Positions 1-64,000 of a stretch of DNA of 64,000 nt are shown here, in pieces. Within the stretch, counting starts at the first letter, position 1; each line of letters starts with the position of its first letter. A program made the translations under genes and the position numbers. Source of the stretch: Neptunomonas concharum. GTDB taxonomy: Bacteria; Pseudomonadota; Gammaproteobacteria; Pseudomonadales; Balneatricaceae. The stretch covers positions 682,001 to 746,000 of the forward strand of contig NZ_CP043869.1 of assembly GCF_008630635.1 (NCBI RefSeq). Reading direction: 5' to 3'. The notes beneath the pieces are model-generated. The model searched no databases and had not been told where the DNA came from. It saw nothing but the letters and a program-made list of their open reading frames with translations.

Positions 1-1209
1 CACATTCTACCTCAGATTGGTTTAGGTGCGACGCTGGAGTCTGGTCAGTCCGTCTTGGCAACATTGGATAAACTATCTATGGATCTAGGCTTTGCGCAAT
101 ATACGGCAGGCAAAAAGTCCACTATCGATATTTTCTTCCTGACGGTTGCACTGATGTGTGGTACAGCAGGTCTTCCGCACGTAATTGTACGCTTCTTTAC
201 CGTACCTCGTGTTAAAGACGCGCGTACTTCTGCTGGCTGGGCGTTGATTTTCATCGCATTGCTTTACACTGCGGTTCCTGGTGTTGCAGGCTTCGGTCGT
301 GTAAACCTGATTCAGACTATCAATGGCCCTGATAACGCAGGTACTGCTTACAGCGAAATTCCATCTTGGTTTAAAAACTGGGAAAATGCAGGTCTTCTGG
401 CGTGGAATGACCGAAACGGCGATGGAAAAATCCAGTACGCTGCCGGTGCTGCATTTGATGGTAAAGGTGGTAAGCCTCAGTTTGATGGGGCTGATACTCG
501 TGGCGAAATGGGACAGCGTTTGGCAGTTAATGCTAAAGCGGGTGCTGAATTCGATTCAGCTAAACAGCCTTTTGCTAATGAAGTTTACGTAGACCGTGAC
601 ATCATGGTATTGGCTAACCCAGATATTGCTCAATTGCCTAACTGGGTAATCGCTTTGGTGGCTGCAGGTGCAGTTGCAGCGGCACTATCAACAGCTGCTG
701 GCCTATTGTTGGTAATCTCTACTGCAATCTCGCATGACTTGATGAAGAAAACTATCAATCCAAATATCACAGACAAACAAGAGCTTATGTATGCTCGTTT
801 GGCTGCGGTTGTGGCGATCTGTATTGCAGGTTACTTCGGTATCAACCCTCCAGGCTTCGTGGCTCAGGTAGTAGCGTTGGCGTTTGGTATCGCGTGTGCG
901 TCGGTATTCCCAACTATTATGCTGGGTATCTTCTACAAGCGCATGAACACGCAGGGCGCTATTGCAGGTATGCTGGTAGGTCTGATCTCTACTGTTGGCT
1001 ATATGTGGTACTTCGTATTCGGTGGCGGTAACTCTGCTGATTACTTCATGGGTATCTCGCCAGGTGGTTTCGGTACTGTTGGTATGATTCTGCACTTTGT
1101 TGTGGCAATTGTTGTTGCTTCAATGACACCGCCTCCATCTGAAGAGATGCAGCGTATCGTTGAAGATCTACGTATTCCACGTGGTGCTGGTGACGCTCAC
1201 GCTCACTAA
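1..1209 (+). CDS. Sodium:solute symporter, VC_2705-type (5' end outside window)
   Basis: Inner-membrane cation:solute symporter of the SSS family, close to acetate/monocarboxylate permeases. The frame is open from base 1, so the start lies upstream; the visible part is the C-terminal 402 residues. The block GTAGLPHVIVRFFTVP is typical of SSS permeases, and several long hydrophobic segments follow (around bases 640-720, 800-930, 960-1020 and 1080-1130). A hydrophilic insert between membrane segments holds the EF-hand-like loop DRNGDGKI (bases 409-432). The TM-rich C-terminus and the following DUF294 and exonuclease genes match the VC_2705 neighbourhood, where a small DUF4212 subunit usually lies upstream (not visible here). 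Codon use leans to CTG, GGT and AAC. The substrate is not determinable; acetate-like is inference. Confidence 0.9.
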   Translation, partial: HILPQIGLGATLESGQSVLATLDKLSMDLGFAQYTAGKKSTIDIFFLTVALMCGTAGLPHVIVRFFTVPRVKDARTSAGWALIFIALLYTAVPGVAGFGRVNLIQTINGPDNAGTAYSEIPSWFKNWENAGLLAWNDRNGDGKIQYAAGAAFDGKGGKPQFDGADTRGEMGQRLAVNAKAGAEFDSAKQPFANEVYVDRDIMVLANPDIAQLPNWVIALVAAGAVAAALSTAAGLLLVISTAISHDLMKKTINPNITDKQELMYARLAAVVAICIAGYFGINPPGFVAQVVALAFGIACASVFPTIMLGIFYKRMNTQGAIAGMLVGLISTVGYMWYFVFGGGNSADYFMGISPGGFGTVGMILHFVVAIVVASMTPPPSEEMQRIVEDLRIPRGAGDAHAH

Positions 1210-1236
1210 TATTTGAGTTAGTTCTCAAAATACCGA

Positions 1237-1270
1237 GGGCGCATCAGCGAGAGTTGATGTGCCCTTTTTT
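1237..1270 (+). terminator. Intrinsic terminator after the symporter gene
   Basis: A 10-bp stem (GGGCGCATCA with TGATGTGCCC, one G-U pair) and a 7-nt loop are followed by six T. It sits 28 bp after the symporter stop codon. Confidence 0.85.
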
Positions 1271-1290
1271 ATGAAATAGAGGAAATTTCT

Positions 1291-3123
1291 ATGCCTTCAT
1301 CTTTCAATATGGATAACTTGCCATTTAGCCTGCTGAGTGATAGCGAGCAAGCATTGCTTCGTCAAAATCTTGATATTGGCTATTTTCAGAAAGGTGAGGT
1401 CGTAATGGCGGCCGGATCTGTTCCTGAAGGTGTGTATGTTGTCTTGAAAGGACGAGTTTCGGAGAGTGAAGCACCTGACGGTGAAGATGATGGTCAGGAG
1501 CATATATTTGTTCACTATGAGAATGAGGATTACTTTGGTGCTTGGTCGGCAATTAAAGGCAGGGCTATTCATAACTTTACCGCAGAAGAGGAAACGATTT
1601 GCCATATCATTCCTACTAAGACGGTGTTGGATCTAGTTTCTACTAACTCCTTGTTTGCTGATTATTTTCAACAAAATTTAACGGCAAAGACTGAGATTCT
1701 TGAGCAGCACGGTGAATCTCAGGACATGGCTGAGTTTATGTTAGCCAGAGTGAGTGAGGGTGTAATCAGGGAGCCTCTGATTGTTCTAGAAGAAACCTCA
1801 ATCAAAGAAGCCACTGTTCTGATGCGCGAGAAAAAAGTGGACTGTGTGCTGGTTCGAAAAGGGACTCGATACGGAATGGTAACGGGTACGGACCTGTTAA
1901 ATGCAGTGGTGATGAATGAATTACCGATATCGACATCGGTGGCTGATATAGCCACGTATCGCTTAATAAGTATCAACCCAGACGAGTATCTGTTCAACGC
2001 TCTAATTACCATGACACAGCAGCACATCGAACGAGTGGTTGTAATGGAGGGCGCAGAGCTGGTCGGTATAGTTGATTTAACTGATGTATTGAGCTTTTTC
2101 TCAAGTCACTCGCATGTCATTGGTTTGCGTATTGAGCGTGCAAAAACAGTCGAAGATTTGCATGTGGCTGCTCAAGGGTTGAATGATTTAATTCGCTCAT
2201 TGGTATCTCATGGGGTTAAGACACGCTTTGCGATGGATCTGTTAGCTGCGATGAATGGCCGTGTGATGGCTAAGCTGTTTGATTTAATGGTTCCTGTGGA
2301 TATGCAGCCTCACGTTTGCCTGATTGTTATGGGCTCGGAGGGGCGTGGTGAGCAGGTCATGAAAACGGATCAGGATAATGCAATTATTTATCGTGACGGG
2401 CTTGTTTGGCCTCAAATGCAAGACGTGATGAACCGCTTTAGTGAAGAGTTAATGAAATTTGGGTACCCGCCTTGTCCGGGTAATATCATGGTTTCAAACC
2501 CAGAATGGGTGAACTCACTGGGTGATTGGACTCAGAAGATGGGAGACTGGTCTTCGAGTTGGAAAGAGTCTGATCAAATGAATTTGGCGATCGCTGTTGA
2601 TGCAAAACCCGTTGCTGGTAATCCTGCTTTATTTAAAGCGGCGAGGAACTGGTTTTTTAAGTATTTGAAAAACAATGATGTTTTCTTCTCTCATTTTGCC
2701 AAGGTGGCGCTGGAGTTTGATACACCTCTGACTTTTTTTGGAAACTTAAAGGAAAAAGGGCAATTGGATGTCAAAAAAGGCGGTATCTTCCCTATTGTTC
2801 ACGGTGTTAGAACAATGGCATTAGAGCAGCGTATTTTAGCGACAAATACCTTTAAGCGTTTAGAGGCCCTGGCAGAAGCCGGCATTATGAAAGAAAAGCA
2901 TGCGAAGGATTTATCGGAAGCCTTAGGTTTGTTTATTCAGTTGCGGCTGCGCCAGCAAATCAAAAGGGCGGAAGAGCAAGAAGCGGGTGTTGACCTAACG
3001 CCTAATACCCTTGATCTCCAGTCTATGAATAAAATGGAACGTGATCTGTTGAGGGATGCATTTCATATAGTGAAAGGGTTTAAAAAGCATTTAGAGTTGC
3101 GTTATCACTTAGGGAGTCGTTAA
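1291..3123 (+). CDS. cNMP-binding / CBS / DUF294 nucleotidyltransferase-like protein
   Basis: Predicted cytoplasmic signalling protein of 610 residues. Order of domains: cyclic-nucleotide-binding fold (about 10-130), a CBS pair (about 155-270), a DUF294 nucleotidyltransferase-like domain (about 290-440) and the DUF294 C-terminal helical domain (about 470-605). The nucleotidyltransferase signature is visible as GSEGRGEQVMKTDQDNAI (GS, then D-x-D), resembling the GlnD head. The substrate is unknown. In many gammaproteobacteria this gene follows the VC_2705 symporter, suggesting it regulates uptake or the fate of the solute; that is inference. An AGAGGAAA ribosome site precedes the ATG. The exonuclease gene follows after 5 bp, so the two are probably cotranscribed. 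Confidence 0.85.
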   Translation: MPSSFNMDNLPFSLLSDSEQALLRQNLDIGYFQKGEVVMAAGSVPEGVYVVLKGRVSESEAPDGEDDGQEHIFVHYENEDYFGAWSAIKGRAIHNFTAEEETICHIIPTKTVLDLVSTNSLFADYFQQNLTAKTEILEQHGESQDMAEFMLARVSEGVIREPLIVLEETSIKEATVLMREKKVDCVLVRKGTRYGMVTGTDLLNAVVMNELPISTSVADIATYRLISINPDEYLFNALITMTQQHIERVVVMEGAELVGIVDLTDVLSFFSSHSHVIGLRIERAKTVEDLHVAAQGLNDLIRSLVSHGVKTRFAMDLLAAMNGRVMAKLFDLMVPVDMQPHVCLIVMGSEGRGEQVMKTDQDNAIIYRDGLVWPQMQDVMNRFSEELMKFGYPPCPGNIMVSNPEWVNSLGDWTQKMGDWSSSWKESDQMNLAIAVDAKPVAGNPALFKAARNWFFKYLKNNDVFFSHFAKVALEFDTPLTFFGNLKEKGQLDVKKGGIFPIVHGVRTMALEQRILATNTFKRLEALAEAGIMKEKHAKDLSEALGLFIQLRLRQQIKRAEEQEAGVDLTPNTLDLQSMNKMERDLLRDAFHIVKGFKKHLELRYHLGSR

Positions 3124-3128
3124 ATTTT

Positions 3129-3755
3129 ATGATTATCCCCAGAACAATAAGAAGAATGAAAGAAAAAATGGAGCATAGGACAGGTCCCTATGCTCATCTC
3201 TTTGAACCATATGAGGGTGATGAGGTTGTTTCCTTAGATTGTGAGACAACCGGGCTGGATGTGAAAACGGCTGATATCGTTTCTATTGGTGCAGTTAAAG
3301 TTAAAGGGAGAAAGGTACTCACTAGCGACCGTCTTGATATTAAGTTGAGGCCGCCTAAAAGTCTCACGGGGGATTCTATTAAAATCCATAAAATAAGAGC
3401 AGCTGATCTTATTGATGGTATTGAGCTGGATGATGCTCTTGAGCAGGTATTGGCGTTTGTAGGGAATAGGCCAATCCTTGGTTATTACGTGAACTATGAT
3501 ATCAGGATGCTGGATAAGTTTATTCGCCCCAAGTTTGGCTTTGGGTTGCCTTGTAAGGCGATTGAGCTATCTCATGTCTATCACGATATAATTAAGTGGC
3601 GCTCGGTTGGCGGTAACGTTGACCTTCGGTTTGATACTATATCTAAAAAGCTAGATATCCCGATGCTTGAGCGACATACAGCTCTGGGGGATGCCATTAC
3701 AGTTGCCTTAATGTATGTTCGCTTGAAATACGGCGACCCTCCAGATGTAGCTTAA
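3129..3755 (+). CDS. DEDDh 3'-5' exonuclease, PolC/DnaQ epsilon-like
   Basis: A 208-residue exonuclease of the DnaQ-like superfamily. The three Exo motifs are present: LDCETTGLD (Asp and Glu metal ligands, about residue 37), GYYVNYDIRMLDKF (Exo II Asp) and HTALGDA (Exo III His and Asp, DEDDh type). It removes 3' nucleotides from DNA or RNA; it lacks the rest of a polymerase and is not next to dnaE or rnhA, so it is probably a stand-alone repair or processing nuclease, not the replicative epsilon subunit. It lies 5 bp after the DUF294 gene and ends at an intrinsic terminator. Confidence 0.85.
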   Translation: MIIPRTIRRMKEKMEHRTGPYAHLFEPYEGDEVVSLDCETTGLDVKTADIVSIGAVKVKGRKVLTSDRLDIKLRPPKSLTGDSIKIHKIRAADLIDGIELDDALEQVLAFVGNRPILGYYVNYDIRMLDKFIRPKFGFGLPCKAIELSHVYHDIIKWRSVGGNVDLRFDTISKKLDIPMLERHTALGDAITVALMYVRLKYGDPPDVA

Positions 3756-3774
3756 TATAAATGTTTAAATTTAG

Positions 3775-3798
3775 AAAAGCGAGCTTGGCTCGCTTTTT
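3775..3798 (+). terminator. Intrinsic terminator after the exonuclease gene
   Basis: Inverted repeat AAAAGCGAGC / GCTCGCTTTT with a 3-nt loop (TTG), ending in a T run. It insulates the flagellar operon from the upstream unit; the A-rich left arm could also let it work on the other strand. Confidence 0.85.
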
Positions 3799-3871
3799 GC
3801 ATTTATGAGTATACTAAAACGTATTTTCTTTAGAAACGTCACATTTATGGCGCCAGTAGGGTTGATGCGGC

Positions 3872-3899
3872 TTGTTAAAGTGCTTTTATTGAATATAAT
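3872..3899 (+). promoter_or_regulatory. Sigma-70-like promoter ahead of fliE
   Basis: A -35 TTGTTA (3872-3877) and a perfect -10 TATAAT (3894-3899) are separated by 16 bp. Transcription would start near 3906, just ahead of the AGAGGTGG ribosome site and GTG start of fliE. No convincing sigma-54 -24/-12 pair was found in the same interval. Confidence 0.55.
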
Positions 3900-3926
3900 G
3901 TCAATAAATTGTCGTAGAGGTGGGTT

Positions 3927-4274
3927 GTGATTGAGAGGGCTGATATCAATAGTGTCTTGATGCAGATGCGTGCTATGAAAGCAGATGCACAACAAGGTGT
4001 TCAGGCTGTCAAAATTCCGACGCAGCTGGATTCTGTAAAAGGAATAGATAATGAAGGCTTTGGGTCTTTATTGAAAAATGCGGTTGATAAAGTCAATAGT
4101 ACCCAGATGGAGTCTAGTCGAATGGCGACTGCTTATGAGCAGGGCGATCCTCGAATAGAGCTAAGCCAAGTAATGATTCAGATGCAGAAGGCATCCGTTT
4201 CTTTTCAGGCGATGACACAAGTGCGCAACCGTCTAGTGACGGCTTATGAAGATGTTATGAAAATGCCAATTTGA
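3927..4274 (+). CDS. fliE: Flagellar hook-basal body protein FliE
   Basis: FliE joins the MS ring to the proximal rod and is among the first exported rod parts. The protein is 115 residues, close to the usual 100-115. The C-terminal half carries the family pattern: FGSLLKNAVDKVN, then a helix with MQKASVSFQAMTQVRNRL and a VTAYEDVMKMPI end. GTG start with ribosome site AGAGGTGG 5-6 bp upstream. It is the first gene of the flagellar run; the fleQ/fleSR regulators that often precede it in Pseudomonas are not here. Confidence 0.95.
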   Translation: MIERADINSVLMQMRAMKADAQQGVQAVKIPTQLDSVKGIDNEGFGSLLKNAVDKVNSTQMESSRMATAYEQGDPRIELSQVMIQMQKASVSFQAMTQVRNRLVTAYEDVMKMPI

Positions 4275-4300
4275 TGGCTTTATATAAGATATAAACACGT

Positions 4301-5968
4301 ATGGATAATAATGCAGCAGCGCTACAATCTGGTGGGCTAATGTCAGGCTTTAATAAGCTGACTATTCTCCGCCAATTGGGTCTGATGGTGGGCTTGGCTG
4401 CAAGTATTGCCATTGGTTTTGCTGTGGTGCTGTGGTCGCGTGCCCCAGATTATCGTGTTTTGTTTTCCAATCTTGAGTTTGTCGATGCTAATCAGGTTAT
4501 CGAGCAGCTAAAGCTATACAGCATCCCTTATAAGTTTGAGGGTGACGGTAGGGCAATCCTTGTACCGGATGAATATGTGCATCAGGCGCGTCTTAAGCTT
4601 GCTGCAGAAGGCTTCTCTGTTGATAAGACGGTAGGCTTTGAGCTATTGGATAAAGATCAGAGTTTAGGTGTAAGCCAGTTTATGGAAAATGCTCGCTATC
4701 GTCGAGGGCTTGAAGGGGAGCTTTCTCGAACGATAGCGAGCATGGTGGCAGTCAGGAATGCTAGGGTTCACTTAGCCATTCCTAAAGATACGGTATTTGT
4801 GCGGGATCAACGAAAAACCAGTGCTTCCGTCTTCTTAGAGTTATTTGCAGGTCGGAAATTAGAGCGGGAGCATGTGGCTGCGATTGCGAATTTAGTAGCT
4901 TCTTCAATTCCGTCTTTAGATGTTAAAGATGTGACGGTAGTTGATCAGCGTGGGCAATTGTTGAGTGCGCGGGATGAAGACGAAGATGTAGTCTTAGCGT
5001 CGAAGCAGTTCGAATATGCGAGAAAAGTGGAAGAAACGCTGCTAAATCGGGTTAACAGCATACTCCTGCCGGTAGTAGGGACGGGGCGTTTTCGGGCAGA
5101 AGTTTCTGCTGAAGTTGATTTTACAGCAGTAGAGCAAACAGATGAACTTTATAATCCTGATCTCCCCTCTCTCAGGAGCGAGCAAACGGTTGATGAAAGT
5201 CGTGTTGGTGTAGGTAGTGCGCAAGGTATTCCAGGCGCACTCTCTAATCAACCCCCAGGCCCGGCTACGGTGCCTGAAGTAGCAAATGGCTCAAACGCAG
5301 CGGCAACTAACGGTGTTGTACCAGGTAGTAGCCGCAAACAGGCGACCAGAAATTTTGAGTTAGATCGCTCTATTTCCTATACAAAACACCAGAGTGGGCG
5401 TGTCGAGCGGTTAAGTGTAGCTGTTGTGGTGGATGATTTGATTTCTATCAACAGTGAAACAGGAGAAGCGGTTAAAACGCCTTGGTCAGAAAGTGAGTTG
5501 GAGCGTCTCAGGATCTTGGTGCAGGACGCTGTTGGTTACGTTGCTGTAAGGGGAGATAGTGTTAATGTCATTAACTCTCCTTTTGTTCCGGAGCAGGAAT
5601 TTGTCGAAGAAGAAATGCCTATTTGGGAGCAGCCTTGGTTGCAAGACCTGATTAAGCAAGTAGGTGCTGTGCTATTAGTCTTGCTCTTAGGGTTTGGGTT
5701 GCTGCGAATTCTAAAGGGGCTGGCGGCACCTGCGCTTCCTGCAGTGGCAGCTGGCGGCGCAGGAGATGTTTCGGCCGAGCTTGATGGTCTAGATGGTACT
5801 GACGTTTCAGATGATCGGGTAACCTTTGGTGGTCGAGAGGATTCCTTGTTACCGACACCTAATGAAAGCTTTGAATACCAACTAAATGCCGTACGAAGCA
5901 TGATTGCAGAAGATCCAGCACGTGTTGCGCAGGCGGTAAAACAGTGGATTAACACCGATGAGCGATGA
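4301..5968 (+). CDS. fliF: Flagellar MS-ring protein FliF
   Basis: Builds the MS ring in the inner membrane, the base on which the rotor and export gate assemble. The 555-residue protein has an N-terminal membrane helix (about 28-48), the YscJ-like ring-building domain (motif RVLFSNLEFVDANQVIEQLK), a long periplasmic region with a Pro/Asn/Ala-rich stretch (about 315-345), a second membrane helix (about 450-472) and an acidic C-terminal tail that binds FliG. The length matches the family. The stop overlaps the fliG start by 11 bp, consistent with the FliF-FliG contact. Confidence 0.97.
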   Translation: MDNNAAALQSGGLMSGFNKLTILRQLGLMVGLAASIAIGFAVVLWSRAPDYRVLFSNLEFVDANQVIEQLKLYSIPYKFEGDGRAILVPDEYVHQARLKLAAEGFSVDKTVGFELLDKDQSLGVSQFMENARYRRGLEGELSRTIASMVAVRNARVHLAIPKDTVFVRDQRKTSASVFLELFAGRKLEREHVAAIANLVASSIPSLDVKDVTVVDQRGQLLSARDEDEDVVLASKQFEYARKVEETLLNRVNSILLPVVGTGRFRAEVSAEVDFTAVEQTDELYNPDLPSLRSEQTVDESRVGVGSAQGIPGALSNQPPGPATVPEVANGSNAAATNGVVPGSSRKQATRNFELDRSISYTKHQSGRVERLSVAVVVDDLISINSETGEAVKTPWSESELERLRILVQDAVGYVAVRGDSVNVINSPFVPEQEFVEEEMPIWEQPWLQDLIKQVGAVLLVLLLGFGLLRILKGLAAPALPAVAAGGAGDVSAELDGLDGTDVSDDRVTFGGREDSLLPTPNESFEYQLNAVRSMIAEDPARVAQAVKQWINTDER

Positions 5969-6962
5969 TCAAGAGCTGAGGGACATAGAGAAGGCAGCTA
6001 TCTTGCTCATAAGCTTAGGAGAGGATGACGCGGCCGAGGTGCTCAAGCATCTGGGCCCTAAGCAAGTACAGCTGATTGGTGAAGCCATGACTCAGTTGGA
6101 CAACGTTCCTCAATCCCGTGTTGAAGGTGTTGTCTCTGACTTTATGCATTTAGTCAGCGATCAAACGGGTATTGGAATCAATAATGATCGTTATATCAGG
6201 GCAATGCTTAATCAGGCGTTAGGGGAAGAAAAGGCTAAAACCTTACTTGATCGTATTCTTATGAGTACGAATACCTCTGGGCTTGATACGATGCGCTGGA
6301 TGGAGCCTAGACAGATCGCCGAAACGATTCGCTTCGAACACCCTCAAATACAGGCAGTGGTTGTTTCATATTTAGACCCTGATCAAGCTGCCAGTGTATT
6401 GGCCTTTTTTGATGACAAAGTGCGTTTGGATATTATCATGCGTGTAGCTGCTTTAGATCGTATTCAGCCGCAAGCACTACAAGAGTTGAATGATATGCTA
6501 GAAGGCCAGTTCAGCGGCTCACGCAGCGGGCAATCTCGGACGTTGGGCGGTGTGAAGCAGGCATCAGATATTATGAACTTTATCGATAGCACGATTGAGG
6601 CCGAGTTGATGGAAGGTATTCGAGAAGTCGACGAAGGGCTGGCCGTACAAATTCAGGATCTTATGTTTGTCTTTGATAACCTCATTGATGTGGATGATCG
6701 AGGCGTACAGGTGATTTTGCGAGAAATATCAACTGATGTACTGATTTTGGCATTGAAGGGTGCGGAGACCGCGCTTCAGGAGAAAATTTTTAGGAATATG
6801 TCAAAACGTGCGGCTGAGTTGCTTCGTGATGATTTGGAAGCGAAGGGGCCAGTGCGTGTCAGTGAAGTGGAAGAAGCCCAGAAAGAGATTCTTGCTGTTG
6901 CTCGTCGCCTTGCAGATGATGGTGAAATTATGCTCGGTGGCAGCGGCGATGACATGATTTAG
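5958..6962 (+). CDS. fliG: Flagellar motor switch protein FliG
   Basis: Rotor component that receives torque from the stator and transmits switching from FliM. At 334 residues it has the usual three armadillo-like regions: N-terminal FliF-binding part (KAAILLISLGEDDAAEVLKH), the middle EHPQIQAVVVSYL segment (the EHPQ motif for FliM), and the C-terminal torque helix with charged residues (ALKGAETALQEKIFRNMSKR). It overlaps fliF by 11 bp and is followed by fliH after 8 bp. Confidence 0.97.
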   Translation: MSDDQELRDIEKAAILLISLGEDDAAEVLKHLGPKQVQLIGEAMTQLDNVPQSRVEGVVSDFMHLVSDQTGIGINNDRYIRAMLNQALGEEKAKTLLDRILMSTNTSGLDTMRWMEPRQIAETIRFEHPQIQAVVVSYLDPDQAASVLAFFDDKVRLDIIMRVAALDRIQPQALQELNDMLEGQFSGSRSGQSRTLGGVKQASDIMNFIDSTIEAELMEGIREVDEGLAVQIQDLMFVFDNLIDVDDRGVQVILREISTDVLILALKGAETALQEKIFRNMSKRAAELLRDDLEAKGPVRVSEVEEAQKEILAVARRLADDGEIMLGGSGDDMI

Positions 6963-6970
6963 GTGTACCT

Positions 6971-7747
6971 ATGAAACCCTTTGAAAAGGTACCTGTTAGG
7001 ATTAAAGCTGCCGATATTACAAGCGCCACGCAAAGCTGGTTGTTGCCAGAAGTTGGAAGCAGTCATGTGATTGGTATTCACGCTAAAAAAGGCGAGCCTG
7101 AACCAGATGTTATCGTACAGGAAGAGGAAATTGTTGCTGAAAAAGTTACCTTGGCTGAGCTAGAGTCCATTCGTGAAAGCGCATTTGAAGAAGGATTTGA
7201 AAGCGGTAAGCAGGAAGGTTACGAGTTTGGTCAAAAAGAGGGAGAGGCGCGCGGATATCAAGCGGGTTTAGAGCGAGGAGAGCAGGAAGTCAAAGTGCTC
7301 ACAGAAAAACTGTCCTCTATGTTAGCCTCTTTGGAATCACCCTTGTGGAAAAGGAATGAAGCATGTGCTGAGTGGGTTTCTACTTTGGCAATCAATATCG
7401 CAGAATCTGTGCTGCGCACAGAAGCCGTTTACCAAAAAGAAGTGATTCTTGAATCGGTAAAAGCCTCGCTCTCTCAATTGCCTGATCCAGAGGCTGAAAT
7501 TCGCGTGCGTATACATCCCGATGATCAGTTGGCTGTTGCTTCTCTATCTGAGCTACCTGATAGTCGAATTCGGTTTGTGATAGACCCCTCGGTTACGTTG
7601 GGGGGGTGTTTTGTTGAGTCTCAAAATACGCGTATAGATGATTCCATTGAGCGCCGTTTTTCTGATGTGGTGGCGAAAGTGAATCAGCGCCTTGCTGAGC
7701 ATCTTAGAGTTTCTAACTCTACATCCAGTGATACCCATGAAGGATGA
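6971..7747 (+). CDS. fliH: Flagellar export ATPase regulator FliH
   Basis: Stator of the export ATPase; dimerises, binds FliI and links it to FliN at the C ring. 258 residues. Residues about 70-105 show the glycine repeat typical of FliH ([18 protein letters not shown] and onward, a GxxxG series), followed by the helical HrpE/YscL-like C-terminal domain. The 3' end overlaps fliI by 11 bp, so the two are translationally coupled. Confidence 0.93.
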
Positions 7748-9080
7748 GGATCTAAAGCGTGCAATGGAGGCACTGCAAGCCCCTCTTAGTTCGCCTCAAC
7801 CTATGTTGCAAGGGCGTATTACCCGTTTGATTGGCCTTACTATTGAAGCAGTTGGTCTGAATGTGGCTATTGGCGATAACTGTCTTATTATGAGGCCCAG
7901 TGCTGGAATTGAGGCTGAAGTGGTTGGCTTCTCGGGGGACCGTATCTATCTGATGCCTCTTCAACCAGTTGATGGCTTAGCACCGGGTGCCAAGGTGATC
8001 GCTTTAAATGCGGATCGGGATGTTCCGGTTGGTTTTGAACTTCTTGGGCGTGTGCTCAATGGAGTTGGCGAGCCATTGGACGGTAAGGGGGCTTTAAAGT
8101 GTGAGCAATCTGTTTCTATGGCGGGAGAGGTGATTAATCCGCTTGAACGTTATCCTATCAACGAAACACTAGATGTTGGAATTAAAGCGATTAATGCGCT
8201 GCTGACTGTAGGTAAAGGCCAGCGTTTGGGCTTATTTGCGGGTAGTGGTGTGGGAAAATCAGTACTGTTGGGGATGATGACTCGAGCGACAGAGGCTGAT
8301 ATCACCGTTGTAGGCCTGATTGGGGAGAGGGGGCGAGAGGTTAAAGAGTTTGTTGAGCATAACCTAGGGCCTGAAGGATTAGCGCGTTCTGTCGTTGTGG
8401 CCTCGCCGGCAGATGACTCTCCATTAATGCGGCTAAGAGCGTCACAATTAACCACTCGAATTGCAGAATACTTTCGTTCTCAGGGTAAAAGTGTGCTCCT
8501 GCTAATGGACTCGCTCACCCGTTATGCACAAGCTCAGCGTGAAATTGCTTTGGCAATAGGGGAGCCTCCCGCAACTAAAGGCTACCCGCCGTCAGTGTTT
8601 GCAAAACTTCCTAAATTGGTTGAACGCGCAGGTAATGATGCAACGGGGCAAGGGTCTATCACGGCTTTTTATACTGTGTTGACGGAAGGTGACGATCAGC
8701 AAGACCCTGTAGCTGATGCAGCGCGTGCGATTTTAGATGGGCACGTAGTATTGTCGCGTCAACTTGCTGAGCAGGGGCATTATCCTGCAATTGATGTTGA
8801 GGCATCAATCAGTCGAGCGATGCCATCTATTGTTACTTCTGAGCATATGGCGTTGGCAATGCGCTTTAAGCAGCTATACTCAAAATATCAGCAAAATGCG
8901 GACTTGATTGCTGTCGGAGCTTATGTGCGTGGTAGTGACCCCGATACCGATTTTGCTATAGAGCGCGTACCAACAATGCGTCAATTCCTAAGACAGGGGC
9001 TAAATGAAGCAATGAATGTCAATGATAGCTTACGTATGATGTCGATATCTCTACAGCCTGCAGAGCCTGTACGGGCATGA
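7737..9080 (+). CDS. fliI: Flagellum-specific export ATPase FliI
   Basis: Hexameric ATPase of the flagellar type III export apparatus, related to F1 beta. The Walker A loop [15 protein letters not shown] and Walker [17 protein letters not shown] are clear, as is the conserved [18 protein letters not shown]. The ATG at 7737 gives 447 residues, the normal length; the frame is open further up to a TTG at 7692 inside fliH, which adds 15 unconserved residues and is unlikely. The end overlaps the fliJ start by 4 bp (ATGA). Confidence 0.96.
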
Positions 9081-9520
9081 AAAAACGCTCCTCTCGGCTT
9101 CAGGTTGTTCTCAATTTGGCTGAGCAGCGCAAAGCACAAGCTGAGCAGTTTTTGGGTGAGCAAGTAAAGCGTGTTGAGACTGATAAAGTACAGCTAGCAC
9201 AGTTGCAGGACTATTTGGCTGAATACCAGCAGGCTTATCGAGAGGCGGTCAATAGAGGGCTTGATATAGGGCAGCTGCAAAATTATCAGGCATTTATGGC
9301 GAAAATTTCTGATGCCATTGAGAAACATCGTAAGTCGATGCAGCACAACCTTGTTCAACTAGAGCAGATAAAGAAATACTGGGCTCAAATGCACGGTAAG
9401 CACCAAGCTGTTGATAACTTGGTTTCAAAAGTGGTTGCGCAAGAGAAACAGGTAGAAGATAAGCAGTTACAAAAATTGCTAGATGAGCGTTCTCAGCTTC
9501 GTCCTTCCGCTTTTATTTAA
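9077..9520 (+). CDS. fliJ: Flagellar export chaperone FliJ
   Basis: Coiled-coil protein of 147 residues that sits in the centre of the FliI ring and activates FlhA, like the gamma subunit of F1. The sequence is nearly all charged, Gln-rich heptads (for example [17 protein letters not shown]), starts with [18 protein letters not shown] as FliJ proteins do, and overlaps fliI by 4 bp. Position between fliI and fliK supports the call. Confidence 0.92.
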
Positions 9521-9573
9521 GATGGCCTTGATTTTGCTTTAACTCCACCATCGATAAGTTCATGGGTGGTATT

Positions 9574-11844
9574 ATGAGTAATTCAGTCGCTCCAAGTCTA
9601 TCACTATTACCAATGTCTGGCGGTGCAGTGTCGCAAAGCTTTAATAGCCAATTGCTAGCGGCTAATACGGCTGTAGTGCCTACAACGCAGGCTTTTGGTG
9701 ACTATTTGTCAGGTGCATACTCTCAAGCACGTTGGGCAGAAAGTAATACAAACCCAGAGCAGGACTCGAGTCGTCAAGATTTGCCGCCGAGCGGAAGTGT
9801 TTTGCCTTCAGCGGCAAGTGAATCATCTTCTGTAAGCTATCAGGAACTGGCAAATAGTGATCAAGCCGTATCAGGAGATGTGGTAGAAAATCTGTCTGGA
9901 AATGGCGTTGATTTAAATAGCTCTAATGGCGAATTGGTGGAAGGTGAGCTTGCCAAGGCAATAAAGCTCGCAATAGAAGAGCAAGATAAGGCTTTGTTGG
10001 GGCCTGGGCTCATAAGGGAGCCTGCCATCGCTAAGAGTATAAATATACAGCCGCTTGTCGAGGAGGGGTTGTTGGCTCAAACGGCTCAAACGGCTCAAAC
10101 GGCTCAAACGGCTCAAACGGCTCAAACGGCTCAAACGGCTCAAACGGCTCAAACGGCTCAAACGGCTCAAACGGCTCAAACGGCTCAAACGGCTCAAACG
10201 GCTCAAACGGCTCAAACGGCTCAAACGGCTCAAACGGCTCAAACGGCTCAAACGGCTCAAACGGCTCAAACGGCTCAAACGGCTCAAACGGCTCAAACGG
10301 CTCAAACGGCTCAAACGGCTCAAACGGCTCAAACGGCTCAAACGGCTCAAACGGCTCAAACGGCTCAAACGGCTCAAACGGCTCAAACGGCTCAAACGGC
10401 TCAAACGGCTCAAACGGCTCAAACGGCTCAAACGGCTCAAACGGCTCAAACGGCTCAAACGGCTCAAACGGCTCAAACGGCTCAAACGGCTCAAACGGCT
10501 CAAACGGCTCAAACGGCTCAAACGGCTCAAACGGCTCAAACGGCTCAAACGGCTCAAACGGCTCAAACGGCTCAAACGGCTCAAACGGCTCAAACGGCTC
10601 AACCGGCTCAACCGGCTCAACCGGCTCAAACGGCTCAAACGGCTCAACCGGCTCAACCGGCTCAACCGGCTCAAACGGCTCAACCGGCTCAACCGGCTCA
10701 ACCGGCTCAAACGGCTCAACCGGCTCAACCGGCTCAAACGGCTCAAACGGCTCAAACGGCTCAAACGGCTCAAACGGCTCAAACGGCTCAACCGGCTCAA
10801 ACGGCTCAACCGGCTCAACCGGCTCAACCGGCTCAAACGGCTCAACCGGCTCAACCGGCTCAACCGGCTCAACCGGCTCAACCGGCTCAACCGGCTCAAA
10901 CGGCTCAACCGGCTCAACCGGCTCAACCGGCTCAACCGGCTCAACCGGCTCAAACGGTTCAAACGGTTCAAACGGCTCAAACGGCTCAAACGGCTCAAAC
11001 GGCTCAACTGGCGCAAAAGGCTCAACCGGCTCAACCGGCTCAACCGGCTCAAACGGCTCAAACGGCTCAAACGGCTCAAGCGGCTCAACCGGCTCAACCG
11101 GCTCAAACAGTGCAGTCGGATAATAAGAAGGTATCGCGTAATAGCTTGTCTGCTGCAGAATCAGCGCAGCGCAGCGCTGACACTAGTATTGTCGGTGTTA
11201 ACTTGAAGTCTGAGGTTGTTGTGAAGAGCGGTGATCAAATCGTAGCTAAGAAACAACTTTCTGGTGTATCTCCGGTACGGGTAAGTGCCGAGAAAATAGA
11301 TTCGCCTATTAATTCAGCACAAGCTGAAAGCGTTACGGAAAAACCAACACAGATTGAGCAGTTCTCTATAGGGGCGCTGCATCAACCTACTTTATATCGC
11401 CCTTCTGCAGGTGTGGTATTGCAAATGCCCCAAGGTATTACACCTAATCATCCTGCGTGGCCTCAAGTGGTGTCTGAGCGTTTGGCTTGGGTTTCAGGTC
11501 AGCAAGTCCAAAGTGCAACGTTACAGCTTGATCCTCCAGAGTTGGGCTCCTTGCAAGTAAAACTCCAGATAAGCAATGAGCAGGTGAGTGTGACTTTTGT
11601 CTCTCCTCATGCCTCTACGCGGGATGCATTAGAGCAAAACCTGCCTCGCCTGCGTGAAATGCTTGCAGAGCAGGGGATGAGTTTGGGTGAATCTTTTGTA
11701 AATGACCAATCTTCTGGTGGTGGCAAGGGTGAAAGAGACGAATCTTCAGGGCGTATGGGCTATGACCTTTCGGCTGGAGAAGTGGAGACTTCGTCTGAGG
11801 TTGTTAGTCGCGGGAATGTATCTTTAGTGGATTATTACGCTTAA
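9574..11844 (+). CDS. fliK: Flagellar hook-length control protein FliK with giant repeat linker
   Basis: Exported ruler that measures the hook and triggers FlhB to switch export specificity. The C-terminal Flg_hook domain is intact (about residues 625-715: QSATLQLDPPELGSLQVKLQ, then LRGxx-like helix LPRLREMLAEQGMSLGE). The N-terminal 165 residues are Ser/Asn-rich. Between them lie 115 tandem Ala-Gln-Thr/Pro triplets, so the protein is 756 residues against roughly 400 in enteric bacteria. ATG 9574 has GGTGG 5 bp upstream and is preferred to the in-frame ATG at 9562. It follows fliJ in the standard order. Confidence 0.93.
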   Translation: MSNSVAPSLSLLPMSGGAVSQSFNSQLLAANTAVVPTTQAFGDYLSGAYSQARWAESNTNPEQDSSRQDLPPSGSVLPSAASESSSVSYQELANSDQAVSGDVVENLSGNGVDLNSSNGELVEGELAKAIKLAIEEQDKALLGPGLIREPAIAKSINIQPLVEEGLLAQTAQTAQTAQTAQTAQTAQTAQTAQTAQTAQTAQTAQTAQTAQTAQTAQTAQTAQTAQTAQTAQTAQTAQTAQTAQTAQTAQTAQTAQTAQTAQTAQTAQTAQTAQTAQTAQTAQTAQTAQTAQTAQTAQTAQTAQTAQTAQTAQTAQTAQTAQTAQTAQTAQTAQTAQTAQTAQPAQPAQPAQTAQTAQPAQPAQPAQTAQPAQPAQPAQTAQPAQPAQTAQTAQTAQTAQTAQTAQPAQTAQPAQPAQPAQTAQPAQPAQPAQPAQPAQPAQTAQPAQPAQPAQPAQPAQTVQTVQTAQTAQTAQTAQLAQKAQPAQPAQPAQTAQTAQTAQAAQPAQPAQTVQSDNKKVSRNSLSAAESAQRSADTSIVGVNLKSEVVVKSGDQIVAKKQLSGVSPVRVSAEKIDSPINSAQAESVTEKPTQIEQFSIGALHQPTLYRPSAGVVLQMPQGITPNHPAWPQVVSERLAWVSGQQVQSATLQLDPPELGSLQVKLQISNEQVSVTFVSPHASTRDALEQNLPRLREMLAEQGMSLGESFVNDQSSGGGKGERDESSGRMGYDLSAGEVETSSEVVSRGNVSLVDYYA
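10075..11109 (+). repeat. 115-copy 9-bp tandem repeat inside fliK
   Basis: Unit GCTCAAACG encodes Ala-Gln-Thr. From 10075 to 10596 there are 58 apparently identical units; from 10597 to 11109 another 57 units mix ACG (Thr) with CCG (Pro) and a few GTT, CTG, GCG and AAG changes. The period holds exactly, (11109-10075+1)/9 = 115, with no frame-breaking indel. The array also leaves spurious open frames on both strands. Confidence 0.97.
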
Positions 11845-11924
11845 ACTCCGGTCGCGCTATCTCTATGTTATATTTATACTATTGATATATTGGTCTTGGA
11901 TGGCGATAACAGGAGAGTAAGTGC

Positions 11925-12437
11925 ATGGCTGAGGCAGAATCGGTAGCAGAGGCCGCTGAAGGCGGAAAATCAAAGAAAAAACTTATCATCTTTATTGTTA
12001 TAGGGGCATTGCTGATCGCTGCGCTGGGTGCAGGAGCTGCTTTTTTTCTTCTAGGTGGTCAATCAGATGAGACGGTGGCTCCCGCAGAGCCGGTTAGAAA
12101 AGAAGCCATCTATTCTAAAGTCAGGACGTTGGAGGGAAAACCTTCATTTGTTGCAACCTTGCAGTCAAGTGATGGTAAAAGGCACTACCTACAAACGTTT
12201 GTAGAGGCAAAAAGCAGAGATCAGGATGTGGTCGACGCATTGACATTGCATATGCCGTTAATTGTTGCGCGAATGAATAATTTGTTTGCGAAGCAGTCTT
12301 TTGAAGAGCTGCAAACGATTGAAGGCAAAGAACGCCTTCGTCAAGCCTCGACCGAGTTAGTGCAAGGTATTCTTCAAGAAAAAATTGGTAAACCGGGTGT
12401 TGAAATGATCCTGTTTACTAACTTTGTTATGCAGTAG
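11925..12437 (+). CDS. fliL: Flagellar basal body-associated protein FliL
   Basis: Single-pass inner-membrane protein that forms a ring around the stator and aids torque under load. 170 residues: short Ala/Glu-rich cytoplasmic head, membrane helix at about 20-43 (LIIFIVIGALLIAALGAGAA) and a periplasmic domain ending in the typical ILFTNFVMQ. Start ATG is preceded by AGGAGAG. It is followed by fliM after 20 bp, as in most flagellar clusters. Confidence 0.94.
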   Translation: MAEAESVAEAAEGGKSKKKLIIFIVIGALLIAALGAGAAFFLLGGQSDETVAPAEPVRKEAIYSKVRTLEGKPSFVATLQSSDGKRHYLQTFVEAKSRDQDVVDALTLHMPLIVARMNNLFAKQSFEELQTIEGKERLRQASTELVQGILQEKIGKPGVEMILFTNFVMQ

Positions 12438-12457
12438 GCTTAGGAAGCTAAACGCCA

Positions 12458-13438
12458 ATGTCTGTTAAAGATCTGCTATCTCAAGACGAAATTGACGCGC
12501 TACTTCATGGTGTTGATGACGGCGATGTTGAAACTGCCGAGGTTGAGGAGGAACTGGAGGAAGGTGCTGTTCGCTCTTACGACCTAGCTAGTCATGAACG
12601 TATTGTTCGTGGCCGAATGCCGACGTTGGAGATGATTAATGAGCGCTTTGCTCGGCACACGCGTAACAGCTTATTTAATTTGTTGCGACGCACGGCAGAT
12701 GTCACGGTCGGTGAAGTACAGGTGATGAAGTATGGGGACTATATTCATACACTGTATGTTCCCACGAGTATGAATTTGGTTAAAGTGCCTCCTTTGAGAG
12801 GAACTGCACTCTTCATTATGGATGCGAAGCTGGTATTCAAGTTAGTGGATAACTTTTTTGGTGGAGATGGTCGTCACGCTAAAATCGAAGGCCGGGACTT
12901 TACGCCAACAGAAACCCGCTTGGTGCAAAAGACCTTGGATCTTTTTTTTAGTGACTTGGTAGAAGCATGGCGTCCCGTTATGGCTATTGGCTTCGAGCGT
13001 GTTGGGCATGAAATGAATCCGGCGATGGCCAATGCGGTTAGCCCGTCAGAAGTGGTTGTGGTGAGCACGTTCCAAGTGGACTTGGATGGTGGAGTGGGCG
13101 AGTTTCATATTACTTTGCCTTACTCAATGATAGAGCCTATACGTGACCTGCTGGTGTCAGGTTTTCAGCCTGCTGAAGATGAAAAAGATGATCGCTGGGT
13201 GGTTGCTTTACGACGCGATATTATGTTGGCGCCAATGCAAATTAACCTTCGTATTGCCGAGCGGGAGTTGACACTTAGGGATGTAATGGAATTAGAGGCA
13301 GGTGATGTTATCCCTGTTGAGATTCCTGAAAGTTTAACGTTAAAGGCTAATTCAGTACCTGTGTTCAAATGCAAGATGGGAACCGCACGCGGCAATCTAG
13401 CGGTGAAAATTGTAAGTCAAATACCTAGGCACGATTAG
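12458..13438 (+). CDS. fliM: Flagellar motor switch protein FliM
   Basis: C-ring protein that binds phospho-CheY and sets rotation direction. 326 residues. The N-terminal CheY-docking peptide is present as LLSQDEIDALLHG (residues 6-18), followed by the CheC-like middle domain with the GGDG motif (NFFGGDGRHAK) and a C-terminal SpoA/FliN-like domain (GDVIPVEIPESLTLKANSVP). fliN follows after 24 bp. Confidence 0.97.
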   Translation: MSVKDLLSQDEIDALLHGVDDGDVETAEVEEELEEGAVRSYDLASHERIVRGRMPTLEMINERFARHTRNSLFNLLRRTADVTVGEVQVMKYGDYIHTLYVPTSMNLVKVPPLRGTALFIMDAKLVFKLVDNFFGGDGRHAKIEGRDFTPTETRLVQKTLDLFFSDLVEAWRPVMAIGFERVGHEMNPAMANAVSPSEVVVVSTFQVDLDGGVGEFHITLPYSMIEPIRDLLVSGFQPAEDEKDDRWVVALRRDIMLAPMQINLRIAERELTLRDVMELEAGDVIPVEIPESLTLKANSVPVFKCKMGTARGNLAVKIVSQIPRHD

Positions 13439-13462
13439 TGCCAGTTCTTCTGAGAAGTCGTA

Positions 13463-13870
13463 ATGAGTGAAACAACAGAAAATAATGAAATGGACGACGA
13501 TCAGCAAGCGATGGCTGATGAGTGGGCATCCGCTTTAGCTGAGCAAACTACTGACGCATCCAGTGCTGTTGAATTTGACGAACTGCAAGATGAATCAGTT
13601 CCCGTGAATGACCCTAAATTGGATGTTATTCTGGATATTCCAGTGACGCTTTCGATGGAGGTGGGGAATACGGATATCTCCATTCGCAACTTGTTGCAAC
13701 TGAGCCAAGGTTCAGTCGTGGAGCTTGATCGTGTTGCGGGAGAACCTTTAGATGTCATGATAAATGGCACATTAATCGCCCATGGCGAGGTTGTTGTTGT
13801 TAATGATCGTTATGGTATTCGCTTGACGGATGTGATTAGCCCACAAGAACGCATTAAGCGTCTGCGTTAA
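13463..13870 (+). CDS. fliN: Flagellar motor switch protein FliN
   Basis: Forms the lower part of the C ring with FliM and docks FliH. 135 residues: acidic N-terminal tail (1-50), then the SpoA fold with DVILDIPVTLSMEVGNTDI, LLQLSQGSVVELDRVAGEP and NDRYGIRLTDVISPQERIKRL, which is the near-invariant FliN ending. It is followed within 2 bp by fliO. Confidence 0.96.
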   Translation: MSETTENNEMDDDQQAMADEWASALAEQTTDASSAVEFDELQDESVPVNDPKLDVILDIPVTLSMEVGNTDISIRNLLQLSQGSVVELDRVAGEPLDVMINGTLIAHGEVVVVNDRYGIRLTDVISPQERIKRLR

Positions 13871-13872
13871 CG

Positions 13873-14211
13873 ATGAGCCAGGATCCTACTATTACGTTTC
13901 AGTCCATAGCGCAGGTTATTCTAGGGCTGGGGTTGGTTGTGGCTCTGATTATTGGCTTGGCATGGTTGTTCCGTCGAGTGTCTGCCTTAAATCTTCCTCA
14001 TCAAAAAATGAAAGTGGTAGCCTCTTTAGCCTTGGGGACTAGAGAGAAGGCTGTGTTGGTTGAGGTGGGAGCGAAGCAAGTGCTGCTTGGTGTTGCGCCG
14101 GGGCGAGTGACGCATCTAGTCACCTTTGATGAGCACGTTGTAGGTGATACCTCATCAAATGAGTTTGCTAAGGTGATGAAAGAGGTTAGTAGTACCGAGG
14201 GCCAAAAATGA
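13873..14211 (+). CDS. fliO: Flagellar export gate assembly protein FliO
   Basis: Small inner-membrane protein that helps FliP assemble into the export gate. 112 residues with one membrane helix near the N-terminus (about 13-35, [21 protein letters not shown]) and a small basic cytoplasmic domain ([22 protein letters not shown], the FliO hallmark region). The stop overlaps the fliP start by 4 bp. Confidence 0.9.
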
Positions 14212-14945
14212 AAATTTTGCTTTTGGTTGTAGCGCTTATATTTCCTATGATCGGGTTCGCAGCAGATCCAGGTATTCCCGCCGTAAGTGTTACGACAACA
14301 CCAGAGGGTGGCACAAACTACAGTGTAACTATACAAATTCTTGCTCTCATGACCATGCTGACATTCTTGCCAGCCATGCTCATGATGATGACCTCTTTTA
14401 CCCGCATTATTATTGTATTTGCTATTTTAAGACAGGCGTTGGGCTTGCAGCAGACTCCCTCGAATCAGGTCATAGTCGGGCTCTCGTTGTTTCTAACGTT
14501 TTTTATCATGTCGCCCGTTTTGGAAGAGGTCAATCAGCGTGCGGTGCAGCCATATTTGAATGAGGAGTTGGATACAATGAGTGCTGTTAAGGCAGCCGGT
14601 GAGCCTTTTCATCAGTTTATGCTGCATCAAACGCGTGAGAATGATTTAAATCTTTTCTTACGCATCTCTAAATCCCCACCCGTTGAAACGCCTGCTGATA
14701 TCCCTTTTACCGTTTTAGTACCTGCTTTTGTGACTAGTGAGCTTAAAACGGCGTTTCAAATAGGCTTTATGCTGTTTATTCCTTTTCTGGTCATAGATCT
14801 TGTTGTGGCTAGTGTGCTGATGGCGATGGGTATGATGATGTTGTCACCAGTGATTATCTCCTTGCCGTTTAAAATTATGCTGTTTGTGCTCGTGGATGGC
14901 TGGGCTATGATAGTTGGCACGTTGGCAGCTAGTTTTGGTATTTAA
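14208..14945 (+). CDS. fliP: Flagellar export gate protein FliP
   Basis: Core channel subunit of the export gate (FliP5Q4R1). 245 residues with a cleavable signal peptide ending around GFAAD, then four membrane segments. Conserved pieces: [37 protein letters not shown] and the C-terminal [20 protein letters not shown] with [12 protein letters not shown]. Coupled to fliO by a 4-bp overlap. Confidence 0.97.
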
Positions 14946-14962
14946 AGCATCGGGAGGAGTGA

Positions 14963-15232
14963 ATGACACCTCAATTGATCCTTGATCTTTTTGGCGAAGC
15001 CTTATGGTTGGTCGTTATACTGGTTTCTGTGATTGTCGTACCGAGTCTGCTGGTGGGTTTGGTTATAGCTGTTTTTCAAGCAGCAACTCAGATCAATGAA
15101 CAGACCTTGAGCTTTCTTCCCAGGTTGTTAGTGATTTTGATGATTATCATGCTCATGGGGCCTTGGATGGTGACAAAATTATCTGATCAATTTCATAAAA
15201 TTTTTGACAGTATTCCAGTGATGATTGGTTGA
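14963..15232 (+). CDS. fliQ: Flagellar export gate protein FliQ
   Basis: 89-residue gate subunit with two membrane helices (about 15-40 and 50-72). Family features: SVIVVPSLLVGLVIAVFQAA, then TQINEQTLSFLPRLL. A GGGAGGAG ribosome site precedes the ATG. The order fliP-fliQ-fliR is standard. Confidence 0.96.
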   Translation: MTPQLILDLFGEALWLVVILVSVIVVPSLLVGLVIAVFQAATQINEQTLSFLPRLLVILMIIMLMGPWMVTKLSDQFHKIFDSIPVMIG

Positions 15233-15233
15233 T

Positions 15234-16019
15234 ATGTTAGATGTCAGCCTGATTCAGATTGAGCAATGGGTAAGCGCTTTTATGTTGCCCTTGTTTCGGG
15301 TTGCTTCCTTTCTGATGGCTATGCCAATTATTGGTACGCGCTTAGTGCCAGTTAGAATACGTTTAGGTCTTGCTCTTCTGATCACGGCTTTGCTTGTGCC
15401 TATACTTCCCAAGCCGGAGGTGATGAGTGGACTGGATTTTAATACCTATCTTGTCATTGCTCAGCAGGTGCTGATTGGCTCAGCGCTTGGATTTACATTG
15501 CACGTAATGTTTCAAGTTTTTGCAGTCGGAGGGCAGCTTATTGCCAACCAGATGGGCTTGGGCTTTGCTTCCATGACAGACCCTTCTAATGGGGTATCTA
15601 TCGTCGTGTTGGGGCAATTCTACATGATGATGACAACGTTGATGTTTTTGGCGATGGACGGTCATCTGATAATGTTAAACATCATCACACAGAGTTTTTA
15701 TGTGATGCCTGTGGATGTGGTCAATTTAGGTGCTATAAAATTTATTGATATTGCATTGGCTGGAACGTGGATGTTTAGCGGTGCATTGTTGATGTCTCTA
15801 CCAGCGGTAACCTCACTGCTCGTGGTTAACTTATCGTTTGGAATCATGACGAAAGCTGCACCGCAATTAAATATCTTCGCTATTGGTTTTCCATTTACCA
15901 TGACCCTTGGGTTGTTGATTACATGGTTGAGCTTATCTGGGTTTTTGGGTCAATTTGAGCTTATTGCGGATTACGCATTGAGTTTGATAGGTCAGTTGCT
16001 GGAGGTGCCGCATGGCTGA
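15234..16019 (+). CDS. fliR: Flagellar export gate protein FliR
   Basis: Gate subunit that completes the FliPQR channel and contacts FlhB. 261 residues with about six membrane segments; conserved RVASFLMAMPIIGTRLVPVR near the N-terminus and GLGFASMTDPSNG. ATG at 15234, directly after the fliQ stop, is preferred over the TTG at 15225. The 3' end overlaps flhB by 8 bp. Confidence 0.95.
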   Translation: MLDVSLIQIEQWVSAFMLPLFRVASFLMAMPIIGTRLVPVRIRLGLALLITALLVPILPKPEVMSGLDFNTYLVIAQQVLIGSALGFTLHVMFQVFAVGGQLIANQMGLGFASMTDPSNGVSIVVLGQFYMMMTTLMFLAMDGHLIMLNIITQSFYVMPVDVVNLGAIKFIDIALAGTWMFSGALLMSLPAVTSLLVVNLSFGIMTKAAPQLNIFAIGFPFTMTLGLLITWLSLSGFLGQFELIADYALSLIGQLLEVPHG

Positions 16020-17151
16020 AGAAACGGGCCAGGAAAAAACCGAAGATCCCACCCCCAAGCGAATGAGGGAAGCGCGTGAAAAAGGCGATATCCCTCGCTC
16101 CAAAGAGCTTAATGCAACAGCGCTATTACTAGCAGCCGCTGGCGGAATGTTGCTTTTTGGCAGTTCTGCAGCGCATCAGTTAGCCGCAATGATGGCGGGT
16201 AATTTTGAACTTCGGCGTGAGCAATTTTTTGATAGTCAGCTCATGATTGCGCAATTGGCACTCTCTTTTGAGGATGCAGTGTGGGCGGTGCTTGGCTTTA
16301 TGGTTGTGGTCGCCTTGGCTGCTCTCATAGGACCGATTGCTCTGGGCGGGTGGAACTTTAGTGCGCAAGCGATTCAACCTAAAATGAGTCGTTTAAATCC
16401 CTTGGCGGGCATTAAGCGGATGTTTTCTTTAAAAGCGTTAGTGGAGCTAGGGAAAGCGTTTGCGAAATTCGCATTAGTGGCTTCATTTGCTGTTGCCGTC
16501 CTGTTAGCGGTTGAGCCTAAGTTGTTGGCCTTGGGGGGGCAAGATGTCCGGGCAGCAGCAGGATATGCGGTAGAGATGATTGGCTGGGCTTTTTTGGTGA
16601 TCAGCTCAAGCCTGATCATTATATCTTTAGTGGACGTGCCCTATCAGTTACATGATTACTCGCATAAATTAAAAATGACGCTTCAGGAGGTCAAGGATGA
16701 GATGAAGAATACGGAGGGTAAACCTGAAGTAAAAGGTCGCATCAGGCAGCTCCAGCGTGAAATTGCTCAGCGACAGATGATGCAGGAAGTGCCTACCGCT
16801 GATGTGGTGATAACCAACCCTACCCACTATTCCGTTGCATTAAAATATATGTCAGGGTCGCGCGAGGCTCCTGTGGTGGTTGCAAAGGGTGTGGACTTTA
16901 TAGCACTTAAAATCCGTGAAATTGCTGACGAGCATGGTGTCCCTGTTTTACAAGCCCCACCTCTTTCTCGAGCACTCTATCACAGCACGGAAATAGACCA
17001 AGAGATACCAACGGCACTTTATAAGACAGTTGCCCAGATACTTGCTTATGTATTCCAGCTAAAACGCTACCAAGCGGATCGCTCAGAAGGTAAACCCGTG
17101 CTTCCTGCAGAGCACGAGCTTGAAATTCCCGATGCTTATCGATTTGATTAA
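16012..17151 (+). CDS. flhB: Flagellar export switch protein FlhB
   Basis: Membrane protein controlling the switch from rod/hook to filament export. 379 residues: basic N-terminus (GQEKTEDPTPKRMREAREKG), four membrane helices (about 30-215) and the cytoplasmic domain with the self-cleaving NPTH motif (VITNPTHYSVALKY, about residue 269). The C-terminal half is homologous to the stand-alone protein encoded at 29069-29347. It overlaps fliR by 8 bp; 121 bp with no gene or clear promoter separate it from flhA. Confidence 0.97.
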   Translation: MAEETGQEKTEDPTPKRMREAREKGDIPRSKELNATALLLAAAGGMLLFGSSAAHQLAAMMAGNFELRREQFFDSQLMIAQLALSFEDAVWAVLGFMVVVALAALIGPIALGGWNFSAQAIQPKMSRLNPLAGIKRMFSLKALVELGKAFAKFALVASFAVAVLLAVEPKLLALGGQDVRAAAGYAVEMIGWAFLVISSSLIIISLVDVPYQLHDYSHKLKMTLQEVKDEMKNTEGKPEVKGRIRQLQREIAQRQMMQEVPTADVVITNPTHYSVALKYMSGSREAPVVVAKGVDFIALKIREIADEHGVPVLQAPPLSRALYHSTEIDQEIPTALYKTVAQILAYVFQLKRYQADRSEGKPVLPAEHELEIPDAYRFD

Positions 17152-17272
17152 TCTGGCTTAATTCTTGCAAAAACTAACCGTATATAAGTCTTATTTGGGT
17201 TGTATGCCCTCAATATGTCAATAATTTGGCATTCTTTGTGGGGTTTTGTTGTTTTTTTGACGCGAGGTTGGG

Positions 17273-19387
17273 TTGGATAGAGCAGTCCTTTTTAATAATG
17301 TCAGAGGTTTAAGTCAGGGGAACTTGGGTGTTCCTTTGCTGCTGCTTGTTATTTTGGCAATGGTTACGTTGCCTGTTCCTGCATTCCTTCTAGACGTGCT
17401 CTTCACGTTTAACATAGCACTCTCTATCGTAGTACTCCTTGTAGGTGTTTACGCTCTCAGGCCATTAGATTTTGCTGTTTTTCCAACGATCTTATTAGTA
17501 GCAACGTTAATGAGGCTTGCCTTGAATGTGGCTTCTACGCGTGTCGTGCTCTTGTATGGGCATGAAGGTGGAGATGCTGCAGGTAAGGTGATCGAGGCAT
17601 TTGGCTCTGTGGTGATTGGTGGTAACTACGTCGTCGGTATCGTGGTGTTTTTAATCCTTGTTATTATTAACTTTGTCGTGGTGACCAAAGGGGCAGGCCG
17701 AATCTCAGAAGTGAGTGCGCGTTTTACGCTGGATGCGATGCCAGGTAAGCAGATGGCTGTAGATGCTGACCTAAATGCGGGTTTAATCACTCAAGAGGAA
17801 GCGAAAGCTCGACGTCAAGATGTGACACAAGAAGCTGATTTTTATGGTGCGATGGATGGTGCTTCCAAGTTTGTTCGTGGTGACGCTGTTGCGGGTATTT
17901 TGATTTTGGTAATCAATATCCTTGGTGGCTTAATGATCGGAATGATTCAGCACGATTTGTCGTTTGAGGTGGCCGCTGAATACTATTCACTTCTAACCAT
18001 TGGTGATGGTCTGGTTGCTCAAATCCCTTCTTTGCTGCTCTCTACAGCGGCTGCCATTATGGTGACACGACAGAACTCCTCTCAGGATATGGGGCGTCAG
18101 ATCGTAGATCAGTTGTTTGGGTCGTCTAAAGCGTTAACCGTCGCGGCTGTTATTCTTGCGATTATGGGTTCTGTGCCAGGTATGCCGCACGTGGCCTTTT
18201 TATCGTTGGCAGCTATGGCAGGTTTTGGTGCTTGGTGGATGCACGCGAAGCGTGAAGAGGTAAAAGCAGAAGCTGAACTGCAACGACAGACGGCAGAGTC
18301 AGTAGAAACAGAGCAAGAATCTGAGCAGAAAGACCTTGATTGGGCTGATGTAATGCCGGTGGATATGATCGGTCTTGAGGTCGGGTATCGACTGATTCCA
18401 ATGGTGGATAAACTTCAGGGCGGACAGTTGTTAAGTCGAATTAAAGGTGTCAGGAAGAAGTTATCTCAAGATCTGGGCTTCTTGGTTCCCTCTGTGCATA
18501 TTCGCGATAATCTGGACTTGATGCCAGGTGCATACCGAATGACACTAATGGGTGTTGTTGTCGGAGAGGCAGAGATCTATCCAGATCGAGATCTGGCAAT
18601 TAATCCGGGGCAGGTATTTGGCGCATTAAAAGGGGTCGAGGTTAAGGATCCGGCATTTGGATTGGATGCTATTTGGATTGAACCGGGGCAGCGAGAACAT
18701 GCGCAAACGTTAGGCTACACTGTTGTGGATGCAAGTACCGTGGTAGCTACGCACTTAAATCAAGTGCTCCAGAGTCATGCTCATGAATTATTGGGGCATG
18801 AAGAGGTGCAGCAGTTGTTGGATATGTTAGCGAAAAGCTCACCTAAGTTGGTAGAGGAGTTGGTGCCTGCGAAGCTTTCGATCAGCAGTTTATTGAAGGT
18901 ACTACAGAACTTGTTGATGGAACAGGTGCCTTTGAAAGATTTCCGCAGTATAGCTGAGGCTCTATCGGAAGCGGTGGTACGGACGCAGGACCCTGTGGCG
19001 TTGACCGCCGCCGTGCGTGTTGCCATTAGTCGTTTAATCGTACAAACGCTTAATGGCCCGGACCCTGAAATTCCCGTGATCACCATAGATCCACAATTGG
19101 AACAGTTGCTATTGGGATCTGTACAGCAGAGTCAGCAAGCTGGAGAATCCGGAATGGTTCTAGAGCCAGGAATGGCGGAGAGGTTGCAAGGGTCATTAAT
19201 CGAAGCGGCTCAAAAGCAGGAAATGATGGGGCAGCCTGCTATTCTGTTAGTAGCTGCGCCGGTTAGGCCGCTAATGGCGAAATTTGTTCGCTATGGCGAG
19301 CAACTTATCCATGTGCTTTCTTATCAAGAAGTGCCAGAAAATAAACGCATTACTATCGTTGCAACAGTGGGTGGCCAACATGGTTGA
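17273..19387 (+). CDS. flhA: Flagellar export apparatus protein FlhA
   Basis: Largest export-gate protein; its nine-fold cytoplasmic ring docks chaperone-substrate complexes. 704 residues: eight membrane segments in the first 310 residues, the FHIPEP signature region (RFTLDAMPGKQMAVDADLNAG shortened here to its core DAMPGKQMAVDADL), a linker rich in Glu/Gln (about 325-350), and a soluble C-domain. TTG start with GAGG 5 bp upstream. Normal length. Confidence 0.96.
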   Translation: MDRAVLFNNVRGLSQGNLGVPLLLLVILAMVTLPVPAFLLDVLFTFNIALSIVVLLVGVYALRPLDFAVFPTILLVATLMRLALNVASTRVVLLYGHEGGDAAGKVIEAFGSVVIGGNYVVGIVVFLILVIINFVVVTKGAGRISEVSARFTLDAMPGKQMAVDADLNAGLITQEEAKARRQDVTQEADFYGAMDGASKFVRGDAVAGILILVINILGGLMIGMIQHDLSFEVAAEYYSLLTIGDGLVAQIPSLLLSTAAAIMVTRQNSSQDMGRQIVDQLFGSSKALTVAAVILAIMGSVPGMPHVAFLSLAAMAGFGAWWMHAKREEVKAEAELQRQTAESVETEQESEQKDLDWADVMPVDMIGLEVGYRLIPMVDKLQGGQLLSRIKGVRKKLSQDLGFLVPSVHIRDNLDLMPGAYRMTLMGVVVGEAEIYPDRDLAINPGQVFGALKGVEVKDPAFGLDAIWIEPGQREHAQTLGYTVVDASTVVATHLNQVLQSHAHELLGHEEVQQLLDMLAKSSPKLVEELVPAKLSISSLLKVLQNLLMEQVPLKDFRSIAEALSEAVVRTQDPVALTAAVRVAISRLIVQTLNGPDPEIPVITIDPQLEQLLLGSVQQSQQAGESGMVLEPGMAERLQGSLIEAAQKQEMMGQPAILLVAAPVRPLMAKFVRYGEQLIHVLSYQEVPENKRITIVATVGGQHG

Positions 19388-19426
19388 AATGACTAACGTT
19401 GTAGCGAATTTATGGATGACCGGTCT

Positions 19427-20878
19427 ATGAAAGTTAAACGCATATTTGCACCAGACATGCGTCAGGCTATGCGTCGGGCAAGAGAGGAAATTGGGCCTGA
19501 TGCGGTGATTGTATCTAATCACCGGGTCGCAGGTGGCGTAGAGGTAGTTGCTGCCCATGAGCATGAGTTTGAAGCGGCTCAAGCCGAATTTAAGCGTGAA
19601 TATGAGAGAAAAAAACGCAAGGATGAGCAGGTTCAAGTGCTAACCGGAAGTCGGCAGCGCTCAGAACTGGATGCTGAATTGCAAAGAACACGTTTGCATA
19701 TCGCTGAAGCGAGAGAGCGAGCCTCTCACCCGTCTCAGTCCTATCACAGTGATGGCCAAAAGAATTTACAGGTAGAGGAGTCTGATGACGATGATCTGCA
19801 GACCATACTTGAGTCTTTAAAGGCGCGCCAGAGAGCTAAAGATGAGGAAAAACTATCCTTGTTTGATGAGCCGCTAGAAGCGCCTGCGCCTTCTTTCGCG
19901 CCCCCTGCCCAGCATTCAGAGCAAGTCATTGAGGGAATGCAGCAAGAGATACAGCAGCTTAAGTCACTGCTTGAACAGCAGATAAGTCATTCCTCGCGAA
20001 AAGTTTGGGTTGAAGAGGTGAGGAAGCCTGCCGAGGGCGGGAACTCTGTTGTTAGTAAGCTCAGTCGCCGATTTGAGCGAATAGGTCTTAGTGACGCTAT
20101 ATCCAATCACCTAACTAAAGGTTTGGAATCTGACTTGGATGTTGCTAAAGCTTGGCGTATTACGTTATCAAAATTGACTGACGCTATTCCGGTAATGGGT
20201 GAAGACTTTATCGATCGAGGCGGAATGATCGCTTTTGTTGGGCCTACTGGCGTCGGTAAAACAACGACGATAGGAAAACTAGCAGCTCGATATGTATTGC
20301 AGCACGGTAGTGCTGGGTTGGCTATGGTAACAACCGACTCCTATCGCATAGCGGCTCATGAGCAGTTAAGAACATTTGGACGGATATTGGATGTGCCTGT
20401 AAGAGTCGTTGATGAAAACAACTCCTTAGAAGAGGTGTTGCTATCCTTAAGAGGTAAGCGACTTGTCTTGATAGATACAGCAGGTATGAGTCAGCATGAA
20501 GGTCCAAGTGAAGCGCAAAAAACGATGCTAAGTAGTGTTTCAGTTCGCCTAAAAAAACTACTGGTGCTTTCTTGCTCCAGCCAGCGGCAAGTGCTGGAAG
20601 ATGCGTATGCTAATTACCAAAGTATCGGATTGAACGGATGTGTACTCAGTAAGCTTGATGAATCTGGCAGTTTAGGGGAAGCATTAACGTTGGCGATAGA
20701 AAAAGGTTTATCTATCAGTTATATCACTGACGGTCAGCGGGTACCTGATGATATTGAGGTTGCGCAGAGAAATGATCTGGTCAGCCGCGCCGTTGTAACG
20801 GCACAAAAGGCACTAGAAAGAGAGCGGCAAAGAGCTCTCTCAGCAGAGGGGGGGTCTGCACTTTCCTCGGCTGGTTAG
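19427..20878 (+). CDS. flhF: Flagellar placement GTPase FlhF
   Basis: SRP-type GTPase that places the flagellum at the cell pole. From ATG 19427 (KVKRIFAPDMRQAMRRAREE, the family N-terminus) the product is 483 residues; an ATG at 19412 adds five residues. A variable Glu/Gln-rich basic region (about 60-200) precedes the NG domain: G1 GPTGVGKTTTIGKLA, TTDSYRIAAHEQLRTFG, G3 LIDTAGMSQ and LSKLDESGSLGEAL. flhG follows after 14 bp, as is usual. Confidence 0.95.
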   Translation: MKVKRIFAPDMRQAMRRAREEIGPDAVIVSNHRVAGGVEVVAAHEHEFEAAQAEFKREYERKKRKDEQVQVLTGSRQRSELDAELQRTRLHIAEARERASHPSQSYHSDGQKNLQVEESDDDDLQTILESLKARQRAKDEEKLSLFDEPLEAPAPSFAPPAQHSEQVIEGMQQEIQQLKSLLEQQISHSSRKVWVEEVRKPAEGGNSVVSKLSRRFERIGLSDAISNHLTKGLESDLDVAKAWRITLSKLTDAIPVMGEDFIDRGGMIAFVGPTGVGKTTTIGKLAARYVLQHGSAGLAMVTTDSYRIAAHEQLRTFGRILDVPVRVVDENNSLEEVLLSLRGKRLVLIDTAGMSQHEGPSEAQKTMLSSVSVRLKKLLVLSCSSQRQVLEDAYANYQSIGLNGCVLSKLDESGSLGEALTLAIEKGLSISYITDGQRVPDDIEVAQRNDLVSRAVVTAQKALERERQRALSAEGGSALSSAG

Positions 20879-20892
20879 TTCAGAAATAATAG

Positions 20893-21708
20893 ATGAAAAG
20901 TAATCATGCAGTTAAAGTCATAGCGGTCACCGGTGGTAAGGGGGGCGTAGGCAAAACCAACGTTTCGGTTAATCTCTCGTTGGCTCTGGGTGAAATGGGC
21001 AGGCGAACCGTTCTGATGGATGCTGATCTTGGGCTTGCGAATGTGGATGTGCTGTTAGGTCTAAGGGCAAAAAAGAACATAAGCGATGTTCTGTCAGGTG
21101 AGTGCAGCTTGTCTGATGTCATGCTAGACGTAAATGAAAATGTACGTATCGTTCCTGCCTGTTCAGGTACGCAGGAGATGACTTCGCTAAGCGCTCATGA
21201 GCACGCTGAGCTGATTTATGCATTCAATGAAGTCGCAGACAGTATTGATGTATTAGTGATTGATACGGCAGCGGGTATTTCTGACTCAGTGGTGAGTTTT
21301 GTGAGGGCTGCGCAGGAAGTTTTGGTAGTAGTCTGTGATGAGCCTACCTCAATTACGGATGCTTACGCACTTATTAAACTCCTAAATCGTGACTATAGAA
21401 CGACACGGTTTCGCGTATTGGCAAATATGGTTGCGACAGACGCTGAAGGTCGTAACATGTTTAATAAGCTGGTTACGGTAACCGATCGCTTCCTTGAAGT
21501 AACGCTTCAATACGTAGGCTCAATACCTTATGATGAAAACGTTAGAAAATCAGTTCAGCGCCAAATTCCTGTTCTGAAAGCATTTTCTAAAACTAAAGCT
21601 GCGCTTGCCTATCGGCAATTGGCAACTAAAGTGGATAGTTGGCCAGTTCAGGATGTACCGCGAGGGCATTTAGAGTTTTTTGTTGAACGTCTGGTTCAAG
21701 GTGTTTAA
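20893..21708 (+). CDS. flhG: Flagellar number regulator FlhG/FleN, MinD-like ATPase
   Basis: MinD/ParA-type ATPase that limits flagellar number by restraining FlhF and, in Pseudomonas, FleQ. 271 residues. Deviant Walker A GGKGGVGKTNVSVNLSLAL, then DADLGLANVDVLLGL and LVIDTAAGISDSVVSF (switch II region). The C-terminus lacks an obvious second domain. Located between flhF and fliA, the standard place. Called fleN in pseudomonads. Confidence 0.95.
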   Translation: MKSNHAVKVIAVTGGKGGVGKTNVSVNLSLALGEMGRRTVLMDADLGLANVDVLLGLRAKKNISDVLSGECSLSDVMLDVNENVRIVPACSGTQEMTSLSAHEHAELIYAFNEVADSIDVLVIDTAAGISDSVVSFVRAAQEVLVVVCDEPTSITDAYALIKLLNRDYRTTRFRVLANMVATDAEGRNMFNKLVTVTDRFLEVTLQYVGSIPYDENVRKSVQRQIPVLKAFSKTKAALAYRQLATKVDSWPVQDVPRGHLEFFVERLVQGV

Positions 21709-21729
21709 TTTCGGCTCGGAAGGGGCTTC

Positions 21730-22440
21730 ATGTACAACCCGCAAGATAAAGTTTCAAGCCATAATTTAATAGAACAATACGCGCCGTTAGTTAAGCGTAT
21801 AGCCTATCATTTGATGGGACGGTTACCAGCGAGTGTGGTTCTGGATGATCTGATTCAGGCGGGTATGATTGGGCTTCTAGAAGCAGCCAAGAAATACGAC
21901 GCGAGTAAAGGGGCTAGCTTTGAAACCTATGCGGGTATTCGTATTCGAGGGTCAATCATCGATGAAGTGCGCCGTGGTGATTGGACGCCTCGCTCCGTTC
22001 ACAGAAATGGGCGCCGAATATCTGAAGCTATCCATAAATTAGAGGCTGAATTAGGTCGTGATGCTTCAGATAGTGAAATCGCTGCCGAAATGGATATCAG
22101 TGTGGCTGACTATCATAGCTTACTAAAAGACTCCTTAGAGAGTCGATTATTTAGCTTTGAAGAGCTGACAAGTACGGAAGGAGAAACCGTTGGTGAGCAG
22201 CTATCTGCTGATGATCCGGGCCCTGTAAATTTAACAGAATCAACGGCCTTTGCCGGAGCATTGGCAAGTGCTATTGATACCCTTCCTGAAAGAGAGAAGT
22301 TGGTTTTGGCGCTTTACTACGACGAAGAATTAAACCTTAAAGAGATAGGTGAAATTCTTGGTGTAAGTGAGTCCAGAGTGAGCCAAATTCACAGTCAAGC
22401 AGCCCACCGTTTACGCGGACGGCTTAGAGATTGGCAATAA
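21730..22440 (+). CDS. fliA: Flagellar sigma factor FliA (sigma-28)
   Basis: Directs transcription of late flagellar and chemotaxis genes. 236 residues with sigma regions 2 (DDLIQAGMIGLLEAAKKYD, YAGIRIRGSIIDEVRR), 3 and 4 (LPEREKLVLALYYDEELNLK, then a helix-turn-helix GVSESRVSQIHSQA). It is followed by 110 bp without a gene before cheY; no sigma-28 consensus was recognised there. Confidence 0.96.
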   Translation: MYNPQDKVSSHNLIEQYAPLVKRIAYHLMGRLPASVVLDDLIQAGMIGLLEAAKKYDASKGASFETYAGIRIRGSIIDEVRRGDWTPRSVHRNGRRISEAIHKLEAELGRDASDSEIAAEMDISVADYHSLLKDSLESRLFSFEELTSTEGETVGEQLSADDPGPVNLTESTAFAGALASAIDTLPEREKLVLALYYDEELNLKEIGEILGVSESRVSQIHSQAAHRLRGRLRDWQ

Positions 22441-22550
22441 ATTTTTCTCTAAGTCCCCATTTTTCTGAAAATTAGTCTAGATTTTAAGTCAGGCGGAAAT
22501 AAAGCAATCAGGTTCGCCTTACTTGTGTGTCTGAATTGGGGGATTTTGTC

Positions 22551-22937
22551 TTGAAAAAAGACATCAAGATTCTTGTAGTAGATGACTTCTCTACGATGAG
22601 ACGAATAATTAAAAACTTACTCCGTGACCTTGGTTTTAATAATGTAGTTGAGGCGGATGATGGTAAAACCGCTTTACCTATTCTTAAGCAAGGGGGTATC
22701 CAGTTTCTTGTTACCGATTGGAATATGCCTGAGATGACTGGGATCGACTTGGTTAAAACTGTGCGTGCGGATCCTAATTTGTCAGGTATACCGATCTTAA
22801 TGGTAACGGCTGAAGCAAAGCGAGAGCAGATTATAGCTGCGGCTCAAGCTGGGGTGAACGGCTATGTTGTTAAGCCTTTTACCGCTGCAGTTTTAAAAGA
22901 GAAGATCGATAAAATATTTGAGCGCATTCAAGCCTGA
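22551..22937 (+). CDS. cheY: Chemotaxis response regulator CheY
   Basis: Single-domain receiver phosphorylated by CheA; phospho-CheY binds FliM. TTG start at 22551 with an excellent GGGGGA site 7 bp upstream gives 128 residues beginning [18 protein letters not shown]; an in-frame GTG at 22527 would add eight residues. Acidic pocket D11 D12, phosphoacceptor D56 ([11 protein letters not shown]), the switch Thr in VTAEAK and Lys in VVKPF are all present. Confidence 0.96.
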
Positions 22938-22957
22938 GAAGTTAGGGAATAAAGATT

Positions 22958-23764
22958 ATGTCTGAAATAGATTTCTCGCTTGGTTTAGATGGCCTTGAAG
23001 TGCTCTTGCAGGATAAAGCCCGTGAGCTGGTTTCTGTGTTAGATACCGGTGATGTTGCCGCAGGTCTTAATATCATCAGCGACTTGCAACAGGTTAAACA
23101 CCGTGCTTTCTACAATGAAGTCGGTTATTTGACGCGGGGGTTGCATGAAGCCATAAAGTCTTTTTCTTCGGATGTCGCGATTAAGAATGACCCGAATGAA
23201 GAAGCTATTCAAGGCATGGCTGATGCTTCCGAGAGGTTGGCGTATGTAATTGAAGTAACAGAAAAAACCTCTCATGAAACCATGGATAGGGTCGATAAAT
23301 CTCTAGCCTTAGTCGATAAAATGGACGAACAGAGTGAGCGCTTTAAAGATTTACTCTCTCTAGTCGGCCAGCTGGAAGCTGAATTTGAAGGACTAAGAGG
23401 GGTTTATGATAGAACGTGTCAGCTTAAGGAAGAGTCTGAGAAAACAGTTGCTGATATGCGGTCTGAGCTGACGGAGATATTAGTTGCACAGAGCTACCAA
23501 GATATTACTGGGCAGCTAATCCGAAGAGTTATCACACTCGTGACTCAAGTTGAATCCAGTTTAGTTCAACTAATGGATATGGCAGCTAAAGTGGAAAGGA
23601 TCAGTGGGCTGGATGCCGGACCGTCACTAGATAAAAGTGATGGAAAGAAAAACAAGAAAGATCCGATTGAAGCAGAGGGACCGCAAATTGGTGGGAAAGA
23701 TAACCCCAATGTGGCCTGTAATCAAGATGATGTTGACGATCTGCTATCAAGCCTAGGTTTTTGA
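22958..23764 (+). CDS. cheZ: CheY phosphatase CheZ
   Basis: Dephosphorylates CheY. 268 residues, mostly long helices forming a four-helix bundle as a dimer. The catalytic Gln lies in SYQDITGQLIRRVI. The C-terminal CheY-docking peptide is present as NQDDVDDLLSSLGF at the very end, after a Lys/Asp-rich flexible linker. Located between cheY and cheA. Confidence 0.95.
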   Translation: MSEIDFSLGLDGLEVLLQDKARELVSVLDTGDVAAGLNIISDLQQVKHRAFYNEVGYLTRGLHEAIKSFSSDVAIKNDPNEEAIQGMADASERLAYVIEVTEKTSHETMDRVDKSLALVDKMDEQSERFKDLLSLVGQLEAEFEGLRGVYDRTCQLKEESEKTVADMRSELTEILVAQSYQDITGQLIRRVITLVTQVESSLVQLMDMAAKVERISGLDAGPSLDKSDGKKNKKDPIEAEGPQIGGKDNPNVACNQDDVDDLLSSLGF

Positions 23765-23777
23765 GTAGGAGCTTCCT

Positions 23778-25820
23778 ATGAGTTTGGATGTTGACAACGA
23801 AATCCTCGAAGACTTTTTAGTCGAGGCTGGAGAAATTCTCGAACTGCTGTCTGAGCAGTTGGTTGACCTTGAGAAAAGTCCAGATGATAAAGATCTTCTT
23901 AATGCAATCTTCCGAGGTTTTCACACCGTTAAAGGTGGTGCCGGTTTCTTGCAGCTAGAGGCAATGGTTGAGTGCTGCCATAAAGCGGAAAATCTTTTTG
24001 ATTTACTCCGTAATGGGGAGATTAAGGTTAATTCTGAACTCATGGATGTTGTTCTTCAGTCTCTGGATGCTGTAAACATTATGTTTGGCAATGTTAGGGC
24101 TGGAGAAGAACCTGAACCCGCAGATCCCGAGTTACTGCAGAAGCTAGAAGTATACGCGAGCGGACAAGTCCCCGAGGCTCCGCCTTCTGTATCGGAAATG
24201 AGTGCTCCTGTAACAAAGCCTGCTATTGTAGAACCCAGTGTGGCTGCTCCGGTGGCGCCTTCACCGGGTGTATCGGCTAGTGATGAATTTGACCTTTTGC
24301 TGAATGATGTCGCCTCTCCCGATAGTGCTTCTTCTGGTGATGACTTAATCACAGAAGATGAGTTTGAAGCTCTGCTAAATGATCTGCATGGGGAGCATGG
24401 CGCCCCTGGTATTAGCAAAACAGATGTAAAAGAGCCTGCTGCAGCCTCGAGTTCTAGTGATGAACTTATAACGGAAGAGGAGTTTGAGAATCTTCTAGAT
24501 GAGCTACAGTCGCAAGGGCAAGGTGCTTTCTCTGCAGTTGATGCTTCTGTTGCTCAGGCTATTCCTGAACCAGTAATGCCTGCGGAAGAGGAGCCTAAAC
24601 CAGTTGCTAAAGCCTCTGTCTCTGCTACCAAGGCAGCTCCCGCCAAAGCGGCTGCCCCAGAGAGTAATGTGCGTGTTGATACTCGGTTACTTGATAAGAT
24701 CATGAATATGGTCGGAGAGCTGGTGTTGGTTCGTAATCGCTTAGTGCGTTTGGGCGCTACCCGTGAAGATGAAGAGATGGCTAAAGCTCTGGGTACGCTT
24801 GATATGGTAACGGCTGATTTGCAAATGTCGGTTATGAAAACGCGTATGCAACCGGTCAAAAAGGTATTTGGTCGTTTTCCAAGGCTTATTCGTGATCTGT
24901 CTCGAAGCTTGAAAAAAGAGATACGTTTAGAGTTGCGTGGAGAAGAAACTGACCTAGATAAAAATTTGGTTGAGGCGCTAGCCGACCCGCTTATCCACTT
25001 AGTGCGTAATTCGGTAGATCATGGTATCGAATCACCCGAAGTACGTGAAGGTTTAGGGAAACCGAGAGAAGGACATGTGCTGCTCTCTGCAGAGCAGGAA
25101 GGTGATCATATTCTCTTGATAATTCAAGATGATGGCGCAGGTATGGATCCAGAGAAGCTGCGCAAGTTAGCTGTCAATCGAGGTATGTTGGATCAAGAGG
25201 CAGCGAATAGGCTGTCTGAGCAAGAGTGCTTTAACTTGATCTTCCAAGCTGGTTTCTCGACAAAAACCGAAGTCTCTGATGTATCAGGTCGTGGTGTGGG
25301 TATGGATGTCGTTAAGACTAAAATTACCCAACTCAATGGTACGTTAAGTATAGATTCGGTCATGGGGCAGGGGACTAGGATTGCTATACAGGTACCTTTG
25401 ACGCTCGCTATCATGCCAACCTTGATGGTCATTTTGGAGAACCAAGCGTTTGCATTACCGCTGGTTAATGTTAATGAAATATTTAATCTGGACCTGACAA
25501 AAACCAATATTGTTGATGGTCAGCAGGTCATTATTGTGCGTGATCAAGCGTTGCCTCTTTTCCATATGAAACGGTGGTTGGTTGAAGGACAGGAGCAGGC
25601 TGAACTGCCTGAACAGGGGCACGTAGTGATTGTGACTGTTGGTACGCTCCGTGTTGGCTTTGTGGTTGATCAACTCGTTGGTCAAGAGGAGGTTGTTATC
25701 AAACCGTTGGGGTCTATTTTGCATGGCACGCCTGGTTTATCGGGCGCAACCATCACAGGAGATGGGCGTATAGCGTTAATCATCGATATCCCAAATCTAT
25801 TGAAGCAATATGCTTCTTAA
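23778..25820 (+). CDS. cheA: Chemotaxis histidine kinase CheA
   Basis: Kinase of the chemoreceptor array. 680 residues: HPt domain with the phosphorylated His49 (FHTVKGGAGFLQ), Ala/Pro/Ser-rich linker (about 125-300), dimerisation domain (about 300-365), ATPase with N box HLVRNSVDHGIE and GRGVGMDVV, then a CheW-like regulatory domain (about 545-680). A folded P2 domain is not apparent; instead the linker holds three related acidic/hydrophobic motifs: DEFDLLLNDV (169-178), ITEDEFEALLNDL (191-203) and ITEEEFENLLDEL (231-243). These resemble the CheY-docking peptides of FliM and CheZ. Confidence 0.96.
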   Translation: MSLDVDNEILEDFLVEAGEILELLSEQLVDLEKSPDDKDLLNAIFRGFHTVKGGAGFLQLEAMVECCHKAENLFDLLRNGEIKVNSELMDVVLQSLDAVNIMFGNVRAGEEPEPADPELLQKLEVYASGQVPEAPPSVSEMSAPVTKPAIVEPSVAAPVAPSPGVSASDEFDLLLNDVASPDSASSGDDLITEDEFEALLNDLHGEHGAPGISKTDVKEPAAASSSSDELITEEEFENLLDELQSQGQGAFSAVDASVAQAIPEPVMPAEEEPKPVAKASVSATKAAPAKAAAPESNVRVDTRLLDKIMNMVGELVLVRNRLVRLGATREDEEMAKALGTLDMVTADLQMSVMKTRMQPVKKVFGRFPRLIRDLSRSLKKEIRLELRGEETDLDKNLVEALADPLIHLVRNSVDHGIESPEVREGLGKPREGHVLLSAEQEGDHILLIIQDDGAGMDPEKLRKLAVNRGMLDQEAANRLSEQECFNLIFQAGFSTKTEVSDVSGRGVGMDVVKTKITQLNGTLSIDSVMGQGTRIAIQVPLTLAIMPTLMVILENQAFALPLVNVNEIFNLDLTKTNIVDGQQVIIVRDQALPLFHMKRWLVEGQEQAELPEQGHVVIVTVGTLRVGFVVDQLVGQEEVVIKPLGSILHGTPGLSGATITGDGRIALIIDIPNLLKQYAS

Positions 25821-25844
25821 TGGTTAAGTTGGAAGAGTGAATTT

Positions 25845-27020
25845 ATGCCGGTAAAAGTATTAATTGTTGATGACTCCGGCTTTTTTCGCCAAAGAATCAC
25901 CGATATTTTATCCTCGGACAGTCGTTTAGAAGTAATCGGTGTTGCCTCCAATGGCCGCGAAGCTGTTGAACAGGCTAGAAAGTTAAAGCCTGATATCATA
26001 ACCATGGATGTGGAGATGCCGCAGCTCAATGGTATTGAGGCCGTAAAGCTTATCATGCGGGATTCACCAACCAATGTGCTCATGTTGTCATCCCTAACCC
26101 ATGAAGGTGCGCAAGTTACATTACAGGCTTTAGAAGCTGGTGCGGCTGACTATTTAACAAAAGATATTCGAGCTTGGATTGATAAATCAGATAGCTTGCA
26201 TAACATTTTTGTGGAGCGCGTAGTTGCTTTGGGCCGTAATAAACGGTTTATCCGAAGCACGGCTTTTGCGCCTCGACCTCTGAAGTCAGGTCAGTCATCT
26301 ACTGTTCATACGTTTAGTTCGGATAAAGGCGGTGCTGAGCCCTCTAGCCCTTCTAGATCTAATCAGAACTCCTTAACAAGCCGGTCACAACGGACAGATC
26401 CAGGCTTGTCGTCTTCCCTGAGGAATGCAAGACAAGCCCACTTTCCTGCACATTGTCGTTTGGTTGTAATAGGTTCTTCGACAGGAGGGCCTGCGGCACT
26501 TCAGAAAATATTAATGGAGCTTCCGGCTTCTTTTCCTTATCCAATTTTGCTCATACAGCATATGCCGAAGGCCTTTACGTCGGTTTTTGCGGCGAGGCTG
26601 GACCAGCAATGCAAAATCTCAGTGAAAGAAGCCGAAGATGGCGATAAATTATTACCAGGTCGAGCCTTGTTAGCACCGGGTGGACATCAATTAATCATTG
26701 AGAGCCGCTCACCTGATCGAGTAAAAATATTGCCGGGTGACGAGCGAGTTACCTACAGGCCCAGTGTGGATATTACCTATGCCTCCGTTGCAAAAGCTTT
26801 TGGTAACAAAGTGCTGGGTATTATTTTAACCGGTATGGGCGCGGACGGCGCGGACGGTGCTAAGTTATTAAAGAAAAGTGGTGCGGTTATGTGGGCTCAA
26901 AACGAAGAGAGTTGCACAATATATGGTATGCCGCAAGCAGTAGTGAAAGCCGGATTAGCTGATGATATTTTACACCTGAATGATATTGGCCCCTTATTGA
27001 AAAATAACGGGAAAATTTAG
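25845..27020 (+). CDS. cheB: Chemoreceptor methylesterase/deamidase CheB
   Basis: Removes methyl groups from receptor glutamates when phosphorylated. 391 residues: receiver domain with D55 (ITMDVEMPQLNG), a Ser-rich linker (about 145-195) and the CheB methylesterase domain with the Ser nucleophile (VIGSSTGGPAAL), His (LIQHMPKAF) and Asp (ILTGMGADGADG). cheR is not in this window. Follows cheA after 24 bp. Confidence 0.96.
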   Translation: MPVKVLIVDDSGFFRQRITDILSSDSRLEVIGVASNGREAVEQARKLKPDIITMDVEMPQLNGIEAVKLIMRDSPTNVLMLSSLTHEGAQVTLQALEAGAADYLTKDIRAWIDKSDSLHNIFVERVVALGRNKRFIRSTAFAPRPLKSGQSSTVHTFSSDKGGAEPSSPSRSNQNSLTSRSQRTDPGLSSSLRNARQAHFPAHCRLVVIGSSTGGPAALQKILMELPASFPYPILLIQHMPKAFTSVFAARLDQQCKISVKEAEDGDKLLPGRALLAPGGHQLIIESRSPDRVKILPGDERVTYRPSVDITYASVAKAFGNKVLGIILTGMGADGADGAKLLKKSGAVMWAQNEESCTIYGMPQAVVKAGLADDILHLNDIGPLLKNNGKI

Positions 27021-27102
27021 TGGCCATCTTGTTATATCGGCTAAACTACAATAAAAACAACAGTATCTATCAGGGCTGTCAGCGTTGTCGGATGAGCAAA
27101 GT

Positions 27103-27876
27103 ATGCAAATATGGGCGATAGCAAACCAAAAAGGTGGTGTTGGTAAAACCACAACCGTTGTGACTTTAGCCGGACTTTTGGCTGAAGTTGGGTACAAGGT
27201 TTTACTGATTGATCTGGACCCTCATGGTTCGTTGACTAGCTATTTCAGTTATGAGCCTGATGAGCTTGACCATAGTGTTTACGACCTCTTTCAGACGGCA
27301 GGTGATGTTACTGAAAACCAAGTGAACTCTTTGCTTTGCTCTACGAATGTAGAACGGATTCAACTTCTGCCAGCATCTACAGCATTGGCAACGTTAGAGC
27401 GACGAGCAGTGGAGCATGAGGGTATGGGGCTCCAAGTAGCCAGAGCTTTGCGCCACCTAAAAGACCGTTATGATTACGTCTTGATCGATAGCCCCCCTGT
27501 ATTGGGTGTGCTAATGGTTAATGCGCTTGCTGCTTGCCATCATCTGATCGTACCTGCACAGACTGAGTTTTTGGCGCTGAAAGGCCTCGAACGTATGATA
27601 AGAACGATCAGTATGATTAATCGAGCCCGCAAGAAAAAGCTCTCATACACCATTATTCCAACTTTTTATGATCGACGAACACAAGCATCCGTGAGCTGCC
27701 TACGAGAATTACACAAGCTTTATCCTGATGAATTGGCTAGTGCGGTCATACCCGTAGATACAAAATTCAGAAATGCCAGTATGAAAGGGGTAGTGCCTTC
27801 TGCGTTAGATGCTGGCAGCCGGGGCGTTCATGCTTATGCCCGATTGCTCCGTTCTCTCATAGAGCAGCGGAGGTAA
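27103..27876 (+). CDS. ParA-family ATPase of the chemotaxis cluster (ParC-like)
   Basis: Walker-type ATPase ([57 protein letters not shown]). In Vibrio the homologue ParC brings chemotaxis arrays to the cell pole; the Pseudomonas homologue lies at the same place. ATG 27103 gives 257 residues starting [11 protein letters not shown]; a TTG at 27085 would add six. The ParP-like gene begins 5 bp downstream, which strongly suggests the two work together. It is a different subfamily from FlhG at 20893. Confidence 0.88.
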
Positions 27877-27881
27877 TCCTG

Positions 27882-28607
<726 letters not shown>

Positions 28608-28657
28608 CAACAAAAACTGTTAATCTGTATTATCCCTTCAAGGTTAACGGGTGTGAA

Positions 28658-29068
28658 GTGGCGGAATCTAGTGTGTGGTTAGTTTATTTTTTATCTGTAG
28701 TGGTCGCTGTATTTTCAGCGCTAAGTGTCTATATGTTTATTCGACAACGTAAGCATGAACGTCAATACAAGGCTTTGATCAACGTACTCCGAAATGAAAT
28801 ACGTTCAATGACCGGAGGCTCTATAGGCATGGGTAAGCGACTCGTTGATATAGAACAGAGATTGAGCATTACGGTTGAAAAACAGTTAGAGCTTGAAAAT
28901 CGTGACCCCGGTGAATTGGCCTACAATCAAGCGGCGCGTCTTATGGAAATGGGTGCAGATGTTGATGATTTAGTCAAAAACTGCGGTATAGGTAGACCAG
29001 AAGCTGAATTGATGGCACTTTTGCATAAGGAATTGCACGCGCACCAAGGATTAGAACATAAGCATTGA
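28658..29068 (+). CDS. DUF2802 membrane-anchored protein
   Basis: 136 residues with an N-terminal membrane helix (about 6-28, LVYFLSVVVAVFSALSVYMF), a coiled-coil stretch (30-85) and the DUF2802 C-terminal segment (YNQAARLMEMGADVDDLVKNCG, then RPEAELMALLHKE). It regularly closes the che cluster in Pseudomonas and Vibrio relatives; its function is not established. GTG start. The TGA stop touches the stop codon of the convergent fhlB-like gene with no base between them. Confidence 0.85.
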   Translation: MAESSVWLVYFLSVVVAVFSALSVYMFIRQRKHERQYKALINVLRNEIRSMTGGSIGMGKRLVDIEQRLSITVEKQLELENRDPGELAYNQAARLMEMGADVDDLVKNCGIGRPEAELMALLHKELHAHQGLEHKH

Positions 29069-29347
29069 TTACTGGCTTTTTGGATTCTTCAAATTGTAAG
29101 CAAAGGCAATAACTTCGGCGATCGCTCTATATAATTCTTCGGGTATTTCATCACCCAATTCAAGTCTGATTAAGACCTCTAATAGCTCAGGACTTTGGTG
29201 AACCAGCACGTCATTCTCTTGCGCTAGTTGTAATATTTGTTTGGCAATATCCCCATGGCCTTTAGCGACAAGGGTAGGGGCGCTAGATTTGTTAGCGTCA
29301 TACTTTAAGGCAACGGCTGATTCTGAGCTGTTTTCTGCTTTCTTCAT
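29069..29347 (-). CDS. fhlB: FhlB/FlhX: stand-alone FlhB C-terminal domain
   Basis: 92 residues that align with the part of FlhB lying just after the NPTH cleavage site: ALKYDANKSSAPTLVAKGHG here against ALKYMSGSREAPVVVAKGVD in FlhB (about residues 276-295). There is no NPTH, no membrane part. Homologues (B. subtilis YlqH, FlhX) can partly replace the cleaved FlhB fragment. The start overlaps the upstream fliK-like stop by 4 bp (ATGA), so the two are translationally coupled. Minus strand, opposite to the rest of the flagellar run. Confidence 0.88.
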   Translation of the reverse strand: MKKAENSSESAVALKYDANKSSAPTLVAKGHGDIAKQILQLAQENDVLVHQSPELLEVLIRLELGDEIPEELYRAIAEVIAFAYNLKNPKSQ

Positions 29348-31536
29348 GTTTTTATATCTATTAGCTGTTTTGATAGGGTCTGTTTATCGGCGTTTGATTT
29401 TCCTGTCCGACAGGCTAGCAAAGGGTTACTAAAGCCTGATTTTTCTAATTGGGTTTTGAAAGAGTCGAGTTGTTGGCGAACATGTGATGCTGTACTGGCT
29501 TCTTCACAAATAAAAGCGGTTGTTAGCGTTTGGTGTTGCTGATTCAATGATATATCGACATCAATAGCGCCTGCTTTTTTTAAATCAAAATGTAATTGTA
29601 CATTCCAGATGGTTTCGTAGTGTCCCGCTGAATTTTTGCGTTGTGATTGGCCAATGCATAACTCTACATTTTCTAACTGACGTTCGTGTTTTATAGGGAG
29701 GTCAAGTTGGAAAATTCTATCTATATTTTCGCTCCTTTCTTGGCGAGGTTGAGCCGCTTGAAGTTGCTGTGAAGTGACTCGGGCTAATATCTTATCTACA
29801 ACATGTAAAGTTGATTCACGTTGCAATGGAGGAAGTGAGTCCGCATTTTGCTTCAGCTTGCCAAGAAACTGTTTTAAATCTTGATGGACTGGCTGCTTCT
29901 TCGCTAAACGGCTTTCTGTAAAAAGCCCGCCGAATTGCACATTCTGTTTTACTTGCTCCCCTGACTCTTTAGCCCCAGGGCGTACACCAAAAAGCTGTAA
30001 AATAGACTGAATCAGCTTGTCGGTCTGCGGACTAGGATTTTGTGCAGAGAGTTGCAATAGATTCGTGAGTTGTTGGAGGTTATCGGCCATAGGTTGCTGT
30101 ATGGGCAAGTTTTCTCGAAGAGTCGTTTGAACAAGGTCTTGCTGGGTACTCGTAAGAACCGGAATGTTCGCCTTAATTAAAGGAGCGGGGGTGTTTGTGG
30201 TAGGCAGGGACCAACGAATAAATATCTGTTCGGCGGTTCTTCCTACTTGTACTTCTTTAAGAGGCGGGAGGTTGGCTGGAGCCTTAAAACTGACGGTTTC
30301 ACCCTTGATATTGAGTTGTAAATCTCCAGTTTTTCCGCCTGTGCTATAGGGCTGCGTTTGTGGAAAATGTTTTGGTAATACGGGCTGTTCAAGTGATTGT
30401 GTTGTAACTTGTCTTGACACTATATGCGCAGATGATGTCTGAACAGGTGCCGGTTTTGCTTGTACAGAGGGTGTTGTCTGAGCAGGCGCCGGTGCTGCTT
30501 GTGCAGAGGATGATATCTGAGCAGGTGTTGGTGTTGCTTGTGCAGAGGATGATGCCTGAACAGGTGTTGGTGTTGCTTGTGAAGAGGGTGTTGTCTGAGT
30601 AGGTGTTGCTTGTGCAGATGGTGTTGTCTGAGCAGGTGCTGGTGTTGCTTGTGCAGATGATGTTGTCTGAGCAGGCGCTGGTGTTGCTTGTGCGGGTGGT
30701 GTTGTCTGAGAAGGCGCCGGTGCTGCTTGTGCAGAGGATGATGTCTGAGCAGATGTTGGTGTTGCTTGTGAAGAGGGTGTTGTCTGAGCAGGCGCTGGTG
30801 TTGCTTGTGCAGATGGTGATGTTTGAGCAGGTGCTGGTGTTGCTTGTGCGGGTGGTGTTGTCTGAGAAGGCGCCGGTGCTGCTTGTGCAGAAGGTGATGT
30901 CTGAACAGGCGTAGGTGCTGCTTGTGCAGGTGGTGGTGTCTGAGCAGGCACTGGAGTTGCTTGCGCAGAGGGTGTTGCCTGAGCAGACGCTGGTGTTGCT
31001 TGTGAAGAGGGTGTTGCCTGAGCAGGTGCTGGTGTTACTTGAGCTGGTGGTGTTGTTTGTATAGAAATTGGAGGTGAGTTTTGAGTAATCACCAGTGCTG
31101 TTTGCAGCTGCCCTCTGGGAATAATTTGTTCCAAGCGATTAATCTCTGCTAGCGAGTCGTTACGAGGTACAACCGGAGCCTGAAAAGTCCTCGCAGGAAT
31201 GGCAGGAGCGCCTGAAGAAGGTGCTTGAGTTGTCTTACTGCTGTTTTGTGAGGGTGCTTGTCCGGCTTGGTTCAAAAAAATACTGATGCGTCCCTCGATA
31301 TTCCTTGAGAGAGTAACTTGGGTTCCTGTCGCTAAAGGCTGCGGAGTTTTTAGTTCCAATAAGGTGCTATTAGCTTCTAAGCGAACTCTAAATATTTTAG
31401 GGTCGAGTTGATCTTGCGCGACCTGCTTTACCGTGGCTTGAATCGTTGTTCCTGAAGGCAACGGAACGTCTTTGCCAGCACGTGTGGCACCGCTACTATC
31501 GACTAAAGTAATGGATTGCGCGTTTATTGGAATCAT
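29344..31536 (-). CDS. Second FliK-like hook-length control protein
   Basis: From ATG at 31536 the product is 730 residues; the frame continues up to 31656, but those 40 residues run into the ccmA promoter region and look non-coding. N-terminal domain (about 1-95, DKIFRVRLEANSTLLELK-type beta sequence), a Pro/Thr/Ala/Gln-rich linker of 16 repeats of 13 residues (about 161-366), then a C-terminal region with a Flg_hook-like domain (about 610-725, IWNVQLHFDLKKAGAIDVDI). It resembles FliK in plan and is coupled to fhlB, so a second substrate-switch pair is likely. Similar FliK-like genes sit before ccmA in Pseudomonas. Confidence 0.78.
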   Translation of the reverse strand: MIPINAQSITLVDSSGATRAGKDVPLPSGTTIQATVKQVAQDQLDPKIFRVRLEANSTLLELKTPQPLATGTQVTLSRNIEGRISIFLNQAGQAPSQNSSKTTQAPSSGAPAIPARTFQAPVVPRNDSLAEINRLEQIIPRGQLQTALVITQNSPPISIQTTPPAQVTPAPAQATPSSQATPASAQATPSAQATPVPAQTPPPAQAAPTPVQTSPSAQAAPAPSQTTPPAQATPAPAQTSPSAQATPAPAQTTPSSQATPTSAQTSSSAQAAPAPSQTTPPAQATPAPAQTTSSAQATPAPAQTTPSAQATPTQTTPSSQATPTPVQASSSAQATPTPAQISSSAQAAPAPAQTTPSVQAKPAPVQTSSAHIVSRQVTTQSLEQPVLPKHFPQTQPYSTGGKTGDLQLNIKGETVSFKAPANLPPLKEVQVGRTAEQIFIRWSLPTTNTPAPLIKANIPVLTSTQQDLVQTTLRENLPIQQPMADNLQQLTNLLQLSAQNPSPQTDKLIQSILQLFGVRPGAKESGEQVKQNVQFGGLFTESRLAKKQPVHQDLKQFLGKLKQNADSLPPLQRESTLHVVDKILARVTSQQLQAAQPRQERSENIDRIFQLDLPIKHERQLENVELCIGQSQRKNSAGHYETIWNVQLHFDLKKAGAIDVDISLNQQHQTLTTAFICEEASTASHVRQQLDSFKTQLEKSGFSNPLLACRTGKSNADKQTLSKQLIDIKT
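30439..31056 (-). repeat. Sixteen 39-bp imperfect repeats in the second FliK-like gene
   Basis: Reading the minus strand, the unit encodes TTPSAQATPAPAQ with variants; 15 units are 13 residues and one (TTPSAQATPTQ) is 11. All lengths are multiples of three, so frame is kept. Units differ by a few substitutions each, suggesting an older array than the one in fliK. Confidence 0.93.
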
Positions 31537-31596
31537 AGTCACATTTTTTACATGAGTTCTGATCAAGAGCAATGCCCATGAGCAGGTGAATTTGTA

Positions 31597-31602
31597 TATA
31601 AT
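31597..31602 (+). promoter_or_regulatory. Possible -10 box for ccmA
   Basis: A perfect TATAAT lies about 80 bp ahead of the ccmA start in the 143-bp divergent gap. The -35 region 16-18 bp upstream is poor (TGCCCA at best), so this is a weak call. Confidence 0.3.
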
Positions 31603-31679
31603 GCTCTGCTTATAGATCGGCCGAAGCAAGACAAAATGAAGCTTCTCTTCCGACATCGATATTATCCTGAGGAAAATGT

Positions 31680-32315
31680 GTGTCAGAACCGCTATTGAAA
31701 GTTGTTGATCTCTACTGTGAGCGGGATGAGCGTGTTCTATTTGATGGCTTAAACTTTGAGTTGGCTGAAGGGCAATTAATTCAGATAGAAGGTGCTAATG
31801 GTAGCGGTAAAACAACATTATTGAGAATTCTGAGTGGTCTTTCTAGTCATTATGAAGGTGATATCTATTGGCAGGGAGAGGCGATCCGAGATGCGAAACA
31901 CAGCTTCCTTGCCGCTCTTCTCTATTTTGGGCATCAGCCTGGTGTGAAAGGCATGTTGACGCCAATAGAAAATCTTCGATGGTATGCTGCAATCCATCCT
32001 TCATTAGACGAAGGGTCTATCAATTCTGCACTTGAGTCGGTTGGACTGAAAGGCTATGAGGATGTACCCTGCCACTCACTGTCTGCTGGGCAAAATCGCA
32101 GGGTAAGCTTGGCTCGCCTTTATATGAATCGAGCCCAATTATGGATACTAGATGAGCCTTTTACGGCAATCGATAAACGAGGCGTTGCTGCAAAAGAGGC
32201 GCTGTTGGCCGGTCATGTGTCCCAAGGTGGCAGTGTGATTTTAACAACACATCATGATCTGAGCGCATGTGGTCCTGTTACAAAGTTAAATCTTGATGAA
32301 TTGATGGGAACTTGA
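31680..32315 (+). CDS. ccmA: Heme exporter ATPase CcmA
   Basis: ABC ATPase that releases holo-CcmE from CcmC in cytochrome c maturation system I. 211 residues: Walker A GANGSGKTTLLRIL, signature LSAGQNRRVSLARL, Walker B LWILDEPFTAID and the H-loop TTHHDL. GTG start with TGAGGAAAAT upstream. It overlaps ccmB by one base. Confidence 0.96.
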   Translation: MSEPLLKVVDLYCERDERVLFDGLNFELAEGQLIQIEGANGSGKTTLLRILSGLSSHYEGDIYWQGEAIRDAKHSFLAALLYFGHQPGVKGMLTPIENLRWYAAIHPSLDEGSINSALESVGLKGYEDVPCHSLSAGQNRRVSLARLYMNRAQLWILDEPFTAIDKRGVAAKEALLAGHVSQGGSVILTTHHDLSACGPVTKLNLDELMGT

Positions 32316-33022
32316 TGGCCGATTCGCGTACTAACACATCTGATAATTCGCTTGGAAAACAGTTTGCCGCGGTTTTTAAAAGAGACTTGCTCCTCTCTTT
32401 TCGGAGGAAGAGTGATCTAGCCAATCCATTGATTTTTTTTCTTATGGTAGCGACGCTTTTTCCTTTAGGGGTGAGTCCTGAGCCAAACTTCTTGGCAGAA
32501 GTTGCGCCAGGAGTGGTTTGGGTTGCTGCATTATTAGCAACGCTACTATCTCTTGATGGTTTGTTTCGCTCTGATTTTGATGATGGCACGCTTGAGCAAG
32601 TCATGTTAAGCCCACAACCGTTGATGGTTGTCTGTTTGGCTAAAGTAGCCGCCCACTGGGTGACAACAGGCTTACCACTAACCTTGATGTCGCCGCTATT
32701 AGGTTTAATGCTCTTTTTGCCTAGTGACGCGATGGTGGGGCTGATGGCGAGTTTGCTTATAGGGACTCCCACGCTAAGTTTGATAGGCGCAATAGGGGCG
32801 GGTTTGACTGTAGGGTTGAAAAAAGGAGGAGTACTGATCTCTTTATTGGTATTGCCCCTCTACATACCGGTGTTGATTTTTGGTTCCGGAGCGGTTCAGG
32901 CCGCATCTATTGGTTTGCCAGTAGTCGGTTATCTGGCATTGCTGGGTGCAATGTTGGCATTAGGGTTTGTATTAGCGCCGTTTGCAATCAGCGCTGCAGT
33001 AAGAATTTCGGTAAGTGGGTAG
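32315..33022 (+). CDS. ccmB: Heme exporter membrane protein CcmB
   Basis: Membrane partner of CcmA with about six hydrophobic segments. 235 residues from the ATG at 32315; a TTG at 32312 adds one residue. Family pieces: FKRDLLLSFRRKSDLANPLIF, FDDGTLEQVMLSPQPL and LPLYIPVLIFGSGAV. Part of the ccm operon. Confidence 0.96.
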   Translation: MADSRTNTSDNSLGKQFAAVFKRDLLLSFRRKSDLANPLIFFLMVATLFPLGVSPEPNFLAEVAPGVVWVAALLATLLSLDGLFRSDFDDGTLEQVMLSPQPLMVVCLAKVAAHWVTTGLPLTLMSPLLGLMLFLPSDAMVGLMASLLIGTPTLSLIGAIGAGLTVGLKKGGVLISLLVLPLYIPVLIFGSGAVQAASIGLPVVGYLALLGAMLALGFVLAPFAISAAVRISVSG

Positions 33023-33028
33023 TAGCTA

Positions 33029-33784
33029 ATGGCTGTAAGTAAATGGTTACCTCGTTGGTTTTTCCAACTGGCATCGCCGCGCTGGTGTTATGAAATTACA
33101 GGTAAATTGTTACCAGGTTTTCTAATAGCAGCTGTATTTCTATTGGGTGTTGGTATTGTGTGGGCACTGGGTTTTGCACCGCCGGATTACCAACAAGGGA
33201 ATAGCTTTAGGATTATGTATTTGCACGTCCCCTCCGCGATACTTGCGCAATCTTGTTACATGTTAATGGCTATCGCTGGGGCTATCGGTCTGATTTGGAA
33301 AATGAAAGTGGCTGATATGGTGGCGTACTGTACAGCACCGATAGGGGCTTCTATGGCGGTAATTGCGTTAGCGACAGGAGCAATTTGGGGAAAACCAACT
33401 TGGGGTTCTTGGTGGGTATGGGATGCGCGCCTTACCTCAATGTTGATACTACTCTTCCTCTATTTTGGCGTTATGGCTCTATATGCCGCCATGGAGAGTG
33501 AGGCTTCCGCAGCGAAGGCAGCAGCCGTATTATCATTGGTGGGCTTGGTGAACATTCCTATTATCAAGTACTCGGTCGAATGGTGGAACACACTCCATCA
33601 GCCAGCTACGTTCACATTAACAGAGAAACCCGCCATGCCAGCGGAAATGTGGATGCCCTTGCTGGTGATGGTAATAGGTTTTTATTGTTTTTTCTCCGTC
33701 TCTTTAATGCTCCGTTTACGTAACGAAATCCTTCGTAGGGAGCGGCGTGCAGGTTGGGTAAAAGACCTGATTGTGCCTAAGTGA
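33029..33784 (+). CDS. ccmC: Heme handling protein CcmC
   Basis: Six-helix membrane protein that loads heme onto CcmE. 251 residues. The periplasmic tryptophan-rich WWD motif is visible as WGSWWVWDARLTSML (about 128-142), with conserved His in MYLHVPSA before it and LHQPAT after it. 6 bp after ccmB. Confidence 0.97.
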   Translation: MAVSKWLPRWFFQLASPRWCYEITGKLLPGFLIAAVFLLGVGIVWALGFAPPDYQQGNSFRIMYLHVPSAILAQSCYMLMAIAGAIGLIWKMKVADMVAYCTAPIGASMAVIALATGAIWGKPTWGSWWVWDARLTSMLILLFLYFGVMALYAAMESEASAAKAAAVLSLVGLVNIPIIKYSVEWWNTLHQPATFTLTEKPAMPAEMWMPLLVMVIGFYCFFSVSLMLRLRNEILRRERRAGWVKDLIVPK

Positions 33785-33792
33785 GGTTTGTT

Positions 33793-33972
33793 TTGCAGTT
33801 TGAATCTTTTTCCGAGTTTTTAAACATGGGTGGTCATGGGCTTTATGTTTGGTTGTCCTATGCCTTAGGCATAGCGATTATTAGCGCCAATTTAATATTG
33901 CCCGTCTTTAAGCGTAAAGAATTACTCAAAAATTTGGCTCGACGCCTTCGTAGGGAGAACAACGCACCATGA
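33793..33972 (+). CDS. ccmD: Heme exporter small protein CcmD
   Basis: Small single-pass protein that helps release CcmE from CcmABC. A TTG at 33793 with GTGAGG 6 bp upstream gives 59 residues, [20 protein letters not shown], matching the usual CcmD start; the GTG at 33781 would add four residues. One membrane helix (about 17-38) followed by a basic tail. Stop overlaps ccmE by 4 bp. Confidence 0.88.
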
Positions 33973-34430
33973 ATCCAAAACGAAAACAGCGACTATTGTT
34001 AGTAATCTTTTTAGTAGCGGGTGTTTCGGTAGCAGTGGGCTTGGCTCTATACGCTTTGAATCAGAATATTAATCTTTTCTACTCGCCCACTCAGATTGCT
34101 GAGGGAGAAGCACCAAAAAACACACGAATCCGCGCTGGTGGGATGGTGGTAGAGGGCAGTGTTATCCGAGATCAGCAGAGTCTGCACGTTGCCTTTGATA
34201 TGACGGATTATGCAAAAACGGTCACAGTCGAATACACGGGAATACTTCCTGATCTTTTCCGTGAAGGTCAGGGGATCGTTGCGCAAGGTGAGTTGGATAG
34301 TAATGGTGTGTTTCAGGCGGTAGAGGTTTTGGCCAAGCATGATGAAAACTACATGCCCCCTGAAGTTGCAGAAGCTTTGGAAGCTGCTGGGAAAATGCCA
34401 ATGCCTGCAAAAGAGGTGTTCAATAAATGA
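33969..34430 (+). CDS. ccmE: Heme chaperone CcmE
   Basis: Periplasm-facing membrane-anchored heme carrier. 153 residues with an N-terminal membrane helix (about 8-30), an OB-fold domain and the heme-attaching motif HDENYMP, with His124 as covalent ligand and Tyr128 as axial ligand. Overlaps ccmF by 4 bp. Confidence 0.97.
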
Positions 34431-36382
34431 TACCGGAACTTGGTCAATTTTCCCTTATTCTTGCCTTATGCTTGTCTGTTGTACTGTCGATAGTGCCACT
34501 AGTCGGAGCCTATTCGAATAATACGTTATGGATGGGCTATGCTCGCCCTCTTTCCAAAGGCCTATTCTTATTCCTATGCATCAGCATGTTATGTCTAGGT
34601 TATGCTTTCTTGACGGATGATTTTTCGGTTGCTTATGTTGCAAGCAACTCTAATACGGCCTTACCTGTTTACTATAAGTTTAGTGCTATTTGGGGGGGGC
34701 ATGAAGGTTCTCTGCTTCTTTGGGTGCTCATCTTGGCTGGTTGGACCTATGCTGTTGCTGTGAAAAGTAAAGGCTTACCTTTAGATATCGTAGCTAGAGT
34801 TTTAGCTGTGATGGGGATGATCAGTGTAGGCTTTACCATGTTTACGCTACTTACTTCCAGCCCATTCCAACGCTTATTGCCAAATTCACCTGTTGAAGGT
34901 GGGGATTTGAACCCGTTGCTACAAGATATAGGTCTGATTATTCATCCGCCTATGCTGTATATGGGGTATGTAGGCTTTTCTGTGGCTTTTGCCTTCGCTA
35001 TTGCTGCACTGATGAGTGGGCGACTAGATGCTGCTTGGGCTCGCTGGTCGCGTCCGTGGACTAACGTTGCTTGGGCATTTTTGACCTTAGGTATTGCGCT
35101 AGGTAGTTGGTGGGCTTACTACGAGTTAGGCTGGGGAGGCTGGTGGTTCTGGGATCCAGTAGAAAATGCATCTTTTATGCCTTGGTTGGTGGGGACGGCA
35201 TTAGTTCATAGTTTAGCAGTCACTGAAAAACGCGGCGTCTTTAAAAGCTGGACGGTTCTATTAGCTATTTTTGCTTTCTCGTTAAGCTTATTAGGAACGT
35301 TTTTGGTACGCTCTGGTGTACTCACCTCGGTACATGCATTCGCAACCGACCCCGAGCGTGGTTACTTTGTTTTAGCGTTACTCGCTATTACTATTGGTGG
35401 ATCATTTTTGCTTTATGCAATTAAAGCTGCGCATGTAAAAAGCGAGTCGAGCTTTGACTTGGTGTCTCGAGAGAGCTTTTTACTAATTAACAACATTGTC
35501 TTAGTTGTGATCTGTATGATGGTGCTGCTTGGTACGCTCTATCCTCTAGTGATGGATGCGTTGTCACTTGGTAAAATCTCGGTTGGACCGCCATACTTCA
35601 ATGCTTTATTCGTGCCGCTGACGGCTGTTTTGGTTTTGTTTATGGGAGTGGGTGCCATCGCTCGCTGGAAAAAAACAGAGCCGAACTACTTACTAAAACA
35701 GCTAGGTATTCCGGCAATAATCGCAGTCGCAGGTGGCTGTGCTTTACCGATGATATATGCTGGTGCCTTTAACTTAAATGTAGCGCTAGGCGGTGTCCTT
35801 GCTCTTTGGGTTGTGATTGCCGGTTTGAAAGATCTCTATAACAAAGTATGGAATCGCAGCAGTAAGGCGAAAGGTTTGAAGGGGTTATCGCGTAGTTACT
35901 ATGCCATGGTGTTAGCACATGTTGGCGTCGCTGTTTCTGTGGTAGGTGTGGCAATGGTTTCTTTCTACAGTGAAGAGAGGGATCTACGTATGGCACCTGG
36001 CGATACACTTTCCTTTGAAAACTATACTTTCATATTTGAAGGTTCCCAGCATGTAGAAGGACCTAACTACACTTCTGATATGGGAATTTTACAAGTACTC
36101 AAAAATGGCGAGCCCTACTCAGTAATGCGCCCAGAAAAACGTTTATATACGGCGCGTGGCAATGTGATGACTGAGGCGGATATCGATCCTGGATTCTTTG
36201 GTGATTTGTATGTGGCACTAGGGGAACCTCTTGAAGGGGATGCCTGGGCTGTCAGAGTTCAATACAAGCCCTATGTCCGTTGGATTTGGTTGGGTGCTTT
36301 ATTGATGACGGCAGGTGGCTTGCTGGCTGCCAGTGATCCCCGTTATCGAAAACAACTCATTCGTCAATCAGCTGTAGCTTAG
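34427..36382 (+). CDS. ccmF: Cytochrome c heme lyase CcmF
   Basis: Large membrane protein that joins heme to apocytochrome with CcmH. 651 residues, many membrane segments. WWD motif [18 protein letters not shown] (about 236-253), and further conserved [14 protein letters not shown] near the N-terminus. Normal length for the family. ccmG follows after 9 bp. Confidence 0.97.
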
Positions 36383-36391
36383 GGTCGAGAT

Positions 36392-36931
36392 ATGCGCCGT
36401 TTTTTACTGTTTATACCGCTAGTTGTCTTTATCGCAATGGGAGGGCTTTTTTGGAAAGGCCTTCAGCTTGATCCCACGGAGCTGCCTTCGGCTCTATTGA
36501 ATAAGCCTGTACCTGCTTTTAGCCTGCCTTCATTGCAGGATGAAAATAAGCTGTTAACCGAGAAGGACTTAAAAGGGAAGCCTGCATTACTGAATGTTTG
36601 GGCAACTTGGTGTCCTACATGTAAGCAGGAACATGCTCAGTTAAATCGTATTGCGCGAGAAGAGGGCGTTACTATTTATGGTATTAACTATAAAGATGAG
36701 CGCAGTGCTGCCCGAGAATGGTTACGGCGCTATATGGATCCTTATGTGGTAAATGTGTTTGATGAGAAAGGAACTTTAGGTTTGGATTTAGGTGTCTACG
36801 GTGCCCCAGAAACCTATGTTCTCGATGCAAACGGTGTTATTCGCTATAAGCATGTAGGAGCGGTTGATGAGAAAGTTTGGCTGCAACTGCGCGACGTTTT
36901 AAAACAAGTGTCTGAGGCGCCAAAGGGGTAA
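36392..36931 (+). CDS. ccmG: Thiol:disulfide oxidoreductase CcmG/DsbE
   Basis: Membrane-anchored periplasmic thioredoxin that reduces apocytochrome c or CcmH. 179 residues: signal anchor (about 4-22), then thioredoxin fold with active site WATWCPTCKQE (CxxC) and the cis-Pro region YGAPETYVLD. Also called dsbE. Within the ccm operon. Confidence 0.96.
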   Translation: MRRFLLFIPLVVFIAMGGLFWKGLQLDPTELPSALLNKPVPAFSLPSLQDENKLLTEKDLKGKPALLNVWATWCPTCKQEHAQLNRIAREEGVTIYGINYKDERSAAREWLRRYMDPYVVNVFDEKGTLGLDLGVYGAPETYVLDANGVIRYKHVGAVDEKVWLQLRDVLKQVSEAPKG

Positions 36932-36934
36932 ACG

Positions 36935-37408
36935 ATGAGATTGTTGTATAGCCTGCTGATAGTGTTTTTTTCCCTGACGGCCCATGCTGCGATTGATACT
37001 TATGAGTTTAAGGATGACGAGTCGCGTAAACGTTTTCAGCAGCTGGTGGATGAGTTGAGATGTCCCAAGTGCCAAAACCAAAACCTAGCTGACTCTAATT
37101 CGCCTATTGCGGAAGATCTTCGCAGAGAGGTTTATCGAATGGTCGATAACGGAGAAGATGACGACACTATTGTAGATTTTATGGTGGCTCGTTATGGAGA
37201 GTTTGTTCTTTATCGCCCTCGTATGGCAGAAAACACTTGGGTCCTCTGGTATGGCCCCTTTGTATTACTCGCTGTAGGGTTTGTTGTTGTGCTTCTCATA
37301 ACGAGAAAGCGTAAAGCGGCCGAAAATGAAACCAGTAGTATTGGTCGTTTAGATCAAGATCAGCAGTCGCGTTTAGCTTCGTTATTAGAGAAAGGGCCTA
37401 AGAAATGA
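36935..37408 (+). CDS. ccmH: Cytochrome c maturation protein CcmH
   Basis: Apocytochrome-handling thiol protein. 157 residues: signal peptide ending around AHAAI, the RCPKCQNQNLADSNSPIA motif (LRCxxCQ) and a C-terminal membrane helix (about 108-128). It is the short form; the CcmI part is encoded separately by the next gene, which overlaps by 4 bp. Confidence 0.96.
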   Translation: MRLLYSLLIVFFSLTAHAAIDTYEFKDDESRKRFQQLVDELRCPKCQNQNLADSNSPIAEDLRREVYRMVDNGEDDDTIVDFMVARYGEFVLYRPRMAENTWVLWYGPFVLLAVGFVVVLLITRKRKAAENETSSIGRLDQDQQSRLASLLEKGPKK

Positions 37409-38661
37409 TACAACTATGGATCGGTATTGCGCTACTGACATGCTTGGCGCTGGCCTTCGTATTCCTACCTTTTATTCGTGCTAAGCGTGATGCTCTGGCT
37501 GTTACAGATGTTGATAGAAATGAAGAAAACATTGCCATCTTTAAAGAGCGTTTAAGTGAGCTGGAAGCAGAACGAGGCGCAGGTAATCTGCTAGATACGG
37601 AGTTTGAAGAGCTTAAATTAGAGCTTGAACGCAATTTGCTAGAAGATGCAACTGAGGCTGAGCAGCAGCTCCAGTCGGTTGCTGTTGGTTCCAAACAACT
37701 GCTTACTGTTGTGTTGATTGCCTTAATATTGCCGGTGCTGGCCTTTGGTCTCTACTTTAACTACGGGAATGCACCAGCTTTGCGGGCTTCACTGGAAAGT
37801 CCCAAAACACTCTTTGCTGATGGGCAGCAACCCACAGTAGATGAAGCGATCGGTATGCTGGAAGCGGAATTAGAGAAGCATCCTGAGAATGCAGAAGGCT
37901 GGTACATTTTGGCGACCACTTATATGAACCTCGGAGAGTTTGTTAAAGGTGCTAATAGTTTTGAGAAAGTGTTAGCACTGCTACCTACTGATGCACCGCA
38001 GTATGTAGGTGTGATGGGGCAATACGCTCAAGCGCTTTATTTCTCAAAAAGTGGCAAAATGGATGAGGAGGTTCGTCAGCAGATCCAGCGCACATTAGAT
38101 ATCGAGCCTCTGGAAGTAACAGCATTAGGCCTTTTAGGAATTGATGCATTTGAGCAAGGGATGCATGAAGATGCGATTGCTTTTTGGCAAAAAGCGCTAA
38201 TGAACGCAGAGCCTCAGGCAGCAGAGTCATTAAAAACAGGAATCCGAAGAGCCATGCAAGAGCTGGCTCAAGCAGGAAAACCTGTGCCTGAAGTACCAGA
38301 ATTGGCTGAAAGTGATGTTACCTTAGCGCTTAAAATAAGCCTTTCTGAAGCGTTGTTAGATAAAGTTTCTCCTGATCAGGCAGTATTTGTTTATGCACGG
38401 CCTATTGGCAGTCGCATGCCGGTTGCGGCGGTGAAGCTCTCGGTAGCTGATCTTCCGGCAGAGGTAACTTTGGATGACTCGATGGCCATGATGCCTCAGG
38501 CAAAACTATCTCTGCACCCCAATGTAGAAATTGGCGCACGCGTATCTATATCAGGCCAGCCGCAAGCCAGTACAGGGGATCTGGAGTCTGCTAACGTTCC
38601 AGTTGCCGTCGAAGAGGTAACAGGAGAAATATCGCTGGTTATAGATCGGATTGTCCAGTAG
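37405..38661 (+). CDS. ccmI: Cytochrome c biogenesis protein CcmI (TPR)
   Basis: Holds apocytochrome c for CcmFH. 418 residues: two N-terminal membrane helices (about 2-20 and 94-115) flanking a cytoplasmic coiled-coil loop, then TPR repeats (about 140-285, ENAEGWYILATTYMNLGEF) and a beta-rich C-terminal domain (about 305-418). Equivalent to the C-terminal half of E. coli CcmH. Last gene of the ccm operon. Confidence 0.94.
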   Translation: MIQLWIGIALLTCLALAFVFLPFIRAKRDALAVTDVDRNEENIAIFKERLSELEAERGAGNLLDTEFEELKLELERNLLEDATEAEQQLQSVAVGSKQLLTVVLIALILPVLAFGLYFNYGNAPALRASLESPKTLFADGQQPTVDEAIGMLEAELEKHPENAEGWYILATTYMNLGEFVKGANSFEKVLALLPTDAPQYVGVMGQYAQALYFSKSGKMDEEVRQQIQRTLDIEPLEVTALGLLGIDAFEQGMHEDAIAFWQKALMNAEPQAAESLKTGIRRAMQELAQAGKPVPEVPELAESDVTLALKISLSEALLDKVSPDQAVFVYARPIGSRMPVAAVKLSVADLPAEVTLDDSMAMMPQAKLSLHPNVEIGARVSISGQPQASTGDLESANVPVAVEEVTGEISLVIDRIVQ

Positions 38662-38725
38662 GTCGGTTCAGTTTATAGTAAATAGTATTAATAAGTTAAA
38701 TCTTTCCTGGGGACGTGGTTAAACC

Positions 38726-40141
38726 ATGGATATTGGCTTAAGAGAGTGGTTAATAATTGGAGGTATTCTCGTTATTGGCCTGATCATATTTGATGGCTGG
38801 CGTCGAATGAAGGGGCATCGTAGTACCCTGAAAATGGATATCGATCAAAAGTTCTCTGATATTGGTGACGATGACCATAATCCGGAGCTTCCTAACGGCG
38901 GCGCACGTGTTAAAACTTTAGAAGAGCTGCAGCGCGAAGCGGCCTACGCTAATAACAGTGTAAATGAACAGGCTCAAGCGAGTAGCGCAGCGCGTATCGA
39001 TCCTAGCTTCGAGCATATGGATGAGATAGCCCTTTCGGATCGCCACGCCGAAATTATCGATACACACTACAGTGAGGTTGACGTTACGTCAGCGCATTAT
39101 GGTGGTGGGGACGTTTCAGCAAACCCAGCTGAAGAGCTTGACCCACTGTTTGATGAAATCCCCGATTCGTTGTCGCCTGTTCGTGTAGCTGTACCCACTG
39201 GCTCCATTGAGGCGGAGGAAGCGCTAGCGGTGCACCCTCCTCAGCAAGCAGACGTTGTACTCTCTTCTCCAGAGCCAGAGCCAGAGCCAGAGCCAAGCAG
39301 AGAGCATGATTTTTCAGATTCGCAGGTGGCTCACGCCAGCTCACTAGATCTTGAGCAGCCGATCACGGCCTTAATGAGGCAGGTATCAGCACAAGCGGCG
39401 CTTCGTGAGGATAGCCGCAAGCAGGCACAGCAAGAAATGTTCTCTGAGCCACAAGCAAGTCCAGAGCCAGAAGCAAAATTTGAGCCTGAGCCTGTTGAAG
39501 TAATATCTGAACCTGTTGAGGAGCCGCAAGAAACGCTGGTAGATAGATTTGAAAATGAGCCTCAAGCGTTACCAGATACTCATATAACAGAGATTCCCGT
39601 TAAACAGAAAGAAGATATACCTGAACAGCCAGAACAAAACTCCCTGTTTGATGAGGTCTCTCTAGAGCAAGCTCGAACAGACCGGAAGGCAAGGGAAAGT
39701 GTTCCTGAACCCGAAGAGGTTTTGGTCATTACCGTTGTCGGTAAGCAGCAGCCTTTGGATGGACAGGCGCTATTGCAAGTCGTACTAGCGTGTGGTTTGC
39801 GTCACGGCGACATGAATTTATTCCATCGATTTGAAGAAGGAATCGATAAAGGTGCTGTCCAGTTCAGTATGGCTAATGCGGTTAATCCAGGCACATTTGA
39901 TCTGGAGCGCATGAACGAACTGTCGACACCGGGGGTCAGCTTCTTTATGTCTATGAGTGAGCCAAAAGACCCTAAAAACGCTTTTGAGTGTATGTTAGCT
40001 ACTGCTGAAACCGTTGCTAAACACTTAGGCGGGGATCTGCTTGACGAAAACCGCTCAGTGATGCGTCCGCAAACTAAGGCGCACTATCGTGAGCGCATTA
40101 CAGAATATGAAATGCATAACCGCAGTCGCCGTCATCACTGA
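38726..40141 (+). CDS. zipA: Cell division protein ZipA
   Basis: Anchors FtsZ to the inner membrane at the division site. 471 residues: N-terminal membrane helix (about 8-25, LIIGGILVIGLIIFDGW), a long acidic Pro/Glu/Gln linker (about 45-325) and the C-terminal FtsZ-binding domain (about 330-465, VLACGLRHGDMNLFHRFEEG). The linker includes a four-copy GAGCCA run (39272-39295, Glu-Pro). Longer than E. coli ZipA (328) due to the linker. Next to ligA, as in many gammaproteobacteria. Confidence 0.95.
   Translation: MDIGLREWLIIGGILVIGLIIFDGWRRMKGHRSTLKMDIDQKFSDIGDDDHNPELPNGGARVKTLEELQREAAYANNSVNEQAQASSAARIDPSFEHMDEIALSDRHAEIIDTHYSEVDVTSAHYGGGDVSANPAEELDPLFDEIPDSLSPVRVAVPTGSIEAEEALAVHPPQQADVVLSSPEPEPEPEPSREHDFSDSQVAHASSLDLEQPITALMRQVSAQAALREDSRKQAQQEMFSEPQASPEPEAKFEPEPVEVISEPVEEPQETLVDRFENEPQALPDTHITEIPVKQKEDIPEQPEQNSLFDEVSLEQARTDRKARESVPEPEEVLVITVVGKQQPLDGQALLQVVLACGLRHGDMNLFHRFEEGIDKGAVQFSMANAVNPGTFDLERMNELSTPGVSFFMSMSEPKDPKNAFECMLATAETVAKHLGGDLLDENRSVMRPQTKAHYRERITEYEMHNRSRRHH
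39272..39295 (+). repeat. Four GAGCCA hexamers in zipA linker
   Basis: Four tandem GAGCCA units encode Glu-Pro four times; same hexamer as the 20-copy array at 28059-28178. Confidence 0.9.
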
Positions 40142-40166
40142 CGGCTGCTTGACTTTCCTTATCTAA

Positions 40167-42454
<2,288 letters not shown>

Positions 42455-43119
42455 CCGGAGTAGGTCGGAACGACACACGATGCCTAAGAGTTGCTCATTT
42501 TCATTGAAAACAGGAATCGCATTGATTTCGTACTCAATAAACGTTGCTGAGATGACAGCGACATCAGTATCAGGTAGTGCAGCAATAAGTTGTTTCGTGA
42601 AGAAATTAGCGATGCTCACCGGTGAATCTTTACCGTGTTCAATGATATCTGTACGAGAAATGATGCCAACCGGATGCTCTTGAGCATCAGTCACCATTAA
42701 ATGGCTGATATGTAGCTCTTGCATGCGGCTCCATACGGTTTTAAAAGTCGCTTCTCGGCTGATGGTATGAACAGGGTGGGTCATGATTTGTGCAGCTTTT
42801 AGCCGCTTATGGTGAGCAAGCCTTTGATCGGGTTTTGTTGGACTATAAGTATCGGGTTGCGCTTCGTTATGGGGATTATTGGCGTCAGTGCCTAAGAAGT
42901 GACTAAAAGGCTCCCCGTCAGCATGCACTTGTTTCTCAACTCCCGCACTATCGTGAGCAGCCTTCGCTTGGGTCGTACTGTCTACCCCTCTCGCTGGGAA
43001 TAAGGAACGAACCGGTGTTTTAATTCGGTTGCCATGATCGATAACAATCAGTGCCATATAGATCTCTCTTCTCGCAATACCCAAAATAGCGGCAGTATTC
43101 GGCAATCCTTTAGATAACC

Positions 43120-45093
43120 TTAACGGCCCCTGATTAAATCTTTAACTAAAAAACGCGCAGGGTGCAATGCATTTACTATATTTCTGGATATTGGCAGGGG
43201 TTCCCCTGAAATCAGGGATGCAAGATACTCTGATGCTAATGGCGCAGTAATTAGGCCTTTTGATCCATGGCCGGTATTTATATAGAGGTTGGAATGTAAA
43301 GGTGGCTCCATATTTTCAAATTTCCAGTTTTTATCATCTTTTAGTTTTGCGTAGCGTTGCAGATAAGCGTCTGCTTGTGGAGCTGGCCCAGCGATGGGGA
43401 GGTAGTCAGGTGTCGTGCAGCGAAATCCCACTTTGCCTTGCCAGGTGTCAGGTGTTGTTAGCTGGTTGGCTAAGTTTGGAAGCGCAGCGCTAAGCGTTGC
43501 TAAGTTTTTCGTATGGTCGCTTGGGCGGATGCCGGTTTCGGGGTCTCGTAAATCGAATGTCGCACCAAAGCTATACAAGCCCTCTTTTGAGGGGGAGATG
43601 TATCCATCCCCACAGACAACGGTTTTTAGTGTTGGCGTGGAGTTAGGCTCGGGAGCTATGGAAACCTGACCACGAATATTTTTAAGGGGGAGGTGTTGGA
43701 GGGGCTGGAATGAGGCCGCTTCTGATGCAGATGCCACAACAAGTGTGCTTGCTTGATATATGCTTCCTTTGCTATCTGTTACTTGCCACTCGCCAGAGGG
43801 GAGCTGTTTTATCTCGATGATATGACAGTGGGTCTGAAGGTCAATAAACGGACTCTGTATAAGTGCATCACAGACGCCTTTGGGATAGGCCCAGCCTGCT
43901 CGAGGAAACCATAGGGCTGGGTGTTTAATCAAGCTTCCTGCGATGTCGCTAGCCTCCTCTGCCGAGAGTAGCCTGACCGTTTCTGCGTCATAAAAACCGC
44001 TTTCCACGGTGGCTTTTTGGCGCTCGACCTCTTTAGGCTGCGTGGCTAACTGAAGCAATCCGCACTGTTCGGCAATAGAGCCGTCAAGGCATTGGTACAT
44101 CTCTAGTAACCGGAGGCTGTACTCAAGCCCACAAAGGTGGAACTCTCCAGATAGGGTGGGTTGGATAGGTAGCTTGGCATATAGCGCCCCTTGGCGATTG
44201 CCCGAAGCTTCTTGGCAAATACCGTTGTTCTTTTCCAGCAGGGAAACGTTGATACCCCGTCGTGCAAGCGCTTCAGCCGTCGCGCATCCGGCTAATCCGG
44301 CGCCTATCACGATAGCTGTGTTTGGTTTTTGGTTTTTAGGTAGCTTAAACCAAGGTTGCACAGAGTAGTCAGATGTCGGAGGCAGTGTAGAAAAAGTGCC
44401 TGTTAGCATCTCCCTCTTTTTTCCGAATCCTTTAGCTTTGCGCATCTCGAATCCCACATCAGAGAGTCCTCGCCTTACAAAACCTGCTGATGTGAAGGTG
44501 GCGAGTGTGGAGGGTTTATCAGCACAACTTAAGCGACCTATTTCACGGAACAGCTCAGTGCTCCACATCTCAGGATTCTGACTGGGTGCAAATCCATCTA
44601 AAAACCAAGCATCTATCGAACTGTCGATTTGGCGAAAGCTGGTGGTCGCATCACCAATGCAGAGAGTGAGGTAGAACCGGCCATGGTCAAAGATGAATCG
44701 GTGCATCCCTTTAACAACCGGCGGATACTGTGATAATAACTGGTCGGAAAAATGTTTGAGTTCAGGGAGTAGTTCGAGTGACTTTTGGAGGTCCTTGCGG
44801 CTCAGGGGGTAGAGCTCTGTGGATATAAAGTGAAGTTGCGAGGGTTGAGCCGGATGGAGCTTGCTGAGTAATGTTAGTGTCGTCAGTAGATTGGAGCCTG
44901 TGCCAAATCCTGTTTCCGCAATGATGAAGTTTGTGCTTGATACTTTAGCAAAGCGTTCTGTGAGCCGGTTGCCATCAATAAAAACGTGTTGGGTTTCTGC
45001 CATGCCGTCGTGCTGACTGAAGTAGATATCGCAGAAACTTTCAGAGAAGGGCTTTCCGTCTTGCCAGCGAATGGAGGCATGTTTAGGCTGCAT
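43120..45093 (-). CDS. mnmC: Bifunctional tRNA U34 modification enzyme MnmC
   Basis: Completes mnm5s2U34 in tRNA wobble position: the C-terminal FAD oxidoreductase removes the carboxymethyl group, the N-terminal SAM methyltransferase then methylates. 657 residues. Methyltransferase (about 1-240) with ETGFGTGSNLLTTL and WFLDGFAPSQNPEMW; oxidase (about 258-650) with the dinucleotide motif VIGAGLAGCATAEALARRG and a C-terminal NTGHGSKGLITAPL. Normal length for the fused enzyme. Confidence 0.96.
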   Translation of the reverse strand: MQPKHASIRWQDGKPFSESFCDIYFSQHDGMAETQHVFIDGNRLTERFAKVSSTNFIIAETGFGTGSNLLTTLTLLSKLHPAQPSQLHFISTELYPLSRKDLQKSLELLPELKHFSDQLLSQYPPVVKGMHRFIFDHGRFYLTLCIGDATTSFRQIDSSIDAWFLDGFAPSQNPEMWSTELFREIGRLSCADKPSTLATFTSAGFVRRGLSDVGFEMRKAKGFGKKREMLTGTFSTLPPTSDYSVQPWFKLPKNQKPNTAIVIGAGLAGCATAEALARRGINVSLLEKNNGICQEASGNRQGALYAKLPIQPTLSGEFHLCGLEYSLRLLEMYQCLDGSIAEQCGLLQLATQPKEVERQKATVESGFYDAETVRLLSAEEASDIAGSLIKHPALWFPRAGWAYPKGVCDALIQSPFIDLQTHCHIIEIKQLPSGEWQVTDSKGSIYQASTLVVASASEAASFQPLQHLPLKNIRGQVSIAPEPNSTPTLKTVVCGDGYISPSKEGLYSFGATFDLRDPETGIRPSDHTKNLATLSAALPNLANQLTTPDTWQGKVGFRCTTPDYLPIAGPAPQADAYLQRYAKLKDDKNWKFENMEPPLHSNLYINTGHGSKGLITAPLASEYLASLISGEPLPISRNIVNALHPARFLVKDLIRGR

Positions 45094-45181
45094 AGGGCGC
45101 TTGTTAACCGTTGTGATTTAAAGGTGAGTTGGTGCTATCTATCATACCTTATTGTAGAGATATATAGTCCTTGTTACATCG

Positions 45182-45190
45182 TGTTATACT
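45182..45190 (+). promoter_or_regulatory. Possible extended -10 promoter ahead of the CmcI-like gene
   Basis: TGTTATACT matches the extended -10 pattern (TG-n-TATAnT). No good -35 is seen 16-18 bp upstream. It lies about 45 bp before the ATG of the enzyme gene that heads the secretion operon. Confidence 0.35.
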
Positions 45191-45234
45191 CTGCGCCTAT
45201 TTAAGTTCGGTGTTGATAATTGTTTGAGGTGAAG

Positions 45235-45882
45235 ATGCCAAGCGAAGCAGATGTAAAGGAAGCCTATCACCAGTGGTACTACAACAGTGAAGTTTGGCAA
45301 GAGGTAAAGTTTTTAGGTGTCCCTTGTTATAAATCTGTTTCTGATATGTGGAATTATCAAGAGATACTGGCAGAGCTAAAGCCCTCTTTGATTGTGGAGT
45401 TCGGTACACGTTTTGGCGGTTCTGCTCTGTTCTTTAGTGTTATGGGACGTGCTGTCAATCCGGATCTTAAAGTGCTGAGTGTAGATATTTCCCATGAGGA
45501 TGTGTATCCGCAGGTATTGTTGGACTCAGCTATTCAGCTGGCCACAGGCTCCTCGTCCGATCCAGTTATTGCTGCTCGTATTGCTAAAATGCGTGCACTA
45601 TTTCCCGGGAAAGTGTTCTTTATTCTGGATAGTGACCACACAAAATCTCACGTTTTAGCTGAACTTGAATTGCTGAGAATAGTCATACAGTCCGGTGATT
45701 ATGTGATTGTTGAAGATGGAAATATCAATGGCCACCCCGTGTTACCAGGTTGGGGAGAAGGTCCTTACGAGGCTGTAGAAGAGTACTTTGCTCGTTACCC
45801 TGATGATTATACGATTGAAACAGAGAGAGAGGGTAAGTTTGGTTTTACCTTTGCCCCCAAAGGTTTTCTAAGGAAAAACTAG
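45235..45882 (+). CDS. CmcI/rhamnosyl O-methyltransferase-family enzyme
   Basis: 215 residues from ATG 45235 (GAGG 5 bp upstream; a TTG at 45220 is weaker). It belongs to the cephalosporin hydroxylase CmcI family: VEFGTRFGGSALFF (SAM-binding loop region), LSVDISHEDVYP, FILDSDHTKSHVLAEL and VEDGNINGHPVLPGWGEGP. CmcI-type proteins use SAM and often methylate sugars or antibiotics; the substrate here is unknown. The gene is 7 bp ahead of gspE, so it probably lies in the same transcript. Confidence 0.83.
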   Translation: MPSEADVKEAYHQWYYNSEVWQEVKFLGVPCYKSVSDMWNYQEILAELKPSLIVEFGTRFGGSALFFSVMGRAVNPDLKVLSVDISHEDVYPQVLLDSAIQLATGSSSDPVIAARIAKMRALFPGKVFFILDSDHTKSHVLAELELLRIVIQSGDYVIVEDGNINGHPVLPGWGEGPYEAVEEYFARYPDDYTIETEREGKFGFTFAPKGFLRKN

Positions 45883-45889
45883 CCGACTT

Positions 45890-47596
45890 ATGAGCAATCT
45901 TGTCCAACTCGGTGAGCTACTTGTCTCACAGAAAAAAATCAGCACTAGGGACTTAGAGCGTGCGCTTATCGCCCAGCAAGAAATGGGTGATATGCTGGGC
46001 CAGGTTTTGGTTAAGCTGGGGCTCGTTTCTGAGCAAGATATTTGCTCAGCCTTGAGCGAGCAGATGTCTATCCGATTTTTACCTCTGGCGGCTTACCCTG
46101 AAGAGCCAATAATTATAGAAGGGTTGTCGCAGGATTTTCTATTTAGCAACAATGTTGTGCCTGTATCTAAAACCGAAACAGGTATCTGTTTTGCGGCCAG
46201 TGTTCCTCAAGATGCTTATGTTAATAAAGCATTGCGTATTGCTTTGGGTTGTCCTGTTGAATTGTGTATAGGCCTTGATGCTGACATCTCCTCTGCATTG
46301 CAGAAGTATTTACAGGTTGCTGATGATGCAGTTGAGAGCGACGAAGTCGTATCGGATAGCTTCGCCGGAGATGATGAGTTTATCGAGCATCTGAAAGACT
46401 TGGCCAGCGAAGCACCGGTGATTCGATTGGTTAATCAGATTATTCATAAAGCGTTGGATCTAGGTGCTTCCGATATACATATTGAGCCATTCGATGATGG
46501 TCTTCACCTGCGCTACCGTGTGGATGGGGTAATTCATGAAGTGCCAGACCCTCCGCAGCTCAGTTTAGCTCCTGCTATTGCTTCTCGTATCAAGCTACTG
46601 GCTCATCTGAATATTGCTGAGCGTCGCCTTCCTCAGGATGGGCGCATTATGACGAGGGTGAAAGGTCATGAGCTGGACCTTAGGGTGTCGACGATACCTA
46701 CCGTCCACGGTGAAAGCATTGTTATGCGTGTCTTGGATCGTCAAAGTATTCAACTAAGCCTTGATAAGATGGGATTCAGCCAAGATACCTTATCCCGCTA
46801 TCGTGAGCTATTGGATCGCCCCCATGGTGTTTTGCTCGTTACAGGACCCACCGGCTCGGGTAAAACGACAACGCTTTATGCCTCGCTAGCTGCGATGGAC
46901 TCGCAATCGTTAAAGATAGTAACGGTTGAGGATCCTGTTGAGTACCAGCTCAGAGGAATTAACCAGATTCAGGTGCAGTCGCAGATCGATCTGACGTTTG
47001 GTAAAGCGCTACGCTCAATTCTCCGTCAGGACCCTGACATTATTATGATCGGTGAAATGAGGGACACTGAGACGGCGCAAATTGGCGTACAGTCTGCTCT
47101 AACCGGACATTTAGTCTTATCGACACTGCATACTAATACAGCAGCCGGTGCAATTACACGCCTTGAAGATATGGGCATCGAACGCTATTTGATAACCTCT
47201 TCTGTTAACGGTGTGCTCGCACAGCGCTTGCTTCGAAAGCTTTGCCAAAAATGCCGGATCCCTGTTGAATTGACGGCAGAGGTGATCGAAACATCAGGGC
47301 TGGGCCGCTTTATGCAGTCTGGCCAAACGGTTTACCGTAGCTGCGGTTGTTCTGAATGCCAGGGAAGTGGTTACGCTGGTCGTACATCCATTCATGAACT
47401 TTTTGTCATGGATAGTGATATGCACAAAGCAATTTTAAGTGGCTCTGATGCAACAACGCTTCACACGGTGGCCAGACGAAATGGCATGATTACACTGTAT
47501 GAAGATGGTCTGCGAAAAGTGGCACAGGGTGTGACTTCTCTTGAAGAGGTGATACGCGTGACCCAAGATCAAGGTTCAGAGGATGTTGTCGCCTAA
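45890..47596 (+). CDS. gspE: Type II secretion ATPase GspE
   Basis: Cytoplasmic ATPase that powers pseudopilus growth. 568 residues: N1/N2 domain (about 1-150), ATPase with Walker A GPTGSGKTTTLYAS, Asp box DPDIIMIGEMRDTETAQIG and His box LSTLHTNTA; the zinc site CQKC with CSEC (about 460-505) is complete. The pattern PGSF is conserved as in GspE/PilB. It overlaps gspF by one base. Confidence 0.95.
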   Translation: MSNLVQLGELLVSQKKISTRDLERALIAQQEMGDMLGQVLVKLGLVSEQDICSALSEQMSIRFLPLAAYPEEPIIIEGLSQDFLFSNNVVPVSKTETGICFAASVPQDAYVNKALRIALGCPVELCIGLDADISSALQKYLQVADDAVESDEVVSDSFAGDDEFIEHLKDLASEAPVIRLVNQIIHKALDLGASDIHIEPFDDGLHLRYRVDGVIHEVPDPPQLSLAPAIASRIKLLAHLNIAERRLPQDGRIMTRVKGHELDLRVSTIPTVHGESIVMRVLDRQSIQLSLDKMGFSQDTLSRYRELLDRPHGVLLVTGPTGSGKTTTLYASLAAMDSQSLKIVTVEDPVEYQLRGINQIQVQSQIDLTFGKALRSILRQDPDIIMIGEMRDTETAQIGVQSALTGHLVLSTLHTNTAAGAITRLEDMGIERYLITSSVNGVLAQRLLRKLCQKCRIPVELTAEVIETSGLGRFMQSGQTVYRSCGCSECQGSGYAGRTSIHELFVMDSDMHKAILSGSDATTLHTVARRNGMITLYEDGLRKVAQGVTSLEEVIRVTQDQGSEDVVA

Positions 47597-48807
47597 TGGC
47601 CGAGTTCTTTTATCGAGCAGCCAAGCGAGATGGCTCCCTTACAGAGGGTGTGCTTACCGCTGATAGTAAAGCGTTGGCGCTACGCCAGCTTAAGCTGCAA
47701 GGCTTAACACTGCTTAAGCTGGATGAAATGGGTGATGGATCACGGCAGGGTAAAAGTCAGGCTCAGCAAGCATCCTTAGCGCGAAACGAGGTGTTGTCAG
47801 TCACTAATGAACTCGCTGTTTTGCTCCGTGCAGGGTTACCTATTGATCGGGCTTTGAAAATCCTAATCGAAATGAGCGCTTCGCCTAATCAGATCCGAGT
47901 GCTTACGTCGATTCTTGAAACCGTTAAAAGTGGTAAAGGTCTTAGTCAGGCTCTGGCGCCTTATGAGTCTACCTTTGGGTACTTTTATATCAATATGATT
48001 AGGGCGGGTGAGGCCAGCGGGCAATTAGGTGATGTATTAACGCGCTTGGCTGCCTATTTGGAGAATGCGAAAGAGATTCGAAGTAGTGTTGTATCAGCGT
48101 TGGTGTACCCGGCTATTCTGCTGGTGGTAGCAACGCTCTCTATTTTCTTAATGCTTGGTTTTGTGGTTCCCCAATTTGAGACGTTGTTTTCTGATATGGG
48201 GGATGCATTGCCTACCTTAACCCGTGGTGTGATTGATGCAGGTAATGCTGTTAAGTCCTATGGTTGGGTGATGCTGATTGTTGTATTTATCATCGGGTTT
48301 ATGATTCGTCAGTGGGCTAGTAGTGATAGAGGCGCGCTAAAAAAAGATCAATTTATTCTCAGTTTGCCCATTGTGGGGAGTGTCGCTTTTAAATATGAAA
48401 TGGCAAAGTTTTCTCGTACTTTGGGAACCTTACTAGGAAATGGTGTGTCTTTGTTGTCTGCCTTGTCGATCGCTATAGGTGCTGTGGGTAATCGGCAGGT
48501 CAAAGCATCATTGAGCGTTCTCGAGCCTGCGGTGAAACAGGGAGAGCGAATGTCTCTCGCGTTACAAAAGACGGAGGCGTTCACCCCTATGGTTGTTCAA
48601 ATGATCAGGGTGGGAGAAGAGTCTGGTAGCTTGGATAACATGATGCTAGAGCTAGCGAAGGTTTATGACAACGAAGTGCAGTCAGGAGTTAAACGAGGGC
48701 TGACGTTGTTAGAGCCTATGTTGATACTTGGGATGGGCGGAGCAATAGCGGTGATTATTATCGCCATTTTAATGGGCATTCTATCGGTGAATGATCTGGC
48801 AGTATAA
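47596..48807 (+). CDS. gspF: Type II secretion inner-membrane protein GspF
   Basis: Polytopic platform protein at the base of the pseudopilus. 403 residues with two GspF repeats (about 70-190 and 270-390) and three membrane helices. Conserved ELAVLLRAGLPIDRALKIL and QMIRVGEESGSLDNMMLELA. Standard length and position. Confidence 0.95.
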   Translation: MAEFFYRAAKRDGSLTEGVLTADSKALALRQLKLQGLTLLKLDEMGDGSRQGKSQAQQASLARNEVLSVTNELAVLLRAGLPIDRALKILIEMSASPNQIRVLTSILETVKSGKGLSQALAPYESTFGYFYINMIRAGEASGQLGDVLTRLAAYLENAKEIRSSVVSALVYPAILLVVATLSIFLMLGFVVPQFETLFSDMGDALPTLTRGVIDAGNAVKSYGWVMLIVVFIIGFMIRQWASSDRGALKKDQFILSLPIVGSVAFKYEMAKFSRTLGTLLGNGVSLLSALSIAIGAVGNRQVKASLSVLEPAVKQGERMSLALQKTEAFTPMVVQMIRVGEESGSLDNMMLELAKVYDNEVQSGVKRGLTLLEPMLILGMGGAIAVIIIAILMGILSVNDLAV

Positions 48808-48858
48808 TGTCGGCTGAGAAAGCTATTTTAATTAAAAGTGTAAAGTTGAGGGTTGATT

Positions 48859-49287
48859 GTGCCAACACGTTATAAAAAAAATCGATTTGAGCAAGGTATC
48901 ACACTTGTCGAAATGTTGGTTGTGCTGGCCATTATCGGTCTGCTGGCGGGGCTGGTGGGGCCTGCTGTATTGAATCAATTAGGTGGGGCAAAGTCGAAAA
49001 CGGCCAGTGTGCAAATTAAAGACTTTGAACAGAGCTTAGAGATATTTAAGCTCGACGTAGGACGTTTTCCGAGCACAGAAGAAGGGTTGGCTGCTTTAGT
49101 GGAAAAGCCATCGAATGTGGTTGGCTGGAATGGTCCTTACCTGAAATCAGGTGTACCACAAGATCCTTGGAAAAAGCCCTATCAGTACAAAATGCCAGGC
49201 GATCATGGAGAATATGACATCTTCACTTACGGACAGGACGGTGTTCCTGGCGGTGATGGTGAGAATGCAGACATAGGTAGCTGGTAA
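48859..49287 (+). CDS. gspG: Major pseudopilin GspG
   Basis: Main subunit of the pseudopilus. GTG at 48859 with GAGGG 6 bp upstream gives 142 residues. The prepilin signal reads EQG|ITLVEMLVVLAIIGLLAG, with Gly at -1 and Glu at +5; position +1 is Ile, not the more usual Phe or Met. The C-terminal half shows the GspG pattern (GRFPSTEEGLAALVEKP, WNGPYLKS, DPWKKPY and DIFTYGQDGVPGGDGENADI, the calcium site). Confidence 0.95.
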   Translation: MPTRYKKNRFEQGITLVEMLVVLAIIGLLAGLVGPAVLNQLGGAKSKTASVQIKDFEQSLEIFKLDVGRFPSTEEGLAALVEKPSNVVGWNGPYLKSGVPQDPWKKPYQYKMPGDHGEYDIFTYGQDGVPGGDGENADIGSW

Positions 49288-49299
49288 TAGGGATTAATT

Positions 49300-49749
49300 G
49301 TGCTGTTGCACCGCCAGTCGGGTTTTACATTACTTGAAATTATGGTTGTGCTTGCAATAGCAGGCTTAGTGTTGGGTGTATCAGGCCCTATGGCTTTAAA
49401 GCTCTATGAGTCGACACAGTATCGAAGTGCGGTTAAGGATGTTGTGACGTCGTTAACCGCTGCTAGATACGGTGCCATCTCTTCAGGCCAGTATGTCGAT
49501 GTGATTACGACACCTGAGGCGAGAACGATCCGAGTAGGCAAAAAGGAAGTGAGCTTGAGCGATAGCGTGAAGCTTTCTGTTACTTCTGCTCAATCTCTTA
49601 ATCAGATGATCGACGGTGCTGGGGTGATTCGGTTTTTCCCAGATGGTACTTCGACAGGTGGAAGTATTAGTCTTGAGCATAAAAACGGACATGGGATCCG
49701 GCTTCGTGTTGATTGGTTGCTTGGCTCCATTACGCAGGTAGCGTTATGA
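49300..49749 (+). CDS. gspH: Minor pseudopilin GspH
   Basis: 149 residues, GTG start, prepilin signal RQSG|FTLLEIMVVLAIAGL with Glu5. The C-terminal beta domain resembles GspH. It overlaps gspI by 4 bp. Confidence 0.9.
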   Translation: MLLHRQSGFTLLEIMVVLAIAGLVLGVSGPMALKLYESTQYRSAVKDVVTSLTAARYGAISSGQYVDVITTPEARTIRVGKKEVSLSDSVKLSVTSAQSLNQMIDGAGVIRFFPDGTSTGGSISLEHKNGHGIRLRVDWLLGSITQVAL

Positions 49750-50132
49750 GGCGGCGTGGTGAACAAGGGTTCTCTTTATTAGAGATGATGGTCGCTATTA
49801 GTATCTTGGCTATGTCACTTGGGGCACTGTACCAAGCGGTTGGCGGTGCCACAAAAAGTATTCGAGTTGATGAAAAGTATCTTTATGCTGTAGAACTTGG
49901 GCGTTCGCTACTGGCGCTAAATAGTGTGGTAGAGAGAGAGTCTGAACAGTCAGGTGAAACGCAAGGCGGTTTTACATGGCGTGTGGTATCGACAGCTCAT
50001 CCTTTGGAGGAACTTCAGGCACTAAAGCCAGGAGACCTGCAGGATATTGTTGTTGAAGTTGCGTGGAATGATGCAAGTAAACGACGTTCAGTTGTGCTGA
50101 ATTCCGTGGTAGCTGGTGAGGTTGAGCGGTGA
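49746..50132 (+). CDS. gspI: Minor pseudopilin GspI
   Basis: 128 residues from ATG 49746; the frame is open upstream within gspH. Prepilin signal GEQG|FSLLEMMVAISILAM. Short C-terminal domain with GFTWRVV, like GspI. Overlaps gspJ by 4 bp. Confidence 0.9.
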   Translation: MRRRGEQGFSLLEMMVAISILAMSLGALYQAVGGATKSIRVDEKYLYAVELGRSLLALNSVVERESEQSGETQGGFTWRVVSTAHPLEELQALKPGDLQDIVVEVAWNDASKRRSVVLNSVVAGEVER

Positions 50133-50743
50133 TTGCCAAAAAAAGCCAGTCCGGCTTTACAATGGTTGAGATGATTATCGCGCTGGTTATCTTATCTATG
50201 ATTATGTTAGCGACATTAACGGCGCTGCGTACTTTTGCACAAACGCAATCAAAAATTGAAGAGGTCACGGCTCGACTCAATACCACCCGACAGGTCACAG
50301 ATTTCTTAAGAAGAACCATTGGACAAGCAATGCCAATACCGTTTGCGCCTACAAAAGGAAATCATGAATCGTCCTATGGGACTTACTTTATAGGCGAGCA
50401 AACATCCTTAATCTGGGTTGCGCCAATGAACTTTGGGTTGGATGCGGGTAGTAGTTTTGTGTTTCGCTTAAGTCAGGAAGATAGCCACTTATGGTTACAG
50501 TTTGCGCCATTTCTTGACCCTGTGACAGAGCCTGATTGGGATGGGTTAATTAAGCATGAGTTGTTGGCCGATGTAACGGTATTTGAAATAGGTTTTCTAG
50601 GCGGTCGTGATTCAGAATGGTTAACGCAGTGGCCTCTTTCGCAAACAAGTCCCGCATTAGTTAAGTTGACGGTATCATCGGCGGAGCGATTTCTTCCTGA
50701 AATTGTGGTTCGCTTAGATGATGGGCAGCTGCACGCAAGATGA
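50129..50743 (+). CDS. gspJ: Minor pseudopilin GspJ
   Basis: 204 residues, GTG start, prepilin signal SQSG|FTMVEMIIALVILSM. Larger beta-rich C-terminal domain as in GspJ. The tip complex H-I-J-K is therefore complete. Confidence 0.9.
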   Translation: MIAKKSQSGFTMVEMIIALVILSMIMLATLTALRTFAQTQSKIEEVTARLNTTRQVTDFLRRTIGQAMPIPFAPTKGNHESSYGTYFIGEQTSLIWVAPMNFGLDAGSSFVFRLSQEDSHLWLQFAPFLDPVTEPDWDGLIKHELLADVTVFEIGFLGGRDSEWLTQWPLSQTSPALVKLTVSSAERFLPEIVVRLDDGQLHAR

Positions 50744-51642
50744 TGGATGCTAGAAAAGAAGCGGGTGTCGCATTAGCTATATTGTTGTGGTTTATTGCTG
50801 CGATGTCGCTGTTGGTTGGCACGATAATGTATCAGGCACGTATTGATATAAAGCTATCCCAGCTCAGGATACAGCAGGCACAAGCTGAGGCGTTAGGTGA
50901 TGGTGCTGCTCAACTAGTATTGGTGCAAAGGTTAAAGGCGCAGCAGGATGTCGGTTTTTCCGACAAGGTTACGTATTATGACATGCGCTTGGCTGATCAT
51001 GATGTTAAGGTGCGCATGCTGTCGGTGTCAGGGCTGGTTGATCTGAATACATCCCCCGAGACGTTGCTGCTCTCAGTGTTTAAGATAAATGCGGGCTTAA
51101 GTGAAGAGCAAGCTTCTTTGTTGGCGAGCAAGGTGGTGGCTTGGCGCTCTGCATCAAGGCTCAATGAGAATGATAGCGAGGGGGGTTCTCCTTACAAGGT
51201 TATTCGCTATGGGCGCTTTGAATCGCTAGAGGATCTAATGATGGTCGAGGGTATGACGAGAGAAATATATGATAAAGTCAAAAACTCAATCTATGTGGGT
51301 CAGTTAGATAGTGCTCAAGTGCATATGCCTTCAGCGCCGTTTTCTGTTTTAACGGTACTTGCTGAAGGCGATGAAGCATTAGCTTCTCAGTGGCAGTTGG
51401 CTCGTCAGTCAGAGCAAGTATTTACTCCCGCCGGCATTAATACCGAGTGGGTGGCAGCGTCTCCTGTTGCAATGTATCGCATAGAAAGTAGAGTACGCTT
51501 TTCAAGTGGTGAGGTGTTCCAGCGTACCCGTTGGGTTGAACAAAATAGTACGGGGTATGAGGGGTTGCCTTGGAGGTTTATCAGGACAGAACCTGTTGTC
51601 CGGGTAGAAGCGTTTGATTTTGTCAACGAGTTAGGAAAGTAG
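50740..51642 (+). CDS. gspK: Minor pseudopilin GspK
   Basis: 300 residues, the tip pseudopilin. Signal EAG|VALAILLWFIAAMSLLVG lacks Glu5, as expected for GspK. The inner domain holds VDLNTSPETLLLSVF and a helix-hairpin region typical of the family. Start ATG 50740 or the adjacent ATG 50743. Confidence 0.9.
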   Translation: MMDARKEAGVALAILLWFIAAMSLLVGTIMYQARIDIKLSQLRIQQAQAEALGDGAAQLVLVQRLKAQQDVGFSDKVTYYDMRLADHDVKVRMLSVSGLVDLNTSPETLLLSVFKINAGLSEEQASLLASKVVAWRSASRLNENDSEGGSPYKVIRYGRFESLEDLMMVEGMTREIYDKVKNSIYVGQLDSAQVHMPSAPFSVLTVLAEGDEALASQWQLARQSEQVFTPAGINTEWVAASPVAMYRIESRVRFSSGEVFQRTRWVEQNSTGYEGLPWRFIRTEPVVRVEAFDFVNELGK

Positions 51643-52668
51643 ATGTCAGTAGTTAACAATCAATGGAGCTTTCTTGGCTACGATCTTCGCAATCTGTTCC
51701 GCTCCGTTCGGGTCGCTTGGGACGAACTATGTCATTCTCCTCAATCATTGCTGGCCAAAAATCTCGCAGAGACGGTCAGAGTCTACGAAGCAGGACAGAC
51801 GCACTTTATCTTGAACAATAAAGTCGTAACAAGTGGGCCAGCTCATAGCGAAGCAGTTGTTTTACCTGATGAGCAATGTTTATGCAAAACTATTACACTG
51901 CCTGAAAGTGCAGAAGATGACCTAGAAAACTTTTTATCCCTTGAGGTGCGAGCTAGTAGCCCTTTTGCTGAGGAAGACACCCGTTTTGGATGGCGTATCA
52001 TTGATCGCAAAGCGGGAGTACTGGATGTTTTACTGGTGATTACTTCGAACTTGCTGGTTCATCGTTTTGCTCAGAGTCAAGATTTAGAACGAGACCTCAA
52101 TGAATATGAAGTCTGGTACCGATCTGACATCGCATGCGTAGAAATTTTCGGTTACGCAGAAGGTGATCGCAGAGCGCGTTATATAAAACGTTTGAAAAGG
52201 TTCTTGTTATTATGCGGTGGGATGCTAGCACTGCTTTTCTTTTTGGGGTGGCTGCCTGTAGTGTTTAAGCAGGCGGAAATGCAAAAGGTGACGCAGCAAT
52301 ATGAGCAAGTAAAGCAAGCGGCACAGCCGGCTGTCCAGTTACGTGAAGCGCTGGGCAAAAAAAGAGAAATAGCATCACAAGTTAGCGCGGTAAATACTCA
52401 GCGTTATGATGTTATCAATGAGCTTGAGCGGTTAGCAGTATTGTTGCCAGATAGTGCATTTTTGACATCAATAGATATGCAAGAAGGCTTGATTCGTATT
52501 GAAGGCTTGGCGGATAACGCATCCTCTTTGATGCAGCTTTTATTGGCAGAGCCTAGCTATAGCAAGGTCGTTTCGCCGGCGGCTTTTAGAAAGGAAGGAA
52601 GAAGTGGGCGAGAGCGCTTTGTTTTTGATCTGACGCCGCAAGTGGTTGTTTCTGAGGTGGCGGAATGA
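51643..52668 (+). CDS. gspL: Type II secretion protein GspL
   Basis: Links GspE to the membrane. 341 residues: actin-like cytoplasmic region (about 1-180), a membrane helix (about 188-210, FLLLCGGMLALLFFLGWLP) and a ferredoxin-like periplasmic domain similar to PilN (about 260-335). It begins directly at the gspK stop. Closer to the Xps/PilN-like type than to E. coli GspL. Confidence 0.85.
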   Translation: MSVVNNQWSFLGYDLRNLFRSVRVAWDELCHSPQSLLAKNLAETVRVYEAGQTHFILNNKVVTSGPAHSEAVVLPDEQCLCKTITLPESAEDDLENFLSLEVRASSPFAEEDTRFGWRIIDRKAGVLDVLLVITSNLLVHRFAQSQDLERDLNEYEVWYRSDIACVEIFGYAEGDRRARYIKRLKRFLLLCGGMLALLFFLGWLPVVFKQAEMQKVTQQYEQVKQAAQPAVQLREALGKKREIASQVSAVNTQRYDVINELERLAVLLPDSAFLTSIDMQEGLIRIEGLADNASSLMQLLLAEPSYSKVVSPAAFRKEGRSGRERFVFDLTPQVVVSEVAE

Positions 52669-53222
52669 TTGGTTTGTCTACAAAGTCATCACGTGTGGTC
52701 TGGTTGTTTTTTGTAATTATTCTGGCGACCTTGACTACTTTTTATATAAGTATGTTTGTGGCATATCAAGAAGCTCAAGCAGATATTGAGTCGATGCAGC
52801 CCCGTATAGCACGTTTTTTGGCTGCACAAGAGCATGAGAAATCTTTTGAGGCTGCGAATGTTCAAAGTGAACTGGTTCTGGCTCAGCAGGTGCACTTGTC
52901 TGGTGATGAAACAGCGATTACTAGTCAGTTGCAGCAAGATGTAAGAAGTGCATTTGAAGGGGTAGGGCTAAACGTTTCTGCAAGTCAGATTTTACCAGCG
53001 AAAAATGAGCAGCAGCTCAGCCGCCTTTATCTGGATATTACAGCCTCTGGTAGTGTTGTAGCTTTGAATGATGCGCTGGCAGTGCTGGAAGCTGCTCGCC
53101 CTAAAATTTATACAGAGTGGGTTAATATTCAGCCTGTTCGGCAACGGCGTGGCCCTGTTGTTTCCCAGGTTATCAACGCACGTTTTAGGCTATTTGTTAT
53201 GAGGGGGCTGCTTGAAGAGTAA
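52665..53222 (+). CDS. gspM: Type II secretion protein GspM
   Basis: 185 residues: an N-terminal membrane helix (about 11-33, VWLFFVIILATLTTFYISMF), a coiled coil, then a ferredoxin-like domain. Overlaps gspL by 4 bp and gspN by 11 bp. Assigned by fold pattern and position. Confidence 0.82.
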   Translation: MIGLSTKSSRVVWLFFVIILATLTTFYISMFVAYQEAQADIESMQPRIARFLAAQEHEKSFEAANVQSELVLAQQVHLSGDETAITSQLQQDVRSAFEGVGLNVSASQILPAKNEQQLSRLYLDITASGSVVALNDALAVLEAARPKIYTEWVNIQPVRQRRGPVVSQVINARFRLFVMRGLLEE

Positions 53223-53802
53223 CGCATTGTCTTTGATGGTCCGGCTGATCGTTGTATTTGCCTTGCTTGTTTTTGTTGTTGCAGCTTATGGTGCCTACAA
53301 AATGATGAACTTGGCTTTACCGCAAGCATATCCATTAGCAAGTGATTTAACATCACCGCTACAGGTTGATGCTGACATGGTAAAGGCTATTTCATCTGAT
53401 GACTTTGTATCTCGCCCGCTATTCTGGGAAGAGCGACGCATGGTTGAGGGGGTGGCGTCTGAAGTACCGAAGCCGGTAAATAACCTGCGGGATCCGTTTA
53501 GGGAGTTTAAACTGCTGGGTGTCTACCTCTACGGCGATCAGGCGGGGGTGATAGCCAATATTAATGGAATAAAGCAGAGAATAAGAATTGAAGAAGAGTA
53601 TGAAGGTTGGCAACTTGCTTTTATGAGCCCTGATAGTGCTGTCTTTACAAAAGGTGATGAAGATAAAGTGGTGCCATTGGAGCATGCTTCCATTGTTACC
53701 GCGCCGCCTGCATCTGCGGGGCGTACGTTAGTTACTCCAAAGGCTGCGTCTGGAGTGAATGAGAAACCGCCTTTAACCACTGAGCAATCTAGTAAGAAAT
53801 AG
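53212..53802 (+). CDS. Type II secretion GspC/GspN-like (XpsN-type) protein
   Basis: 196 residues with an N-terminal membrane helix (about 8-30), the motif SRPLFWEERR and an HR-like domain (about 100-165, LLGVYLYGDQAGVIANINGI). It resembles the homology-region domain of GspC but has no PDZ or coiled-coil domain after it. TTG start with GGGGG 6 bp upstream. Placed between gspM and gspD as xpsN in Xanthomonas. It likely links the inner platform to the secretin. Confidence 0.75.
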   Translation: MKSNALSLMVRLIVVFALLVFVVAAYGAYKMMNLALPQAYPLASDLTSPLQVDADMVKAISSDDFVSRPLFWEERRMVEGVASEVPKPVNNLRDPFREFKLLGVYLYGDQAGVIANINGIKQRIRIEEEYEGWQLAFMSPDSAVFTKGDEDKVVPLEHASIVTAPPASAGRTLVTPKAASGVNEKPPLTTEQSSKK

Positions 53803-53866
53803 ATCGTGACAATATATTGCTCTAAACAAGAGCGTCATTTGTTTGGTATCTGTTATTGAGAGACAT

Positions 53867-56020
53867 ATGAAAAAAGTATTGAACATTGCCGTTATTGCCC
53901 TTCTGTTAACAGGCTGTGCGGCAAATGAAAAACGTACAAGTGACCCACTGGAGTTTCCTTTTGATCGGCAGCTGTCTAATACAGAACCGTATCGTTTGAT
54001 GACTACGCCGTTAAGTGCTGATCAAACTACCCGTGACGTTGCAGAGACCAAACAAAAAGACCAGCCTGTCATATTTAAGGGTAACGACCGGCAGATTAAA
54101 CTGCCAAGCGTAAGGCCTCCTATAAAATTATTTGGTGAAGCCGTAGCGCTTAATTTTGAACAAGCCCCGTTGGTTGATGTAGTTCATGCGATATTGGGCG
54201 ATATGCTTGGGCTAGATTACGTGATTGAGCATCCAATTGCAGGCGAGGTGACGCTTCGAACGCGCACGCCAGTACCCAGAGATCAGCTGTTAGTTATTCT
54301 GGAATCATTACTACGCTCCAATAATGCGGTGATGGTTCGTGATGCGAGTGATCGTATATTTGTTAGCTCTTCACAAGATATTAATCGTAGATTGCCACAG
54401 ATAGCTAACGCAAAAAGCTTGGGTGCAGGATACAGTACAACTATTATTTCCTTGCAATATATCGGCGCTGCTGACATGGCGGAAATTTTAAAGCCGATGG
54501 CGGATGAGAACGCCTTTGTGCGAGTTGACTCAACAAGAAACCTTTTAATGATGGCTGGCACTCGTAAGCAGATGGAAGGCTGGCTGGATATCGTAGCAAC
54601 ATTTGATGTTGATATGTTGAAAGGTATGTCGGTTGGTATCTTCCCGTTGGAAAATAGTTCTGTCAGTGATATTGAAGAAGCATTATCTGGCTTAGTTGGG
54701 CAGCCAGCATCGGCGGGAGGCAAAGATGCTTCTGCATTGGCTGGGGCGATCGGTAGTGTTGTTAAAGTGATACCGGTTGAAAGATTGAACAGCATACTGG
54801 TTATTACGCCTCGTGCGCATTATCTTGAAACCATTAGAACATGGATTGAGCGATTGGATCGATCACCTAGTGACAGCTTAGAAAAGCGGTTGCACGTATA
54901 CCCTGTGCAAAATACGTCGTCAGGTCATTTGGCTGAGTTATTGAGTAGTGTGTATTCGGGTAGTACGAGTGGTACTAAAAGCAAAGACTCCGGTGTAGCG
55001 CCAGGGTTGGTCAAAGAGAGTGTTACATCCGATGGGAAAGAATCATCGTCAGCATCGAGTAACCAAAAAGCTAGCACGGCTTCCAAGGTGAATGTGCAGC
55101 TGGGTGACAGCACCAGTATTGTTGCCGATGAGGATAATAATGCGCTACTAATTTACGCTACAGGTAAAGAGTACAAAAAAATTGAATCGGCCCTGAAAAA
55201 GCTCGATGTAGTTCCGGCTCAGGTTTTGATTGAGGCTAGCATTCTGGAAGTGACGTTGACAGACGACTTTAAATTTGGCGTTGAGTGGGCGTTCTCTAAC
55301 GGAATAGGCGGCGGTGATAGAGGTACAGCGCAGCTGGGAACTTCAGAGAATGCCATAGCCGCCATCCTTCCAGGATTCTCCTACACCGTAGCTAACTCGG
55401 CGGGTAATATTGAAGCTGTGCTAAACGCGCTAGCCGAAAAATCGTTACTCAATGTTATATCAACACCTTCGGTTATGGTGCTGGATAACAACACAGCTAC
55501 TATACAAGTGGGTGATCAGCAGCCGGTAAGAACTGGGCAGTCGGTGAGCACAGATGGTAACGTATTAACCTCCTCTATCGAATACAAGGATACCGGTGTA
55601 AAACTTGCTGTCACGCCATCTGTTAATGCCGGGGGATTGGTGACAATGTCGGTGGAGCAATCGGTAACGGATGTGGGCACGGTCGATTCGGCCACGGGAC
55701 AGCGCTCTTTTAATAAACGGGATATTAATAGTCGTGTGGCTGTAAGAAGCGGTGAGTCCGTTGTGTTAGGTGGCCTGATCCGAGAAAACAAAACTAATTC
55801 GAAGAGCGGTGTGCCAGGGCTCCATGAAATACCGGTATTTGGAGGTCTGTTTGGTAAAACGACAGATACTGGGAGGCGTACTGAACTTTTGATTGTGATC
55901 ACACCGAAGGTGTTATTGAATGAAGAAGACTTGCGCAGTGTCAGCCGTGAGATGCGTTCAAGAATTCGAGGTTTAGAGCTTATCTCTCCTGCTATTACGT
56001 CAGAGAAATCAATGCGATAG
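53867..56020 (+). CDS. gspD: Type II secretion secretin GspD (lipoprotein type)
   Basis: Outer-membrane channel. 717 residues from ATG 53867: lipoprotein signal peptide with lipobox LLTGC (Cys at about residue 18), N0 domain, three N1-N3 repeats (for example ILGDMLGLDYVIEHPIAGEV, VIPVERLNSILVITPRA, QVLIEASILEVTLTDDFKFG), a Ser/Thr/Lys-rich linker (about 365-405) and the secretin C-domain (VGDQQPVRTGQS, SRVAVRSGESVVLGGLIREN, ELLIVITPKVL). The lipobox suggests it reaches the outer membrane without a separate GspS pilotin. Confidence 0.93.
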   Translation: MKKVLNIAVIALLLTGCAANEKRTSDPLEFPFDRQLSNTEPYRLMTTPLSADQTTRDVAETKQKDQPVIFKGNDRQIKLPSVRPPIKLFGEAVALNFEQAPLVDVVHAILGDMLGLDYVIEHPIAGEVTLRTRTPVPRDQLLVILESLLRSNNAVMVRDASDRIFVSSSQDINRRLPQIANAKSLGAGYSTTIISLQYIGAADMAEILKPMADENAFVRVDSTRNLLMMAGTRKQMEGWLDIVATFDVDMLKGMSVGIFPLENSSVSDIEEALSGLVGQPASAGGKDASALAGAIGSVVKVIPVERLNSILVITPRAHYLETIRTWIERLDRSPSDSLEKRLHVYPVQNTSSGHLAELLSSVYSGSTSGTKSKDSGVAPGLVKESVTSDGKESSSASSNQKASTASKVNVQLGDSTSIVADEDNNALLIYATGKEYKKIESALKKLDVVPAQVLIEASILEVTLTDDFKFGVEWAFSNGIGGGDRGTAQLGTSENAIAAILPGFSYTVANSAGNIEAVLNALAEKSLLNVISTPSVMVLDNNTATIQVGDQQPVRTGQSVSTDGNVLTSSIEYKDTGVKLAVTPSVNAGGLVTMSVEQSVTDVGTVDSATGQRSFNKRDINSRVAVRSGESVVLGGLIRENKTNSKSGVPGLHEIPVFGGLFGKTTDTGRRTELLIVITPKVLLNEEDLRSVSREMRSRIRGLELISPAITSEKSMR

Positions 56021-56086
56021 TAGGTTGTTAAGCTATTAATCAGCTCAATGTAATAAACTGTTAACCTTATACGAGTAGAATCTGTC

Positions 56087-56503
56087 ATGGTAAGATTAAA
56101 CAATCACGTAAAAAAAGTATTGATAATGGTCGCCGCTTTTGGTTTGCTTACAGCATGCGCTACCGTTAATCAGTCGAATAGAACTGACGAAGACGTGGTT
56201 GCTGAAAAATCGCAAAAGCGATTAAACGCGCTGTTAGAAGGGGATATTGAAGCGGCGTTAACGTACGCTACACCGGCATATAGAGATTTAGTGACACTGG
56301 ATAGGTATATTCCTCGTGTAATTGGGTCTTCTCGGTGGGAAAAAGCTGAAGTGGGGGATATTGTGTGTGAAGAGGATGTCTGTAACGTGAAAGCGTTAGT
56401 GACCTACTCGGCACCGCGGTTTAAAATGACCAACACGACAGTGATTCCGGAAAAATGGATACGCATTGAGGGTGAGTGGTGGATTTACCACGAAATGCGT
56501 TAA
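56087..56503 (+). CDS. Predicted lipoprotein, unknown function
   Basis: 138 residues with a signal peptide and lipobox LLTAC. The mature part (about 115 residues) looks like a small NTF2-like alpha+beta domain (RLNALLEGDIEAALTYATPA, EKWIRIEGEWWIYHE). It has two further cysteines. Located 66 bp after gspD; a link to the secretion system is possible but unproven. I do not recognise a named family. Confidence 0.7.
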   Translation: MVRLNNHVKKVLIMVAAFGLLTACATVNQSNRTDEDVVAEKSQKRLNALLEGDIEAALTYATPAYRDLVTLDRYIPRVIGSSRWEKAEVGDIVCEEDVCNVKALVTYSAPRFKMTNTTVIPEKWIRIEGEWWIYHEMR

Positions 56504-56807
56504 AAAAGTATAAAATATTAAATGGTGGTGTCGGTATAGGGATGTTGTCTTGATTACATGTGATCTGTGCTAATAAAATTGGGGAATTTCTTAAAATGCT
56601 CAGTTGTTTAGCGAGGTTTCGTGTGTTAAGTTATGCGCTGTTTGCATCACAACCCTATGTTGGGTGTAACCCAGAACACTGTTTGATATTAAAGCTCATA
56701 TCAGTATGGGGAGATTCAGATTTAACTTGTGTTAGATTTGGATTATGATTTTTTTGCAACCTTTTAAAAGAAAACAATCGGATTGTTGTAAACCTAGGAG
56801 CAACACA
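56504..56807. other. 300-bp gap before the exported protein gene
   Basis: Contains no convincing gene; a 62-codon GTG frame (56560-56748) has no ribosome site and no family features. It must hold the promoter of the exported protein at 56808, but no clean -35/-10 pair was found. An inverted repeat lies in its 3' part. Confidence 0.5.
56773..56787. promoter_or_regulatory. Inverted repeat AACAATC-G-GATTGTT
   Basis: A 7-bp perfect inverted repeat with a 1-bp centre, 20 bp before the start codon at 56808, directly preceded by the palindrome CTTTTAAAAG (56761-56770). Could be a regulator site or a leader hairpin. Confidence 0.35.
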
Positions 56808-58175
56808 ATGAAGAAAAAACTTCTACCTCTGGCGCTGGCAGCGGCAACTGGTCTGGTGGCTAGCACCGCTCAAGCAGTGTACGTAAACTCTGACGGTCTT
56901 GGTCAGGTTCTTCTGTACCCATTCTACACAGTAGAAGATGGTCAGGACACTTACGTAAACCTGGTTAACACTACTGACAAGACTAAAGCTGTTAAGGTTC
57001 GTATCCTTGAAGCTATGAACAGCCAAGAGGTTCTTGACTTTAACCTGTACCTGTCTCCACAGGATCACTGGTCTGCAGTAATTACTGCTGATCCAAACGG
57101 TGAAGGCGCTATCATCAAATCTGGTGATACTTCTTGTACTGTTCCTGCAGCGATTTCTAACGGTACTGCGGTTCCTTTCCGTAACTTCGAATACCAGTCT
57201 GACGCTAAAAACAAAGGCGTAGATCGTACTCGTGAAGGTTACATCGAAGTAATCGAAATGGGTGAAGTAGAAAACGCAGCTTTAGAAACTGCTATCAAGC
57301 ACGTTAATGGCGTTCCTGGTAACTGTGGCGCTGTAGTGTCTGCTTGGCAGGGTAACGGCACATTTGTTCAGGGTAACGGTGTTGTAGGGCCAGCTGGTGG
57401 TCTATACGGTTACGGCGTGCTGATCAATGTTGCTGAAGGTACTGACGCAACTTACGACGCAGTAGCTCTGGATGCATTCAGCTTGATCTCTGTTCACACG
57501 AACCCAGGTAGCTTGGATCCATCTCTGAACAACGCTTCACCAGCAAATGCTGATGTTATCGATGGCAACACAGTTGTTTCTGCAGCTTTCGGCCGTGGTA
57601 TCGATGCGGTAAGTGCGGTTCTGATGCACGATGCAATCGCTAACGATTACGTTCTAGAGCCAACTATCAACGCTGGTACTGATTGGGTTATTACTTTCCC
57701 AACTAAGCGTGACTATGTTGCAACTGCGCCAGCTACAGCACCTTTCACTGTATCTTGGAGCAAAACAAATACTCAGGCGTGTGAGCCTATCTCTATCACT
57801 TACTACGATCGTGAAGAGAAAGACCAGGCACCAGACGACCTAGACTTCTCTCCACTGCCACCAGCAGCGGCTCCACTGTCTTTGTGCTTTGAAGCAAACG
57901 TTCTGACTTTCAATAACAGCAATGTATTGAGCGGTTCTGATCGTGTTTCTAAAAACCTAGCTCTAGACTCTGGTTTCGACAATGGTTGGATGACTATCAA
58001 CCTGAACAATGTTGCTGGTCGTCAGTTGGTTGGTGGTGCTACTACCTTCAACGGTCTGCCTGTAACTGGCTTTGCTGTACAGAAGTACGTTAACGGTGAC
58101 GTAGGTGGCGTTAAGTCTAACTACGCTGGCGCTGTTACACACAAAGCTACACGTTCTATCGTTACTGCTCCTTAA
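56808..58175 (+). CDS. Highly expressed exported protein, unknown function
   Basis: 455 residues from ATG 56808 (AGGAG 8 bp upstream). Signal peptide of about 23 residues (KKKLLPLALAAATGLVASTAQA). The mature protein starts VYVNSDGLGQVLLYPFYT, then VNLVNTTDKTKAVKVRILEA and VLDFNLYLSPQDHW; it is beta-rich, with four cysteines (TSCTV, GNCGA, QACEP, SLCFE). Codon use shifts sharply to CTG, AAC, TAC and GGT, which suggests high expression. Similar exported proteins occur in marine gammaproteobacteria, but I do not know a function. A major surface or secreted protein, perhaps type II cargo, is a guess. Confidence 0.75.
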   Translation: MKKKLLPLALAAATGLVASTAQAVYVNSDGLGQVLLYPFYTVEDGQDTYVNLVNTTDKTKAVKVRILEAMNSQEVLDFNLYLSPQDHWSAVITADPNGEGAIIKSGDTSCTVPAAISNGTAVPFRNFEYQSDAKNKGVDRTREGYIEVIEMGEVENAALETAIKHVNGVPGNCGAVVSAWQGNGTFVQGNGVVGPAGGLYGYGVLINVAEGTDATYDAVALDAFSLISVHTNPGSLDPSLNNASPANADVIDGNTVVSAAFGRGIDAVSAVLMHDAIANDYVLEPTINAGTDWVITFPTKRDYVATAPATAPFTVSWSKTNTQACEPISITYYDREEKDQAPDDLDFSPLPPAAAPLSLCFEANVLTFNNSNVLSGSDRVSKNLALDSGFDNGWMTINLNNVAGRQLVGGATTFNGLPVTGFAVQKYVNGDVGGVKSNYAGAVTHKATRSIVTAP

Positions 58176-58199
58176 TGAGTAGCAAGTAACTATGTAATA

Positions 58200-58229
58200 A
58201 AAAACGCGGCTTAGCCGCGTTTTTTTTTG
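58200..58229 (+). terminator. Strong intrinsic terminator after the exported protein gene
   Basis: Stem AAAACGCGGC / GCCGCGTTTT with a 3-nt loop TTA and a run of nine T. Very strong, in keeping with a highly expressed monocistronic gene. Confidence 0.92.
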
Positions 58230-58345
58230 TCTGGGTTAGACTTTTCGTCAGTTGCTGTCTATACTGCGTTCAGTTTGCTTTAATATCGAATGGGCATAAT
58301 GCATGGAAACGCATATGTTATTGATTTTAATTGAGAGGTTTTATA

Positions 58346-59044
58346 ATGCATAAGTTGGCGACAGCAGTGTCATTGGCGATGGGGGTTACCCTGTCTGCAG
58401 GCGCTTTAGCGTATGATTTGACGATTAATGGTGTTACAAAAACTGGGCTAACTGATGTTAAGATAAGCTCTACTGCAACGGGTGTAGTAGTTACTACAAC
58501 TCCTTCTTTTACTGTAACTATTGACGGTTCAAACCCAGATCCAACCCCGGACCCAGATCCAACCCCGGACCCAGATCCAACCCCGGACCCAGATCCAACC
58601 CCGGACCCAGACCCAACCCCTAATCCAACTTGTGGTGCGGTTCCAGATACAATTGATGTTACAGATGGTATCAATTGGGCAAAACCTGGTACGCAGACGC
58701 GTATAGCTTTGGCTAGAAAAATTAAGTCTATGCCGTTCACTGCAACTACAAATACAGCATATCTTGGACAGATTTCAGTTGCTTCAACTACGGGTAACTC
58801 TGGTGTGAAGCGCCAAGTATGGGTTTCCGAATGCCCAGGTACGGCTTATACAGCAGCGAATACGGCTTGCGCAAAAACCGGTACAAGCTCAACGGTTATC
58901 TACTTTGAGCAGGGTACAAAATACACAGGTAGTTTCTGTCAGTTGACACCTAATAAAGAATACTATATCAACGTTCAGAATATGGACTGTACAGCTTCAA
59001 CTTGTGATGTTTACCGTAATATTTACACAAACGGTAGACCATAA
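58346..59044 (+). CDS. Exported protein with Pro-Asp repeat linker, unknown function
   Basis: 232 residues from ATG 58346 (GAGAGG 7 bp upstream). Signal peptide about 20 residues, ending LSAGALA. A small N-terminal domain (about 21-60), a Pro-Asp-Pro-Thr linker (about 63-95), and a C-terminal beta domain with paired cysteines (WVSECPGTAY, NTACAKTG, SFCQLTPNKEYYINVQ). The C-domain looks like a small secreted jelly-roll type module, but I do not recognise a named family. A terminator closes it. Transported by Sec; possible outer-membrane passage by the nearby Gsp system is inference. Confidence 0.72.
   Translation: MHKLATAVSLAMGVTLSAGALAYDLTINGVTKTGLTDVKISSTATGVVVTTTPSFTVTIDGSNPDPTPDPDPTPDPDPTPDPDPTPDPDPTPNPTCGAVPDTIDVTDGINWAKPGTQTRIALARKIKSMPFTATTNTAYLGQISVASTTGNSGVKRQVWVSECPGTAYTAANTACAKTGTSSTVIYFEQGTKYTGSFCQLTPNKEYYINVQNMDCTASTCDVYRNIYTNGRP
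58535..58624 (+). repeat. Five 18-bp repeats encoding PDPTPD
   Basis: Unit CCAGATCCAACCCCGGAC; units 1-4 are identical and unit 5 has small changes (GAC, CCT, AAT). Encodes an extended Pro-Asp-Pro-Thr linker between two domains. Confidence 0.95.
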
Positions 59045-59070
59045 GTAATAGCTTGTAGTGTTAAATAAAG

Positions 59071-59095
59071 CGCCATGTATATGGCGTTTTTTTTT
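59071..59095 (+). terminator. Intrinsic terminator after the repeat-linker protein gene
   Basis: Stem CGCCAT / ATGGCG with a 4-nt loop followed by a run of nine T. Confidence 0.88.
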
Positions 59096-59112
59096 GTGAG
59101 GTATTTGTTTTT

Positions 59113-60000
59113 ATGAAAAGAAGTTTTACTTACTCTCTCATGGCGGTTTTGGTGTGCTCTGCGAACCTTTCATTGGCCTCTGATGTTGTTATTGAAGGTA
59201 ATGGTGTGAGTATTACCGCTAACGATATTCAGCGTTATTTGTCAGATACGGTTCCTGCAGATAAAAAAGCAGAAGTTTATCAAAAAGACAGCATCATTAA
59301 AGAAGCGGCTGAAAGTCTGTTGATTATTAAATCGTTATCCAAGCAGGCTAAATCGGAGGGTATTGTTAATGAAGAGGAGCTGGCTTGGTCGGCAGAGTTA
59401 TACAAAAGTCGAGCCCGCATGGAGCAGCTGCTTGCCCATGAGCAGCAAAAAGTATTGTCCCGTGTGAATTGGGATGCTGCAGCAAATGAGGTTTATATCG
59501 CGGATGAGTCTAAGTTCTATCAGGATGAGCGCGTAAGTGCATCCCATATTCTTGTGAAAACAGGTGCGCGAAGTGAAGCTGAGGCTAAAAAAATAGCAGA
59601 ATCGCTTTTGGCTAAAGCCAAGGGTGGGGCTGATTTTGCTGAGCTAGCTAAAGAGAGTTCTGAAGACCCCTCTGCATCACGTAACTCTGGTAACTTAGGG
59701 TACTTTACCCGTGGGCAAATGGTTAAAGAGTTTGAGGAGGTTGCCTTCTCTATGAAAAAACCGGGTGAAATTAGTGGTTTGGTGAAATCACCTTTTGGTT
59801 TTCATATTATCAAGCTTCATGATCATAAGCCGCGTGTGAAAATGTCGTTTGAGAGTGTGAAATCTGATATTATCGAGCAGCTTAAGATGCAGATGGCTAA
59901 GAAATTACGTCAGGATAAATTTGTCGCTTTACGATCCGCTGCAGACTTGAAATTTAATTCAGAGTTGGCCGCTCAGGTTCTGGAAGAGCTTAAGAAGTAA
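59113..60000 (+). CDS. Periplasmic parvulin-type peptidyl-prolyl isomerase
   Basis: 295 residues: signal peptide (about 1-22), helical N-terminal part (25-125) like PpiC/SurA family members, then a parvulin domain (about 135-230: VSASHILVKTGARSEAEAKK, LAKESSEDPSASRNSGNLGY, SPFGFHIIKLHDH). Assists folding of exported proteins. It follows the two exported-protein genes, so a role in folding secreted proteins is possible. Similar enzymes also occur in exopolysaccharide clusters (EpsD type), which would fit the genes that follow. Confidence 0.88.
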   Translation: MKRSFTYSLMAVLVCSANLSLASDVVIEGNGVSITANDIQRYLSDTVPADKKAEVYQKDSIIKEAAESLLIIKSLSKQAKSEGIVNEEELAWSAELYKSRARMEQLLAHEQQKVLSRVNWDAAANEVYIADESKFYQDERVSASHILVKTGARSEAEAKKIAESLLAKAKGGADFAELAKESSEDPSASRNSGNLGYFTRGQMVKEFEEVAFSMKKPGEISGLVKSPFGFHIIKLHDHKPRVKMSFESVKSDIIEQLKMQMAKKLRQDKFVALRSAADLKFNSELAAQVLEELKK

Positions 60001-60064
60001 TTCCTTCTCTTAGGAGCTTATGATGGCCTGCTTTGTCAGGCCATTTTTTGTAAGTGAGTATGGA

Positions 60065-61411
60065 ATGCATTTGAGTATTTTGGAGATAGATAAGTTATCT
60101 AAATGCTACTTCCTGTTTGATAAGCCGCAACACCGCCTACTAAGCTATTTCTTTCCTCAGTATCAAAATAAATGCCGTGAATTTTGGGCGTTGAATGATG
60201 TGTCTTTTTCCCTTAAAAAGGGAGAAACCATAGGTATTATTGGTCGCAATGGCTCAGGAAAGTCGACATTACTACAAATTATTTCAGGGACATTATCCCC
60301 TACAGCCGGTAACGTTCAGTTACAAGGCCGTATTGCCGCCTTACTAGAGTTGGGGGCGGGTTTTAATCCAGAATTTACTGGGCGGGAGAATATTCTGCTC
60401 AATGCGGCCATTTATGGTTTATCTCGTGAAGAGATTCTTTCGAAGTTAGATGACATTATAGCCTTTGCTTCGATTGGTGAGTTTATAGACCAGCCGGTAC
60501 AGCATTATTCCAGCGGTATGTTTGTCCGGCTGGCATTTGCCGTAATTGCCCATGTTGATGCGGATATTCTGATTATTGATGAGGCGCTTGCGGTAGGTGA
60601 TGCGCTCTTTGCGCAAAAGTGTATGCGTTTTCTTGAAGAGTTTAAGAAAAACGGCTCCATTCTATTCGTTAGCCATGATTCGGGTGCGGTCACACGTTTA
60701 TGTGATCGTGCGCTGTGGCTGGAAAATGGCAATATGCGGATGTTAGGCGAGGCTAAGGAGGTTTCTGAGGCCTATTTAGAACATCTGTATTCCGAAAAAC
60801 AGTCCGTCTCGCTAAGTGAGCGTGCAGAACTGACCTCTGATGAGCCTGCTTTAGCACCTGTACCTGATTACACTCACTGGTATGATGCTAGGGAGTCCTA
60901 TTTACAGGCTTCCCCCTTGCGCGCTGACTATCGTATCCATGCGTTTGATCCGGATGCAAAAGAGTTTGGCACGGGTAAAGTTGTCCTTGAGAACATCTGC
61001 TTTCGTGATGAGTCAGGTAGGCCGCTATCCTGGGTCGTAGGGGGGATGAAAGTTTCTCTAGAGGTGGCCTTGCAGTCCTTATCTCCTATTAATGACTTCA
61101 TTGTTGGTTTTTTGGTGAAAAACCGCTTAGGGCAGGTATTGTTTGGCGAAAATAATTGCCTGTTTAGTCTAGATGGCCCCGTCCAGCTGCTGGCAGGGCA
61201 GCGCTATGTAGCTCGATTTGCCCTAACGATGCCTTATCTGGCTGAAGGTGAATATGTGGTGTCGGTGGGTATGGCATCAGGTTCCCAAGGAGAGCATGTT
61301 CAGCATTGTTGGCGTCATGATGCGATGGTGTTTACCGTGACAGGTGGGCATGTGGTTCATGGTCTAATGGGTATTCCAGTTGGACATTTTGATATAACAG
61401 CCCTCGAATAA
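60065..61411 (+). CDS. Polysaccharide export ABC ATPase, Wzt-like
   Basis: 448 residues from ATG 60065; the frame is open to 60020. N-terminal ABC domain: Walker A GRNGSGKSTLLQIIS, GRENILLNAAIYGL, signature QHYSSGMFVRLAFA, Walker B ILIIDEALAVGD and His loop FVSHDSG. C-terminal domain (about 290-440) is the Wzt-type carbohydrate-binding beta sandwich (FIVGFLVKNRLGQVLFGENN). It pairs with the permease encoded next to export O-antigen or similar glycan. Confidence 0.9.
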   Translation: MHLSILEIDKLSKCYFLFDKPQHRLLSYFFPQYQNKCREFWALNDVSFSLKKGETIGIIGRNGSGKSTLLQIISGTLSPTAGNVQLQGRIAALLELGAGFNPEFTGRENILLNAAIYGLSREEILSKLDDIIAFASIGEFIDQPVQHYSSGMFVRLAFAVIAHVDADILIIDEALAVGDALFAQKCMRFLEEFKKNGSILFVSHDSGAVTRLCDRALWLENGNMRMLGEAKEVSEAYLEHLYSEKQSVSLSERAELTSDEPALAPVPDYTHWYDARESYLQASPLRADYRIHAFDPDAKEFGTGKVVLENICFRDESGRPLSWVVGGMKVSLEVALQSLSPINDFIVGFLVKNRLGQVLFGENNCLFSLDGPVQLLAGQRYVARFALTMPYLAEGEYVVSVGMASGSQGEHVQHCWRHDAMVFTVTGGHVVHGLMGIPVGHFDITALE

Positions 61412-61425
61412 GGTTTGAGTTTTTG

Positions 61426-62238
61426 ATGCAACTTACAACATTTTTTAACCCGTTTTCCCGAGGCTGGCAATTCCGTGAGTTGATTTATGGTATGGCAAAG
61501 CGCGAAATATTAAGCCGTTACCGTGGTTCATGGTTAGGCGTTCTTTGGACGTTAGTGACGCCTGTTTTATTGCTACTGGTTTACATGTTTGTTTTTGGCT
61601 TGATTTTTAAGGCGCGCTGGCCTCAATCAAACGGCGTAGATGAAGGATTTGCTTCTTTATTGTTCTGTGGAATTATTGTCTATTTGATGTTCTCAGAAAT
61701 GTTAACAAGGTCTCCTCGATTAGTCGTTGATAACGCCAATTATGTTAAGAAGGTCGTCTTTCCGTTGGAGATAATGAGTTGGGTGGCGCTGGTTAATAGT
61801 TTGTTCCACTTTTTGATCGCCTGTGGTGTCTTGTTGGTTTTTCTTCTACTTTCAGGAAAAGGGCTGGCTGTTACTTTATTGCTATTACCTTTTCTCATGC
61901 TGCAATTTATCCTTTTTCTGGCGGGGCTTTCTTGGTTTTTAGGCGCGTTAGGGGTTTATGTTCGCGATGTTACTTATGTATCAGGCTTTTTGGCAACGGC
62001 CATGACCTTTTTAAGTCCGGTGTTTTATCCTGCATCGGCGGTGCCTGAGAAGTTTAGATTTTTAATGGATATTAACCCCCTAACTTACTATATCGAGTCC
62101 TTTCGTAAATTGTTGGTGTTAGGTGAGATACCGAATCCGATCTCTGCGCTGATTGCACTAATAGTGTCTTGTGTGATGTTTTACTTTGGGTATTGGTTCT
62201 TCCATAAGGTCAGAAAAGGATTTGCGGATGTGCTTTAA
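61426..62238 (+). CDS. Polysaccharide export ABC permease, Wzm-like
   Basis: 270 residues from ATG 61426, with six membrane segments; ABC-2 family. Signature region KREILSRYRGSWLGVLWTLV near the N-terminus and LSPVFYPASAVPEKFRFLMD, INPLTYYIESFRKL near the C-terminus. It lies 14 bp after the ATPase gene. The last 11 bp overlap the methyltransferase start. Confidence 0.92.
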   Translation: MQLTTFFNPFSRGWQFRELIYGMAKREILSRYRGSWLGVLWTLVTPVLLLLVYMFVFGLIFKARWPQSNGVDEGFASLLFCGIIVYLMFSEMLTRSPRLVVDNANYVKKVVFPLEIMSWVALVNSLFHFLIACGVLLVFLLLSGKGLAVTLLLLPFLMLQFILFLAGLSWFLGALGVYVRDVTYVSGFLATAMTFLSPVFYPASAVPEKFRFLMDINPLTYYIESFRKLLVLGEIPNPISALIALIVSCVMFYFGYWFFHKVRKGFADVL

Positions 62239-63613
62239 GTCTTCATTGATTGTGTCACGCTGCGCTGACAAGGCTGTAGTGTTAGCCAAACAGTTACTTG
62301 GTGTGAATTTCTCCCTTATCTACGAATTTACGGAAGATGTGTTTAGTGATGGCTTTTCAGCAAGAAGTCTTGCCTTAAGAGAAGGTAGAGAAGAGGTTGC
62401 TGTTTCCTCCTTATGTCGCGCTTTTCGTGGTGGCTTTTCTCAGCAGGCACTAAATCGTTTTTGCGCAAAAAATTTGCAGAACCAGCAAGCACAGCTGTTG
62501 GTTGTTGATGGTTTAGATGGTGCATCCTTAGATCTGGTGCGAGTTTCTGCGTTGATGGGAGTTTCATCTTTACTGATTTTAAATGAACCGTCAGAGCCAC
62601 TCGAATCTCTAGATCAAGACACGCTTCGCTGGATTGAGGAGGCTTTTAAGCAGTGCTCTGCCATTGTGGCTTCTAAGGATGTTCTGGCTTTGTGGGGGGA
62701 TTTGGCTGTTCATACCCAAGCGTTCAACTCCCTTGAAAGTGCGCTAGAGAGTAAGAGTCTGTGGTATCAGGCTGTGGAAAAGCAGTCTTTTAACTATTCT
62801 CATTACGAGTTTTGTCTTCGGGATCACCCTTTATTGGTTAGGATGCAGCAACCTGATGTGCGGCATTTTGTTGGTTGTCAGCGTGTTTTGGATTTGGGCT
62901 GTGGCGCGGGTATCTTTGTAGATCTGTTAAAAAGAGAGGGTATTAACGCTACAGGGGTTGAGCGTGATCCTGTGATTGCAGCCTATGGCCGAGGTTTAGG
63001 CGTGGATATTGTTACAGCCGATGCTCTGGCCTATTTAGAATCAACAAACGATCGGTTCGATGGTATCTACTGCTCCCATTTTGTTGAACATTTGCCGTTT
63101 GAGTTAGTTCAAAAATTGATCACCCTTTTAGCGAATTGCCTAGAAGAGGGTGGGCGTTTAATAATGACTTTCCCTGATCCTGAATCTATTCGTTCACAGT
63201 TACTGGGTTTTTGGCGAGACCCTGAGCACGTAAGGTTTTACCATCCTGAGTTAGTGACAGCGGTGGCTCAGTCGACCATGCTATCTTTGGAGTGGAGTAG
63301 CTATGAGGAGCAACCCCATGATGTCACGGGGTTTCCAGTTATGCCGGAGCCTATCACTATACCACCTGTGGATATGCCAGCTGAGTCTTCGGCGCAACAG
63401 TCTCTGAAAGAGCGCATCTTAAGCAAACTGGGTATTATGTCTGTAGCTGCTTATCAACAAAAAGAAAGCTATTGGCAGGCGATGGCTGCTCAACAACGAG
63501 AAGTGCTAACTAAATTACAAGATCGTACCGATAGGTTGTGGGAAGTTAATAAAACGTGGGCATGGAATGATAATGTAACATTAAAGTTCCGCAAACGGAC
63601 GGCACAGAACTAA
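62228..63613 (+). CDS. SAM methyltransferase with uncharacterised N-terminal half
   Basis: 461 residues from ATG 62228 (AAGGA upstream). N-terminal region (about 1-195) has alternating beta/alpha elements (AQLLVVDGLDGASLDLVRVS, LLILNEPSEP) reminiscent of the acceptor half of a GT4 glycosyltransferase but with no motif I trust. C-terminal part (about 210-400) is a class I methyltransferase: VLDLGCGAGIFVDLLKREG, GVERDPVIAAYGRG, IYCSHFVEHLPFE. Probably modifies the exported glycan. It overlaps the permease gene by 11 bp. Confidence 0.82.
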   Translation: MCFKSSLIVSRCADKAVVLAKQLLGVNFSLIYEFTEDVFSDGFSARSLALREGREEVAVSSLCRAFRGGFSQQALNRFCAKNLQNQQAQLLVVDGLDGASLDLVRVSALMGVSSLLILNEPSEPLESLDQDTLRWIEEAFKQCSAIVASKDVLALWGDLAVHTQAFNSLESALESKSLWYQAVEKQSFNYSHYEFCLRDHPLLVRMQQPDVRHFVGCQRVLDLGCGAGIFVDLLKREGINATGVERDPVIAAYGRGLGVDIVTADALAYLESTNDRFDGIYCSHFVEHLPFELVQKLITLLANCLEEGGRLIMTFPDPESIRSQLLGFWRDPEHVRFYHPELVTAVAQSTMLSLEWSSYEEQPHDVTGFPVMPEPITIPPVDMPAESSAQQSLKERILSKLGIMSVAAYQQKESYWQAMAAQQREVLTKLQDRTDRLWEVNKTWAWNDNVTLKFRKRTAQN

Positions 63614-63631
63614 CTTAAGGAAAAAGGCCCT

Positions 63632-64000
63632 ATGAGTGCATTACCTGATGTTGATGTTGTTATCCCTATCTACAAAAACGCGGCTGTTACTCAGGCCTGT
63701 CTATCATCGGTGGAGCGCTCTTTAGCGTCATCAGGGGTTATCCATGCCCATATTGTCTTAATTAATGATGCTTCGCCCGAAGAGGATATAACAACGCTTT
63801 GCCGTCAATGGGCGCAAAAAACAGGCTGGCAGTTGATTGAGAATCCAGAGAACTTAGGGTTTGTTGCTTCAGTCAATCTGGGGATGGCATTGCATCCAGA
63901 GCGTGATGTGATACTGCTTAACAGCGACACAGAGGTTGCAGGAAGCTGGCTCCAGCGAATGCAGCAATGTGCTTATCAATCTGAGCGTATTGGTACCGTA
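63632..64000 (+). CDS. Family 2 glycosyltransferase (3' end outside window)
   Basis: The ATG at 63632 opens a frame that runs off the end; 123 residues are visible. GT-A fold start: VVIPIYKNAAVTQACLSSV, INDASPEED, NPENLGFVASVNLGM and the metal-binding region LLNSDTEVAGSWL. Resembles rhamnosyltransferase-type GT2 enzymes of O-antigen or capsule clusters. An AAAAAGG site precedes the ATG. Confidence 0.87.
   Translation, partial: MSALPDVDVVIPIYKNAAVTQACLSSVERSLASSGVIHAHIVLINDASPEEDITTLCRQWAQKTGWQLIENPENLGFVASVNLGMALHPERDVILLNSDTEVAGSWLQRMQQCAYQSERIGTV

Follow-up and report, generated by a model that had tools for sequence, protein, structure and literature searches.

fliK locus and sequence features

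The window (the whole stretch of 64 000 nucleotides of Neptunomonas concharum DNA that was analysed) belongs to a genome of 3.56 Mb assembled as one contig and contains a fliK gene with an in-frame array of nine-base units in its middle (table 1). The protein matched PF02120 (Flg_hook) over residues 639–720 with 93 bits (cut-off 29.8) and PDB 2RRL with an E-value of 2.7e-15; 2RRL is the NMR structure of the FliK C-terminal core (PMC6972891). Within the fli operon the gene is flanked by fliJ and fliL, both assigned by Pfam, and by domain and gene order it is the true fliK of a Neptunomonas, as the first-pass annotation had named it. Further open reading frames of the window were named fliF, fliG, fliH, fliI, fliM, fliN, fliO and fliP, and we take the region to be a full fli operon. 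The frame opens with an ATG at 9562; the true start may instead be another in-frame ATG, at 9574. The full-length NCBI FliK equivalog PRK10118 was matched below its cut-off (56.2 versus 396 bits) and over residues 492–721 only; this model was presumably built on the short enterobacterial form of FliK, and the miss probably concerns the middle and N-terminal part of the protein. Residues 1–171 are expected to carry the export signal. Motifs of the type F-x-x-x-hydrophobic, which we take to be the form of the gate recognition motif in the FliK N-terminal export signal, were found at residues 27 and 45 and, as a loose motif without a chance rate, within the first 110 residues of all eight FliKs of the genus.

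Table 1. Coordinates of fliK, its parts and its neighbours in the window.
Feature	Position	Strand	Basis
fliJ, neighbour	9077..9520	+	PF02050
fliK, 760 aa	9562..11844	+	ORF call; PF02120, 93 bits
fliK N-terminal part, residues 1–171, without repeats	9562..10074	+	ORF and unit analysis
Array, 115 nine-base units, residues 172–516	10075..11109	+	TRF and codon-phase unit analysis
Homogeneous block, 58 identical GCTCAAACG units	10075..10596	+	unit analysis
Mixed block, 57 units, Ala-Gln-Thr and Ala-Gln-Pro interleaved, rare V, L, K and A variants	10597..11109	+	unit analysis
Linker, non-repetitive, between array and C-terminal domain	11110..11475	+	ORF and Pfam
Flg_hook (FliK C-terminal switch) domain, residues 639–720	11476..11721	+	PF02120; PDB 2RRL
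fliL, neighbour	11925..12437	+	PF03748

TRF placed the array at 10074–11108 with period 9, 115.0 copies, 97% matches, 0% indels and a score of 1804; no score above 89 was reached in 200 codon shuffles of the gene. Across 464 kb of the genome, made up of the window and 20 stretches of 20 kb, the next best scores were 724 for the window and 368 elsewhere. Read in codon phase, the units were 79 Ala-Gln-Thr, 31 Ala-Gln-Pro, 2 Val-Gln-Thr and one each of AQL, AQK and AQA, and 78 of them had the sequence GCTCAAACG, of which 58 form one unbroken run. TRF and codon phase thus bore out the annotation in its coordinates (10075–11109), in its 115 in-frame Ala-Gln-Thr/Pro units and in its 58 units identical at DNA level, and its statement that copy changes keep the frame agrees with the nine-base unit. 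On/off switching by frame change was looked for in the array and not found, the unit being nine bases and the indels 0%. Removing one or two bases at 10600 in silico ended the protein at residue 547 or 519, short of the domain at 639.

A mobile origin of the array was considered and rejected: in a DNA search a 181-base piece of it matched the own genome at the fliK array only and had no match in 59 other genomes of the family, the search being one that misses the arrays of two relatives (G001 and G006, in which the codons differ), did not include G002, G003 and G007 and is uninformative on Ala-Gln-Thr arrays in other proteins.

Array in the genus Neptunomonas

The fliK loci of seven relatives were compared with that of the own genome (eight genomes, one per species). 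The array was present in five of the eight, with 115.0 copies by TRF in the own genome and 33.9, 53.8, 44.0 and 67.7 copies in the relatives, in which it consists of nine-base units encoding the same Ala-Gln-Thr peptide at the same place in FliK. Copy number is several-fold different between species. In G002 an assembly gap of 451 Ns lies exactly at the place of the array and is bordered by array units on both sides. The array was absent from G004 and G005, whose FliKs have 613 and 753 amino acids, which shows that a long ruler does not need an array. These lengths argue against a special purpose of the array, as does the equally variable repeat of another linker of the genus (see below). In a fliM tree with midpoint root the two array-less genomes were placed outside the six others (support 90/91), which fits a single origin of the array, without being proof of it.

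That the array or its count is an error of assembly is very improbable. Assemblies do fail at this place, as in G002, but arrays of the same unit stand at the same place in five of eight genomes, two of them single contigs. Because four other genomes of the genus carry same-peptide arrays there, an assembly error is an unlikely source of the array as such. Its exact count still depends on the type of reads.

Turnover of the unit and selection

Mean identity between units was 0.84–0.94 within genomes and 0.59–0.86 between genomes, values based on AQ-cluster units, the counts of which are lower than those of TRF in two genomes (28 versus 33.9 in G001 and 30 versus 53.8 in G003) because phase breaks and non-AQ units interrupt these arrays. 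The own-genome value was the highest of its row in four of five cases, the exception being G006 (0.843 within the genome versus 0.864 with G007). Gln was encoded by CAA in 115 of 115 units of the own array and by CAG in 68 of 68 units of the array of G007. The arrays have for the most part been re-homogenised species by species, a sign that whole units were gained and lost repeatedly. The longest run of identical units was 58 in the own genome versus 3–7 in the other four, which suggests a recent expansion in the own strain.

The expansion is one of two points in favour of a contingency locus, in which copy number would vary between cells of one culture and the variation itself would be selected as a means of tuning hook length: the run of identical units extends over 522 bases, and the unit keeps the frame. 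Relatives whose arrays are more interrupted nevertheless persist, and the change per unit would be small (0.6 nm by the figure from Salmonella, see below), and we consider such a locus improbable; tuning of hook length between cells or strains, as put forward in the annotation, is a possibility.

The commonest units of the arrays (GCTCAAACG, GCTCAGACC, GCTCAGACA and GCACAGACA) differ at synonymous sites only, so that Ala-Gln-Thr has been kept while the DNA was replaced. Between the species consensus units at least four synonymous changes were counted by hand, for which the chance is about 0.005 without constraint in a test chosen post hoc. Among the variants inside the arrays 16 were synonymous and 27 were not, which is no significant excess of synonymous variants (expected synonymous share 0.27, p = 0.17), and purifying selection inside the arrays was rejected on this count. 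With synonymous changes between consensus units but no significant synonymous excess within arrays, the case for selection on the unit is mixed.

Repeats in FliK of the order

In the sampled list of the order a Flg_hook/FliK match was found in 217 of 293 genomes. Repeats were analysed in FliK of 60 further genomes, comprising 10 of the same family, 30 picked as long and 20 not picked by length (three of the latter added to fill one genus); the counts include two short FliKs, L086 (127 aa) and L081 (246 aa), and leave out the family genome G138 and eight minus-strand loci of a second genus (g95). A TRF score of at least 100 was obtained for 13 of 60 FliKs versus 0 of 60 flank sets, all 13 being among the 30 long FliKs, for which 13/30 is a biased rate as the set was picked by length. 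At a score of at least 50 the counts were 19 of 60 versus 5 of 60, and repeats covered 3360 of 104 754 bases in fliK versus 186 of 99 380 bases in the flanks. The period was divisible by three in 34 of 36 TRF rows of fliK (rows overlap). The units were diverse and unrelated to Ala-Gln-Thr (15, 51, 63, 123 and 159 bases and others). A FliK middle more tolerant than the neighbouring sequences would give the same contrast between FliK and flanks.

Two related species of genus g95 (L104 and L115) hold 19.1 and 4.3 copies of a 15-base unit in FliK. Alignment of these two FliKs (689 and 613 amino acids) gave 466 identical residues of 609 aligned, and the main difference was one gap of 75 residues, in which a five-residue unit is repeated exactly 15 times.

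Other repeat-bearing proteins

A CheW-domain protein is encoded at 27882–28607 (+) of the window (19.6 bits versus a Pfam cut-off of 23.5) and contains an array of 20 perfect GAGCCA (Glu-Pro) units at 28058–28179; its gene adjoins a ParA-like gene, and we take the protein to be ParP-like. In the relatives G001–G005 and G007 the Glu-Pro copies were 123, 11, 48, 13, 19 and 16, the count of 11 in G002 being unsure with 10 Ns in the stretch, and nearly all units were GAGCCA (one GAGCCT in G001). The array was not seen in the stretch fetched for G006, which, judged by the layout, most likely ends inside the CheW-domain gene.

All eight genomes of the genus have two Flg_hook matches each. The second Flg_hook protein of the own genome is encoded at 29344–31656 (−) of the window (30 bits, 770 aa) and repeats a 39-base unit 16 times in mid-protein; that of G004 has perfect arrays of 6, 6 and 9 bases instead. 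It adjoins a gene at 29069–29347 (−) for a protein of 92 amino acids that corresponds to the FlhB C-terminal part only (PF01312; TIGR00789 below cut-off), and the two are a possible small ruler-switch pair. Outside the window, 30.7 copies of a 6-base Pro-Ala unit were found at C1 378028–378211 (L123 18028–18211) in a protein of 524 amino acids, which we take to resemble DamX with a SPOR domain. An 18-base unit (98% matches, Asp-Pro-Thr-Pro type) is repeated 4.9 times at 58533–58620 of the window, in an open reading frame (58331–59044) for a short secreted-looking protein.

The array of FliK might have arisen by neutral slippage, the middle of the protein tolerating any soluble unstructured sequence, array length drifting like that of other linkers of the genus, and any change of hook length being incidental or too slight to have an effect. 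We regard this as possible, at a rather low probability, and as a serious rival, because other linkers of the genus also carry variable repeats; FliK may be one of several such repeat-bearing linkers. The Glu-Pro array of the CheW-domain protein is equally variable across the genus, the SPOR/DamX-like protein and the second Flg_hook protein carry repeats of their own, and non-synonymous variants in the FliK arrays are not depleted, but two findings speak against drift: consensus units that differ only synonymously between species, and strong repeats in 13 of 60 FliKs of the order and in none of the 60 neighbouring stretches, a pattern that a tolerant FliK would also fit.

FliK length and hook length

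Stop-to-stop lengths of the FliK frame in the order (150 values, some clipped by contig ends) had a median of 483, and the own frame with 770 was among the five of 150 at 770 or more. For the five array-bearing FliKs (totals 568–760 aa) array length correlated with total length (r = 0.92, slope 0.73, n = 5); as the array is part of the total, this mainly shows that the other parts do not fully compensate. Length compensation, by which the rest would shrink as the array grows, was rejected since the total rises with the array at this slope.

The premise of the annotation that FliK length sets hook length in other bacteria holds for Salmonella (PMC6126814). There, FliK variants of 363–785 residues retained tight control and gave hooks of 42–135 nm, corresponding to 0.2 nm per inserted residue, and soft-agar motility was poorer with FliK of at least 520 or at most 363 residues (PMC6126814). 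By extrapolation of the Salmonella figure, one unit of the array would correspond to about 0.6 nm and the whole array to about 69 nm, and the five array-bearing FliKs would span about 38 nm. Judged by this motility, very long rulers would not obviously be useful, although Salmonella is peritrichous.

In Salmonella FliK the ruler is assigned to residues 1–207 and the linker to residues 208–267; linker deletions gave shorter hooks with looser control, and deletion of residues 206–265 gave much longer hooks (PMC6972891). The Salmonella linker is therefore not a pure spacer, because deletions loosen control and a large one lengthens hooks much. The hook protein FlgE of the own genome (C1 654730–655935) has a stop-to-stop frame of 686 amino acids with two FlgE_D2 pieces; in the constructs of PMC8983047 the Salmonella hook protein is given with residues up to 403 and is thus shorter than this frame.

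Proposed mechanism and significance

The array of FliK follows the N-terminal part and precedes the switch domain, a position corresponding to the ruler and linker region of Salmonella FliK. We regard it, with moderate confidence, as a natural length-adjustable spacer in the ruler, through which FliK length evolves in small in-frame steps. Copies would be gained or lost by replication slippage or unequal recombination with three residues per step, and slips of one or two bases would truncate FliK ahead of the C-terminal domain and be removed. On the model taken from Salmonella, FliK would pass through the hook as it grows, and the length of FliK would decide when its C-terminal domain can switch the export gate. 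Hook length would then be predicted to follow copy number, and the reading of the array as an adjustable spacer implies about 0.6 nm of hook for each unit, a value carried over from Salmonella.

A wider claim is doubtful and is put forward tentatively: that the flagellar rulers of Neptunomonas and other genera of the order evolve mainly as tandem repeats in the measuring segment expand and contract. Hook length would then be quantitatively evolvable in steps of less than 1 nm, and in the own strain it might differ between sister cells.

One genus offers a natural graded series of FliKs, formed mostly by gain and loss of three-residue units. FliK rulers have reportedly been lengthened by hand earlier, which is said to have shown that they measure. 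If the hooks follow, the series would provide a natural test of the ruler model, a value in nm per residue for a defined sequence (Ala-Gln-Thr versus the helix-breaking Ala-Gln-Pro) and a test of whether hook length is under selection.

Comparison with known systems

A search by title and abstract opening, with subscription journals mostly outside its scope, found no report of natural repeat variation in FliK. Variation of repeat number in a type III ruler is already published for YscP, and for FliK engineered variants only were found. Like Salmonella FliK, which has 405 amino acids (PMC6972891), the protein described here has a C-terminal Flg_hook domain, the same operon position, and an N-terminal part followed by a middle segment. 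Unlike it, the protein has 760 amino acids, 345 of them in one tandem array, and natural change of copy number stands in place of engineered insertions.

In Yersinia, YscP shows natural variation of repeat number between strains with motifs of 14, 25 and 46 amino acids, and needle length is linear in YscP size (PMC3469391). The FliK of Neptunomonas resembles YscP in that ruler length varies naturally through repeat number, as was found between relatives. It differs in that the structure concerned is a hook and not a needle, in that more than 100 three-residue units stand in place of the few long repeats of YscP, and in that the variation was seen between species only, that of YscP being between strains.

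Intragenic VNTRs and in-frame minisatellites occur in bacteria. The FliK array is like these in being in frame, largely homogenised within a genome and variable between genomes; unlike other bacterial VNTRs, it lies in a protein that measures length, so that length itself should be the phenotype.
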